Assembly: GCA_018303185.1 (NCBI GenBank)
Contig: JAGVYR010000069.1
Span: 1-41,955 of the forward strand
Direction: 5' to 3'
DNA from: Candidatus Woesearchaeota archaeon
GTDB lineage: Archaea > Nanobdellota > Nanobdellia > Woesearchaeales > GW2011-AR4
DNA length: 41,955 nt
Both the position numbers and the translations under genes were made by a program. The number at the start of each line of letters is the position of its first letter. The first letter of the stretch is position 1. Shown here piece after piece: positions 1-41,955 of the stretch. The notes under the pieces are model-generated. The model searched no databases and was not told the origin of the DNA. It saw only the letters and a program-made list of their open reading frames with translations.

Positions 1-1
1 G

Positions 2-1084
2 TTGTATATGGCTAATAAAGCGAATCCTTCTTTAATTCCTGCTTCAGTAACAGTTGAATGGAGCCCTACAGGCACACATGGAACACATTACCATCCAGAT
101 GGGGGCAATGAAATACATTTATTAGCTGGACATGCAAATGATCGTGATGTTGTTCTCCATGAGTATGGTCATCATGTAATGTACGAAGCTTATGGACAAA
201 CTATGCCTCAGAATGATTGTCCTATTAGCGGGCATAATCCAATATTACGAAGTGCTCCTAATTGTGCTTGGTCTGAAGGTTGGGCAGATTATTTCCCTGT
301 TGTTATCAATGACGATCGGGGATATGACGACTCAACCCAGAACTTTGCGATTAACCTTGAAATAGGTACAGAAACTCTCCCACAATCTTGGCAAAATGGT
401 GACAATGTTGAAGGCAGAGTAGCTATGTCTTTATGGGATTTCTCTGACGATTCCTCTGAAGATGCTTATAATGGCAACTTCAATAATCATGTTTGGAATA
501 CTGCTGAAAGGCAGAATGATGATACGTTTTCTCAGTACTGGACAGCATGGCAAGATGATCACACTGCTATTGAAGAGAATAATTCTTTAATTGCCTTAGC
601 TCAGAATACAATACACTACGCTACAATAGAAATTAGTTGTGCAAATGGAATTGATGAAGATGGTGACGGCTACACAGACTGTGCAGATGGAGATTGTACA
701 CAAGGTAGTCTTTCAGCAAATGGTTTCTGTTGTGGCTCTGGTTGTTCAGTAAATGGCGGTAGTTGTGCTGACGCATCAAAATCTGGCTTTACTTGTACAG
801 ATGGAAATTGTAATACATATAGTGAAGCTTGTAGAAATGGTGAACTAGAATCTTCATTGCTATGCTCGGGAACATCATTAAGTTGCTCTGGTGGAAGTTG
901 CGAATATGGTTTTGGTGCTCCTCAATGGTGTGATGAAATAACTCCAAGCGGTAGTGCCTGTGAAAACTCACCTGGAATTTATGATGAACTGGCTTGTGAA
1001 ATTTCTGGAACTGATTGCTATTACGAAAGTGAACTTTCTTGTAATGCGCCTTCTGGCTGTGATGAAAAATTACAAGATATTTGA
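2..1084 (+). CDS. Secreted gluzincin-like zinc metallopeptidase, 5' partial
   Basis: The reading frame is open from the window edge, so the true start lies outside; the 360 residues visible from the TTG at 2 are the C-terminal part. HEYGH at about residues 53-57 is the HExxH zinc site. WSEGWADY at 90-97 supplies the expected third ligand, Glu92, so the catalytic core looks complete and of gluzincin type. Behind it, near residue 212, is a Ca-binding-like stretch (NGIDEDGDGYTDCADGDC) of the kind seen in MopE-like and thrombospondin type 3-like surface proteins, followed by a Cys-rich tail. It probably acts outside the cell, though the signal peptide would lie off the window. The frame ends in TGA followed directly by in-frame TAA, and Cys-rich coding resumes in the same frame, so this may be the first part of a larger interrupted gene. 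The exact peptidase family is not assigned. Confidence 0.75.
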   Translation: MYMANKANPSLIPASVTVEWSPTGTHGTHYHPDGGNEIHLLAGHANDRDVVLHEYGHHVMYEAYGQTMPQNDCPISGHNPILRSAPNCAWSEGWADYFPVVINDDRGYDDSTQNFAINLEIGTETLPQSWQNGDNVEGRVAMSLWDFSDDSSEDAYNGNFNNHVWNTAERQNDDTFSQYWTAWQDDHTAIEENNSLIALAQNTIHYATIEISCANGIDEDGDGYTDCADGDCTQGSLSANGFCCGSGCSVNGGSCADASKSGFTCTDGNCNTYSEACRNGELESSLLCSGTSLSCSGGSCEYGFGAPQWCDEITPSGSACENSPGIYDELACEISGTDCYYESELSCNAPSGCDEKLQDI

Positions 1085-1138
1085 TAAATAAATCTAGGAT
1101 TCCAATGTGAATGGCAAGGTACTTATATAGATAATGTT

Positions 1139-2080
1139 GTGGAAGAATGTGAATCAACAACTTGTGGTGCTATATCACAATGTGAAACTTGTGGTGCTAT
1201 ATCACAATGTGATGAGCAATTAACAGGCTACGGGTATTCAAGTTGTACAACTAGCGGTCAAACTTATTTTGCCGATAAGTGTTCATCTTCTTGTCAAGGT
1301 ATAGATAGGGAGGACAATATTTGTAGAAGTTCGACATTTGCTACTGGCTGTACAGCTGCTTCAAATTGCAACGGTCTTACTATAGGTACAGATTTAAACA
1401 CTTGCAATCAAGTAGACCAAACATATTATGAAGATGAATGCAGCAGCAGTTGCAGTTATCAAGATATAACTTCTGTTTTTGAATGTACGGAAACAGGTTG
1501 CTCTTGTTCACAACCATTATGTGATGGATTAACTACTGGAAGTAATATCGTAACTTGTACTTCAGGACAAACTTATTTCGCAGATAAGTGCACTTCAATA
1601 GCAGGAGGAGAAGACAGAGGGGATAATGTTTGCAGGTCATCAGCTTTTGCTACTGGCTGTAGTGCAGATGCACAATGCAATGGAATTACTGCAGGAACTG
1701 GAAATTGTAGCTCTACTTGTGTATATGGGCTTCTAGACATCAACAAATTCCTCTTCAAAGACAATACTGGGTCAAACATTGCACGGTTCGGAGATGCAGG
1801 TAACATTGTCCTGAAAGGCTCATTAGAACAATCCTCAAACTTCCAAAGAACAAACAATTTTGCTTTTGTAATAAGAAACAATGGTGAAGATGTCTTAATT
1901 GTAGAAAATAATGGCAGCACGTATATTGATGGAACTTTATTTGAAAATCAAGCTACAATAAATTCTGATGTTAATAGAAACAATTTCGTAGTAAAAAATA
2001 GCGGAACTTTAGTTGCTAATGTTAATGAAACTGGCTATTTGTTTTTGAAAGGTACACTAACACAAAATGGAAACCCATAA
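1139..2080 (+). CDS. Cys-rich surface protein, probable continuation of the metallopeptidase
   Basis: This 313-residue frame from GTG is in the same frame as the metallopeptidase upstream, and is open without a stop from 1088. The intervening codons read as more Cys-rich protein (FQCEWQGTY). The first 200 residues are Cys-rich repeats with recurring C-x-GQTYFADKC and DN(I/V)CRSS.FATGC units. The last 110 residues are Asn- and Gly-rich beta repeats (FVI.NNGEDVLIVENNGS) resembling fibre stalks. No ribosome binding site is evident at 1139, which favours the reading that it is the tail of the preceding gene, separated by two stop codons. A sequencing error, a nonsense mutation or a genuinely separate gene remain possible. 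The next gene, 28 bp on, has its own ribosome binding site. Confidence 0.6.
   Translation: MEECESTTCGAISQCETCGAISQCDEQLTGYGYSSCTTSGQTYFADKCSSSCQGIDREDNICRSSTFATGCTAASNCNGLTIGTDLNTCNQVDQTYYEDECSSSCSYQDITSVFECTETGCSCSQPLCDGLTTGSNIVTCTSGQTYFADKCTSIAGGEDRGDNVCRSSAFATGCSADAQCNGITAGTGNCSSTCVYGLLDINKFLFKDNTGSNIARFGDAGNIVLKGSLEQSSNFQRTNNFAFVIRNNGEDVLIVENNGSTYIDGTLFENQATINSDVNRNNFVVKNSGTLVANVNETGYLFLKGTLTQNGNP
1160..1212 (+). repeat. Tandem 27-bp coding repeat
   Basis: Two copies of a 26-base unit beginning ACTTGTGGTGC start at 1160 and 1187, a period of 27 bases. They encode two successive TCGAISQC(E/D) units. The copies are identical over the 26 bases, suggesting recent slippage duplication within the Cys-rich region. 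Confidence 0.85.
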
Positions 2081-2108
2081 AATTAAATTTTATTTGAGGT
2101 GAAAACAA

Positions 2109-3212
2109 ATGAAAAAAGAAAATAGAGCATATATAGAAAATAACAAAAAACAAGAGTATGCAATAAATAAAACATCAAAATTCTTTTCTTTCACCTCGAT
2201 ATTAAAGCTAACCTTAGCGTTAGCTCTATTCTTAATGGCAGCTTTGTTTATCAATGCAGACACAAACACCTTATTTGCTGATTCGGCAAACAACAGGGTC
2301 GGCATCGGAACAACAGCTCCAAGCAACCTATTAACCCTAAAATCCAATTCAGGGCAATTAAGGTTGGAAACAAGCTCGGACCCAAACAGTTACAACACTA
2401 TACTTCATTCGCCATATAACTCCAACCACCCGTTTAATTTGTCAGTAACAAACGGCGGAGCCTTGGCAGAATATCTTGGCGTTTATGCGGATGGAGGAAC
2501 CAACAACAGGGTTGTGTTTCCCACAGGCAACGTAGGGATTGGGACAACCAGCCCAACAGCAGCACTTGATGTCAGAAGCGCAGTATCCATAGGGGCAAAT
2601 GCCGCAACAACAGGCAGTTTAAGATTGCCCGCAGAAGGGTATATTTATGCGAGAAATGCCGCTAATACTGCTAATATATTTATGGTTGGGCTAAGTGCTG
2701 ATGATGTTTATTTGGGACATATTAACCCTAACATTTACTTTAGAACAGCAGACGGCTCTACAAGGATGACCATTGACAGCACTGGAAATGTTGGCATTAG
2801 CGACACAACTCCTGACAGGGACCTTGACATAGGCAGCTCAAGCATCAACTCAGGCGATTCCGGATGGACTGTTGAATCTGATTCTGCCTTCAAGGACAAT
2901 ATTGCTGAGAAGGCCCCTGATGTAGCCATACTAGACAAGTGGCTCAATACAAAGATATATGAATGGACATATAAGGAGTCCCATCTTGTGGAAAGCATGG
3001 GGCTTGAGCAGCCTGATAATGAGACAGAGGCGCTTTCCAAGGTTATGCACACTGGCCTCATGGCAGATGAATTCAACCCGTTGTTCATGGAAAATGACAA
3101 TACCGAGCTGAATTACGGGGACGTGCAATTGAAGATGATAGAGGCCATAAAGGCCTTGATTGCTGAGAACAACGCCCTTAAGGCAAGGGTTGAGGCTTTG
3201 GAGAGCGGATAA
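2109..3212 (+). CDS. Membrane-anchored fibre-like protein with S74-type C-terminal chaperone domain
   Basis: The 367-residue protein has a charged N-terminus, one hydrophobic segment at about residues 33-50, then repeats of the N(R/V)VGIGT(T)(A/T)(A/S)P type known from phage tail fibres and bacterial surface proteins. The C-terminal 120 residues match the intramolecular chaperone (peptidase S74) layout: SDSAFKDNI keeps the Ser and Lys of the self-cleavage dyad, YEWTY follows, then NYGDVQLKMIEAIKAL, and a terminal coiled coil (ENNALKARVEALE). Known S74 domains trimerise fibres and then cut themselves off; the same is inferred here. GAGGTG at 2096-2101, 7 bases before the ATG, is a good ribosome binding site. 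It follows the Cys-rich surface protein by 28 bp and likely shares its transcript. Confidence 0.75.
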   Translation: MKKENRAYIENNKKQEYAINKTSKFFSFTSILKLTLALALFLMAALFINADTNTLFADSANNRVGIGTTAPSNLLTLKSNSGQLRLETSSDPNSYNTILHSPYNSNHPFNLSVTNGGALAEYLGVYADGGTNNRVVFPTGNVGIGTTSPTAALDVRSAVSIGANAATTGSLRLPAEGYIYARNAANTANIFMVGLSADDVYLGHINPNIYFRTADGSTRMTIDSTGNVGISDTTPDRDLDIGSSSINSGDSGWTVESDSAFKDNIAEKAPDVAILDKWLNTKIYEWTYKESHLVESMGLEQPDNETEALSKVMHTGLMADEFNPLFMENDNTELNYGDVQLKMIEAIKALIAENNALKARVEALESG

Positions 3213-3239
3213 AGAGGTATCGGCTGTTATATTGCACCT

Positions 3240-3386
3240 ATGGATGAATTAATATCAAACCCACACCTAAACTACATTGTTCTGAAAAAACCACCGAAGC
3301 CTCTGGCGGCTTGCCTTAACAATATCAAAAATGCGAAACAACTGCAATTGCATAGCCTTATTCTAAAATATAATAGGGGCTGTTAA
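3240..3386 (+). CDS. Possible 48-aa ORF running into repeat copy 1
   Basis: An ATG-started frame of 48 residues ends inside the 94-bp repeat, with the final residues KYNRGC followed by TAA. The riboflavin synthase gene near 26105 ends the same way (KYNRVC, TAA) inside repeat copy 2. No ribosome binding site or TATA box is seen and the product is not recognised. It could equally be non-coding, or a remnant of a gene tail carried with the repeat. Confidence 0.2.
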   Translation: MDELISNPHLNYIVLKKPPKPLAACLNNIKNAKQLQLHSLILKYNRGC

Positions 3387-3462
3387 TTTTTAATATAAGT
3401 TAGCCCCTATTATGTTTGAAAGACCTAACAAATGCTGTTAAAAACTTAGGTCTTTCGTTATA
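3369..3462. repeat. 94-bp dispersed double-hairpin repeat, copy 1
   Basis: The unit starts TATAAT and ends GTTATA, giving short terminal inverted repeats. Hairpin 1 pairs 3371-3381 with 3402-3412 (11 bp, TAATAGGGGCT arm). Hairpin 2 pairs 3418-3428 with 3446-3456 (11 bp, GAAAGACCTAA arm). CTAAAA occurs on both sides (3363-3368 and 3464-3469) and may be a target-site duplication. It differs from copy 3 by four substitutions and from copy 2 by seven. It lies just upstream of the dUTPase promoter. Confidence 0.9.
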
Positions 3463-3496
3463 GCTAAAAAAAACTATATATTTTATTCCAACATAA

Positions 3497-3504
3497 TTTA
3501 TATA
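3497..3504 (+). promoter_or_regulatory. TATA box of dut
   Basis: TTTATATA is a near-consensus archaeal TATA element. Transcription would start near 3526, giving a leader of about 11 bases before the ATG at 3537. Confidence 0.65.
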
Positions 3505-3536
3505 CCACCCTTCAAAGAAAAACATTGTTTTCTAAA

Positions 3537-3965
3537 ATGGCAGTAAAGATAAAAATCAAAAAAGAGGCAGACCTTCCAACTCCAAAATATGCCCATAAAG
3601 GTGATGCTGGCTTTGATCTTTACGCGGCCGAAGCGCACACTCTGGCTCCAATGGAAAAAAAGGTTGTAAAGACCGGCATAAAGATGGAGATTCCTGAAGG
3701 CTACGTAGGATTGGTCTGGGACAGGTCAGGGCTCGCAGCCAAAAACTCAATCCATAATCTTGCTGGAGTGATAGACTCCCATTACCGCGGTGAAGTTGGA
3801 ATTGTGATGATGAACCTTGGAAAAGAAAAATTTGAAGTGACAAAGGGCATGAGAATTGCCCAGATGCTCATACAGCCTGTCGCTTCAGCAGAGCTTGTTG
3901 AAGTGGATGAGCTTTCAGAAACCCAAAGAGGGGACGGCGGCTTTGGAAGCACAGGAACACACTGA
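3537..3965 (+). CDS. dut: dUTPase (deoxyuridine 5'-triphosphate nucleotidohydrolase)
   Basis: The enzyme hydrolyses dUTP to dUMP and pyrophosphate, keeping uracil out of DNA and feeding dTMP synthesis. All five trimeric dUTPase motifs are visible in 142 residues: AGFDLYA (24-30), DRSGLAAK (62-69), GVIDSHYRGE (77-86), RIAQMLIQP (106-114) and the C-terminal RGDGGFGSTG (131-140). In motif 3 the usual second acidic residue is His (ID-SH-YRGE), while the catalytic Asp of ID is kept. The ATG at 3537 is preferred over an in-frame TTG at 3525 because it fits the family N-terminus. A small acidic ORF follows 15 bases downstream. Confidence 0.95.
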   Translation: MAVKIKIKKEADLPTPKYAHKGDAGFDLYAAEAHTLAPMEKKVVKTGIKMEIPEGYVGLVWDRSGLAAKNSIHNLAGVIDSHYRGEVGIVMMNLGKEKFEVTKGMRIAQMLIQPVASAELVEVDELSETQRGDGGFGSTGTH

Positions 3966-3980
3966 AAAGAGGTAGTTAAT

Positions 3981-4082
3981 ATGGAAAAAACAAAGAAAAT
4001 CAGCTTTAACACAGTAATGAAAAACAAGACTCTTTCAGACTTTGGCAAGGAAGAAAATGTTGAAGAAGAGGAAGAGGACTGA
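3981..4082 (+). CDS. Small 33-aa acidic-tailed protein
   Basis: The ATG at 3981 is preceded by GAGGT (3970-3974), a good ribosome binding site with 6-base spacing. The product starts with a Lys-rich basic stretch (MEKTKKISFNTVMKNK) and ends in a run of Glu and Asp (EENVEEEEED). It begins 15 bases after dut and probably shares its transcript. Function is not recognised. The good ribosome binding site and tight spacing are the evidence that it is real. Confidence 0.55.
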   Translation: MEKTKKISFNTVMKNKTLSDFGKEENVEEEEED

Positions 4083-4112
4083 AGTTACTTTTTAGTAGTT
4101 ATTCCAGAAATC

Positions 4113-4120
4113 TTTAAATA
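4113..4120 (+). promoter_or_regulatory. TATA box upstream of the 4160 gene
   Basis: TTTAAATA lies about 44 bases before the TTG start. A TAGTAGT heptamer at 4093-4099 sits 13 bases upstream of it, in a layout similar to the promoter at 18477-18505. Confidence 0.6.
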
Positions 4121-4159
4121 CTAGTTCTTCATCTACAGCAGTATAAGTGGGGTGGAATA

Positions 4160-4519
4160 TTGTTTCGCTTTAGGAAAGCAGATGGCGGGCTCAGCATTGT
4201 TCTTGCAATTATAGTCATATTGGTATTTCTAGGCTGGCTGGTGAACCTTGGCCAGCGCGAATGCAGCTCAAATGAGAGTTGCGGAAAGGGCTATTACTGC
4301 GGCTCTGACTTTTCCTGCCACGAAATGCCCACAATAGAGAAAACGGTTGTCCAGAACAACCTTATAGTTCCATCAATAATAATAGGAATTGCAATCATAA
4401 TAGCAGCTTTTGTGATGAAGAACGGGCTTGGATTCTTAAGAGTAAAAAGAAATAATTATAAACATTCTGAAGAAGAGCATCACAGCCATGGCGAAGGGCA
4501 CGGCCTTAAAGCCCCATAG
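4160..4519 (+). CDS. Small two-helix membrane protein with Cys-rich loop and His-rich tail
   Basis: The 119-residue protein has transmembrane segments at about 11-30 and 68-87. Between them is a probably external loop with four Cys (35, 41, 47, 53), suited to two disulfides. The C-terminus is rich in His and Glu (HSEEEHHSHGEGHG) and could bind metal. The start is TTG at 4160, preceded by GGGGTGG, a plausible ribosome binding site. It ends 15 bases before the first acyltransferase, so it probably leads that operon. Function is not recognised. Confidence 0.65.
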   Translation: MFRFRKADGGLSIVLAIIVILVFLGWLVNLGQRECSSNESCGKGYYCGSDFSCHEMPTIEKTVVQNNLIVPSIIIGIAIIIAAFVMKNGLGFLRVKRNNYKHSEEEHHSHGEGHGLKAP

Positions 4520-4534
4520 CAATCCATAGTAAAA

Positions 4535-5152
4535 ATGGGAAAGGACTACATCAGGGAAGCTGTAAGGAAATTTCTTAAAGACAAGGATGCCAAGGTCATA
4601 AAGATTCCTTATGACATGAAAAGGATGAATTCTGCCTACCAGTGGTGGCGATTGAGAAATCCTTTTTACATGCTCTGGACAGCATTCATTGTTGAAGTCT
4701 GCCGCAAGCTGCCTCCATGTGAGTTCAAGAACCACCTTTACAGGATGATTGGCATGAAGATAGGCAAAGACGTAACTATAAGCCCTGATGTGATAATGGA
4801 CTGGCTCTTTCCAGAGCTTATAACCATAGAAGACGGGGTTTTAGTTGGGGGAGACATGATAGTTGCAACCCACGAATTCATCATTGACAGGATTATGCTT
4901 GGTCGTGTTCGCATTGGGAAACAGGCAATGCTTGCTTCCTGGGTATGCATCAATCCGGGAGTTGACATTGGAGAGAGAAGCATAATAGGCCTGTTTTCTT
5001 ACTGCAGGGATGACGTGCCTGCATACAGCTTTACCGCAGGGATTCCTGCAAAAGTTGTAAAGATGCTCGATAAAAACAGCTATCTTGCGCCTGTGAAGCC
5101 GGAAGACAGGAAGATAGAAGTCGTAAAATACAGTTCTGGAAAAGAAAAGTAG
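4535..5152 (+). CDS. Hexapeptide-repeat (left-handed beta-helix) acyltransferase, paralogue 1
   Basis: This 205-residue protein has an N-terminal helical part (1-70) and then left-handed beta-helix repeats: IGKDVTISP, ITIEDGVLVGGD, VRIGKQAML, VDIGERSIIG. It ends with the AGIPAKVVK signature common to maltose-, serine- and xenobiotic-acetyltransferases. His113 in ATHEF is at the position expected for the catalytic His. Family members move acetyl or other acyl groups from CoA to sugars, amino acids or antibiotics; the acceptor here is unknown. A second paralogue follows 26 bp downstream, then the phosphohistidine-domain genes. It is soluble, though the N-terminal aromatic patch may touch a membrane. 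Confidence 0.8.
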   Translation: MGKDYIREAVRKFLKDKDAKVIKIPYDMKRMNSAYQWWRLRNPFYMLWTAFIVEVCRKLPPCEFKNHLYRMIGMKIGKDVTISPDVIMDWLFPELITIEDGVLVGGDMIVATHEFIIDRIMLGRVRIGKQAMLASWVCINPGVDIGERSIIGLFSYCRDDVPAYSFTAGIPAKVVKMLDKNSYLAPVKPEDRKIEVVKYSSGKEK

Positions 5153-5178
5153 TTAAACCCTTTTCACGCTGATACATC

Positions 5179-5778
5179 ATGGCTGACAGCTATTGGAAAT
5201 CTGTTAGGGGCGCAATAAGGGAGATGCGCACAAATCCTGATATAAAGAAGATAACTTTCGCATACAGGGGCAAGAAAGACTCCTCGCAGGATGACTGGCA
5301 TAAGCTGAGAAATCCAATCAGAATGCTGTTCACAGCCTTTGTCTTTGAAATCCTGAGAAAAACGCCGCCATGCCGCATCAAAAACTCTGTCTACAGGCTT
5401 TTTGGGGTTAAGATAGGCAGTGGCGTCTCGATTGCATACAATGTCCTGCCAGACCCCTTATTTCCTGAATTTCTTACCATAGAAGACGGAGTGATGATAG
5501 GCTCTGACTGCGAGTTTGCAACCCATGAGTTTTTAAGAAAATCATTCACCATAGGGAGGACAGTGATAAAGAGAAATGCAATGATATCAGGATACAACAT
5601 ACTACGGGCAGGCGTAACAATAGGTGAAAATTCAATGACAGGAGCGTACACTTTTGTGAGCAAGGATGTAGATAAGAACATTTTTGCCGCAGGGATTCCT
5701 GCAAAGCCCATAAAGGAGATAAATCCGGATGCGCAGGTGCCGGAAAAAGAGATTGAAATAGTAAAGTATGGAGAATGA
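5179..5778 (+). CDS. Hexapeptide-repeat acyltransferase, paralogue 2
   Basis: The 199-residue protein shares with its upstream neighbour the order PPC..KN..YR..G.KIG, LFPE, TIEDGV, G.D, ATHEF and AGIPAK, so the two come from a duplication, but the N-terminal 60 residues have diverged. The likely catalytic His is 116. Beta-helix turns include VKIGSGVSI, VTIGENSMTG and a final AGIPAKPIK. The stop overlaps the ATG of the next gene in an ATGA junction, which suggests translational coupling with the first phosphohistidine-domain protein. The acceptor is unknown. The two acyltransferases may work as a heteromeric beta-helix trimer, which is inference. Confidence 0.8.
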   Translation: MADSYWKSVRGAIREMRTNPDIKKITFAYRGKKDSSQDDWHKLRNPIRMLFTAFVFEILRKTPPCRIKNSVYRLFGVKIGSGVSIAYNVLPDPLFPEFLTIEDGVMIGSDCEFATHEFLRKSFTIGRTVIKRNAMISGYNILRAGVTIGENSMTGAYTFVSKDVDKNIFAAGIPAKPIKEINPDAQVPEKEIEIVKYGE

Positions 5779-7277
5779 GCCTTCTAAAAATAGCTAAAAG
5801 CGTCTCATGGTACAAGCAGGGAGGGGCTGCTGTGCCGTTCTTTATTGAAGTTCCGGGAATTGCAGGAAACATGAATATGCATAAAAAATACGGGCAAAGC
5901 TTCGGAAACCTGTTTATTTTCTTTGAGGATGCAAACTGCCTCTGGTATGTAAACAAGGATTCAGCCGAAAAGATGGCATATTTTTTCTGGGATAGGCACG
6001 TTTCAGACCCAAAGTACCTCACGAGCCTTTACAATGGATGGAAAAGAAAGTTCATAAGGAACACTGGCCTGTGCACGGATTTGCTGGCAAAAGACTTTTC
6101 AAAGGCGGATAAGCGGCAACTGATAAAATATTATGAGAAATTCCTGAATACGAATCTGGATTCATGGGTGCCTGCGATTTTTATTGACTGCTTTGACCCT
6201 TTCGGAGAAAAAATCCTGATGGAAGAGGTAAAAAGCGGCTTTGGAGGAAAGAATCCATTAAGCCCGGCAGAGGTAGAGTCCATGCTTGCAACCGACAAGC
6301 CCACTTATTATTCTATCCTTCGCGAAGAGCTGTTAAAGGCAGCCGTTCAATTAAGGAAATCAGAAATAAAAAACAATCTGCCAGAAATGCCAGAACTTGA
6401 AAAGAAACTTAAAAAAATATCACAAAGGTTTTTCTGGGTAAACAACAACTATGCCGGCGCAAAACATCTCGACGAGCATTATTTTTTCAATGAATTAAAG
6501 CATATTCTAAAGGCCTCAAAAGGCCCCATGAAGGGGCTTGAGGCGATATATTCCGAAAGAAAGAAAAAAGCCATGCTAAAGAAGGAGATAATAAGAAGGC
6601 ATAATATCCCAAAATCCCTGATTTCGCACTTCAGATTCTTTTCGTTCCTGACTTACTGGAGGGATGAAAGGAAAAAATTCTCGCAGATGTCTAATGCTAT
6701 ATATGACAAGTTGATCCACGAACTTAGCAGAAGGTCCGGAATAGGGGCTGAATTGCTGAAATACATAACCCTTGATGAGTATAAAAAAGTCCTTCTGAAA
6801 TCGGAAAAAAGCCTTGAGCCAAGGCTCAGGAAAAGGATGCAGAATTTTGCCATCTACATTGATGTTGCCGGAAATAGCCATTTTTTCATTGAAAACAGGA
6901 AAAAAGTCAGGGCTATCATGAAGAAGATAATAGATTCGCTGCAAAAGCATAAGGGAGAAATTAAAGGCACCTCCGCAAGCCTCGGGCTGGCAAGGGGAAA
7001 AGTGAAGATAGTGCTTGACGAGAGGCATTTCGGCAAAATGAAAAAAGGAGATGTTCTTGTGGCGCAGATGACCCGCCCCGAATACCTGCCTGTGATGAAA
7101 CTCGCTTCGGCTATAATAACGGATGAAGGAGGCATAACGAGCCATGCGGCTATCGTAAGCAGGGAACTGAAAATTCCGTGTGTGATAGGCACTCAAACTG
7201 CAACTACCTCATTAAAAGACGGCACGCATGTTGAAGTGAATGCAAATGAGGGCATAGTAAAGGTACTGAAAAAATGA
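5775..7277 (+). CDS. PEP-utiliser mobile-domain protein 1 (helical domain + phosphohistidine domain)
   Basis: The 500-residue protein ends in a complete swivelling domain of PEP synthase / rifampicin phosphotransferase type (about 385-500). It has the GDVLVAQMTRPEYLP strand-helix and the phosphorylation signature [16 protein letters not shown] with His457. The first 380 residues are mostly helical and match neither an ATP-grasp nor a TIM-barrel domain. Family-specific motifs are RFFWVNNNYAG, YWRDERKKF and HELSRRSGI. The protein alone therefore has a phosphate-carrying His but no way to charge it. The ATP-grasp protein encoded at 16269 is the obvious partner, which is inference. It is joined to both neighbours by 4-base ATGA overlaps. 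Confidence 0.8.
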   Translation: MSLLKIAKSVSWYKQGGAAVPFFIEVPGIAGNMNMHKKYGQSFGNLFIFFEDANCLWYVNKDSAEKMAYFFWDRHVSDPKYLTSLYNGWKRKFIRNTGLCTDLLAKDFSKADKRQLIKYYEKFLNTNLDSWVPAIFIDCFDPFGEKILMEEVKSGFGGKNPLSPAEVESMLATDKPTYYSILREELLKAAVQLRKSEIKNNLPEMPELEKKLKKISQRFFWVNNNYAGAKHLDEHYFFNELKHILKASKGPMKGLEAIYSERKKKAMLKKEIIRRHNIPKSLISHFRFFSFLTYWRDERKKFSQMSNAIYDKLIHELSRRSGIGAELLKYITLDEYKKVLLKSEKSLEPRLRKRMQNFAIYIDVAGNSHFFIENRKKVRAIMKKIIDSLQKHKGEIKGTSASLGLARGKVKIVLDERHFGKMKKGDVLVAQMTRPEYLPVMKLASAIITDEGGITSHAAIVSRELKIPCVIGTQTATTSLKDGTHVEVNANEGIVKVLKK

Positions 7278-8662
7278 AATTCATAGACGATATGGACAAG
7301 ATGGGCGGCTTTGAGGCCTCTATCCTCGGTACATCTGTAATCCCGGAAGTCGTCAGGAGGGTAGACCTGCTTTTTCCAGTGAAAATAAGGTATCACTGCA
7401 GCCTCCTGAGGAAAATCGGGCAGGCAGAGGAATATGTGAAGCTGGAAGTCATGGGTGAAGAGAGCGAGAAGCTCATTGGCATGCTGCTCAGCGGAAAATT
7501 GAAATTTTCCTTCTTTTCTTCAATAGGAAAAAGGCTCAATCAAGCGACAAAGAGTATGGACCCCTTCTGCCGGAATGAAATCCGGAGGCTTAAGGAATTT
7601 TCCGGCAAAAAGCTGCTGTCCTCATATAAAAAAATTATGGATATCTACATGCACTATTATGCTGTCGGGGGCTTTACCTTCATCTATGAGTCGTATCTTG
7701 CCGAGGCGCTTATTGCTTCATTAAAGGGAAAGATGGATAGCCCAGAGGATTTTGCTTTTTCCTACATGGATTCAAAGAGCAAAAATTATGTCAGCTATAT
7801 GATTGAATATGAAAAAGCCCTAGCTAAACTTTCAAAAAATCCCTCGGAAAAAGCCAGAAAAAGTATTTTGGATGATTTTTATTATATAAAATCGAATTTT
7901 CTTGATTCTAAGATGCTTAATGACAGCATAATAATGAAGGATATGCAGCACCTTTATGGGAAAAAGCCGCATCTCCATAAAAAGCTCTCAGAAGCGCAGA
8001 TGAAGAATCAGCTGAAGAAGCTGCCGCAAAAGGACAAAGTGATGCTGGAAGTATTGGCCTTATCCCTTCCTCTCAGGGACATGCGCAAAAGGCTCAACCA
8101 AACAGGTCAGTTCATAATGTTCCGCTTTTTTGACGAGGCATTGAGGAGAAAAGGCATTGAAAAGAAAAGAGCAATTTTTTTGAGGATGTTCTGGAACGAA
8201 TTCGGAGATTTGCTGAAAAATCCGGCAAAGCTTGAAAAGAGGCTCATAAAAAGAAGGTCCGCAACTCTTTATTTCGGCAATGGAAAGGCATTATACCTTC
8301 CCGGGATAGCGATAAAGAAGAGAAAGCCAGTAAAAAATGATGTGCTGAAGGGTGTGATAGCATCAAAGGGCAGCGCAAAAGGGGCAGCAAGGATAATCCT
8401 TGGGCAGAAAGATTTCCATAAATTCAGGAAAGGCGACATCCTTATATCAGAGGCGACAAGGCCGGAATTTCTGCCAATAATGAAAAAGGCTGCCGCGATA
8501 GTGACAGAGGAAGGCGGCATAACGAGCCACGCGGCTATTGTATCAAGGGAGCTGAAAGTGCCGTGCATTGTTGGAGTGAGCCACATAACATCCATACTGA
8601 AAAACGGGGACAAAGTTGAAGTGGATGCAAATACAGGGACAATCAAGTTGCTGAAAAAATGA
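7274..8662 (+). CDS. PEP-utiliser mobile-domain protein 2 (divergent)
   Basis: The 462-residue protein carries the same C-terminal swivelling domain, with GDILISEATRPEFLP and [16 protein letters not shown]; the carrier is His419. It is the shortest and most divergent member. The aromatic F/YFW..N.Y motif and the W.DDRK motif of its siblings are missing or unrecognisable, and the EISRR.GI motif appears only as DEALRRKGIEKK. It also lacks a long N-terminal aromatic region. It overlaps both neighbours through ATGA junctions, so the three genes are likely made at similar levels. It may be a specialised acceptor-binding variant or a structural partner. Confidence 0.78.
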   Translation: MKFIDDMDKMGGFEASILGTSVIPEVVRRVDLLFPVKIRYHCSLLRKIGQAEEYVKLEVMGEESEKLIGMLLSGKLKFSFFSSIGKRLNQATKSMDPFCRNEIRRLKEFSGKKLLSSYKKIMDIYMHYYAVGGFTFIYESYLAEALIASLKGKMDSPEDFAFSYMDSKSKNYVSYMIEYEKALAKLSKNPSEKARKSILDDFYYIKSNFLDSKMLNDSIIMKDMQHLYGKKPHLHKKLSEAQMKNQLKKLPQKDKVMLEVLALSLPLRDMRKRLNQTGQFIMFRFFDEALRRKGIEKKRAIFLRMFWNEFGDLLKNPAKLEKRLIKRRSATLYFGNGKALYLPGIAIKKRKPVKNDVLKGVIASKGSAKGAARIILGQKDFHKFRKGDILISEATRPEFLPIMKKAAAIVTEEGGITSHAAIVSRELKVPCIVGVSHITSILKNGDKVEVDANTGTIKLLKK

Positions 8663-10116
8663 TAAATCCGGAAAATGAGCTTTTTGTCTGGGGGCCAATA
8701 GACGGCAGGCCTGTTTACACCTCATTTTTTGTCGTAGCAATGAAACAGAAGCCAAAATACACGTACAGATGGCCAGAATTCCTGTTTTATTTCTCAAAGA
8801 CAAAGATGATGCTCATAGCTGATTATGCTGCGCTTAGAAATGTCGGGAAAAAATCATTCATGAAATGGATAATGGATGACAATAACCTGAAGAAATTGGA
8901 AAGAGACTATAAGGCCGCGAGAAAAAACCTAAAAAAGCTTGAGAAAACAATAAATAGAGAACATCTAAAAACCCTTTCGGAAAATGAATTTAAAAAATCG
9001 TTCCTTAAATGGAATTCCCTCTATCTGGAATTCTGGATTGTAGGCCTTGTCCCGGAGCTTTCAAACTGGGGCGGCGAGCAGATTCTTAGGGAAAAGCTTT
9101 CTGGCATAATAAAAGGCAACAAAAAATTCCTTAAGGCAATGGAAACGCTTTCAGCGCCCGAAGACCTGTCTTTCTATCAGAAGGAGGAACTGGACATGCT
9201 TAATATAATAAGATATTCAAAAAACGCGCCATTATTCAATAAGCTCCTGGAATCCCATTCAAAGAAGTACTTCTGGATAGGCAACAGCTACTTTGAGCAG
9301 AAAATCCTTGACAAAAGCCATTTCAGGAAGCAGCTTTCTCATATAAGCTCAAAAGCCGTTTCAAAAAAAATACGCCAGATAAAAAGCTACCATAACAAAA
9401 TAAAAAAGCAGAAAAAAGGCTTCATAAAAAAATACAGATTTGGCAGGCATATCGAAAAAATATCAAAAAGGCTGAGCCACTCCATATGGTGGCAGGACGC
9501 AAGAAAAGAGCAGATATTTACTTCAAACCACTACGTAGAATTATTTCTTAATGAGATATCGAGGAGGAAGAAAATAAGGCTACTTGACCTTAAGTTCTAT
9601 TCAGAGAATGAGCTGTCAGACTTGGTAAGGTACAATAAGAAAGTTTCTCAGTCAACAATCTCGCACAGGAAGAAGAAATGCCTTTGGCATTATGCAGGAA
9701 AAAGGCTGGTGTTTGATGTAGGAGACAATATATCAAGGATAATTAAGCCATTTATTGAAAAAAATACAGAAAATCATGACGGCATTTTGAAAGGCCTGGT
9801 TGTGAGCTTCGGCAAAGGCCCTGTAAAAGGAAAAGCGAGGATTCTGCTTACGCCCAGAAATGCCCATTTTTTGAAAAAAGGAGAAATACTTGTCGCTCCG
9901 ATGACTTCCCCTGATTATGTGACTGCAATGAGAAAAGCAGCAGCGATAGTGACAGACGAGGGCGGCATGACGAGCCATGCGGCCATTGTCAGCAGAGAGC
10001 TCGGGATTCCATGCGTTGTCGGCACCAAGATAGCTACAAAAGCCCTTAAGAACGGAATGAATGTTGAAGTGGATGCCGATTCCGGCATTGTCAGGATTCT
10101 GAAAGATCAGATGTAA
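8659..10116 (+). CDS. PEP-utiliser mobile-domain protein 3
   Basis: The 485-residue protein has a Lys-rich helical N-terminal part and the swivelling domain at about 370-485. The phosphorylation signature is [16 protein letters not shown], with His440. The helical region keeps the array motifs: KYFWIGNSYFEQ, WWQDARKEQ, NHYVELFLNEISRRKKI. The N-terminus (WGPIDGRPVYTSFF) is rich in aromatic residues, as in proteins 1 and 5. It starts in an ATGA overlap with protein 2 and is the last gene of the tightly coupled run; 70 bp and a TATA box separate it from protein 4. No ATP-grasp or TIM-barrel domain is present. Confidence 0.8.
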   Translation: MINPENELFVWGPIDGRPVYTSFFVVAMKQKPKYTYRWPEFLFYFSKTKMMLIADYAALRNVGKKSFMKWIMDDNNLKKLERDYKAARKNLKKLEKTINREHLKTLSENEFKKSFLKWNSLYLEFWIVGLVPELSNWGGEQILREKLSGIIKGNKKFLKAMETLSAPEDLSFYQKEELDMLNIIRYSKNAPLFNKLLESHSKKYFWIGNSYFEQKILDKSHFRKQLSHISSKAVSKKIRQIKSYHNKIKKQKKGFIKKYRFGRHIEKISKRLSHSIWWQDARKEQIFTSNHYVELFLNEISRRKKIRLLDLKFYSENELSDLVRYNKKVSQSTISHRKKKCLWHYAGKRLVFDVGDNISRIIKPFIEKNTENHDGILKGLVVSFGKGPVKGKARILLTPRNAHFLKKGEILVAPMTSPDYVTAMRKAAAIVTDEGGMTSHAAIVSRELGIPCVVGTKIATKALKNGMNVEVDADSGIVRILKDQM

Positions 10117-10147
10117 GTTCATTTATGCATTGCCATTAAACCATAAG

Positions 10148-10158
10148 CTTTATTAATA
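10148..10158 (+). promoter_or_regulatory. TATA box of mobile-domain protein 4
   Basis: CTTTATTAATA lies about 34 bases before the ATG at 10187, giving a nearly leaderless transcript. It marks a new transcription unit after the coupled genes upstream. Confidence 0.55.
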
Positions 10159-10186
10159 GTGTAAACATTCTTAAACAATTGTAAAC

Positions 10187-11878
10187 ATGGAAAGGCAACT
10201 GGTTCAGATTCCGGCGGAACAGGTCAACAAGCTGAAGGAGCTTGACAGGCACAGGACAGATTTGGCAGGCTATCCAATCTCAAAAAAAGTGCACATACTG
10301 CTGCAGGAAAAGCTCGCGGACATATTCGGGAGCAGGTTATTGAAGCCCGGCAACGAGATAAGGAAGGGCGATTGGTTCGAATACATAAGGGAGCCTTTGC
10401 CCGCCCACGTCATGGCTCCTATCGCCATAGGTGTTGTAAAGTATTCAGGAGAGATGATAGGAAAGCCTTTTACAAGGATACTTGTGGCAACTGACGGCAG
10501 CAAGACCTGGTGGTGCAATTATAAGGAAGATATATGCAGCATTGGAAATTATCTCATATCAGCATTCATTGACAGGAAATTCTCATTAGATTATCATGCA
10601 AAATACATAAGCTTTATCGATCGGACAAGGAAGTTTTTTGAAAAATACAGGAAAGAAGACCTTTCCAAGTTCTCAAATAGGAGGCTTTCTGAGGAATATG
10701 CTTTTGCCTGTAAAGTATTGATGCAGTTCCATGCGCTGTCTTTTGACATAGATGCCATCGACATAGTTCTTGAGGAAAAGCTCAAGGAGAAGTTAAAATC
10801 AGTCATTGAGTCAGGGAAAAAATTCGGCAAGCATGATTTTAATACGGCATACAGCGCCCTTACAACACCTTCTGAGGCTTCATACATAAACAAGGAGCAG
10901 TTATTGCTCTATGAGATTTCAAAAAAGATAATTGGCAGCAAAAAGCTCTCAGGCCTGTTTAAGTATGATTCCGGCATAATATTGCCGCAGCTGGGCAAAT
11001 ATCCGTCAATAAAGAAATGTTTCTCTGACCTTGAGGAAAAATACTGGTGGACAGGACTTGGATGGACTACATGGAAGGAAAAGGGCATGAAAGAGTTCGT
11101 AGGCGAGGTAAAAAGCATACTTAGCGGAGAAGAAGATATTGGCAGCGAGATTGGCAGAATAAGAAATTTCAGCAAGAGCATAATCAGCCAAAAGAAGCAG
11201 ATAGCATCTGATCTAAGTTTTGATGAAGAGATGCTTCTCTACATGGACATATTCGACAGGTATGCAGCCTTGCATGATTGCAGGAAAGAGCTGCAGATGA
11301 AAGGCACTTTTGTCCTGAACAGATTCCTGTGCGAGATTTCAGGAAGATATGGGTGCAATTATGATTTGCTGCTGTGGCATATGCCGTCGGAAATAATGGA
11401 ACTTATGAACACCGGGAAGGCGGATTATGAGAAGGCACGGAAAAGAAAAGAAGCATCATTGTTCCTGTTCTACAAGGATAGCATTGAGGAGTATACTGGA
11501 GAGGCAGCTATAAGGAAAAGGGAGGAAGAGCTTGCTCCGGATGTCAGGGATATAAGGGATTTCAAGGGTCTGATAGCGTCTTTCGGAAAAGCCACAGGAA
11601 AGGCAAAAGTCTGCTTCTCCGCTTCAGAAGCGTCAGGAAAAATAAAGAAAGGCGACATCCTTGTTGCAAGCATGACAACGCCCGACTATTTGCCTGCAAT
11701 GAAAAAGGCAGCTGCCATAGTCACAGACGAAGGTGGAATTACAAGCCATGCTGCCATAGTAAGCAGGGAGCTTAAGATACCCTGTGTTGTCGGAACAAGA
11801 GTCGCTACAAAAGTGCTGAAAGACAATACTGCTGTAGAAGTAAATGCCAACCACGGCTCTGTGAAGGTGCTCGACTGA
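10187..11878 (+). CDS. PEP-utiliser mobile-domain protein 4
   Basis: The 563-residue protein is one of the longest of the array. An extra N-terminal part (1-120) includes LVQIPAEQV, echoed by LVQIPAEACI in protein 6, and a beta-rich stretch ending in [16 protein letters not shown]. The array motifs are KYWWTGLGW and [10 protein letters not shown]. The swivelling domain runs from about 450 to the end, with [20 protein letters not shown] and [16 protein letters not shown]; the carrier is His521. The shared N-terminal element with protein 6 suggests these two form a subgroup. It has its own TATA box, and a separate promoter follows before pta. Confidence 0.8.
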
Positions 11879-11891
11879 TTAATGCAGAAAC

Positions 11892-11900
11892 TTTTTAAAC
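11892..11900 (+). promoter_or_regulatory. TATA box of pta
   Basis: TTTTTAAAC is about 31-39 bases before the pta ATG. A G-run (GGGGGG) near 11920-11925 forms the ribosome binding site, so this transcript has a short leader. Confidence 0.6.
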
Positions 11901-11930
11901 ACACAGCTTCTAGCAGCGTGGGGGGATAGC

Positions 11931-12923
11931 ATGACAGATGTTAAAAAAATCCTGATGGACGGCGCAAGGCAGAAGCCTGTGAAAGTCATTGTCCACGAGG
12001 CTGACGATGAGCGAGTTCTTAGGGCGACAGAAATAATTCTTAAGGAAAAGATAGCGATTCCAGTCCTTATAGGTGAAAATATAGAAAAAATACAGGCTCT
12101 CATAAAAAAGTTAGGCCTTAACCTGAGCAATGTCGAGCTTATCACACCAAAAACATATTCAAATAAAGAAAGCCTCGCAAAAGAGCTTTATGAACTGAGA
12201 AAGTACAAGGGCCTTTCTTTGGAGGACGCTAAGAAGCTGCTTGATGACCAATTCTATCTTGGAGTAATGCTCCTTCACAAAGGCGAAGCGGGCGCAATAA
12301 CAGGAACATGCGTATATCCGACAGCAGCCTTGATGAAGCCCGCGCTCCAGATAATAAAGACAAAAGACGGAGTGGCAGCCTGCGGAGTCAGCATAATGAT
12401 TGACCGGAAGATGAACAAAGTTTTCCTGGCAGCAGACGCTGACATAACCATTGACCCGAATGCAGAGCAGCTTGCCGACATAGCGGTAAGCACTGCAAAT
12501 GCAGCAGAAGCCCTGGGAATAGAGCCGAAAGTCGCTTTCCTCTCATACTCGACAAAAGGCTCTGGCGGCGGGCATCCAAGCCTTGGAAAGATAAGGCAGG
12601 CTCTTGAGCTGGCAAAAAAGAAGAAGCCCGGCGTTATCATTGACGGCGAGCTTCAGCTGGATGCCGCAATCCTGAAGGAAGGCTGCATGAGGAAATGCCC
12701 AGCCAGCCCCGTCAAGGGAGAAGCCAATTGCCTTATATTTCCTGACCTCACTTCAGCTAATATAGGCCTTAAGCTCTGGATGGAATTCGGGGATGTGCAG
12801 TACATAGGCCCTCTGAACATGGGCATGAAAAAGCCGGTCAATGAGCTGGGCAGGACATTCAAGCCTGAAGACATCGCAAACACTGTCATGCTGTGCGCAT
12901 TCATGGCAAATAAAGGGATATGA
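11931..12923 (+). CDS. pta: Phosphate acetyltransferase (phosphotransacetylase)
   Basis: The enzyme interconverts acetyl-CoA plus phosphate with acetyl phosphate plus CoA. The 330-residue length is that of a single-domain Pta. Signatures include SYSTKGSGGG..PS, DGELQLDAAI, ANCLIFPDLTSANIGLKL and the C-terminal IGPLNMGMKKPVNEL. It has its own TATA box and ribosome binding site, and the next mobile-domain gene starts 9 bp after its stop, so the two are probably cotranscribed. No acetate kinase or ADP-forming acetyl-CoA synthetase is in the window. Its place inside the phosphohistidine array suggests a link through acetyl phosphate or through acyl-CoA supply for the two acyltransferases; both ideas are inference. 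Phosphate butyryltransferase is a less likely alternative. Confidence 0.9.
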   Translation: MTDVKKILMDGARQKPVKVIVHEADDERVLRATEIILKEKIAIPVLIGENIEKIQALIKKLGLNLSNVELITPKTYSNKESLAKELYELRKYKGLSLEDAKKLLDDQFYLGVMLLHKGEAGAITGTCVYPTAALMKPALQIIKTKDGVAACGVSIMIDRKMNKVFLAADADITIDPNAEQLADIAVSTANAAEALGIEPKVAFLSYSTKGSGGGHPSLGKIRQALELAKKKKPGVIIDGELQLDAAILKEGCMRKCPASPVKGEANCLIFPDLTSANIGLKLWMEFGDVQYIGPLNMGMKKPVNELGRTFKPEDIANTVMLCAFMANKGI

Positions 12924-12932
12924 AATTCTAAA

Positions 12933-14489
12933 ATGAATAAGCTGAAAAGGTTCGAGCATCTGGCAGAAAAAAACTGGTATATACAGGGCTTTAATTGCAC
13001 TCCAAATTTCATCTATTTCGGCATAACTTCAGGCATTGTAGGGTGCAACCGCACTCTGGGTTACGGCTACAGCGCAATGGTTCATGTTTTTAAAAATGAC
13101 TATAATGAGTATCACTACAGTGTCGACGATCTCAGGTCAATAGGGGAAAACATCATAAAGAATTTCAGGAAAAACAGGAATTACATAAAATCACTTATTT
13201 CCAAGGATAACAAAGATTTCAAGCAGATATTCAAGTTCCATAGGCTTCTTGATAGTGCAAACATTAAGAAAGAAAGCACAAAAAAGCTCATAGAGATGTA
13301 CAAAAAGACGTCGGACTACTACAGCCAGTTACTCAACAGGTCGCATATAATAGAAGGATTTTCTCTGACATATGATGTGGAGATAAAAAACGCAATAGAG
13401 TCCTATCTCAAGGGAAATAAAATTGCACGGAAGCCTGAAGAAGTATTCAACATATTGACGACTCCAGAAAAATCGTCTTTCATGCTTGAGGAAGGCCGCG
13501 ATCTTCTTGGGATACTGGCATTTATACAGTCAGATAAACAGCTTTTGAATCTTTTCAAGTCGGAAAGCCAAGGAAGCATAATATTCATGCTTAAAGGCTT
13601 TCCAAAACTGCATAAGGCCCTTGAAGAACACAGAAAAAATTACTATTGGATAAAGAACTTCTACGCAGGCGCAAAAGAGCTGAAATTAAATTATTTTGTA
13701 TCAGAGCTTAAGTCAATGGTCCTGAAGGGAAGCGATGCAAAAAAGCTCATATCAGAACAGCAGGTCAGGCTGAAAAGGCTTGTTTCCGAAAAAAAGTCAT
13801 TATGGAAAAAGCTCAGTCTCCCTTCAGAGGCTAAAGGCATGATAGAGCTTTCAAATCAGCTGGGGCAGTGGCAGGATGACAGGAAAAAACAGGTGCTGCA
13901 GAGCATACACTACCTAGATGCGCTTCTTTTAGAGATAGGCAGGAGGCACGGCATAAAGGATGAATTTATGCGCTATCTGCTGCCTTATGAAGTTACAGGG
14001 CAGTTCCTAAAGAAGATAGATAACGATTTCCTCGAAGAAAGGAAAAAAGGGTGCATAATCATAGCCGAAGGAAACGCGAAAGGTCTTGTTACAGAAGTGC
14101 TTACAGGAAAAGATTGCGCAAAATTCAGGGAAATGCTGGAAGATCATAAGACTCGCGAATTCAAAGAGATAAGCGGCATCTGCGCTTCCCAGGGAAAAGC
14201 AACCGGGAAGGCAAGGGTTTGCAAGAGCCACGCAGATATTCTGAAATTCAGGGAAGGAGAGGTGCTTGTAGCGCCAATGACGCGACCCGAATACCTGCCT
14301 GCAATGAAAAAAGCCGCTGCAATCGTAACGGATGAAGGCGGCATAACAAGCCATGCTGCCATAATTTCAAGAGAACTCGGGATACCGTGCATAATAGGCA
14401 CAAAGACTGCAACAAGCCAGCTAAAGACAGGCGACATGATAGAGGTAAGGGCAAGCCACGGCGCGGTCATAATACTTGGCAGGCAATAA
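12933..14489 (+). CDS. PEP-utiliser mobile-domain protein 5
   Basis: The 518-residue protein has a Lys-rich helical N-terminal part with the array motifs NYYWIKNFYAGAKEL, QWQDDRKKQ and LLLEIGRRHGI, then the swivelling domain at about 405-518. The signature is [16 protein letters not shown] with His474; [18 protein letters not shown] precedes it. It shares NFYAGAK with NNYAGAK of protein 1, making these two a close pair. It begins 9 bp after pta. No ATP-grasp domain is present. The end of the gene overlaps the promoter region of protein 6. Confidence 0.8.
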   Translation: MNKLKRFEHLAEKNWYIQGFNCTPNFIYFGITSGIVGCNRTLGYGYSAMVHVFKNDYNEYHYSVDDLRSIGENIIKNFRKNRNYIKSLISKDNKDFKQIFKFHRLLDSANIKKESTKKLIEMYKKTSDYYSQLLNRSHIIEGFSLTYDVEIKNAIESYLKGNKIARKPEEVFNILTTPEKSSFMLEEGRDLLGILAFIQSDKQLLNLFKSESQGSIIFMLKGFPKLHKALEEHRKNYYWIKNFYAGAKELKLNYFVSELKSMVLKGSDAKKLISEQQVRLKRLVSEKKSLWKKLSLPSEAKGMIELSNQLGQWQDDRKKQVLQSIHYLDALLLEIGRRHGIKDEFMRYLLPYEVTGQFLKKIDNDFLEERKKGCIIIAEGNAKGLVTEVLTGKDCAKFREMLEDHKTREFKEISGICASQGKATGKARVCKSHADILKFREGEVLVAPMTRPEYLPAMKKAAAIVTDEGGITSHAAIISRELGIPCIIGTKTATSQLKTGDMIEVRASHGAVIILGRQ

Positions 14490-14519
14490 TCCTTTGTGAC
14501 CACATTTTCTTTGATAAAA

Positions 14520-14529
14520 TTTAAAAATA
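14520..14529 (+). promoter_or_regulatory. TATA box of mobile-domain protein 6
   Basis: TTTAAAAATA lies 20-30 bases before the ATG at 14550. This decides the start: the upstream in-frame GTG at 14496 would lie ahead of the predicted transcription start. Confidence 0.55.
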
Positions 14530-14549
14530 GTGTCCACATTCCTCGCTGC

Positions 14550-16262
14550 ATGGCTTTCATAGAAAAGCAGTCCAAGGGCGGCAAAGAATATTATTACCTT
14601 ACTAAGACAGTCAGGCACGGCAGCAGGTTCAGGAAGGTAAGAGTTCTATTGTCAGACAGGCACCTTAGCGGCAAAAAACTAGCATCACTCGCAAAAAAGA
14701 AAGAGCCAGAATTATGGAAGAAATCAAAAGCAGATAATTTCTGGCATTTCTCTTTCAAAGCGCCCGCACAAGCGAATAATGAAAAATGGGTAATCTGGGA
14801 AAGACCCTCAAACCTTTATCTTGTGCAGATACCTGCAGAAGCCTGCATAGCCCTCAAATCAAGAAATTTTGATGTAAACTGGGGCAGGACCCATCTTTTC
14901 TTCAGGAATAATATGGTGAAGGCGGCATGGGACAAAAAGCGCATGATACTGGCAGGAATATCAGTTGTAAACAGCCTGATGGACAAGGCGGTTTTTGAAA
15001 GGAAGATGGAAGAATGGAGCAGGCTGAATGCTGAGCTTCATTCACAATATGCTAAACTGGAATGCATAGGGTTTGAGCCTCTTTCAGATAAAGAATTTAT
15101 AGAAATATTCAGGAAATTTCATACGGCATTCCAGGAATGGTGGAACTTTTCCCAGGTTGCCGAGCTTATATCAGTAGCTTCTGAAAATATCCTATTGGAT
15201 GTTGTCCCTAAAAGCGCATTTGCAGCCATAACAAGCCCAAGCAAAAAATCATATACTACAATTGAAGAAGAGAAGCTGCTGGGGATAGCCCTTAAGATTA
15301 AAATGAATAAAAGGGCGCATAGCCTGTTTTCAAAGGACATAAGCTCTATAAAGAAAGGCCTTGGCAGGCTCAATGAAATAAATTCCATGCTGAAAGCGCA
15401 CACAAAGGAATATTTCTGGCAGCAGAACGGGTACATAAATACAGAGCCTTTGGCAGTGGACTATTTCATTGCCCAGATAAAGGAGATATTGGCAGACAAT
15501 ACCGACATACTTTCACTTATAAGAAAAAATAAAGACAGGATAAAATCCATAAATTCAGAAAAAAAGAAAATATTGGAAACTCTCTCCTTTGGCCCTCAAT
15601 ACAAAAAATTAGTAAGCCTGCTGGATTTTTTCTGCATATTCCAGGATGACAGGAAGGCAATTTCACTCAATGGAAACCATTATCTCGGACTGCTTCTGAA
15701 AGAAGTTTCCAGAAGAACAGGCATAAGCAGGGCATTGCTTTCCTGGAGCAGCCCTCATGAAATTCCCGCAATTTTAAAGGGAGGTTTTGATATATCAGGA
15801 TTAAGAAAGAGAATGGATCATTGCGCCATGATAATTGACGACAGTGGAACAGAAATTCTTACAGGCAACAAGTCAAGGATAGAGGAAAGGAAGCTGTTTT
15901 CTGGCAAAGGCAGCCAGAAAATAACAGAATTTGAAGGCATAAGGGCCCAGGGAGGGAAAGCAACAGGAAAAGTCCTGAAGGTGCTTGACCCAAGAAAGTC
16001 CGGAAATTTTAAGGCAGGCAGCATTCTTGTTACAACGATGACAAGCCCGGATTTCGCGCCTTTGATGAAAAAAGCCGCAGCGATAGTGACCGATGAGGGC
16101 GGCATAACCTCCCATGCCTCAATAGTCTCAAGGGAGCTCGGAATACCGTGCGTCATAGGGACAAAAATAGCCACAGAGACGCTGGAAAGCGGGGATATTA
16201 TTGAAGTGAATGCGAATCATGGGATAGTAAAGATTATTAAAAGGAAGAATGCTAACGGATGA
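14550..16262 (+). CDS. PEP-utiliser mobile-domain protein 6, with an extra N-terminal beta domain
   Basis: With the ATG at 14550 the protein has 570 residues; a GTG at 14496 would add 18. The first 45 residues (KGGKEYYYLTKTVRHGSRFRK) resemble the small YYYL-type beta domain that opens many archaeal transposase- and Fic-like proteins, and they are absent from the other five members. LVQIPAEAC follows, shared with protein 4. Array motifs are EYFWQQNGY, FQDDRKA, NHYLGLLLKEVSRRTGI. The swivelling domain has ILVTTMTSPDFAPLMKKA and [16 protein letters not shown]; the carrier is His522. The ATP-grasp gene begins 7 bases after its stop, the closest physical link between carrier and donor in this cluster. 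Confidence 0.8.
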   Translation: MAFIEKQSKGGKEYYYLTKTVRHGSRFRKVRVLLSDRHLSGKKLASLAKKKEPELWKKSKADNFWHFSFKAPAQANNEKWVIWERPSNLYLVQIPAEACIALKSRNFDVNWGRTHLFFRNNMVKAAWDKKRMILAGISVVNSLMDKAVFERKMEEWSRLNAELHSQYAKLECIGFEPLSDKEFIEIFRKFHTAFQEWWNFSQVAELISVASENILLDVVPKSAFAAITSPSKKSYTTIEEEKLLGIALKIKMNKRAHSLFSKDISSIKKGLGRLNEINSMLKAHTKEYFWQQNGYINTEPLAVDYFIAQIKEILADNTDILSLIRKNKDRIKSINSEKKKILETLSFGPQYKKLVSLLDFFCIFQDDRKAISLNGNHYLGLLLKEVSRRTGISRALLSWSSPHEIPAILKGGFDISGLRKRMDHCAMIIDDSGTEILTGNKSRIEERKLFSGKGSQKITEFEGIRAQGGKATGKVLKVLDPRKSGNFKAGSILVTTMTSPDFAPLMKKAAAIVTDEGGITSHASIVSRELGIPCVIGTKIATETLESGDIIEVNANHGIVKIIKRKNANG

Positions 16263-16268
16263 TTAAAT

Positions 16269-17699
16269 ATGGGAAGTCATGTGCTTTCATTCAAAGATAC
16301 AAAGAAGGGAGACATCTTAACAGTCGGTGGAAAAGCAGTAAACCTCGGCATCCTTTTCAACAGCGGCTTCAATGTCCCGGGCGGATTTACAGTCACTACA
16401 GAGGCATATTACAGCTTTCTTGAGCAAAATGGGCTTAATGGGAAGATAAATGAAATAATAAGCAGGATAAAATACGGCAATACAAAGAATCTGGATGTAA
16501 GCTCAAAAAAAATAAGAGGCTTTATCCTAAAGGCAAAAATAAGCAAAGATTTAGAGAACGAAATCAATGAAAAGCTAAAAACCATAAAATCCGCAAGGTT
16601 TGCTGTAAGAAGCTCAGCTACTGCTGAAGATCTGAAAGACGCGAGCTTTGCAGGCCAGCAGGACACCTACCTTTTCATCAGCAAAGATAAAGTGGCAGAG
16701 CACGTGAAAAAATGCTGGGCTTCGCTTTACACTTCAAGGGCAATATTCTACAGGAAAGAGAAGAATATAGGGCAGGGCTCAGGTCTCAAGGAAAGCAACA
16801 AAAAGATTTTCAATATTATTTCAAAAAAATTAAAGCACGGCGAATTGTCAATAATATTCCTGCCGGGATTGGGAAAATACCCTTTTGATGCCGATTATGT
16901 AGAGAAGCATTCAGGAATAAAGACCATAAGGGTTGATTCAAGAAACCCTGAAGCCATCCGGAATTCGTTGATGCTTGCAGCCGAGAAGACAGGCATCTGC
17001 CCGGTAGTGATAGGCTACAGCGACGGGGAAAAATATTTCCACAGCTATCTTGAAAAATTCGGCGATGAAGGCCTTGTAAGCGCATTCTATGGAATAGGCT
17101 CTGACAAGGGCAAGGTAGAGAAGATTATGGAAGCTAAACGGGTTTTCTACATAAATGGGGAGAAAGACAGTCTTGCTCCAGCATATGACAAGCTTTTGCT
17201 GAGATACGGAAAGGGATATGGCGGCAAGACCAAAAGGCCAGTATTCAAGGTGCCTGGAGCTACCCATGTAAGCCTTGTAAAGAACCGGCTGGACATAGGT
17301 TTTATCAGAGAAATAATAAAGGAAACTCTTGAAGTACGGCATTTCAACCCTTTCGGCATAGCAGTGGTTGTGCAGGAAATGATAGACCCGGATTTTGCAG
17401 GCGTCATGTTCACCGTTGACCCTATTTTCAAGAAGAGCATACTTGTTGAGGCAACCCACGGCGTCGGGGAGAAGCTTGTCTCAGGCCAGATTACTCCGAA
17501 CAATTATTTCATTGACAGGAAAACATACAGGATAAGCCAAAAGCACGTAAATGAAGACATTGATGAAAGCATAATTGTGAAGATAGCTAAAATTGGATCA
17601 AAGATAGAGAATATTTACAAGCACCCGCAGGACATTGAGTTTGCAGTCAAGAATAAAGAGATATTCATTCTGCAGTCAAGGGCGATAACTACTTTGTAA
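16269..17699 (+). CDS. ATP-grasp half of a PEP-synthase/RPH-like enzyme with an inserted alpha/beta-hydrolase-like domain
   Basis: Residues 1-168 and 359-476 are the two parts of the PPDK N-terminal ATP-binding domain: GGKAVNLG (20-27), FAVRSSATAEDLKDASFAGQ (111-130), VVVQEMIDPDFAGVMFTVDP (366-385), and the closing PQDIEF..ILQSRAITTL. The protein stops exactly where this domain ends, so the phosphohistidine and TIM-barrel domains of PEP synthase are absent. Between the halves sit about 190 extra residues resembling an alpha/beta-hydrolase: FLPGLGKYP, the nucleophile elbow GYSDG with Ser251, NGEKD with Asp300, and PGATH with His333. The ATP-binding residues look intact, so it is likely an active kinase-type donor. 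The natural acceptors are the swivelling domains of the six upstream proteins (inference). Confidence 0.8.
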   Translation: MGSHVLSFKDTKKGDILTVGGKAVNLGILFNSGFNVPGGFTVTTEAYYSFLEQNGLNGKINEIISRIKYGNTKNLDVSSKKIRGFILKAKISKDLENEINEKLKTIKSARFAVRSSATAEDLKDASFAGQQDTYLFISKDKVAEHVKKCWASLYTSRAIFYRKEKNIGQGSGLKESNKKIFNIISKKLKHGELSIIFLPGLGKYPFDADYVEKHSGIKTIRVDSRNPEAIRNSLMLAAEKTGICPVVIGYSDGEKYFHSYLEKFGDEGLVSAFYGIGSDKGKVEKIMEAKRVFYINGEKDSLAPAYDKLLLRYGKGYGGKTKRPVFKVPGATHVSLVKNRLDIGFIREIIKETLEVRHFNPFGIAVVVQEMIDPDFAGVMFTVDPIFKKSILVEATHGVGEKLVSGQITPNNYFIDRKTYRISQKHVNEDIDESIIVKIAKIGSKIENIYKHPQDIEFAVKNKEIFILQSRAITTL

Positions 17700-17754
17700 G
17701 CTTTGCAAGAATATACCAAATATACCATATAGAAAATTCAAAAATCAATAAACA

Positions 17755-18357
17755 ATGCCACTCCCAAAAGCAATAATCTTTGACTTCACCGGAATCTTCT
17801 CGAATGATGACGAGATTCTCTTCATAGATGCAATCTCAAGGAAGCACAATATCGAAAGAAGCAAAGTTGAGGAAGTGTTCTACAAGCTGCAGAAGGAAGC
17901 TGAATACGGCAAATTGGAAGAAAAAGAGTTCTGCGAAAGATTTTGTAAAGAACTCAGCATTCCATTGGATTATGGGCTGTTAGATTTCAAATTCACTCTA
18001 AAGAAAATGATAAACCCTGAGATGATGAATCTGGTTGACGAATTAAGGAAAAAAGGCTTCAAGCTCGGCTTGTTGTCCAATGACAGCAACGCTTCCTGGT
18101 CAAGAGCCAAAAAAGCTTTGGATATTGAGCTGCATTTTGATATAATTGTATTCTCCCATATGGTTGGCGCAAGAAAGCCAAGCGAAGAGATATTCCAGTA
18201 TCTTCTAAAAAATCTAAACCTCGAAAAAGAGGAAATAATCTTCATTGATGACAGCGAAAAGAACGTTAAAGGAGCGGAAGATATAAGCATTAAATCCTTC
18301 TTATTCAAAACACTGGATCAAATCAAAAAAGAAATTTTGAATTTTCTGGATTCATAA
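17755..18357 (+). CDS. HAD-superfamily hydrolase, YihX-like subfamily IA
   Basis: The 200-residue protein has HAD motif I as IIFDFTGIF, where the usual second Asp of DxD is Thr, as the YihX group replaces it in FDLGNV. Motif II is LLSNDS, motif III the Lys of GARKPSEEIF, and motif IV IIFIDDSEKN. An alpha-helical cap lies between motifs I and II. Relatives are small-molecule phosphatases such as sugar-1-phosphate phosphatase; the substrate here is unknown. It lies 55 bp after the ATP-grasp gene, with an AT-rich gap that could hold a promoter, so membership in that operon is uncertain. Confidence 0.75.
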   Translation: MPLPKAIIFDFTGIFSNDDEILFIDAISRKHNIERSKVEEVFYKLQKEAEYGKLEEKEFCERFCKELSIPLDYGLLDFKFTLKKMINPEMMNLVDELRKKGFKLGLLSNDSNASWSRAKKALDIELHFDIIVFSHMVGARKPSEEIFQYLLKNLNLEKEEIIFIDDSEKNVKGAEDISIKSFLFKTLDQIKKEILNFLDS

Positions 18358-18476
18358 TATCAAATTTATTTAATTTCGATTTTATTTAAAAACAATTCCT
18401 TGATTTCTATATTGAAAATAATTAAACCCTTATATACGTCAAATTCCGCCCTTATAACCATTCTGTAACTATTATT

Positions 18477-18530
18477 TAGTAGTCAAAATTAGGAAGATTT
18501 AAATAGTAGTATTTCCCACTACTTAGTAGT
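18477..18530 (+). promoter_or_regulatory. Promoter with TAGTAGT repeats and palindromic operator candidate
   Basis: TTTAAATA at 18498-18505 is the TATA box. TAGTAGT occurs at 18477-18483, 18504-18510 and 18524-18530. The last is half of a perfect palindrome, ACTACT-T-AGTAGT (18518-18530), which would cover the predicted transcription start. The first gene downstream encodes a ribbon-helix-helix protein, so autoregulation is likely. About 120 bp of AT-rich sequence separates this block from the HAD gene. Confidence 0.6.
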
Positions 18531-18543
18531 ATAAGGTGGTACA

Positions 18544-18678
18544 ATGAAACTGAAACTAAGCATATCGATGGACGAGGAAACAGTGCGTGTCCTGGAGGAG
18601 TCTTTGAAAGAAGGGAGATTCAGGAACAAGAGCCACGTCATAGAATACGCTGTGAACTCGTTTTTGAAGCAGAACTAG
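18544..18678 (+). CDS. Ribbon-helix-helix (CopG/MetJ-type) DNA-binding protein, 44 aa
   Basis: The short protein MKLKLSISMDEETVRVLEE... has the layout of a ribbon-helix-helix: an N-terminal beta-strand (KLKLSISMD), helix 1 (EETVRVLEESLKEG), the turn RFRNKSH, and helix 2 (VIEYAVNSFLKQ). Such proteins dimerise through the strand and bind short palindromes in DNA. GGTGG at 18535-18539 serves as ribosome binding site. It begins 13 bases after the palindrome at 18518-18530 and ends 7 bases before the hydrolase-like gene, so it probably controls that operon and itself. Confidence 0.8.
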   Translation: MKLKLSISMDEETVRVLEESLKEGRFRNKSHVIEYAVNSFLKQN

Positions 18679-18685
18679 GTGAAAA

Positions 18686-19714
18686 ATGCCGGAAGAAGCA
18701 ATTGCCGAAGCAACAGAAGCGCCTCCTGAAGAGGCTAATGCTGCAGAAGCACAAAACGAAGCTGACCTTGAAGAAAGGATAGAATCAGCCGAACACTCAG
18801 AAAGGGAATACAGCCCTAAAGAGGAATATGGAGCTAGAGGTACTTCTGAAGATTATGAAACCCATGAAGATAATTTTGGCGATACTGAAAAGTATGAAAG
18901 AAGCGGCAGGAAGGAAACTAAAGAAGGCGGAAGCGAGAGAAATTGGGCTTCAAAATACGGAAAATCAGGCAAAGAAAGCAAGGCAAAAGCACATTCAAAA
19001 ATATCAAAAGACGAAAAGAGCAGGCTTGAAGAAATTCTTGACAAGGACATTGAGGAGTATGCAGAGGAATGGATAGAGAAATTTGGATACTGGCCGAAGG
19101 AGATATACTACATAATCAAGAGCTTCCTGAAAACAGGCAGCATAGATGATGAAAACCCGTATAAGGTGATTGACAGGAAGGCAAGGGACAGGGAGCCTTT
19201 GGCATTATTCCTGCCTGGAGTTTGCAAGAACCCTTACGACACTTCAGAATTTGAAAAATACACGGGCTTTCCCACAGTAAGGATTGGCACTTATGATCCA
19301 AGAGAAATAAACAAAATTCTTGATTATGCCGCAAGAAAGACCGGAGTAGGCTCAATACTCATTGGATACAGCGACGGCGGCATAAGGGCAAAAGAAGCCG
19401 TGGAATTGACGGGCGGAAAGAACATAAGCATGTACTATGGAGTGGATGCTAACAAAGGAGACGTTGAAAAATACATGGATCCGAGGAGGGTAGCATACAT
19501 AAACGGAGCCTCAGTAGAGCCCGGACATCTTGTGGGCATTTTTGAGTCAATCTTTTACGGGCATGCCAATGCCCATACAGACAGGCCTATATTCAAGATA
19601 CCCGGGGCATCGCACGCAGAACTTGCACACGGCCGCAATGCTATCTCCCAGATAGGAGATATAATAAGGAACACAGCAAGAATTAAGTACAATCCCCAAT
19701 TTTCTATGAATTAG
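18686..19714 (+). CDS. Stand-alone alpha/beta-hydrolase-like protein related to the ATP-grasp insert
   Basis: The 342-residue protein opens with about 110 acidic, Glu-rich, probably disordered residues, then a short helical part, then a 170-residue domain clearly related to the insert of the ATP-grasp protein. Shared features are LALFLPGVCKNP / LSIIFLPGLGKYP, AARKTG / AAEKTG, GYSDG (Ser229), KGDVEKYM / KGKVEKIM, RRVAYING / KRVFYING, RPIFKIPGASH / RPVFKVPGATH (His310). The acid position Asp300 of the insert is replaced here (NGASVEP), so the triad may use Glu or be incomplete. AGGTG 5 bases before the ATG is the ribosome binding site. Its stop overlaps the end of the convergent tmk gene. The substrate is unknown. 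Confidence 0.7.
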   Translation: MPEEAIAEATEAPPEEANAAEAQNEADLEERIESAEHSEREYSPKEEYGARGTSEDYETHEDNFGDTEKYERSGRKETKEGGSERNWASKYGKSGKESKAKAHSKISKDEKSRLEEILDKDIEEYAEEWIEKFGYWPKEIYYIIKSFLKTGSIDDENPYKVIDRKARDREPLALFLPGVCKNPYDTSEFEKYTGFPTVRIGTYDPREINKILDYAARKTGVGSILIGYSDGGIRAKEAVELTGGKNISMYYGVDANKGDVEKYMDPRRVAYINGASVEPGHLVGIFESIFYGHANAHTDRPIFKIPGASHAELAHGRNAISQIGDIIRNTARIKYNPQFSMN

Positions 19715-20331
19715 ACAATGCCGCCAATTTCTTTTTTCACGCTTTCGAAAACCTCTTCAGCGCTTTTAGAGGCATCAATTACTTTAATGTTGTCATCAAT
19801 ATGCCTGTTCAGAGACAGAAAATTTTCCCTCAGCCTTTTCATGAAATCAATCTGCTCAAACTTCTCCTTCTGCCTGGCAGAAAGCCTCTTAAGCGCAATT
19901 TCAGGATTCAGATCAAGTATGAGCGCAAGATCAGGCTTCCTGAACTTCCTGTTCATATCCAGAAGCTTCTTCATCTCAATGCCCTGCGCATGCTGGAAGG
20001 CGATTGTGGAGTGGTAGTAGCGGTCGCAGAGGACAATATTTACATTATCTCCAGAAACATTGTCTAAAAATGGGATTATCGTCTTGTTAAGATGCTCCTC
20101 CCTGTCCTTGATAAACAATTCCAGCAATGTTTCGGCGTTTTTTTCGGGACCATTGTCTTCTTTGAGGATTTTCCTTATTTCCCTGCCGAAAATGCCCATA
20201 GTGGGCTCTCTTGTAGTCAGAATCCTGTTTTTCTTGTCCTTGGAAAAAATATAGCTCTGCAGCCTTTGTATAAGCTCCCCTTTTCCGGCGCCGTCCATGC
20301 CGTCTATGACTATAAAGATGCCTTTTCCCAT
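19711..20331 (-). CDS. tmk: Thymidylate kinase
   Basis: The enzyme phosphorylates dTMP to dTDP with ATP. The 206 residues show the P-loop GMDGAGKG near the N-terminus, the TREPT motif of the dTMP site, DRYYHSTIAFQ, and the lid region ARQKEKFEQ. The Arg-poor P-loop with the basic residues in the lid follows the type II pattern. It pairs functionally with dUTPase elsewhere in the window. A TATA-like GTTTAATAAAC lies near 20351-20361 on this strand, consistent with a leaderless start at 20331. Its stop overlaps that of the convergent hydrolase-like gene. Confidence 0.92.
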   Translation of the reverse strand: MGKGIFIVIDGMDGAGKGELIQRLQSYIFSKDKKNRILTTREPTMGIFGREIRKILKEDNGPEKNAETLLELFIKDREEHLNKTIIPFLDNVSGDNVNIVLCDRYYHSTIAFQHAQGIEMKKLLDMNRKFRKPDLALILDLNPEIALKRLSARQKEKFEQIDFMKRLRENFLSLNRHIDDNIKVIDASKSAEEVFESVKKEIGGIV

Positions 20332-20372
20332 AGAAAAAGAATAATATCACTTGTTTATTAAACTTTATCAAA

Positions 20373-20945
20373 CTATCTTGAATTCAGGGACTCAGCATTC
20401 TTTCTCTCTTCATAGAGGTCTGCAAGGTCATGATAAATCCTTTTCTTATCTTTCTCAGAAAGATTATTGTAAACCCGCATTGCTTCAATGTAATTCCTCT
20501 TGGCCCCACCAAGGTTGAAGTCCATCAAAGCAGCCCTTGCCTTTTTTATGCAGTCATGCACATCTTCTATGCTGTTCGCTTTCTCAAAAGCCCTTGGCAT
20601 CGGCGCAGGCATGATTTCTTCCTGCACTTTTTTCCTTCCAAAAAGCCTTGAAAAAATCCCTTCTTTCCCGTTCCCGGAGATGCTCTCTATCGCCCTCCTT
20701 ATTTCCTCCTCGGAATCCAGTATCTCTTTTGGCTTATCTGCCTTGCCGTTCCTGCTCTCCATTATAGTTCCAAGCTCTTCCAAAGGCGGAATTTCATTTT
20801 CAGCAGGAACAAGCCTGCTTTTAGCCATGTAAGAATCATCACTGCCAAAATGCTCGTCCAAGTCGTCAGCCCCAAACTTCGGAAAAGGCGGCGGAGGCGG
20901 AAGTAATTCTTTCTTTTTGCCTTTAAGAATTGCCGAAATAACCAT
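20373..20945 (-). CDS. Unknown protein with Pro-rich stretch and C-terminal helical repeat
   Basis: The 190-residue protein starts MVISAILKGKKKELLPPPPP with a Pro run, then an acidic linker (GADDLDEHFGSDD). The last 65 residues form an amphipathic helical pair (CIKKARAALMDFNLGGAKRN, YNNLSEKDKKRIYHDLADLYEERK) that looks TPR- or MIT-like. No catalytic motif is seen. The C-terminal pattern is one I associate with DPANN hypothetical proteins, though I cannot name a family. It probably acts as a cytoplasmic adaptor. It lies 41 bp upstream of tmk on the same strand and could share its transcript. Confidence 0.6.
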   Translation of the reverse strand: MVISAILKGKKKELLPPPPPFPKFGADDLDEHFGSDDSYMAKSRLVPAENEIPPLEELGTIMESRNGKADKPKEILDSEEEIRRAIESISGNGKEGIFSRLFGRKKVQEEIMPAPMPRAFEKANSIEDVHDCIKKARAALMDFNLGGAKRNYIEAMRVYNNLSEKDKKRIYHDLADLYEERKNAESLNSR

Positions 20946-20985
20946 AAAACCTATGCCCTCTTTTTTGGTTTGAATCGCTGAATTG

Positions 20986-20994
20986 GTTTAAATA
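20986..20994 (-). promoter_or_regulatory. TATA box upstream of the 20373-20945 gene
   Basis: On the minus strand the site reads TATTTAAAC, about 41 bases before the start codon, implying a leader of some 17 bases. Confidence 0.5.
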
Positions 20995-20999
20995 TCTTT

Positions 21000-21233
21000 T
21001 CATTCAAGCCTAATAACCTTCTCCCTGCTTGTAAGCCCCTTTACTATTCTGGCCCTTTTTCCGTATTTTCTTGAAAAGAACTTGATTATTGCAATATTAG
21101 CCTTGTTGCCCTCAGCCTTCTCCTTTACATTCATCCTGTATGCTTTCCTTTCAGCATCAAAGCCAGCGATTTCAGTTGATTTTGAATTGGCTTTCACAAT
21201 CAGCCTAATCGTGCCGTCAGTCTTCAAATCCAT
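21000..21233 (-). CDS. DUF167 (YggU-like) family protein
   Basis: From the ATG at 21233 the protein has 77 residues. The pattern RLIVKANSKSTEIAGFD, AYRMNVKEKAEGNKANIAII, and a C-terminal IVKGLTSREKVIRL matches DUF167, a small conserved alpha/beta fold of unknown function. An earlier in-frame ATG at 21278 would extend it deep into pcm; the 21233 start overlaps pcm by only 17 bases and gives the family length, so it is preferred. Coupling to pcm is likely. Confidence 0.8.
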   Translation of the reverse strand: MDLKTDGTIRLIVKANSKSTEIAGFDAERKAYRMNVKEKAEGNKANIAIIKFFSRKYGKRARIVKGLTSREKVIRLE

Positions 21234-21858
21234 ATTTCCCGTACATTGGCGTAAACACAAAAGCCCCAAGGAATTCAAGCTCTAATTTCCCTTTTCTGTC
21301 CTTCCTGCCGCGCACCATTTCCTGCTCCATTTTGTCGCCTACAGGCCCCACAATCATGCCGCCCGGCTTCAGCTGCTCAAGCAGCTCTTTTGGAAACTCT
21401 TTGCATGCAGCCGTTATTATAATCCTGTCAAAAGGCGCCTCTTTTTTCATGCCTTTACTGCCGTCTTCCTCATAGACTTCAATATTCTTTATCCCTGCCT
21501 TCCTGAAATTGTCCCTTGCGAACATAACGAGCTCAGGAACCACTTCAGTGCTCACAACCTTCCCTTTTTCTCCGACAATCCTTGCTATGATTGCAGCCTG
21601 ATATCCGGAGCCGGTTCCGACCTCAAACACCTTGTGCCCCTCTTCAAGCTCAAGCGCATGTGTCATTATCATGACAGTAGTGGGCTGTGATATAGTCTTG
21701 CCCCTTATCAGAGGAAGGGGAGTGTCATCATAAGCCCTGTCTTTCAGGACATTCGCAATAAAATCCTCTCTCCTGACGCTCTTGAAGGCTTCAAGCTCCC
21801 TGCTATTGAACTGGAAGTTCTTTATCCAGAAGTTGAGAAGCTGGGTTTTGTGCTCCAT
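21217..21858 (-). CDS. pcm: Protein-L-isoaspartate O-methyltransferase
   Basis: The enzyme methylates L-isoaspartyl residues in aged proteins using S-adenosylmethionine, starting their repair. In 213 residues the family signatures are all present: YDDTPLPLIRGKTISQPTTV with the substrate-binding TISQP, SAM motif I as VFEVGTGSGYQAA, and the late motif LKPGGMIVGPVG. The length is typical. A TATA-like element (TATTTAAG on the minus strand, about 21882-21889) lies 24-31 bases before the ATG, so the message is probably leaderless. DUF167 overlaps its 3' end. Confidence 0.93.
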   Translation of the reverse strand: MEHKTQLLNFWIKNFQFNSRELEAFKSVRREDFIANVLKDRAYDDTPLPLIRGKTISQPTTVMIMTHALELEEGHKVFEVGTGSGYQAAIIARIVGEKGKVVSTEVVPELVMFARDNFRKAGIKNIEVYEEDGSKGMKKEAPFDRIIITAACKEFPKELLEQLKPGGMIVGPVGDKMEQEMVRGRKDRKGKLELEFLGAFVFTPMYGKYGFED

Positions 21859-21892
21859 AGGCTAAGCTAATGCTTTTTGGCTTAAATACTTT

Positions 21893-22102
21893 ATTGAAAA
21901 TTCCGCAAGGAATTCGAATTGGGTTCAAAAACCCGCACTTTAGTGCGGAATTTTCAATCCACGAAAATCGCAGATTTTCAGGACAAAAAAGTGTCTACAA
22001 TTTTTACATCCCGAAAACCGAACGATAAACATCTCGGGTCAAGTCACTTTGTTCGTGACTTCGCTTCGCAAAGCTTTAGCCCGAGTATTAGTTCGGTTTT
22101 CG
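21893..22102. other. Nested inverted repeats between pcm and tfs
   Basis: No gene is seen here. A perfect 15-bp inverted repeat pairs 21893-21907 with 21944-21958, enclosing GGGTT/AACCC (21921-21934). Next is GAAAATC-gca-GATTTTC at 21963-21979. A second structure pairs 22012-22023 with 22091-22102 (12 bp, CGAAAACCGAAC arm) and encloses CTCGGG/CCCGAG and a 7-bp AAGTCAC/GTGACTT hairpin (22041-22061). The layout suggests folded RNA or cruciform DNA rather than simple terminators. Confidence 0.7.
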
Positions 22103-22116
22103 TTATGGGAAAAGAA

Positions 22117-22434
22117 TCAGCTATAATCCCTCCATGTATGGCCGCACTTTTCACACTTGAGAAACTTAGTCTCCGGCTCGTCGCTTGCTCTTGTCTGCAC
22201 AAGCCAGTAATAAGCAGTTTTATGGCCGCATTTTGGGCATTCTGCACCTGTCTTTGGCAGCGTTTCCAATTCTCCTTTTTCTATAACTTCAACTGCCCTG
22301 CCTTTCTTCGCCCCGGGCTCTTTTATCTTTGCCTGGTCTATTTCAGTGCTCTTGTAGCCGCATGAGCAGGCAAGCAGCTTTTTGCTTCCTTCTTTCTTTG
22401 GCAGCAGTATTGAGCCGCATTTTGGGCAGAACAT
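22117..22434 (-). CDS. tfs: Transcription factor S (TFIIS/RPA12-like RNA polymerase cleavage factor)
   Basis: The 105-residue protein has two zinc ribbons: N-terminal Cys3/Cys6/Cys23/Cys25, and C-terminal Cys66/Cys69/Cys94/Cys97. The loop of the second ribbon reads QTRASDEPETKF, keeping the Asp85-Glu86 pair that enters the RNA polymerase active site and triggers cleavage of backtracked RNA. Length and layout are those of archaeal TFS. A TATA-like ATTATTAAATG lies about 28-38 bases upstream on this strand (near 22462-22472). Confidence 0.95.
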   Translation of the reverse strand: MFCPKCGSILLPKKEGSKKLLACSCGYKSTEIDQAKIKEPGAKKGRAVEVIEKGELETLPKTGAECPKCGHKTAYYWLVQTRASDEPETKFLKCEKCGHTWRDYS

Positions 22435-22523
22435 TGTAATTCTTCACTTTCCGGAAGTCATTTAATAATCTTTCTATTTTGTTCAAAGAGATGGTTTCCA
22501 TCTGATTTGTGAGCACCATAAAC

Positions 22524-22571
22524 CACGAGGCGAGCGCCATGCGCCAGAGCGAGCCTCGTGACTAACATTGC
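22524..22571. repeat. CGAGGCGA hairpin element, copy A
   Basis: CACGAGGC (22524-22531) pairs perfectly with GCCTCGTG (22553-22560), with an inner GCGC-CAT-GCGC hairpin. GACTAACATTGC follows directly. Copy B at 37882-37930 has the same plan with compensated base changes. The rest of the 207-bp gap between tfs and the signal peptidase gene holds no gene that I can see. Confidence 0.7.
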
Positions 22572-22641
22572 AGGGCAGATTAAAGCAAAAAGGCCAAAGA
22601 CAAAAAAGCACTAAGCGAACGACGGCAACATAAGAACAATA

Positions 22642-23250
22642 TTACTGTATGACTCCTGCAAACCTAAGCATCTCAACAAACCATATCTTTATGTATCCTA
22701 GCAAAGGCACCCTTATTATTGCAGTGCCTATTATCTGGTTTTCGTGTATATTAGTTTCATCCAGCAAAGGCCCTTTTATAGGAGCCTGGTTGTTGTCCCC
22801 TTTGGTCTCAAAGAACATGCCTTCCTTCCCGGCCCATTTCTTCACTACCCTGTGGATTATTGGGTCGGGCCTGCTGTCCCTGAACACAATCACATCTCCT
22901 GGCCTAATATTGTCAGGCTCCTTTCCCCTGAGTATCATTATATCTCCCTTGTTAAACCCGTTTTTGAGCAAAAATTCTGAGAACTGGCTTTTTGTTATCC
23001 CGTTTGACTCATACCATGCCCCGTTTGCCTTCCACCAGTCATCAAATCCCATCCCATGATGCTCCATGCTTTCCGAAACCACGGCAACTATCGGATGGGT
23101 GGTTGCAAGGACAAAGCCCAGTCCCGGATAGACTATGAATTTAATGAGCACAAAGGCAAGTATCACATTGACAATCCAGCTCCATACGCTGTTGTCTTCC
23201 CATATGAAATGCCACACTTTCTTCAGAACTTTCCTTGTATCCTTCTTCAT
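22642..23250 (-). CDS. Signal peptidase I, archaeal Sec11 type, with long insertion
   Basis: The enzyme removes signal peptides from exported proteins at the outer membrane face. From the ATG at 23250 there are 202 residues. A transmembrane segment lies at about 25-48, then VSESM with the catalytic Ser61, IIHRVV with the catalytic His133 that replaces Lys in Sec11-type enzymes, and KGDNN with Asp152. A C-terminal hydrophobic stretch follows. Between SESM and the KGD of the next conserved box lie about 40 residues (GFDDWWKANGAWYESNGITK region) where most Sec11 proteins have about 6. ATG 23250 is preferred over an upstream TTG because it sits 22 bases past a TATA box. Confidence 0.9.
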   Translation of the reverse strand: MKKDTRKVLKKVWHFIWEDNSVWSWIVNVILAFVLIKFIVYPGLGFVLATTHPIVAVVSESMEHHGMGFDDWWKANGAWYESNGITKSQFSEFLLKNGFNKGDIMILRGKEPDNIRPGDVIVFRDSRPDPIIHRVVKKWAGKEGMFFETKGDNNQAPIKGPLLDETNIHENQIIGTAIIRVPLLGYIKIWFVEMLRFAGVIQ

Positions 23251-23271
23251 TCCAGCCAAACATCGCAAAAC

Positions 23272-23280
23272 CTTTTATAT
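23272..23280. promoter_or_regulatory. Shared TATA box for two divergent genes
   Basis: The site reads CTTTTATAT on the plus strand and ATATAAAAG on the minus strand. Its centre is about 26 bases from the signal peptidase ATG on one side (23250) and 26 from the NMD3-like ATG on the other (23302). Both genes would be leaderless from one element. Confidence 0.55.
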
Positions 23281-23301
23281 TCTTTTTGATTTTCGCATTA
23301 T

Positions 23302-23742
23302 ATGGAGCACAATGACCAGTATTTTGAGGGAATCCTTCAGCTAAGGAACCCTACAAAGGAGATAATGCGGTTTGTCTACTCAGTGCAGGAAAAGGGAGGC
23401 ATAAGGCTTGTTTCAAAGGAAAAAAAAGTGCCAAACGGATATGACCTTTATTTCATGTCCAACAAAAAACTGCTGAATGTCGGAAAGATGCTCAAGGAGA
23501 GTTTTCCCGGCAGGCTTGAGGTAAGCTCAAGGCTCTTTTCCAGGAACAGGCAGACTAGTAGGGAAGTATACAGGATGAGCGTGCTTTTCAGGCATTTCAG
23601 CATAAAGAAAGGAGACAATATAAATTTCAAGGGAGACAGCATGAAAATACTCTCTCTCGGGGAAAAGATACTCGTTCAGGATATCTATACCGGAAAAAAA
23701 TACAGCATAAGGTATTCAGACTTCGAGAGGTATTCAAGATAG
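23302..23742 (+). CDS. NMD3-related protein lacking the zinc-binding N-terminus
   Basis: The 146-residue protein resembles the central part of NMD3, the 60S/50S subunit biogenesis and export adaptor: NGYDLYFMSNKKLLNVGKML, then a stretch with SSRLFSRNRQTSREVYRMSV, then a small beta-rich end (FKGDSMKILSLGEKILVQD). The CxxC zinc motifs that open NMD3 proteins are absent; the whole protein contains no Cys. The ATG at 23302 follows the TATA box by about 25 bases. In archaea NMD3 likely acts in ribosome assembly or anti-association; that role is inferred for this short form. It overlaps the convergent DUF460 gene by 9 bp. Confidence 0.6.
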   Translation: MEHNDQYFEGILQLRNPTKEIMRFVYSVQEKGGIRLVSKEKKVPNGYDLYFMSNKKLLNVGKMLKESFPGRLEVSSRLFSRNRQTSREVYRMSVLFRHFSIKKGDNINFKGDSMKILSLGEKILVQDIYTGKKYSIRYSDFERYSR

Positions 23743-24903
23743 CTTCTCTTTCCTGTATTCTTCAACTATCTTGTTCAAAAGGTTCATTTTGTCCAGCTTT
23801 CCGTCAACTTCGCCTTTCCTTATAAATAATGTGCTTCCGCTGCCTATAATCCCGAAATCATCCACATTTAAGAAGACAAAAGGCATCTCTCTCCTGAGCT
23901 TTTTGCTTACCTGCTCCCTTGTTAAAATCACGCTGACCTTGTCCCTGATGCTTTTTACTGCCTCGTCGCTGTAAGAGCTTGGGCTTTCAACAAAAAGCAT
24001 ATCGCCCTGCGCTATCTCCCCTATTTTTGGCAGAATTTCTGCCTTGCCCAGATTCTTCAGCTTCTTAAGCGCATAGTAATTGTCCTTGTCGGACATGACC
24101 TTTTCAAGGACGCCTATCTTCTCAGCAAGCTCCTTTTTTTCCTCCTCTTTCCTGTCTGCAAGCCTTGATATTGACAGCACTCTCTTTTCTTTCTGGATTA
24201 TAAGCTCTTTTGCCTTTTCCCCGTATTGCGGCTTTTTATTTGCGAGCTTTATGTTCCTGTGCTCGAGGCTTTTTATTGCGCCCTTCAGGCTGGAATTCTG
24301 CTTTCTCAGGAAGGATATCTCCCTCTGCTGCATCTTTACCTTGTTGTACAGCTTCACAAAGTCATTCCTTGACAGCTTTTTCTCAATGACTGCCCTGCTT
24401 ACTATCCTGGATTCCTCATTCTCTGGCTTTTCTATTATTGAAATCGCATTCCTTATTGAGATTCCATACCCGAGTGACAGCTCAAGCACACTCAGCCTGA
24501 GATTTTCCTTCTTCTCGGCCTTAAGGACTGCATCAACCCTTGCAATGAAATTTTTTATCTTATTGTAAGCAAAAACTGATGAGGCAAGCGCATCAAATTC
24601 ATGCTCGTTATTTGTTTTCGGCCTGTCGGCAATGGCGCTTTTTTCAGCGGACTTGAGGTCTTCCTGGGGGTGCACGACCTTGGCACCGGTATTTGATGCA
24701 AATCCTGAAACGAGAGAAGGCACGTTCGCCTTGTCAGTTCCGGCAAACATTGGCTTCCCTTCGCTTATCACAGCTTCAATCAGCTGGCTCAGCCCCATGT
24801 TCTTTGAAGAGCCTGTCTTCAGCAGGTTGCCGTCAATGTCAAGCACAGAATAGGCTGTTGTTGTGCCCGGATCAATTCCAACTATTGTAAGTTTTTTCTC
24901 CAT
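23734..24903 (-). CDS. DUF460 protein with RuvC-like N-terminal domain and coiled coil
   Basis: The 389-residue protein begins with a RuvC/RNase H-like fold: IVGIDPGTTTAYSVLD with Asp11, KPMFAGTDKAN, VVHPQEDL, and NNEHEFDALASSVFAY with the late acidic residues. About 110 residues of Lys/Glu-rich coiled coil follow (about 195-280), then a C-terminal alpha/beta part (GDMLFVESPSSYSDEA). DUF460 is widespread in archaea and predicted to be a nuclease; its role is unknown. The RuvC-like acidic residues seem to be kept. The start ATG is followed by typical family sequence. Confidence 0.85.
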   Translation of the reverse strand: MEKKLTIVGIDPGTTTAYSVLDIDGNLLKTGSSKNMGLSQLIEAVISEGKPMFAGTDKANVPSLVSGFASNTGAKVVHPQEDLKSAEKSAIADRPKTNNEHEFDALASSVFAYNKIKNFIARVDAVLKAEKKENLRLSVLELSLGYGISIRNAISIIEKPENEESRIVSRAVIEKKLSRNDFVKLYNKVKMQQREISFLRKQNSSLKGAIKSLEHRNIKLANKKPQYGEKAKELIIQKEKRVLSISRLADRKEEEKKELAEKIGVLEKVMSDKDNYYALKKLKNLGKAEILPKIGEIAQGDMLFVESPSSYSDEAVKSIRDKVSVILTREQVSKKLRREMPFVFLNVDDFGIIGSGSTLFIRKGEVDGKLDKMNLLNKIVEEYRKEKLS

Positions 24904-24958
24904 CTGCTCCGGCAGAAGGATATTTGGTATAAAAATGTTGCCACAACTTAGCTGCCGG

Positions 24959-25103
24959 CTGGCTTAAGGCCGCCTGATGCTTTTTGCGAGGCAGGTTGTG
25001 AGTTCTGGTTTAGTGGAACGGTTTTTCCTCAATAAAAATATCTATTGTTTCATAAAAATTAATGAATCAAAAAACCACCGGGCAAAATGGCGCCTTAAGC
25101 TGG
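24959..25103. ncRNA. Candidate structured RNA/element X, paralogue of 34598-34748
   Basis: The ends pair: 24959-24970 with 25092-25103 (12 bp, two wobbles), extended after one bulged C by 24972-24974 with 25089-25091. Inside are GAGGCAGGTT (24988-24997), GGAACGGTTTTTCC (25015-25028), AATAAAAA and AATCAAAAA, in the same order and spacing as in element Y. The outer stem differs between X and Y by paired changes, which favours RNA structure. Strand is not determined. It fills most of the 243-bp gap between DUF460 and ribK. Confidence 0.55.
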
Positions 25104-25127
25104 AATCATACTGGCAAATCCCACAAC

Positions 25128-25136
25128 CTTTAAAAG
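25128..25136 (+). promoter_or_regulatory. TATA box of ribK
   Basis: CTTTAAAAG is centred 15 bases before the ATG at 25147 and 27 before a second in-frame ATG at 25159. The spacing favours the second as start of a leaderless message. Confidence 0.5.
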
Positions 25137-25146
25137 CAGGAAATAT

Positions 25147-25533
25147 ATGCCTTATGCTATGGGGAGTGGCGCAATAAAAGGTACTGTTGTTTCGGGCCTT
25201 GGAGAGGGCAAATATTTCATGTCGATTCCACATTACAAAAACGAAATAAGAAAAAAGCTCGGATTTGACCCCTATCCGGGAACATTCAACATAAAGCCTG
25301 AAAACAGGCACGATTTAGGCAAAAGCCGAAGCATATCGATTGACGGCTTTGAAAAAAGCGGGAAAAAATTCGGAGGGGCATCCTGTTACATCGCATCCAT
25401 TAATAGGATAAAAGGGGCAATTATAATTCCGGATATAAATAAGCACAAAGGCATCATAGAATTTATAGCTCCGGAGCATTTGAAATCAAGGCTCAAATTG
25501 GATGACGGGGATGAAGTCACTATAATGTTTTGA
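25147..25533 (+). CDS. ribK: Archaeal CTP-dependent riboflavin kinase
   Basis: The enzyme makes FMN from riboflavin using CTP. The 128 residues show the family pattern: GTVVSGLGEGKYFM near the N-terminus, KLGFDPYPGTFNIKP, a central FGGASCYIA, IEFIAPEHLKSRLKLDDGDEV at the C-terminus. The cradle-loop barrel fold is that of archaeal RibK (former DUF120) rather than bacterial RibF. The ATG at 25159 may be the true start, judged from the TATA box. The riboflavin synthase gene follows 86 bp downstream, with ribH beyond it. Confidence 0.92.
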   Translation: MPYAMGSGAIKGTVVSGLGEGKYFMSIPHYKNEIRKKLGFDPYPGTFNIKPENRHDLGKSRSISIDGFEKSGKKFGGASCYIASINRIKGAIIIPDINKHKGIIEFIAPEHLKSRLKLDDGDEVTIMF

Positions 25534-25607
25534 ATATGAACTTATATCAACAATGCAGCAACAATAAAAATCAATGAAAAACGCAGTAAAAAAATATCAA
25601 AAAATAA

Positions 25608-26181
<574 letters not shown>

Positions 26182-26232
26182 GGGAATTGAAGTGACAAAA
26201 TATCAATAAAATATTCAAAGAACAAAATGTGG

Positions 26233-26297
26233 GTTATCTAGGCGGCCCCATTGTCGGGCCGCATTAATGCGCCGCGCATTGGCGGCGCCTAAATAAC
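26233..26297. other. Cloverleaf-like GC-rich inverted repeat upstream of ribH
   Basis: An outer stem pairs 26233-26243 with 26287-26297 (10 of 11). It encloses GCGGCCC/GGGCCGC (26242-26248 with 26256-26262) and GCGCCG/CGGCGC (26269-26274 with 26283-26288); adjacent stems compete for one or two bases. The palindrome GCATTAATGC lies between (26261-26270). The high GC content contrasts with its AT-rich flanks. No FMN-riboswitch core is visible. Confidence 0.6.
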
Positions 26298-26330
26298 TAA
26301 GGATTAATGAAAGTACAAAGGGAAAAAATT

Positions 26331-26735
26331 ATGGTCAAAATCGGAATTGTTGTCGCAAATTTCTACAAAAAATACGCAGATACAATGCTGAAAAAGGCAA
26401 AAGAGGCCGCAAAGAAGCTCGGAGCCGATACAGAAGTAATTGAAGTCCCGGGCTCCTTCGAGCTGCCTATTGCGGCATTAAAGCTGTTGAAGAGAAATAA
26501 TATTCATGGAGTAGTGGCCCTTGGTGTTGTGATGCAGGGCGAGACAGACCATGACATAATCGTGGCTGAGAGCGCAGCAAGAAAGCTCATGGACCTTTCG
26601 ATAGAGTTCAATAAGCCAATAGGACTGGGGATCATAGGCCCTCGTGTCAATGAAAAGCAGGCAGAAGCCCGCCTTGAGGAATACGCAGAAAGGTCTGTTA
26701 AGGCGGCAATAGAAATGATAAAAAAACTGTCTTAA
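26331..26735 (+). CDS. ribH: 6,7-dimethyl-8-ribityllumazine synthase
   Basis: The enzyme condenses the ribityl-uracil amine with dihydroxybutanone phosphate to give lumazine, the substrate of riboflavin synthase. The 134 residues from the ATG at 26331 match the family: KIGIVVANFYKKYADTML, EVIEVPGSFELPIAALKLL, HGVVALGVVMQGETDHDIIV with the active-site His, and PIGLGI near the C-terminus. An ATG at 26307 would add eight non-conserved residues; GGGA before 26331 may be its ribosome binding site. The stop overlaps the convergent unknown gene by 4 bp. Confidence 0.92.
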   Translation: MVKIGIVVANFYKKYADTMLKKAKEAAKKLGADTEVIEVPGSFELPIAALKLLKRNNIHGVVALGVVMQGETDHDIIVAESAARKLMDLSIEFNKPIGLGIIGPRVNEKQAEARLEEYAERSVKAAIEMIKKLS

Positions 26736-27496
26736 AAAAACCTGTTCAGCGGCCTCTCGGCTTTCTTCTCTGCAAACTCTTCTCTGTACAGCTTTTTCAT
26801 CTTCTTCTGCTCAAGCAGTGAGCTGAGGAACGTCTTCCTTGTCTTCCTGTTCAGGACGTCATTTTCAAGCATCTCAGCCAGCTTCTTCGGGTCCCTGACG
26901 GAATGCTTAAGTATTTCAGTGAGCCTTTCCTGATTGGTCTTCCTGAACTCCCTCATTATGTCATCTTTCTCAAGAAGCTCTTTCATGAAATCGCTCCTGC
27001 CGCTCTGGCTCATTACATTGTCTATAAGCAAATCGGCCACATTCTTGGAATTTGACATGAAGATATATTTCATCAGCTGCAGGCTCCTTATGACATCGTT
27101 CTTGTAGTACTGCATGTCAAGCCCTTTCATCACGTCTGCAAGCACATTCTCGAACTTTATTATTTCTATGTTATTATCGCTGAATTTTTTTATTGTATTC
27201 TGATTGACATTGTTTGACAAGACCACAAATTTTTTAATTTCAGAAGCCTTGAACCCTTCCATATACCCTGCTATGGCCTTCTGCACCCTTTTGTTTGAGA
27301 ACTTTTCACTTATTATCCTGTCAGCGGAATCCTGCGCGTTGTTTGTAAGGGAACAGGCAACTTCATACTGGCACACTTCGCTGCCGGATTTTATAGAAAT
27401 TATGCCCAAATCCCTGTTGGCCTCCTTCAGGTTGCTGATTGTAAAATAGCCCTGCTTGTTGAGCCAGAAATTAACTATCTCTTTTTCAGCTGACAT
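26732..27496 (-). CDS. Unknown protein with PD-(D/E)xK nuclease-like N-terminus
   Basis: The 254-residue protein begins EKEIVNFWLNKQGYFTI, then DLGIISIKSGSEVCQYEVACSL. This looks like the core of the restriction-endonuclease fold: a helix, then an acidic residue on a strand, then an E-x-(K/C) strand. The usual catalytic Lys is not seen (EVACS), so activity is doubtful. The C-terminal half is helical and Lys-rich (LLEKDDIMREF, NDVLNRKTRKTFLSSLL). The ATG at 27496 is preferred over 27502 because a G-run (27503-27510 on this strand) then has normal spacing. CTTAAATA at 27533-27540 is its TATA box. Confidence 0.55.
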   Translation of the reverse strand: MSAEKEIVNFWLNKQGYFTISNLKEANRDLGIISIKSGSEVCQYEVACSLTNNAQDSADRIISEKFSNKRVQKAIAGYMEGFKASEIKKFVVLSNNVNQNTIKKFSDNNIEIIKFENVLADVMKGLDMQYYKNDVIRSLQLMKYIFMSNSKNVADLLIDNVMSQSGRSDFMKELLEKDDIMREFRKTNQERLTEILKHSVRDPKKLAEMLENDVLNRKTRKTFLSSLLEQKKMKKLYREEFAEKKAERPLNRFF

Positions 27497-27605
27497 GACC
27501 ATCCCCCCCCGAAAACTATCAATGGAAGGCAGTATTTAAGGTTTTTGATTGGGTTTTAGCGCATTTAATTTTAGTAACTACAATTTGATAGTAAAAATTA
27601 AAAAA

Positions 27606-27614
27606 GCTTAAATA
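27606..27614 (+). promoter_or_regulatory. TATA box of the Thg1-like gene
   Basis: GCTTAAATA lies 21-29 bases before the ATG at 27635, giving a leaderless message. Confidence 0.6.
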
Positions 27615-27634
27615 GAAATAAATAACCTTATTGC

Positions 27635-28450
27635 ATGTCAATCAGAAGAAAAAGAAACGAGCATGTTTTCAAGCCCGGAAAAATACCGCCAGATCAGTAC
27701 GTAATAATTATAGCTGATGGCAGAGATTTTGGGAGTTTGATTTCTGGAAGCTTCAGAAAGCCTTTTGACTATGAATTCCACTTTTTAATGGTGGATACAG
27801 CAAATGCTGTTATGGAAAGTAAGTCTGGAGAAGAGATACTTCTGGCATACGTGAAGAGTGACGAGATTTATTTTCTATTTAATCCCGGCACAAAGCTTCT
27901 AAGGAGAGATTCGGCGGCAATTTCTAGTTCGGTGTCCGGGAGTGTAAGCGCGATTTTTACAAATAAGCTAATCCAAAAGGGCAAAGACGGATTCGGCGCA
28001 TTTCGTACAGAGATTTTAACTGCACCTTCGCTGGATGAAGTAGTCTCAATTTATACCGAGGCACAGAAAGACGCATATGTCAATGCAGTCAATACTTATG
28101 TGGCTAAAAAAGAAAATGTTTTATGCTCAAAAGGCTTTGAAAAAAATCTGATTTCCGACATATTATTTGATTTTCTGGCCAGTATGCCTCTTGGAAATGA
28201 AAAGCTTATTTATGGTTCTCTAGCCCACAGGGAAGAAGTTAGGCAGAAATATAAAGTTATATACACTTCTGGAGAAGGCGCATCCCATAGCTCAGTCTCT
28301 GTAAAAAGGCCTATAAGAATATCGCCTATAGGGCTATTTAGTAAAAGAAATCCCAACTTAAGAAAAATTATATTTTATGCTTTTACGGAAAAGATGAGAA
28401 AATATTATCAAGGCAGGCCTCAGATGAATTATTCCCCTGGAGCAGTATAA
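27635..28450 (+). CDS. Thg1-like 3'-5' nucleotidyltransferase
   Basis: Thg1 family enzymes add nucleotides to RNA 5' ends in the reverse direction, either G-1 of tRNA-His or, in archaeal and bacterial Thg1-like proteins, missing 5' bases of damaged tRNAs. Here VIIIADGRDFGSL holds Asp28-Gly29 and AYVKSDEIYFLF holds Asp76, the two metal-binding Asp of the family, followed by RRDSAAISSSVSGSVSAIF, and a late match to the tRNA-contacting helix (YTEAQKDAYVNAVNTYV). The PAFD(G/A)R motif is degenerate (FGAFRTEI). The 271-residue length fits. It has its own TATA box and no close operon partner. Confidence 0.75.
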   Translation: MSIRRKRNEHVFKPGKIPPDQYVIIIADGRDFGSLISGSFRKPFDYEFHFLMVDTANAVMESKSGEEILLAYVKSDEIYFLFNPGTKLLRRDSAAISSSVSGSVSAIFTNKLIQKGKDGFGAFRTEILTAPSLDEVVSIYTEAQKDAYVNAVNTYVAKKENVLCSKGFEKNLISDILFDFLASMPLGNEKLIYGSLAHREEVRQKYKVIYTSGEGASHSSVSVKRPIRISPIGLFSKRNPNLRKIIFYAFTEKMRKYYQGRPQMNYSPGAV

Positions 28451-28569
28451 TTAAGATCATTGAAAAATTAAGATCATTGAAAATTTTTGAATCTATTGCT
28501 TTACCCACACACCTTTACCAAACATACACAATCGTTATCCTTATTAACATGATGCGCTAGCCTACTAGG

Positions 28570-29748
28570 ATGCAACCCCAGTTCAGAAGCATAATCATAG
28601 GAAAGCTCCTCGCGAGCATTGTTTCAGGCTTCCTGCTTGTAGGATTGCCTTTATACCTTCTTGGGCTAGGCATGAGCATACCTGAGATAGGCATGATATT
28701 CGGCATAGCATCCGCCCTTTACAGCATAATAAGCTTTTACCTTGGCTCTTTGTCAGAGCATTCAGGCCGGCTGAAATTTGTGCTCATAGCTATCTGCATA
28801 ATGGCGATTGCCGTGCTGATGTTCAGTTCCCTGCCTTTATTCGCAATATCAACTGCAGTAATCCTGTTTACTATCGCTAAAATTCTGCTTAACATGTCTG
28901 AGTCTGTTATCTGGGTAATCTCTCAGATAAGGATAGCGGACCTTTCAAAAAGAAGCAATCTTGGGGGCAGTTTCGGCTCATTGCTTGGCTCCTCAAGCTC
29001 AGGCTATGGCATAGGGATGCTTTTAGGCGCATTTCTCCTTAAGCTCATAAGCTTTCAGGCGATTTTATTCATCCTTCTGGCATTCCTTGCCGCCTCGTTC
29101 ATGTTTTACAGAAACTCTGGCGACATAAGGAAGAAAAAGCAGCAGGGCAGGATATTTTCTGTTTCAAAAATACTGAAAACCCCGTATGCATACAAGCTGG
29201 TGCTGGCTTTTAACACTTTGCTGCTGTTTGAGATATACATAGTTGACATATTCGGCCTTCCTTTGTACGAGAAGGAAGCTCTCGGCTTAAGCTCAGCGCA
29301 GGCTTTCCTCGTTTTGGGGCTTGCATGGCTTTTTTACGGCCTCTTCTCAGGCTACGGCGGGAAGCTTTATGATCGGCATGGAATAAAGGTGTATATCATA
29401 GCTTCTATCGGAATATCCCTGTCATCTGTATTGATGGCTTTGACTAAAAACCCGGTTTTATTTTCGCTGGCGCTGATAGCCAGCTACATCATGTTCTCAT
29501 TTTCAGACCCTGTGAGGTTTGCAATCATGGGATTTGTATCAGAGAAGAACAGGGGGATGCTGATGTCCTTTTTCAGCCTCTTCGCAGGCATTGCAGGCTC
29601 GATAGTGTTTATTTCTTTTGGAAAAATATTGGAATTCCTCGACTTTAACTTTATTTTCTTTCTCAGGGCAGTCACTGAGGTAATATCAGTGTTTATGATA
29701 GCCTACATAATAAAAGTCATAAGAAGCACTAAAGCTGCAGCACGTTGA
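28570..29748 (+). CDS. Major facilitator superfamily transporter
   Basis: The 392-residue protein is hydrophobic throughout, with about 11-12 transmembrane segments in two halves. A charged loop near the middle (YRNSGDIRKKKQQGRIFSV) separates them. The A-like motif after helix 2 reads GSLSEHSGRLKF, and its echo in the second half is GGKLYDRHGIKVY. It resembles drug- or sugar-exporting MFS proteins; the substrate cannot be told. It overlaps the convergent DUF296 gene by 20 bp. A weak TATA-like TTATTAAC lies near 28539-28546. Confidence 0.82.
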   Translation: MQPQFRSIIIGKLLASIVSGFLLVGLPLYLLGLGMSIPEIGMIFGIASALYSIISFYLGSLSEHSGRLKFVLIAICIMAIAVLMFSSLPLFAISTAVILFTIAKILLNMSESVIWVISQIRIADLSKRSNLGGSFGSLLGSSSSGYGIGMLLGAFLLKLISFQAILFILLAFLAASFMFYRNSGDIRKKKQQGRIFSVSKILKTPYAYKLVLAFNTLLLFEIYIVDIFGLPLYEKEALGLSSAQAFLVLGLAWLFYGLFSGYGGKLYDRHGIKVYIIASIGISLSSVLMALTKNPVLFSLALIASYIMFSFSDPVRFAIMGFVSEKNRGMLMSFFSLFAGIAGSIVFISFGKILEFLDFNFIFFLRAVTEVISVFMIAYIIKVIRSTKAAAR

Positions 29749-30151
29749 GCCCTATGCTCTCATTGAACTTCCTTTCTGCTTTCCCCTTGAACGGCACGAC
29801 GAAAATCTCCGCTACAGTGCTTACCCTGCCCTCTTTCAGGTGGCCGCCAAAAGCTTTCATTTTGTCATCAGAAACGACAATGTGCGGATGTATGTAAACG
29901 CGGCCGTCCATCTCGGTTATGTTCCCATGCAGCGATATTATCTCAAGGGCGTCTTCCATTACAATCGAGGAATACTTTTTCGTCTGAGCGTTGAAGTGGG
30001 CCAGCTCAACCCTGTCCAAGGCGCCAAGCCCGTTGAAGAAGCCGAGCTTTATCTCGCTTTCACTGCAGAATTTCATGATGGACTCTGCCACATTGTCATT
30101 TTTGTCCAGATTTACTATAAAATTCCCGTCAGGCGTTTTCTTGAATTTCAT
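29729..30151 (-). CDS. DUF296 / PPC-domain protein
   Basis: The 140-residue protein is a single PPC (plants and prokaryotes conserved) domain: GFFNGLGALDRVELAHFN, LEIISLHGNITEM, VYIHPHIVVSDDKMKAFGGHLKEG, and a final STVAEIFVVPF. The His of the HPHIVV and GGHL motifs that often bind metal are kept. In plants the domain accompanies AT-hooks and binds DNA; in prokaryotes it stands alone as a trimer of unknown role. Repeat copy 3 lies 17 bp upstream of its start, followed by an A-rich tract (on this strand). Confidence 0.85.
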   Translation of the reverse strand: MKFKKTPDGNFIVNLDKNDNVAESIMKFCSESEIKLGFFNGLGALDRVELAHFNAQTKKYSSIVMEDALEIISLHGNITEMDGRVYIHPHIVVSDDKMKAFGGHLKEGRVSTVAEIFVVPFKGKAERKFNESIGLNVLQL

Positions 30152-30167
30152 TTTTTTGTTGCTTTCT

Positions 30168-30261
30168 ATAATAGGGGCTGTTAATTTTTAATATCAATTA
30201 GCCCCTATTATGTTCGAAAGACCTAACAAATGCTATTAAAAACTTAGGTCTTTCGTTATAT
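30168..30261. repeat. 94-bp dispersed double-hairpin repeat, copy 3
   Basis: Both hairpins are intact: 11-bp TAATAGGGGCT-type and 12-bp CGAAAGACCTAA-type stems. It differs from copy 1 by four substitutions, three in loops and one that turns a wobble pair into C-G. It lies in the 5' region of the DUF296 gene and is not flanked by a clear target-site duplication. Confidence 0.9.
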
Positions 30262-30464
30262 TTTTGAATATTTTTCTGTTTTTATTCTTAATTTGTATTT
30301 TTGTATTGTTTAGATTTTTATTGTTTTTGCATTTTTGCCTGTTCCGGCCTTTATTGCGTTGGCTTTAATGGTTTTTTGATTATTTTTTGTTTTATTGCTG
30401 ATGTTTTTAATTTTTACTGATGGCTTCCAATGGTTTTCTGTTTAATGAAAAAAATCCTAACAGC
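30262..30464 (-). other. A-rich (minus strand) non-coding tract
   Basis: No gene is seen. Read on the minus strand the tract is dominated by A with scattered C and G, and words such as AATAAAA and CAAAAA recur. It lies between the wHTH membrane gene and repeat copy 3, upstream of the DUF296 gene. The composition matches 39976-40288. Confidence 0.5.
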
Positions 30465-31187
30465 CTAATTATTCAAAACAACAATATTCCCCCTGCCCTT
30501 TTTAATCTTCCTCAATTTGCCCTCAGCCTCAAGCTGCGTTATCATGAGGCTTATCTTCGCCTCAGATAGAGGAATCTTCTTCCTTATCTCCTTCTGCGTT
30601 GCCCTTCCTCCGGACTCTTTGATTATTTTAATCAGGCTTTTCATGTAATCAGTTTCCTGGCCTTGCATATCCTCAGGGCCGCTTTCATCCTCTTTTTTTG
30701 CATTTGCAGCCGCTTCCTTTTTTCCTGCCGCGGGCTTTGCCCTCTTCATAAGGAAAAATAATATTATGAATCCCACTGCAAGAATCACGGCAACTGAAAT
30801 AACAATGGCCTTGCTGCTCCTTTTGCTTTCCGGAACATCAACATCCGGGCCTTCAGTTATTTCATCTTCCTCCTCAAAGCTGGGAAAGAGAATGAAATCA
30901 TTGGCATAAGTTCCGTCATCCCTTACCTCAATAAGCTTGCTTTCGGAAGCAGCCAAAGTTTTGCCGTCATAAAGCCCAGCTTCCATAAGATAGCTGCCCT
31001 TTGGAATCACAACAGAGTATTTTCCGCTGACAGCTATAATTTCCTGTGAAGGGGTTGTGTTGACAGAGACTACAGCGCCTTTTGCAAGATACAGTGAAAG
31101 GTCATAAATATTCCCGCTTATGGTTGCCGAATAGGCTATGGGCAGAGCCAGCAAAAGAGCGAAAACGAGAACGGCAATCTTCCCCAT
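30465..31187 (-). CDS. Membrane-anchored winged-helix protein with external beta domain
   Basis: From the ATG at 31187 the protein has 240 residues. A signal peptide or first helix (GKIAVLVFALLLALPIAYS) leads to an external beta-sandwich (about 22-115; SGNIYDLSLYLAKGAVVSV, GKYSVVIPKGSYLM) like carboxypeptidase regulatory domains. An acidic linker precedes a transmembrane helix (AIVISVAVILAVGFIILFFL). The last 60 residues are a winged helix (IKESGGRATQKEIRKKIPLS, LEAEGKLRKIKKGRGNIVVL). Such one-piece sensors are common in archaea and may link envelope state to transcription. A minus-strand TATA box (TTTTAAATAT) lies 22 bases before the chosen start. Confidence 0.75.
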   Translation of the reverse strand: MGKIAVLVFALLLALPIAYSATISGNIYDLSLYLAKGAVVSVNTTPSQEIIAVSGKYSVVIPKGSYLMEAGLYDGKTLAASESKLIEVRDDGTYANDFILFPSFEEEDEITEGPDVDVPESKRSSKAIVISVAVILAVGFIILFFLMKRAKPAAGKKEAAANAKKEDESGPEDMQGQETDYMKSLIKIIKESGGRATQKEIRKKIPLSEAKISLMITQLEAEGKLRKIKKGRGNIVVLNN

Positions 31188-31208
31188 AGCATCTCTAAAT
31201 CCATTCAG

Positions 31209-31218
31209 ATATTTAAAA
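31209..31218 (-). promoter_or_regulatory. TATA box of the winged-helix membrane gene
   Basis: On the minus strand the site reads ATATTTAAAA on the opposite strand, that is TTTTAAATAT in gene sense, about 22-31 bases before the ATG at 31187. Confidence 0.55.
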
Positions 31219-31375
31219 CCTTCCCAATAAGTCATAGGAGTATAGCAATAAATAGGGAGATTTTAAATTTTCAAAATATTAAAAATGCCTCAAATAAAGA
31301 AAGAAGGTAAAATAAAGCCTTGTAAAGCTTTAAGCATGATAAAACAGAGTTTCAGCAAAGCTTTCTGAAAGTATG

Positions 31376-31385
31376 TTTATAAATA
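31376..31385 (+). promoter_or_regulatory. TATA box of the secreted coiled-coil gene
   Basis: TTTATAAATA is 46-56 bases before the ATG at 31432, giving a leader of about 25 bases that contains the ribosome binding site GAGGTGATAT (31421-31430). Confidence 0.65.
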
Positions 31386-31431
31386 AATTCGTCTTTAGGA
31401 AAGGCACGAAAACAAATCATGAGGTGATATT

Positions 31432-32973
31432 ATGAAACAGACAGCCGCATTGCTTGTTCTGGCAATATTTCTTCTTAGTATAGTTCCTGTTGTCATTGCC
31501 GAAGAAGGCAGCGACAGCGCATCAAGTGGGGATAATTCAGATGGCAGTTCAGGCTCTGTTGAAGCAGATTCAGAAACAAGAACAGAGATAGAGGATGGAG
31601 ACACAAAGATAGAAACGAGGCAGCGCATTAAAGCCGGCGTGCTTGAGACAAAGGAAAAGATTGAGGACAAAAACGCAGGCATAAAGGCTGAAGCAAGGCT
31701 GAAAGCGGCCGCTGATGCAAAGGAAGTGAGAATAGAATCGAGGGAAAAGCTTGCCGAAAAGAGGCTGGAAATAAGGGAAAAGTTTGCTGAAAACAGGCAG
31801 GAGCTTATTGTAAAGCTCAGAGAGATGGATCCTGAAAAAGCAAGGCGCCTCGCTGCTTTAGCAAATGCTGATGCAGATAAGATAGCAGGCCTTGATAAAG
31901 AAGCAGTAGAAAAGCTTACATCTCTTTCAAGGGAAAGAGTCAAGGAGCTTTCAAAGCTTGACAAGGGTGCCCTTGAGGCAAGACTTAAGGAAGTCAGGGT
32001 AAAAAAGGTAAAGAATGCCGATGATCTTAAGGACAGGGTGCTTACTAAAATAAGGATAGACAAAGCAAGGGAAAATTTCGAAAAAGCCCGCGAGAGATAT
32101 GAAGCTGCCCAGGAAAAATACAGTGAAGCCAGGCAAAGGTATCTGGAAGCAAAAGAAGCAGGAGATGAAGAAGCAGCTCTGGAGCGCGCAAAGGAAGTCC
32201 TTGTAAACTCAGCAGATTCTATAATAGCGCACCTTGAGAGGATAAAAGCCAAAATCGCAGAAAGCGAGCACATTAGCGAGGAGAATGCTGCGGAAATAAC
32301 AAAGCAGATAGACGAGAAGATTGCTGAAGTGCAGGCTCTCAAGGAGAGGGCGGCAGCGGCAACAACTGCCGATGAGATAAGGTCCATAGCAAAAGACCTT
32401 AATGCAAAGTGGAAAAACACAAAGGAGAAGGCAAAGGCTTTCGCTGAAAGGGTTGTGACTGCGCGGGTAGAGGGAATTGTGCACCAGGCAGAAGTCCTTG
32501 AGAAGAAGCTTGATGCAGCGCTTGCAAAGCTTGAGGAGCAGGGCAGGGATCTCAGCGATGTTGATTCTCTTGTAGGGGAATTCAGCGCAAAGGTCCAGGA
32601 AGCCAAGGATAAGTTCCAAGAGGCTCAGGACAAGCTTGAGGCAGCAAGAAGTTCTGATAACCGGGAAGAAGTAAAAGCGCTTGTAGACGAGGCAAGCAGC
32701 CTCCTTAAAGAGTCAAGAGAAGCTTTGAAGGAAGCGCATGACAAACTTAAGGAGATTGTAAAGCAGGTCAGGGAAGACGGCGCTGAGCTTGAGATAGAGG
32801 AAGACTCTGAAGTAGAGATTGAAGAAGAAGATGAAGAGGAGCCTGAAGACAGTGCTGATGAAGCTGAAGAGGACGAAGAAGAGACAGAGGACGAATCCAC
32901 AGAAGATGAATCCGGAGACTCTGGCGCTGAGGATGAAGAGGAAGGCTCAGAAAACAGCACAGAAGAAGCTTAA
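31432..32973 (+). CDS. Secreted long coiled-coil protein with acidic C-terminus
   Basis: The 513-residue protein has a clear signal peptide (MKQTAALLVLAIFLLSIVPV, cut after about Ala23), a Ser/Gly/Asp-rich linker, then about 380 residues of heptad-rich helix dense in Glu, Lys, Ala and Arg, and an extremely acidic tail of about 65 residues. GAGGTG 5 bases before the ATG is a strong ribosome binding site. A hairpin followed by T-run overlaps the stop codon, so it is probably monocistronic and highly expressed. Similar surface coiled-coil proteins are common in Woesearchaeota-like genomes. No enzymatic motif is present. Structural or adhesive function is inferred. Confidence 0.8.
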   Translation: MKQTAALLVLAIFLLSIVPVVIAEEGSDSASSGDNSDGSSGSVEADSETRTEIEDGDTKIETRQRIKAGVLETKEKIEDKNAGIKAEARLKAAADAKEVRIESREKLAEKRLEIREKFAENRQELIVKLREMDPEKARRLAALANADADKIAGLDKEAVEKLTSLSRERVKELSKLDKGALEARLKEVRVKKVKNADDLKDRVLTKIRIDKARENFEKARERYEAAQEKYSEARQRYLEAKEAGDEEAALERAKEVLVNSADSIIAHLERIKAKIAESEHISEENAAEITKQIDEKIAEVQALKERAAAATTADEIRSIAKDLNAKWKNTKEKAKAFAERVVTARVEGIVHQAEVLEKKLDAALAKLEEQGRDLSDVDSLVGEFSAKVQEAKDKFQEAQDKLEAARSSDNREEVKALVDEASSLLKESREALKEAHDKLKEIVKQVREDGAELEIEEDSEVEIEEEDEEEPEDSADEAEEDEEETEDESTEDESGDSGAEDEEEGSENSTEEA

Positions 32974-32988
32974 GGCTTCTTCCTTTTT
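32962..32988 (+). terminator. Hairpin plus T-run at the end of the coiled-coil gene
   Basis: GAAGAAGC (32962-32969) pairs with GCTTCTTC (32975-32982), followed by CTTTTTT. The stem overlaps the stop codon (32971-32973). Confidence 0.65.
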
Positions 32989-32995
32989 TGTTTTG

Positions 32996-33143
32996 TCAAG
33001 AACCGCCGGTCTCACAGGCATGGCGGAATGTCTGCTGGCGCAGGGCATTCCAGCGGTTCTTGAGCATGCTCAAAAATTTTCCATAATCAGGAAATGCATT
33101 TGGCTTTACGTCACCAGCCATAGACTGGATGGAAAATTTTTGA
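32996..33143. other. Two large nested inverted repeats before the lipoprotein gene
   Basis: TCAAGAACCGC (32996-33006) pairs perfectly with 33053-33063 and encloses GGAATG/CATTCC (33025-33030 with 33046-33051). TCAAAAATTTTCCA (33070-33083) pairs perfectly over 14 bp with 33130-33143 and encloses TGGCT/AGCCA. The two share the palindrome TGAGCATGCTCA at 33061-33072. The TATA box of the next gene (TTTTAAATA, 33156-33164) follows directly. No gene is seen. Confidence 0.7.
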
Positions 33144-33200
33144 CATTTTAGAAAATTTTAAATACCATCCGAAAAACTATTGCCCAGAAGAGGTGTGATA

Positions 33201-33446
33201 ATGAAAAAACTATTTTCAGCATTGTTTGCAATTTCTATCATTGGATTGCTTGCTATTGGCTGCTCTAAAGAAGCGGTTGAGGCTCCCGCAGCAGGAAGCG
33301 CAGGCACTGTCCAGGAAGCGACAGGCAACGCCCAGGTGGACAATGTAGCCCAGGATATAGCGGCCGCAGACCAGGCAAGCTCTGAGCTTGACGATTCTGG
33401 CCTGCAAGACATTGACGACGCCCTGGCAGATTTGGAGAACATTTAA
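33201..33446 (+). CDS. Small lipoprotein
   Basis: From the ATG at 33201 the protein has 81 residues. GAGGTG at 33189-33194 is the ribosome binding site and rules out the in-frame TTG at 33180. The signal peptide ends in LLAIGC, a lipobox with Cys21 as the lipid-carrying residue. The mature part is Ala-, Asp- and Glu-rich and ends in ELDDSGLQDIDDALADLENI, a short acidic helix pattern often seen on small DPANN lipoproteins. It sits on the outer face of the membrane; its function is unknown. Confidence 0.75.
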   Translation: MKKLFSALFAISIIGLLAIGCSKEAVEAPAAGSAGTVQEATGNAQVDNVAQDIAAADQASSELDDSGLQDIDDALADLENI

Positions 33447-33494
33447 TTTTTCTTTTTCAATATTTATTTATAACAATGGCTTTTTCTATGGGTT

Positions 33495-34592
33495 ATGATA
33501 CGAATAGACGGCTCCTATCTCGAAGGCGGCGGCTCGATAGCGAGAATTGCCCTCGCTTTATCCGCAATAACGCAGAAATCATTCACAATAGCTGATATAA
33601 GAAAAAACAGGCCGCAGCCAGGGCTCAAGAATCAGCACCTTTTCTGCATACGCGCTTTGGAGCAATTATGCAACGCAAAGGCAGAAGGCTCTTTTTTAGG
33701 CTCACAGGAGCTTAAATTCGTGCCGGGTAAATTAAAGGCAAAAAACCTTGAGATAGACATAGAGACAGCAGGCTCTATCCCATTGTTCCTGCAGTCTATC
33801 CTGCTTCCACTGATGTTTGCGGATAAGCCGTCAAAAATAACAATCAAAGGAGGCACATCAGGAAAATGGGCTGCCCCTATAGAGTATTTTGACAATGTCT
33901 TCCTGCCGCAAATAAGAAAATACGCAAAAATTGAGCTAAAGACATTGAAGCGCGGTTATTTCCCGAAAGGGCAGGGACTCGTAGAGATTAAGATTTCTCC
34001 AATTTACAAGCTCAACGATTTCAATTTTTTTGATGAATTTTTAATGGAAATAAGAAAAAATGCCACAAAAATAATGCTGGAGGAACAGGGCAGACTTATC
34101 CAGATAAAGGGCATCTCGCATGCTTCAATGGACATTGAAAAAGCCCAGGTTGCCGAAAGGCAGGCGAAAGCGGCGCAAACAACACTCACTTCAAGATATT
34201 CCTGCCCTATTGCAATCCAGACATCGTATTCAAGTACAGCCTCAACTGGCTCTGGAATAACTTTATGGGCAATTTTTTCAAAAGATGCGAATGAAATTGA
34301 TGAAAGAAACCCTATAAGGATTGGAGCTGATGCCCTGGGGGAAAGGGGAAAAAGCTCGGACGAAGTTGGATATGAAGCGGCCAAAAAGCTGATTGGAGAG
34401 ATAGAAAGCAAAGCGCCTGTTGACAGCCATCTTGCCGATCAGCTTCTTCCTTTTCTGGCGCTTTTTGGCGGGAAAATCAGGGCCTCAAGGCTGACAAGCC
34501 ATTCAAAAACGAATATCTATACAATAGAGAAATTCCTTGGAAAATGCCTTGAAATTGATGAGAAATCTGGCACAATCTCAGCCAATTTCTAA
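33495..34592 (+). CDS. rtcA: RNA 3'-terminal phosphate cyclase
   Basis: The enzyme converts RNA 3'-phosphates to 2',3'-cyclic phosphates through a covalent adenylated His. The 365 residues show the N-terminal IDGSYLEGGGSIARIALALS, RPQPGLKNQH, the insert domain, and the late PVDSHLADQLLPFLAL with the nucleophile His312. Length matches the family, and because the catalytic His is present it is RtcA rather than the inactive Rcl1-like type. A TATA box (TTTATAA, 33467-33473) precedes the ATG by about 25 bases. With the Thg1-like protein it suggests capacity for RNA end repair. Confidence 0.92.
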   Translation: MIRIDGSYLEGGGSIARIALALSAITQKSFTIADIRKNRPQPGLKNQHLFCIRALEQLCNAKAEGSFLGSQELKFVPGKLKAKNLEIDIETAGSIPLFLQSILLPLMFADKPSKITIKGGTSGKWAAPIEYFDNVFLPQIRKYAKIELKTLKRGYFPKGQGLVEIKISPIYKLNDFNFFDEFLMEIRKNATKIMLEEQGRLIQIKGISHASMDIEKAQVAERQAKAAQTTLTSRYSCPIAIQTSYSSTASTGSGITLWAIFSKDANEIDERNPIRIGADALGERGKSSDEVGYEAAKKLIGEIESKAPVDSHLADQLLPFLALFGGKIRASRLTSHSKTNIYTIEKFLGKCLEIDEKSGTISANF

Positions 34593-34597
34593 GGTAA

Positions 34598-34748
34598 GGT
34601 CGACTTAAGGGGCGCCCGGTTATTTCTGCTGAGGCAGGTTACGTGTTGTGGAGCCAAGGAACAGTTTTTCCCAAATAAAAAGAATACACGGTTCAGAAAA
34701 ATAAAAAATCAAAAAGCTGACGAAGCAGATGGCGCCCTTAAGTCAACC
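34598..34748. ncRNA. Candidate structured RNA/element Y, paralogue of 24959-25103
   Basis: The ends pair over about 17 bp (34598-34616 with 34731-34748) with one mismatch and one bulged G, the bulge at the same place as in X. Conserved inner blocks are GAGGCAGGTT (34631-34640), GGAACAGTTTTTCC (34658-34671), AATAAAAA and AATCAAAAA. It lies between rtcA and the zinc-ribbon gene, just before the TATA box of the latter (34772-34779). Strand is not determined. Confidence 0.55.
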
Positions 34749-34802
34749 GTGCCATTTCTAAAACAATAACTTTTATAAATCAGCCACTGCTCCCAAGAGG
34801 CT

Positions 34803-34976
34803 ATGGAAATAAAAGCAGTATGCATGTCATGCAAGAAGCGGATTTCAAATACTATCGGCTCCACACGATTCAGCTGCCCGAAATGTGGCAAATACGAGAT
34901 AATAAGGTGCAAGCACTGCCGCGAGATAGCGGCAAAGTACAAGTGCCATGAATGCGGCTTTGAAGGCCCTAATTAA
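34803..34976 (+). CDS. Zinc-ribbon RNA-binding protein (COG2888-like), 57 aa
   Basis: The protein has four CxxC-type pairs: CMSC, CPKC, CKHC and CHEC, ending in GFEGPN, so it should bind two zinc ions. Small proteins of this type usually lie next to the aEF1B gene in archaea and are predicted to act in translation. Here aEF1B follows 55 bp downstream. TTTATAAA at 34772-34779 is the TATA box and AAGAGG at 34795-34800 a ribosome binding site. Confidence 0.85.
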   Translation: MEIKAVCMSCKKRISNTIGSTRFSCPKCGKYEIIRCKHCREIAAKYKCHECGFEGPN

Positions 34977-34999
34977 CAATGGTTTCTGAAAATCTTAGA

Positions 35000-35008
35000 T
35001 TTTTAAAG
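35000..35008 (+). promoter_or_regulatory. TATA box of aEF1B, overlapping a small hairpin
   Basis: TTTTTAAAG lies 24-32 bases before the ATG at 35032. Its first bases form one arm of GAAAATC-tta-GATTTTT (34988-35004), a three-base-loop hairpin of the kind also found near 21963 and 36266. Confidence 0.5.
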
Positions 35009-35031
35009 TTCCGAATAACGGGGGTTTTCTG

Positions 35032-35310
35032 ATGGCAAAGGTAGTTGTAACCCTTAAGATAATGCCAGATTCTCCGGAAACAGACCTTGATGCAATAGAG
35101 TCAAAGGCAAAGCAGGCAATAGAGGATTTTGCAGGCAAGACAGAGACAAAAACAGAGCAGGAGCCGATTGCTTTCGGGCTTAAAGCAGTTAAAATCATGT
35201 TTGTAATGGCTGAGGAGAAAGGCTCAACAGAAGAGCTTGAAAAAGCAATTTCCAGTATAGAATCTGTAAACGGCTGCGAAATAACTGATGTTAGAAGGGC
35301 TATAGGCTAA
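35032..35310 (+). CDS. ef1b: Translation elongation factor aEF1B (EF-1 beta)
   Basis: The protein exchanges GDP for GTP on the elongation factor aEF1A. The 92 residues match the archaeal form: VVVTLKIMPDSPETDLDAIE, EPIAFGLKAVKIMFVM, and a final SSIESVNGCEITDVRRAIG. The length is normal. It follows the zinc-ribbon gene, the usual archaeal order, but has its own TATA box. Its 3' end overlaps the convergent lipoprotein gene by 4 bp. Confidence 0.93.
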   Translation: MAKVVVTLKIMPDSPETDLDAIESKAKQAIEDFAGKTETKTEQEPIAFGLKAVKIMFVMAEEKGSTEELEKAISSIESVNGCEITDVRRAIG

Positions 35311-36083
35311 TTAAACAGCTTCCACCTCATCCTTGCATTTTCTGTAGAAATTCCCTGCCATCCCAATGCCCCTGTCTTTCCGTCTCTTGTCTTTATGCAG
35401 AGGCTCTGGCCTGATTCAATATTTCCGACAGCGCCATTGACAGCGCCGCAGTCTTCCTCATTGACATCATCTATATTCATTACAACCGCCCTTATTTTCA
35501 CAGGATTAATGGCAGTAAACTGGAAAGTATCCGGGCTTCTTTTTGAAAAGGCTTCAGAGTCAATGCTCCTTATTGTTGAGAAAGTGCCGTGGCTCAGGTC
35601 AAAGTAATGCAGGTATTCATTCCCAAGCTCAAACACGCCGCCAGCTTCCGGAATATCTGAATCCTGCACTGATTCTTTCGGCTGTTCTGCAGCTTCTTCA
35701 GGCTCTTTCAGCTCTTCTGTAATTTCCTCTTTTGGAATCTCTGCAAGCTCTGCCTGCACACTGCTCTTCTTCCCTGCTTCCACAGCCACACTCGTTTCAA
35801 AATCCGCGAATCCTTCCTTTTTTACAGCAATCCTGTGCTGCCCGGCAGCTATGTTATTCAGTGTCAAAGGAATCTTTCCCTGGTACAAATCATCCATGTA
35901 AACATCAGCATTCTCTTCTGAAGATTCAACAGCAATGAACCCTGTGCCTTCCTCAGCAACTTCATCATTTGCATTATTTGCTCCATTAAGGATTTCCTGC
36001 TCAAGCCCTTTTATGTCATACTTTGGCTGGCAGGCTGCGATAAACAGGAGCAACACAACAAAGCACAGGCTTATTGCTTTCAT
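35307..36083 (-). CDS. PEGA-domain lipoprotein
   Basis: From the ATG at 36083 the protein has 258 residues. The signal peptide ends in FIAAC, with Cys18 as the lipid anchor. Residues about 48-115 form a PEGA domain (ADVYMDDLYQGKIPLTL, AAGQHRIAVKKEGFADFE), a beta repeat common in surface proteins. A Glu/Pro-rich linker leads to a C-terminal beta-rich domain with two Cys (EEDCGAVNGA, GQSLCIKTRDGKTGALGW). The frame is open further up to 36185, but that part runs into the palindromic region and lacks signal-peptide character. It is probably a cell-surface binding or structural protein. Confidence 0.75.
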   Translation of the reverse strand: MKAISLCFVVLLLFIAACQPKYDIKGLEQEILNGANNANDEVAEEGTGFIAVESSEENADVYMDDLYQGKIPLTLNNIAAGQHRIAVKKEGFADFETSVAVEAGKKSSVQAELAEIPKEEITEELKEPEEAAEQPKESVQDSDIPEAGGVFELGNEYLHYFDLSHGTFSTIRSIDSEAFSKRSPDTFQFTAINPVKIRAVVMNIDDVNEEDCGAVNGAVGNIESGQSLCIKTRDGKTGALGWQGISTENARMRWKLFN

Positions 36084-36190
36084 GCCAGCAACCAAGGCTT
36101 TTTCATATAAAAAACTATGGGTGAAATCCCAGTTAAAGATAGTGTACCTTATTGTGAGTCCTATAAAAACGCGAGGCGAGCGCACCCCTT

Positions 36191-36283
36191 AAAAATCCAG
36201 CGGATTTTTGGGATGCAAGGAAAACTTTGTTTTCTTGCACAGAAAAGCAGTGCTTTTCTTGTGCCGAAAATCCTTGATTTTCG
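36191..36283. other. Four consecutive hairpins with three-base loops
   Basis: In order: AAAAATCC-agc-GGATTTTT (36191-36209); GCAAGGAAAAC-ttt-GTTTTCTTGC (36215-36238, one bulge); GCACAGAAAAGC-agt-GCTTTTCTTGTGC (36237-36264, one bulge); CGAAAATC-ctt-GATTTTCG (36265-36283). Just upstream, 36169-36182 repeats the left arm of the CGAGGCGA element. It lies between trm1 and the PEGA lipoprotein gene, both on the minus strand. Confidence 0.75.
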
Positions 36284-36325
36284 TGAATAAGCAATCAAGG
36301 CAATAATGCACTATTTTCAACATAA

Positions 36326-37348
36326 CTATTGTTTCAGAATCCTCAAAAGCCGTTCATAAGAAATATCCGACCTTATCCCCGTTCCAGAAAAATGCGTCTC
36401 TGAGCACTTAAAGCCTGCTTTCCTGGCTTCTTTCACAACTTCTTCCTTTTTTCTTATGTGCTTTATGCCTTCCCTTTCAACAATGGCATGAATGTCAAAG
36501 AATCCTGCAGTTTTTATCTTGGATTCGTCATTTACAATTTTCATGAATTTTTCAAGCTCTTTATCATTCATTCCTTTGCATGACTTAAGCATTTTTGCCG
36601 TCAATCCCATGTCAAAAAGCTGCCCGAGCCATAAAGGCCCTGCCCCATTAAGCATTCCATGCTCTTTCACAATGCGGTCAACTTCTTCCTTGCCCTTGGC
36701 GCACTGGAAAAATGCCCTGAAATAATGGTCCTTAAAGAAAGAGAATACGGGAACCATAGCTTTATCGTATTGAGCCGCAACAAGCTGCACTTTCCTTATC
36801 AGTATGCGCAGTCCTGTTTCATGCATCAGCTCATTCTTCTTGGAGATGGCCCAATATTTCCTTAGTGTTGATTTTGGATAAGTGCCGGTCAATGCAGCAG
36901 TATCAGTCGCAGTAACAGCAAGAAGCCCGCCTCTTGATATCTTCTTCACAGCCATGTCAAGGAACGGATTCGGGCTTCCGAAAGGGTCCACATCTATGTA
37001 ATCAAAGCCTTTTGACTCAAGAAGAAGCCTGTTCGCATCCTTGTTCTCAACCGTAAAGCTCACTTTGTTCAGCTTCATGTTTTTCTTAATCAGCTTCATA
37101 GATTCCTTGTCATGGTCATTCGCAGTCAAGCTCTTGAATTTCAGCTCTTTTGCAAATCTCACAGCCCTTATGCCGGAAGCTGCCATAAGGTCGCACAGGC
37201 TCATTGGAGGGAATTGCTTCAGCAGCAGCACTGAAATATCCCTGTTAAATTTCATCGCAGGATTGTAGAATACCGGCAGCTCTTTGGATATCTTCTCGGC
37301 TGTATGCACGTAAGCTTTCACAGAGCCTTCTTCAATCATGCTGTACAT
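36326..37348 (-). CDS. trm1: tRNA (guanine26-N2)-dimethyltransferase
   Basis: The enzyme dimethylates G26 of tRNAs using S-adenosylmethionine. The 340 residues show VFYNPAMKFNRDISVLLL, SAM motif I as LCDLMAASGIRAVRFAKEL, the catalytic motif YIDVDPFGSPNPFLD (118-131), TATDTAALTGTYPKS, RKYW, and HETGLRILI. The protein is some 30-40 residues shorter than many Trm1 proteins, mainly because the Cys-rich zinc insert is missing. ATG at 37348 or the Met three residues later may be the start. A minus-strand TATA-like CTTTTTATTCC lies near 37367-37378. Confidence 0.92.
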   Translation of the reverse strand: MYSMIEEGSVKAYVHTAEKISKELPVFYNPAMKFNRDISVLLLKQFPPMSLCDLMAASGIRAVRFAKELKFKSLTANDHDKESMKLIKKNMKLNKVSFTVENKDANRLLLESKGFDYIDVDPFGSPNPFLDMAVKKISRGGLLAVTATDTAALTGTYPKSTLRKYWAISKKNELMHETGLRILIRKVQLVAAQYDKAMVPVFSFFKDHYFRAFFQCAKGKEEVDRIVKEHGMLNGAGPLWLGQLFDMGLTAKMLKSCKGMNDKELEKFMKIVNDESKIKTAGFFDIHAIVEREGIKHIRKKEEVVKEARKAGFKCSETHFSGTGIRSDISYERLLRILKQ

Positions 37349-37381
37349 AAATAAAAGAAAAAGAAGAAGGAATAAAAAGCT

Positions 37382-37765
37382 TTAGATTATTGTTATGTAC
37401 CTGTGCCTGACTTTCCTGAAATGGTCATTGCTCACTGTTATCCTTGCAAGATACTCGCCAGGAGGCACATTGCCTGTCTCCCACACAAGGAACCTTCCGT
37501 AAGAGTCTCCATGGTCAACGTCAAATGCTGTTCCGCCGGTAACATCCCCTGTGTCGTAGATGAGCATTCTTGCCTTTACATCCTCTATATTCTCATCCGC
37601 CCTGTTCACTACGTTGGTGTGCAATTCCACCGGCTGCCCTGCCTCATAGATCTCATAGCTCCTTACCTGGCCGAAAAAGCTGTCATAGCCCCTGTCTGAG
37701 AAATCTATCTTGCCGAACAAAGCCAGCACAATGAAAACCGCAAAAACCGACAATATTTTCCTCAC
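37382..37765 (-). CDS. Small exported or membrane-anchored beta-sandwich protein
   Basis: From GTG at 37765 the protein has 127 residues. GGTGAT 6 bases upstream on this strand is the ribosome binding site and decides this start over the ATG at 37792. An N-terminal hydrophobic segment (ILSVFAVFIVLALFGKI) is a signal peptide or anchor. The rest looks like one Ig-like or CARDB-like beta domain (GQPVELHTNVVNRADENIED, PPGEYLARITVSN). It lies just upstream of trm1 on the same strand. CTTTAAATAT near 37810-37819 is a likely TATA box. Function is unknown. Confidence 0.65.
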   Translation of the reverse strand: MRKILSVFAVFIVLALFGKIDFSDRGYDSFFGQVRSYEIYEAGQPVELHTNVVNRADENIEDVKARMLIYDTGDVTGGTAFDVDHGDSYGRFLVWETGNVPPGEYLARITVSNDHFRKVRHRYITII

Positions 37766-37881
37766 AATTATCACCCTTAAACTTGACACCATTTAATAAT
37801 GGTAGCTGATATTTAAAGATTTCTATGAAGTTGAGATTTCTTTGGGTAGCAAGGTTAGCATCCTTTTGCAATAAATAAAAC

Positions 37882-37930
37882 CGCGAGGCGAACGATATGC
37901 GTTAAGAGTGAGCCTCGCGACTAACATTGC
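37882..37930. repeat. CGAGGCGA hairpin element, copy B
   Basis: CGCGAGGC (37882-37889) pairs with GCCTCGCG (37912-37919). Against copy A the second base pair is G-C instead of A-T, a compensated change. The inner hairpin is AACG-ATATG-CGTT where copy A has GCGC-CAT-GCGC. GACTAACATTGC (37919-37930) follows as in copy A. Confidence 0.7.
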
Positions 37931-37991
37931 GGAGCGTATTGAAAGAATAAGCGCAGATAAAAGACAATTAGGGCAATACGGCATTTTTTCA

Positions 37992-38155
37992 GGCTCTGTC
38001 CCGAATCTCACTTTGCTCGGGTTAGCAGCTTTCGCCCAATTTACGTATTAGGCAAAGTACCAGCCATTCCCGTATGGAGCAACCCCTTGGCTTCCTTTGC
38101 TGAAAAAGTAGAATGGGCTCACTTAAAGCTGCTAACCTACATTCGGGACAGAGCC
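37992..38155. other. Two-tier 164-bp inverted repeat upstream of the aIF5B gene
   Basis: GGCTCTGTCCCGAAT (37992-38006) pairs perfectly over 15 bp with 38141-38155. Inside it GGTTAGCAGCTTT (38020-38032) pairs perfectly over 13 bp with 38125-38137. The 92-base centre has weaker pairing, such as AGCCATTC with GAATGGGCT. With copy B of the CGAGGCGA element it fills most of the 437-bp gap 37766-38202, which holds no gene that I can see. The TATA box of infB follows directly. Confidence 0.75.
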
Positions 38156-38170
38156 ATTTTTTCAACAACC

Positions 38171-38178
38171 TTTAAAAA
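38171..38178 (+). promoter_or_regulatory. TATA box of the aIF5B gene
   Basis: TTTAAAAA lies 25-32 bases before the GTG at 38203, giving a leaderless message starting at or near the start codon. Confidence 0.6.
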
Positions 38179-38202
38179 CCGCCTGAAATTACTCTAAAGC
38201 TG

Positions 38203-39975
38203 GTGGTTAAAGTTCTAAGGCAGCCGATACTTGTCTTTATGGGGAATGTGGATGCGGGCAAGACGCAGCTACTTGACACTATAAGAAAAACCTCGGTCGT
38301 GCATTCAGAAGCAGGGAGAATTACGCAGTGCATTGGCTGCAGCCTCATCCCAATTGACACGATAATGAAGATTTGCGGGCCCCTTCTGAGCGCAACAAAG
38401 ATGAGCATAACCGTCCCGGGCATAGTCGCAATAGACACTCCAGGGCACGCAGCATTCACAAATCTCAGGAAAAGGGGAGGCAATCTTGCCGACATAGCGG
38501 TCCTTGTCATTGACATAAAAGACGGCATAAAGCTGCAAACGCTGGAATGCATAGAAATCCTTAAGCAGTACAAAACCCCTTTCGTAATAGCCCTTAACAA
38601 GATAGACATTCTGCAGGGCTGGAAGAGCAGCTCTTCTCTTCTCATGCAAAGCCTTAATTCCCAGGCGCCGAATGTTACGCAGGAAATCGAGACAAAGCTT
38701 TACGAAGCTGTGGGAAAGCTTTCAGAGCTTGGCTTTGAATCTGAAAGGTTTGATAGGGTTCAGGATTACACAAGGCAGATTGCAATAGTGCCGGCTTCAG
38801 CAGCAACCGGAGAAGGCATTCCCGAGCTTCTCATGGTAATAACCGGGCTTGCCCAGAAATTCCTGGAAAAGTCGCTTAAAATAAATGCAGAAGGCCATGC
38901 ACAGGGCACCATCCTTGAAGTCAAGGAAGAGAAGGGCCTTGGGATTACTATGGACGCGATAATATATGACGGCACATTAAGCCAAGGCGATACAATAGTT
39001 GTCGGCACTCTTGGCGAGCCAATTGTCACAAAAGTAAAAGCTCTTTTTGAGCCCCTTCCCCTGAAAGAGATGCGCGGCAAAGGAGTGAATTTCAGGCCCG
39101 TGAAGAAAGTAAGCGCGGCAACAGGCGTCAAGATATCCGCACTCGGCATAGAAAATGTTTTCTCGGGAATGCCCATAATAGGATTCCACGAAGGCCTCAG
39201 CATAAACCAGATAAAGGAAAAAATCAGGGAGGAAGTAGGAGAGGTCCTTATCGAGGCCGAAGATGAAGGGGTTGTCGCAAAAGCTGACTCTCTGGGCAGC
39301 CTTGAGGCATTGATAAAAATTCTTAAGGAAAATAACATACCAATAAAGAAAGCATCAATAGGGGACATAACAAAAAAAGACATCATGAACGCAGAAGCAA
39401 GCCTTGAAAAAAATGCAGAGCTTGCAGCCATACTGGGCTTTAATGTCAGGCTCCTGCCCGATATACAGGTTCCAAAGACAATTGCAGTGATAAAGAATGA
39501 TGTCATATATAAGCTCATAGAAGACTTCCAGAAATGGAAGGAAGAAGTGAAAAAGCTGCATGAGTCAAAAGAGCTCGAATTCCTGGCAAAGCCGTGCAGG
39601 ATAAAGCTGCTCAAGGGCTATGTTTTCAGGCAGAGCAACCCGGCTATTTTGGGCGTTGAAGTGCTGCAGGGCACTTTGAAAGTCGGAAGCCATCTCATGA
39701 AGAATGACGGCACTCCATTGACAGAAGTGAAAGAGATACAGCACGAGAAAAAGAATGTAAACGAGGCCGAGAAGGGAAAGCAGGTTGCCGCTTCGCTTTT
39801 GAAAGTGACTGTCGGAAGGCAGGTCCATGAAGGCGACATCCTCTACTCGTTCATGCCTGAAGAAGATTTCAGGAAATACAAGGAGCACAAGAATTTCTTA
39901 TCGTGGGATGAGAAGGAAATCCTGAAGGAGATTGCAGAGATAATGAGGAAAAACAATCCCATGTGGGGGGTTTGA
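38203..39975 (+). CDS. infB: Translation initiation factor aIF5B (IF2-like GTPase)
   Basis: The factor is a GTPase that promotes subunit joining and initiator tRNA positioning. The 590 residues have G1 as GNVDAGKT (14-21), G3 as DTPGH (78-82) and G4 as NKID (132-135), then domain II (TILEVKEEKGLGITMDAI), domain III and the C-terminal domain. The length is that of archaeal aIF5B without the long eukaryotic N-terminus. No intein is present, although archaeal infB genes sometimes carry one at G1. The start is GTG, matched to a leaderless promoter. Confidence 0.95.
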   Translation: MVKVLRQPILVFMGNVDAGKTQLLDTIRKTSVVHSEAGRITQCIGCSLIPIDTIMKICGPLLSATKMSITVPGIVAIDTPGHAAFTNLRKRGGNLADIAVLVIDIKDGIKLQTLECIEILKQYKTPFVIALNKIDILQGWKSSSSLLMQSLNSQAPNVTQEIETKLYEAVGKLSELGFESERFDRVQDYTRQIAIVPASAATGEGIPELLMVITGLAQKFLEKSLKINAEGHAQGTILEVKEEKGLGITMDAIIYDGTLSQGDTIVVGTLGEPIVTKVKALFEPLPLKEMRGKGVNFRPVKKVSAATGVKISALGIENVFSGMPIIGFHEGLSINQIKEKIREEVGEVLIEAEDEGVVAKADSLGSLEALIKILKENNIPIKKASIGDITKKDIMNAEASLEKNAELAAILGFNVRLLPDIQVPKTIAVIKNDVIYKLIEDFQKWKEEVKKLHESKELEFLAKPCRIKLLKGYVFRQSNPAILGVEVLQGTLKVGSHLMKNDGTPLTEVKEIQHEKKNVNEAEKGKQVAASLLKVTVGRQVHEGDILYSFMPEEDFRKYKEHKNFLSWDEKEILKEIAEIMRKNNPMWGV

Positions 39976-40288
39976 GTTTAGTTGTTTTTTATAAACAAAA
40001 ATATTGAAATTAGCATTGAAAAATTTATTGAAAAAGTATTGAATGCGAAAAGTGTTTTTGAAATAAAATAAACACATAGGCAACAAAAAGCATTGAAAAT
40101 AAACAAAAAAATAAAAAACAATAAAACCACCAAAAAATAAAAAACAGCAAAAAATACGACAATAAAAGCCCAATAAAGAAAAATCCGTTAAAAAAAAGCA
40201 TTGGTAATAATAAAATCAATAATATGCAATAAATAAAAACAAAACACCCAAAAATAAATAAAAATCAATAATAAGAATCCAAAACAAA
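39976..40288 (+). other. 313-bp A-rich non-coding tract
   Basis: No gene or hairpin is seen. The plus strand is strongly A-rich with few T and G, and words such as AATAAAAA and AAAAATCA recur. It leads into the PUA-domain gene. Composition and words match 30262-30464 read on the minus strand, and the leader of ribC. Confidence 0.55.
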
Positions 40289-40741
40289 ATGCAGAACATG
40301 AAGATACTTAACAAAAAAGGGGTAAAGCATATACTGGATGCAATCGAAAAGCAGTGGGGCGCTGGTTTTGATACCGGCAACGCATTCTTCCAGAAGGAGA
40401 ACGGGAAAATCTACCTAATGAACAGGGGCTTCTCAAGGATAGATGCCGATAAATTAAGGATAAACTCGCTCGGGCTTTACCTCGGCGAGATGAAAGACGG
40501 CGAGTTAAGGCTGTCTATAGAGGGAAGCCAGATTATAGGGCCGGATGCAAAAAAGAACGTTCTGGAGCTTAATGAAGCAGAAACAAAAGAATGGATGAGG
40601 GGAACTGACTTGGAAAATGAAAGTGAAATGAAGGGCTTTGTTATAATGAAGAACAATGAAGATTTTCTTGGGTGCGGAAAAGTCACGCAGAAGAAAGTGC
40701 TTAATTTTGTGAATAAGGCGAGGAGAGTGGAGATTTTTTGA
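40289..40741 (+). CDS. PUA-domain RNA-binding protein
   Basis: The 150-residue protein has an N-terminal alpha/beta part (KGVKHILDAIEKQWG, KIYLMNRGFSRIDADKL) and a C-terminal PUA-like domain with GFVIMKNNEDFLGCGKV and a final VLNFVNKARRVEIF. The GCGK..(x)n..NFV.KARR ending is that of archaeal Nol1/Nop2/Sun-associated PUA proteins, which bind rRNA or tRNA; no methyltransferase domain is present here. Start is ATG 40289 or the Met at 40298. The A-rich tract precedes it without an obvious TATA box. Confidence 0.72.
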   Translation: MQNMKILNKKGVKHILDAIEKQWGAGFDTGNAFFQKENGKIYLMNRGFSRIDADKLRINSLGLYLGEMKDGELRLSIEGSQIIGPDAKKNVLELNEAETKEWMRGTDLENESEMKGFVIMKNNEDFLGCGKVTQKKVLNFVNKARRVEIF

Positions 40742-40761
40742 AATCAATATTAAGATTAAAA

Positions 40762-41742
40762 TTATGTAGTAATGCCCAAACCTTGCAGCCATTTTTTCAC
40801 TGCGCTTGAGGCAGTGTGCTTCAATCCCTCTAAATTGTCGTTAATGATTCTACTCATTTCTTCAGGATTAAATTGAGAATTCCCGTTAGAACCCCCATCC
40901 TTCTTAAATGCCGCCAAATAGGCACCATTAACCCGAGCAGCGTAAATGGTAGCAAGGTAAATTGTAAACTCTTTCGCTCTTTTCACAGCATTTCCAATAC
41001 CAGTATCTTCGCAGACAATATCTTTACTTATCTGCCGGACTGCTAAAATAAAGTAAGACGCGAATTCATTATAATTTTCTGTAGAAGGGTTACTTTTCTT
41101 ACCTTCCCCAAACGGCTTTAATCTGTTCTCTAATTCCTTTCTTTCTCCAAGCAACGCATCTACAGAGCTAACTAAAAACTTTGATTCTGCTATTATACCT
41201 GAAAACTGCCTGTTAGCCTCCTCTCCGGATTCCTTATCTAATATTAGGTATCTCTTACCGCTATTTACAAGATCTGCCAGTGCCCTAAACCTGATTATGT
41301 CCTCCCTATACTTATTTTCCTTGCCACGTAAAAAACCCGCCAAATCCGGTTTGTACATTTCAGGAAATGAGTCAAATACAGCTTTTTGATAATCATCTAT
41401 TCTAGCTAATAGAAACTGATTTATCACTTCACTGTCAATTCCGCGCAGACAAAAATCCACTCCAACTCCTAAACTTCTTGCTATATCCATGACACTTTTT
41501 GGATTATCATAGAGCAAGCCGCCCCATATCCCATTAAATGCCTGTCTCCCTTCTTTTGACCTTCCCCCTAGGTTGGAGCGGATATTATCCCTAACCGCTT
41601 CCTCCAACTCACTTAGATACCTCTTCCTACTACCAAATGGGATAGAAGTTCTGTCTAATTTAATAGTAGCATCGCTTAGAGAATTAGCATACTCTATATA
41701 CTTTCCAGTCCTATTGTAGTTCACTGCTTTGGGTTTAATCAT
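40762..41742 (-). CDS. Unrecognised 326-aa helical protein
   Basis: The protein is mostly helical and soluble with no signal peptide, membrane segment or motif that I recognise. Notable stretches are FGSRKRYLSELEEAVRDNI, DIARSLGVGVDFCLRG and a Gly/Ser/Asn-rich linker (KKDGGSNGNSQFN) before a C-terminal helix pair. Codon use seems less G-rich than in its neighbours, which could mean recent acquisition. A minus-strand TATA box (41765-41771) lies 23-29 bases before the ATG, so it is expressed alone and leaderless. The palindrome at 41785-41804 is just upstream of that TATA box. Confidence 0.6.
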   Translation of the reverse strand: MIKPKAVNYNRTGKYIEYANSLSDATIKLDRTSIPFGSRKRYLSELEEAVRDNIRSNLGGRSKEGRQAFNGIWGGLLYDNPKSVMDIARSLGVGVDFCLRGIDSEVINQFLLARIDDYQKAVFDSFPEMYKPDLAGFLRGKENKYREDIIRFRALADLVNSGKRYLILDKESGEEANRQFSGIIAESKFLVSSVDALLGERKELENRLKPFGEGKKSNPSTENYNEFASYFILAVRQISKDIVCEDTGIGNAVKRAKEFTIYLATIYAARVNGAYLAAFKKDGGSNGNSQFNPEEMSRIINDNLEGLKHTASSAVKKWLQGLGITT

Positions 41743-41764
41743 AGTTTACAGTAAAAATCAGTAT

Positions 41765-41804
41765 CTTATAAACCTTTCTATTCTACACTACTATAAAGTA
41801 GTGT
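41765..41804 (-). promoter_or_regulatory. Promoter with TATA box and 20-bp palindrome
   Basis: On the minus strand TTTATAA at 41765-41771 is the TATA box. Upstream of it is a perfect palindrome with 8-bp arms, ACACTACT-ataa-AGTAGTGT (41785-41804), sharing ACTACT..AGTAGT with the operator candidate at 18518-18530. The palindrome also covers the stop codon of the DUF371 gene. Confidence 0.55.
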
Positions 41805-41955
41805 CTATAACAATTTCAACCACAGAATCAGGCTTTATGCCCGTTTTCAAATCACTGGCAGCCTTGTCCGCCTTCACAGCCAGCGTTCTTCCGTCAAGAA
41901 AGCCGCTTTTCCTTACTACCATCTCCCTGTCAGAATTAAAAGAAGGGTTTAGCTC
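41791..41955 (-). CDS. DUF371 family protein, C-terminal part (cut by window edge)
   Basis: The last 54 residues of a minus-strand gene are visible. They include EMVVRKSGFLDGRTLAVKAD and ADKAASDL, which fit the conserved C-terminal half of archaeal DUF371, and end in SVVEIVIDTTL. The start lies beyond the window. Function of the family is unknown. The stop codon TAG at 41791-41793 lies inside the 20-bp palindrome. Confidence 0.7.
   Translation of the reverse strand, partial: ELNPSFNSDREMVVRKSGFLDGRTLAVKADKAASDLKTGIKPDSVVEIVIDTTL

Follow-up and report, generated by a model that had tools for sequence, protein, structure and literature searches.

What role would a hydrolase domain have in the middle of a kinase subunit? 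The question is raised by an archaeal gene at positions 16269–17699 of a 41,955-nucleotide stretch of contig JAGVYR010000069.1, hereafter the window, all features of which described below lie on the forward strand. The genome carrying the window (1.62 Mb, 91% complete) is archaeal, and a TFIIS-type zinc ribbon, DUF460 and RtcA-, Trm1- and aIF5B-like proteins are encoded. The open reading frame is intact and its 476 amino acid product matches the Pfam family PPDK_N with 265.7 bits, although the match is split into three pieces, the first covering residues 18–168 (profile positions 3–161) with the profile picking up again at position 165 beyond the insert. Structures of PEP synthase and of rifampin phosphotransferase (RPH) likewise flank the insert, aligning to residues 3–165 and 363–475.

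The protein consists of a first ATP-grasp part (residues 1–165; 16269–16763), an inserted domain (residues about 170–360; 16776–17348) and a second ATP-grasp part (residues 363–476; 17355–17696) delineated by alignment to structures and relatives. Reading along the chain, VRSSATAEDL starts at residue 113, GYSDG at 249, NGEKD at 296, PGATH at 329 and VVVQEM at 366. The N- and C-terminal parts of the ATP-grasp domain are thus not contiguous, being separated by about 190–195 residues as compared to 3–5 residues in seven aligned I-type (ATP-grasp) subunits encoded elsewhere in the order, all lacking the insert. This confirms the original prediction of two ATP-grasp halves split by some 190 residues where the usual enzymes have at most a short linker. 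The motifs GGK, VRSSA and GQQDT of the first part align with conserved counterparts in other I subunits and in RPH, and are the equivalents of the RPH nucleotide-binding residues Lys22, Arg117 and Thr136 (PMC4844700). In the structure of HpeI, a single loop between strands 5 and 6 joins the two ATP-grasp lobes (PMC12167813). Residue counting against HpeI places the insert, as an estimate, in an N-lobe loop that leads directly into the final strand of that lobe (IAVVVQEM) and lies some 30 residues short of the inter-lobe hinge; a location at the hinge itself was rejected on the same count.

By Pfam, the 476-residue chain comprises ATP-grasp alone and has neither a swivel/His domain (PEP-utilizers) nor a substrate domain. 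These are found instead on six proteins encoded upstream (5775–16262), each combining a variable helical region with a swivel domain at the C-terminus that bears TxEGGxTSH, and none containing an ATP-grasp domain. Such a division is characteristic of the two-component dikinases HpeHI, CreHI and PpsAB, in which an I chain is paired with an H chain and HpeH carries the motif T/SxxGGxxxH (PMC12167813), also present in all six nearby proteins. Based on PF00391, alignment and motif, we designate them H subunits 1 (5775–7277; helical substrate-binding region and swivel domain with TDEGGITSH, His457), 2 (7274–8662; His419), 3 (8659–10116; His440), 4 (10187–11878; His521), 5 (12933–14489; His474) and 6 (14496–16262; His540), the last ending six bases upstream of the ATP-grasp gene. 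The PEP/pyruvate-binding barrel (PEP-utilizers C) is absent from the I subunit and all six H subunits according to Pfam, and identity as a PEP synthase was rejected on this basis. The operon is accordingly classed, from its domain content, as a two-component dikinase of the HpeHI type with one I and six H subunits.

Accompanying genes hint at acetyl chemistry. Two hexapeptide O-acetyltransferase-like proteins (4535–5152 and 5179–5778; both PF00132) precede the H genes, and a phosphotransacetylase-like protein (11931–12923; PF01515, E 9.9e-91, with NCBIfam phosphotransacetylase models somewhat below cut-off) is encoded between H subunits 4 and 5. The NCBIfam model closest to the hexapeptide proteins is heptaprenylglyceryl phosphate O-acetyltransferase YvoF, but with scores of 101 and 85.9 bits both are so far under the curated cut-off of 300 that no substrate is implied. 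Downstream of the interrupted gene are a HAD-family phosphatase-like protein (17755–18357; PF00702, E 6.7e-20), with related HADs in other operons, and a 44-residue ORF (18544–18678) that is ribbon-helix-helix-like by sequence pattern rather than by family search and sits directly upstream of a stand-alone hydrolase gene (18686–19714). Three genomes have such a small ORF directly ahead of the stand-alone hydrolase gene or overlapping it (window 18544–18678; L012:6590-6763; L027:2057-2239), the homologues in genomes G035 and G154 overlapping the start of the hydrolase gene, and TAGTAGT/ACTACT repeats are found upstream in the window. The arrangement looks like an autoregulated pair.

The inserted domain itself is predicted to be an alpha/beta-hydrolase. 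It has a GxSxG nucleophile elbow, GYSDG (17013–17027), with a predicted strand before and a predicted helix after, in which Ser251 (17019–17021) and Gly are invariant across ten family members. The presumed triad acid Asp300 in NGEKD (17166–17168) and the presumed catalytic His333 in PGATH (17265–17267) follow downstream, so that the Ser-Asp-His order typical of this fold, which had been read from the same three motifs, holds for the insert. Alignment of the ten divergent members (mean column identity 39%) leaves only six invariant columns, Ser251 and His333 among them, while the triad Asp is kept in seven of the ten and missing from both stand-alone paralogues of the genomes that carry the fusion. 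Statistical similarity to known alpha/beta-hydrolases was found in two comparisons. A ten-member profile searched against the PDB returned three alpha/beta-hydrolases at the top, 4x00 (E 8.7e-4), 3fob (4.2e-3) and 4dgq (6.3e-3), with matches aligning at the nucleophile elbow; and an earlier profile of the family recovered lipase-like ORFs with HSMGG and NSMGG elbows within the order (per-genome E 1.4e-6 and 6.8e-5). No curated Pfam family matched the inserted domain above cut-off.

Predicted structures were of low confidence or gave mixed results, and the fold assignment is thus grounded in sequence profiles, which support the alpha/beta-hydrolase-like nature originally proposed. AlphaFold2 modelled the full-length 476-residue protein poorly from a three-row alignment (pLDDT 40); Foldseek with this model placed alpha/beta-hydrolases at the top, including Bacillus subtilis lipase A (TM 0.55 by target length), none of them at E≤0.001. 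A model of the insert based on a two-row alignment with its paralogue (pTM 0.68) reached good confidence only over roughly its first 123 residues, where strands alternate with helices and Ser251 lies at a strand-helix turn with pLDDT of about 80–90. Around Asp300 and His333 the pLDDT fell below 50, leaving the triad without a confident placement, and Foldseek with the insert model alone gave a mixed list of alpha/beta folds with none at E≤0.001.

The likely origin of the insert lies a short distance downstream. The stand-alone gene at 18686–19714 encodes a charged N-terminal region followed by a hydrolase domain (19145–19699) with Ser and His kept and Asp absent, and the insert shares 36% identity over 184 amino acids with this C-terminal domain, of which it is best described as a diverged copy. 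Among 353 genomes of the order, nine contain the hydrolase domain (E≤1e-6; G234 is a weak partial match): seven have it as a separate gene at a locus with H subunits, G002 has it fused to another partner, and two, the window genome and G035, have it inside the ATP-grasp gene. G035 belongs to a different genus and also retains a stand-alone copy, as does the window genome. The domain order sought in other archaea therefore recurs in one further genus, where the interrupted gene is 77% identical over 476 amino acids (insert 80%), shares the same junctions without frame disruption and is located in a syntenic operon. In a phylogenetic tree, the insert groups with the stand-alone copies of both fusion genomes (support 80/84) and with G154 (98/96), a pattern consistent with duplication of the neighbouring gene in a lineage ancestral to both genera. 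No relative of the inserted domain was found in the viral contigs searched, and a scan of genome contigs revealed only an uninterrupted bacterial ATP-grasp/swivel protein.

The insert is under purifying selection and its free paralogue diverges fast. Comparison of the two genera gives 80% identity for the insert (dN 0.12, dS 1.05; the dS values are a rough guide only since synonymous sites are near saturation), which is thus no less conserved than the ATP-grasp parts (71% and 81%); identity falls to 39% in the stand-alone domain (dN 0.58), from which Asp has disappeared in both genomes. This pattern suggests that a conserved, presumably catalytic role has passed to the inserted copy. Synonymous change between the genera affects 37% of conserved codons in the insert as compared to about 50% in the flanks (16776–17348 versus L012:7446-8876; Fisher p 0.017), a difference that could be due to constraint, gene conversion or chance.

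Operons of this kind extend well beyond the two genera. Of 288 genomes of the order, 55 encode H-type proteins, and sampling across the phylum showed these proteins to be almost confined to this order. Other loci encode 2 to 12 H genes together with acetyltransferase-like, phosphotransacetylase-like, HAD and I genes. Where a locus has two or more H genes plus an acetyltransferase-like gene (20 loci), an alpha/beta-hydrolase gene is present in the stretch examined in 16 cases. These hydrolases fall into two sequence groups. The insert family and the second group (GHSSGG, STHFG) showed no significant homology (hhalign P 0.22) though the two are collinear, and in a ranking of 457 ORFs three of nine took places 12–14; the two groups may be analogous. 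A C-terminal K/R-A-A is present in 8 of the 16 operon alpha/beta-hydrolases, in both sequence groups (e.g. L012:5551-6594, L104:16774-17754), and is absent from all 404 further proteins encoded at these loci; it is possibly a sorting, docking or processing tail.

Other fusions also occur at these loci. The G002 protein (L014:9945-11753) joins two hexapeptide acyltransferase-like domains to the same hydrolase domain as the insert in 602 residues, and adjoins both a phosphomannomutase-like gene and a nucleotidyltransferase gene (L014:8878-9732) whose product has a ribbon-helix-helix-looking N-terminus. Tandem arrays of H modules make up proteins of 1414 (G142:C31 L092:4426-8670), 2815 (G039:C6 L126:7320-15767) and 2937 residues (G296:C44 L127:1-8814) and a 4201-residue open frame (G075:C37 L125:12314-19999; 2562 residues within the stretch fetched). 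The ATP-grasp subunit is fused behind several H modules in G199 (L094:5610-10637; 1675 residues) and behind a lone swivel domain in G216 (L105:3428-4816; 462 residues). A second HAD-like protein (DLLIIDIDDTFIYHR), with no Pfam match and weak SerB similarity, occurs repeatedly next to phosphotransacetylase-like genes in operons from other families (L093:213-1025, L094:16253-17053, L111:11184-11954).

We posit the following explanation for the interrupted gene. In the ancestor of the two related genera, the hydrolase domain of an operon neighbour was duplicated into a surface loop of the I-subunit N-lobe. ATP bound by the I subunit would serve to phosphorylate the swivel-domain His of the separate H subunits, and each H subunit would then hand it on to a hydroxyl group of the substrate that it binds. 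Most likely, the inserted domain would be an active serine esterase or deacetylase working through Ser251-Asp300-His333, and would probably act on a substrate of the same pathway, for example by taking off acetyl groups added by the hexapeptide O-acetyltransferases. The insertion, the sequence-based family assignment, the duplication, the conserved triad, the purifying selection and the link to the operon are shown by the data; we infer the activity, the ester substrate and the coupling, and consider a serine esterase or deacetylase within the dikinase pathway, beside the phosphorylation step, to have slightly less than an even chance of being correct. A copy of the hydrolase inserted into the kinase subunit with its catalytic residues intact suggests that ester cleavage and phosphorylation share one pathway, and the presence of both domains in one chain would keep deacylation and phosphorylation at one place. 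The ATP-grasp fusion, the acetyltransferase-like fusion of G002 and the recurring association in operons together support a shared function. Retention of Ser, Asp and His by the insert in both genera favours an active triad as most likely. Counting against this, stand-alone copies persist without the Asp, indicating that some family members survive with an incomplete triad, and the fusion is rare, with two instances among 353 genomes from the order. Homologues of YvoF acetylate archaeal lipids and their range can be broad (PMC9179154), which makes lipid acetylation a lead rather than a result.

The main rival to an esterase is a docking or scaffold domain that would recruit H subunits, acetyltransferases or substrate to the single I subunit, its catalytic residues being vestigial or of secondary importance. 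Six H subunits depend on one I subunit, and a docking surface would be useful given that no stable complex of HpeH and HpeI was observed (PMC12167813); moreover, the loss of Asp from the stand-alone copies of both genomes indicates that the fold can persist without a complete triad. We nevertheless consider docking rather unlikely, because all three triad residues are retained by the insert of either genus, the family as a whole shows no variation in Ser and His, and other operons have equal or greater numbers of H subunits without any insert.

Alpha/beta-hydrolase folds also catalyse acyl transfer, and instead of hydrolysing an ester product the insert might serve the same pathway as an acyltransferase or thioesterase, with acetyl-CoA or acyl chains as substrates. 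The phosphotransacetylase and O-acetyltransferase-like proteins of the operon do imply acetyl-CoA chemistry; however, the Pfam and NCBIfam models included no acyltransferase-specific family that matched the insert, and a role in acetyl transfer is already covered by the hexapeptide proteins, making this reading improbable. Gating, whereby ATP binding would control the hydrolase allosterically or a ligand-sensing hydrolase would control the kinase, is less probable again and in our view very unlikely: HpeI-like subunits close on ATP (PMC12167813) and by the estimated mapping the insert loop precedes the strand leading to the inter-lobe hinge, but the same residue count puts the loop about 30 residues ahead of that hinge. 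An insertion without function, carried as a passenger, or an artefact of assembly or annotation would suit the restriction of the fusion to two genomes of the order but is scarcely credible, as chance and misassembly are ruled out by the same interrupted gene with identical junctions and 80% insert identity in an independent, separately assembled genome of another genus, and a degenerate passenger was rejected in view of the undisrupted frame, a low dN well under dS, and the kept catalytic residues, with Ser and His invariant.

A wider picture can be drawn, which we hold tentatively as a possibility clearly short of even. The order would possess a previously undescribed modular pathway in which one ATP-grasp donor charges many different phosphohistidine H subunits, free or fused in tandem, in company with O-acetyltransferases, phosphotransacetylase and an alpha/beta-hydrolase; in the present lineage, the hydrolase would have been built into the donor to give a single machine for acyl protection, deprotection and phosphorylation of one substrate. 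The fusion acts as a Rosetta stone: it connects the phosphoryl donor with a hydrolase found alongside these operons, just as G002 links the same domain to an acetyltransferase-like partner. It also provides a testable way into a large, expanded H-subunit family of a poorly understood archaeal order.

Both the dikinase type and the hydrolase fold are already known; new, in as far as neither was found in the open-access literature searched, are the hydrolase inserted into an ATP-grasp dikinase subunit and the many-H operons, although absence is not thereby proven. The hexapeptide proteins resemble the YvoF/maltose O-acetyltransferase family, scoring best against the YvoF model, but differ from YvoF in reaching only 101 and 86 bits against its curated cut-off of 300. 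The insert resembles minimal alpha/beta-hydrolases such as Bacillus subtilis lipase A in its size of about 180 residues, GxSxG elbow and Ser-Asp-His order, and differs from lipase A in being embedded in an ATP-grasp fold and in having no Pfam family above cut-off. ATP-grasp and swivel domains are shared with PEP synthase and PPDK, in contrast to the split arrangement and the lack of a PEP/pyruvate-binding barrel on the chains scanned. Like RPH, the window system has a PPDK_N ATP-grasp with equivalents of Lys22, Arg117 and Thr136 and a swivel His domain C-terminal to the substrate-binding part, whereas in RPH these parts form one chain, which lacks a hydrolase insert, and here they are on separate chains. 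The closest likeness is to HpeHI, CreHI and PpsAB, which also have the ATP-grasp (I) and the substrate-binding and swivel His portions (H) on separate chains encoded by adjacent genes, with T/SxxGGxxxH; in contrast to these, the system described here is archaeal, employs one I subunit for six H paralogues, and carries a hydrolase domain inserted into its I subunit.
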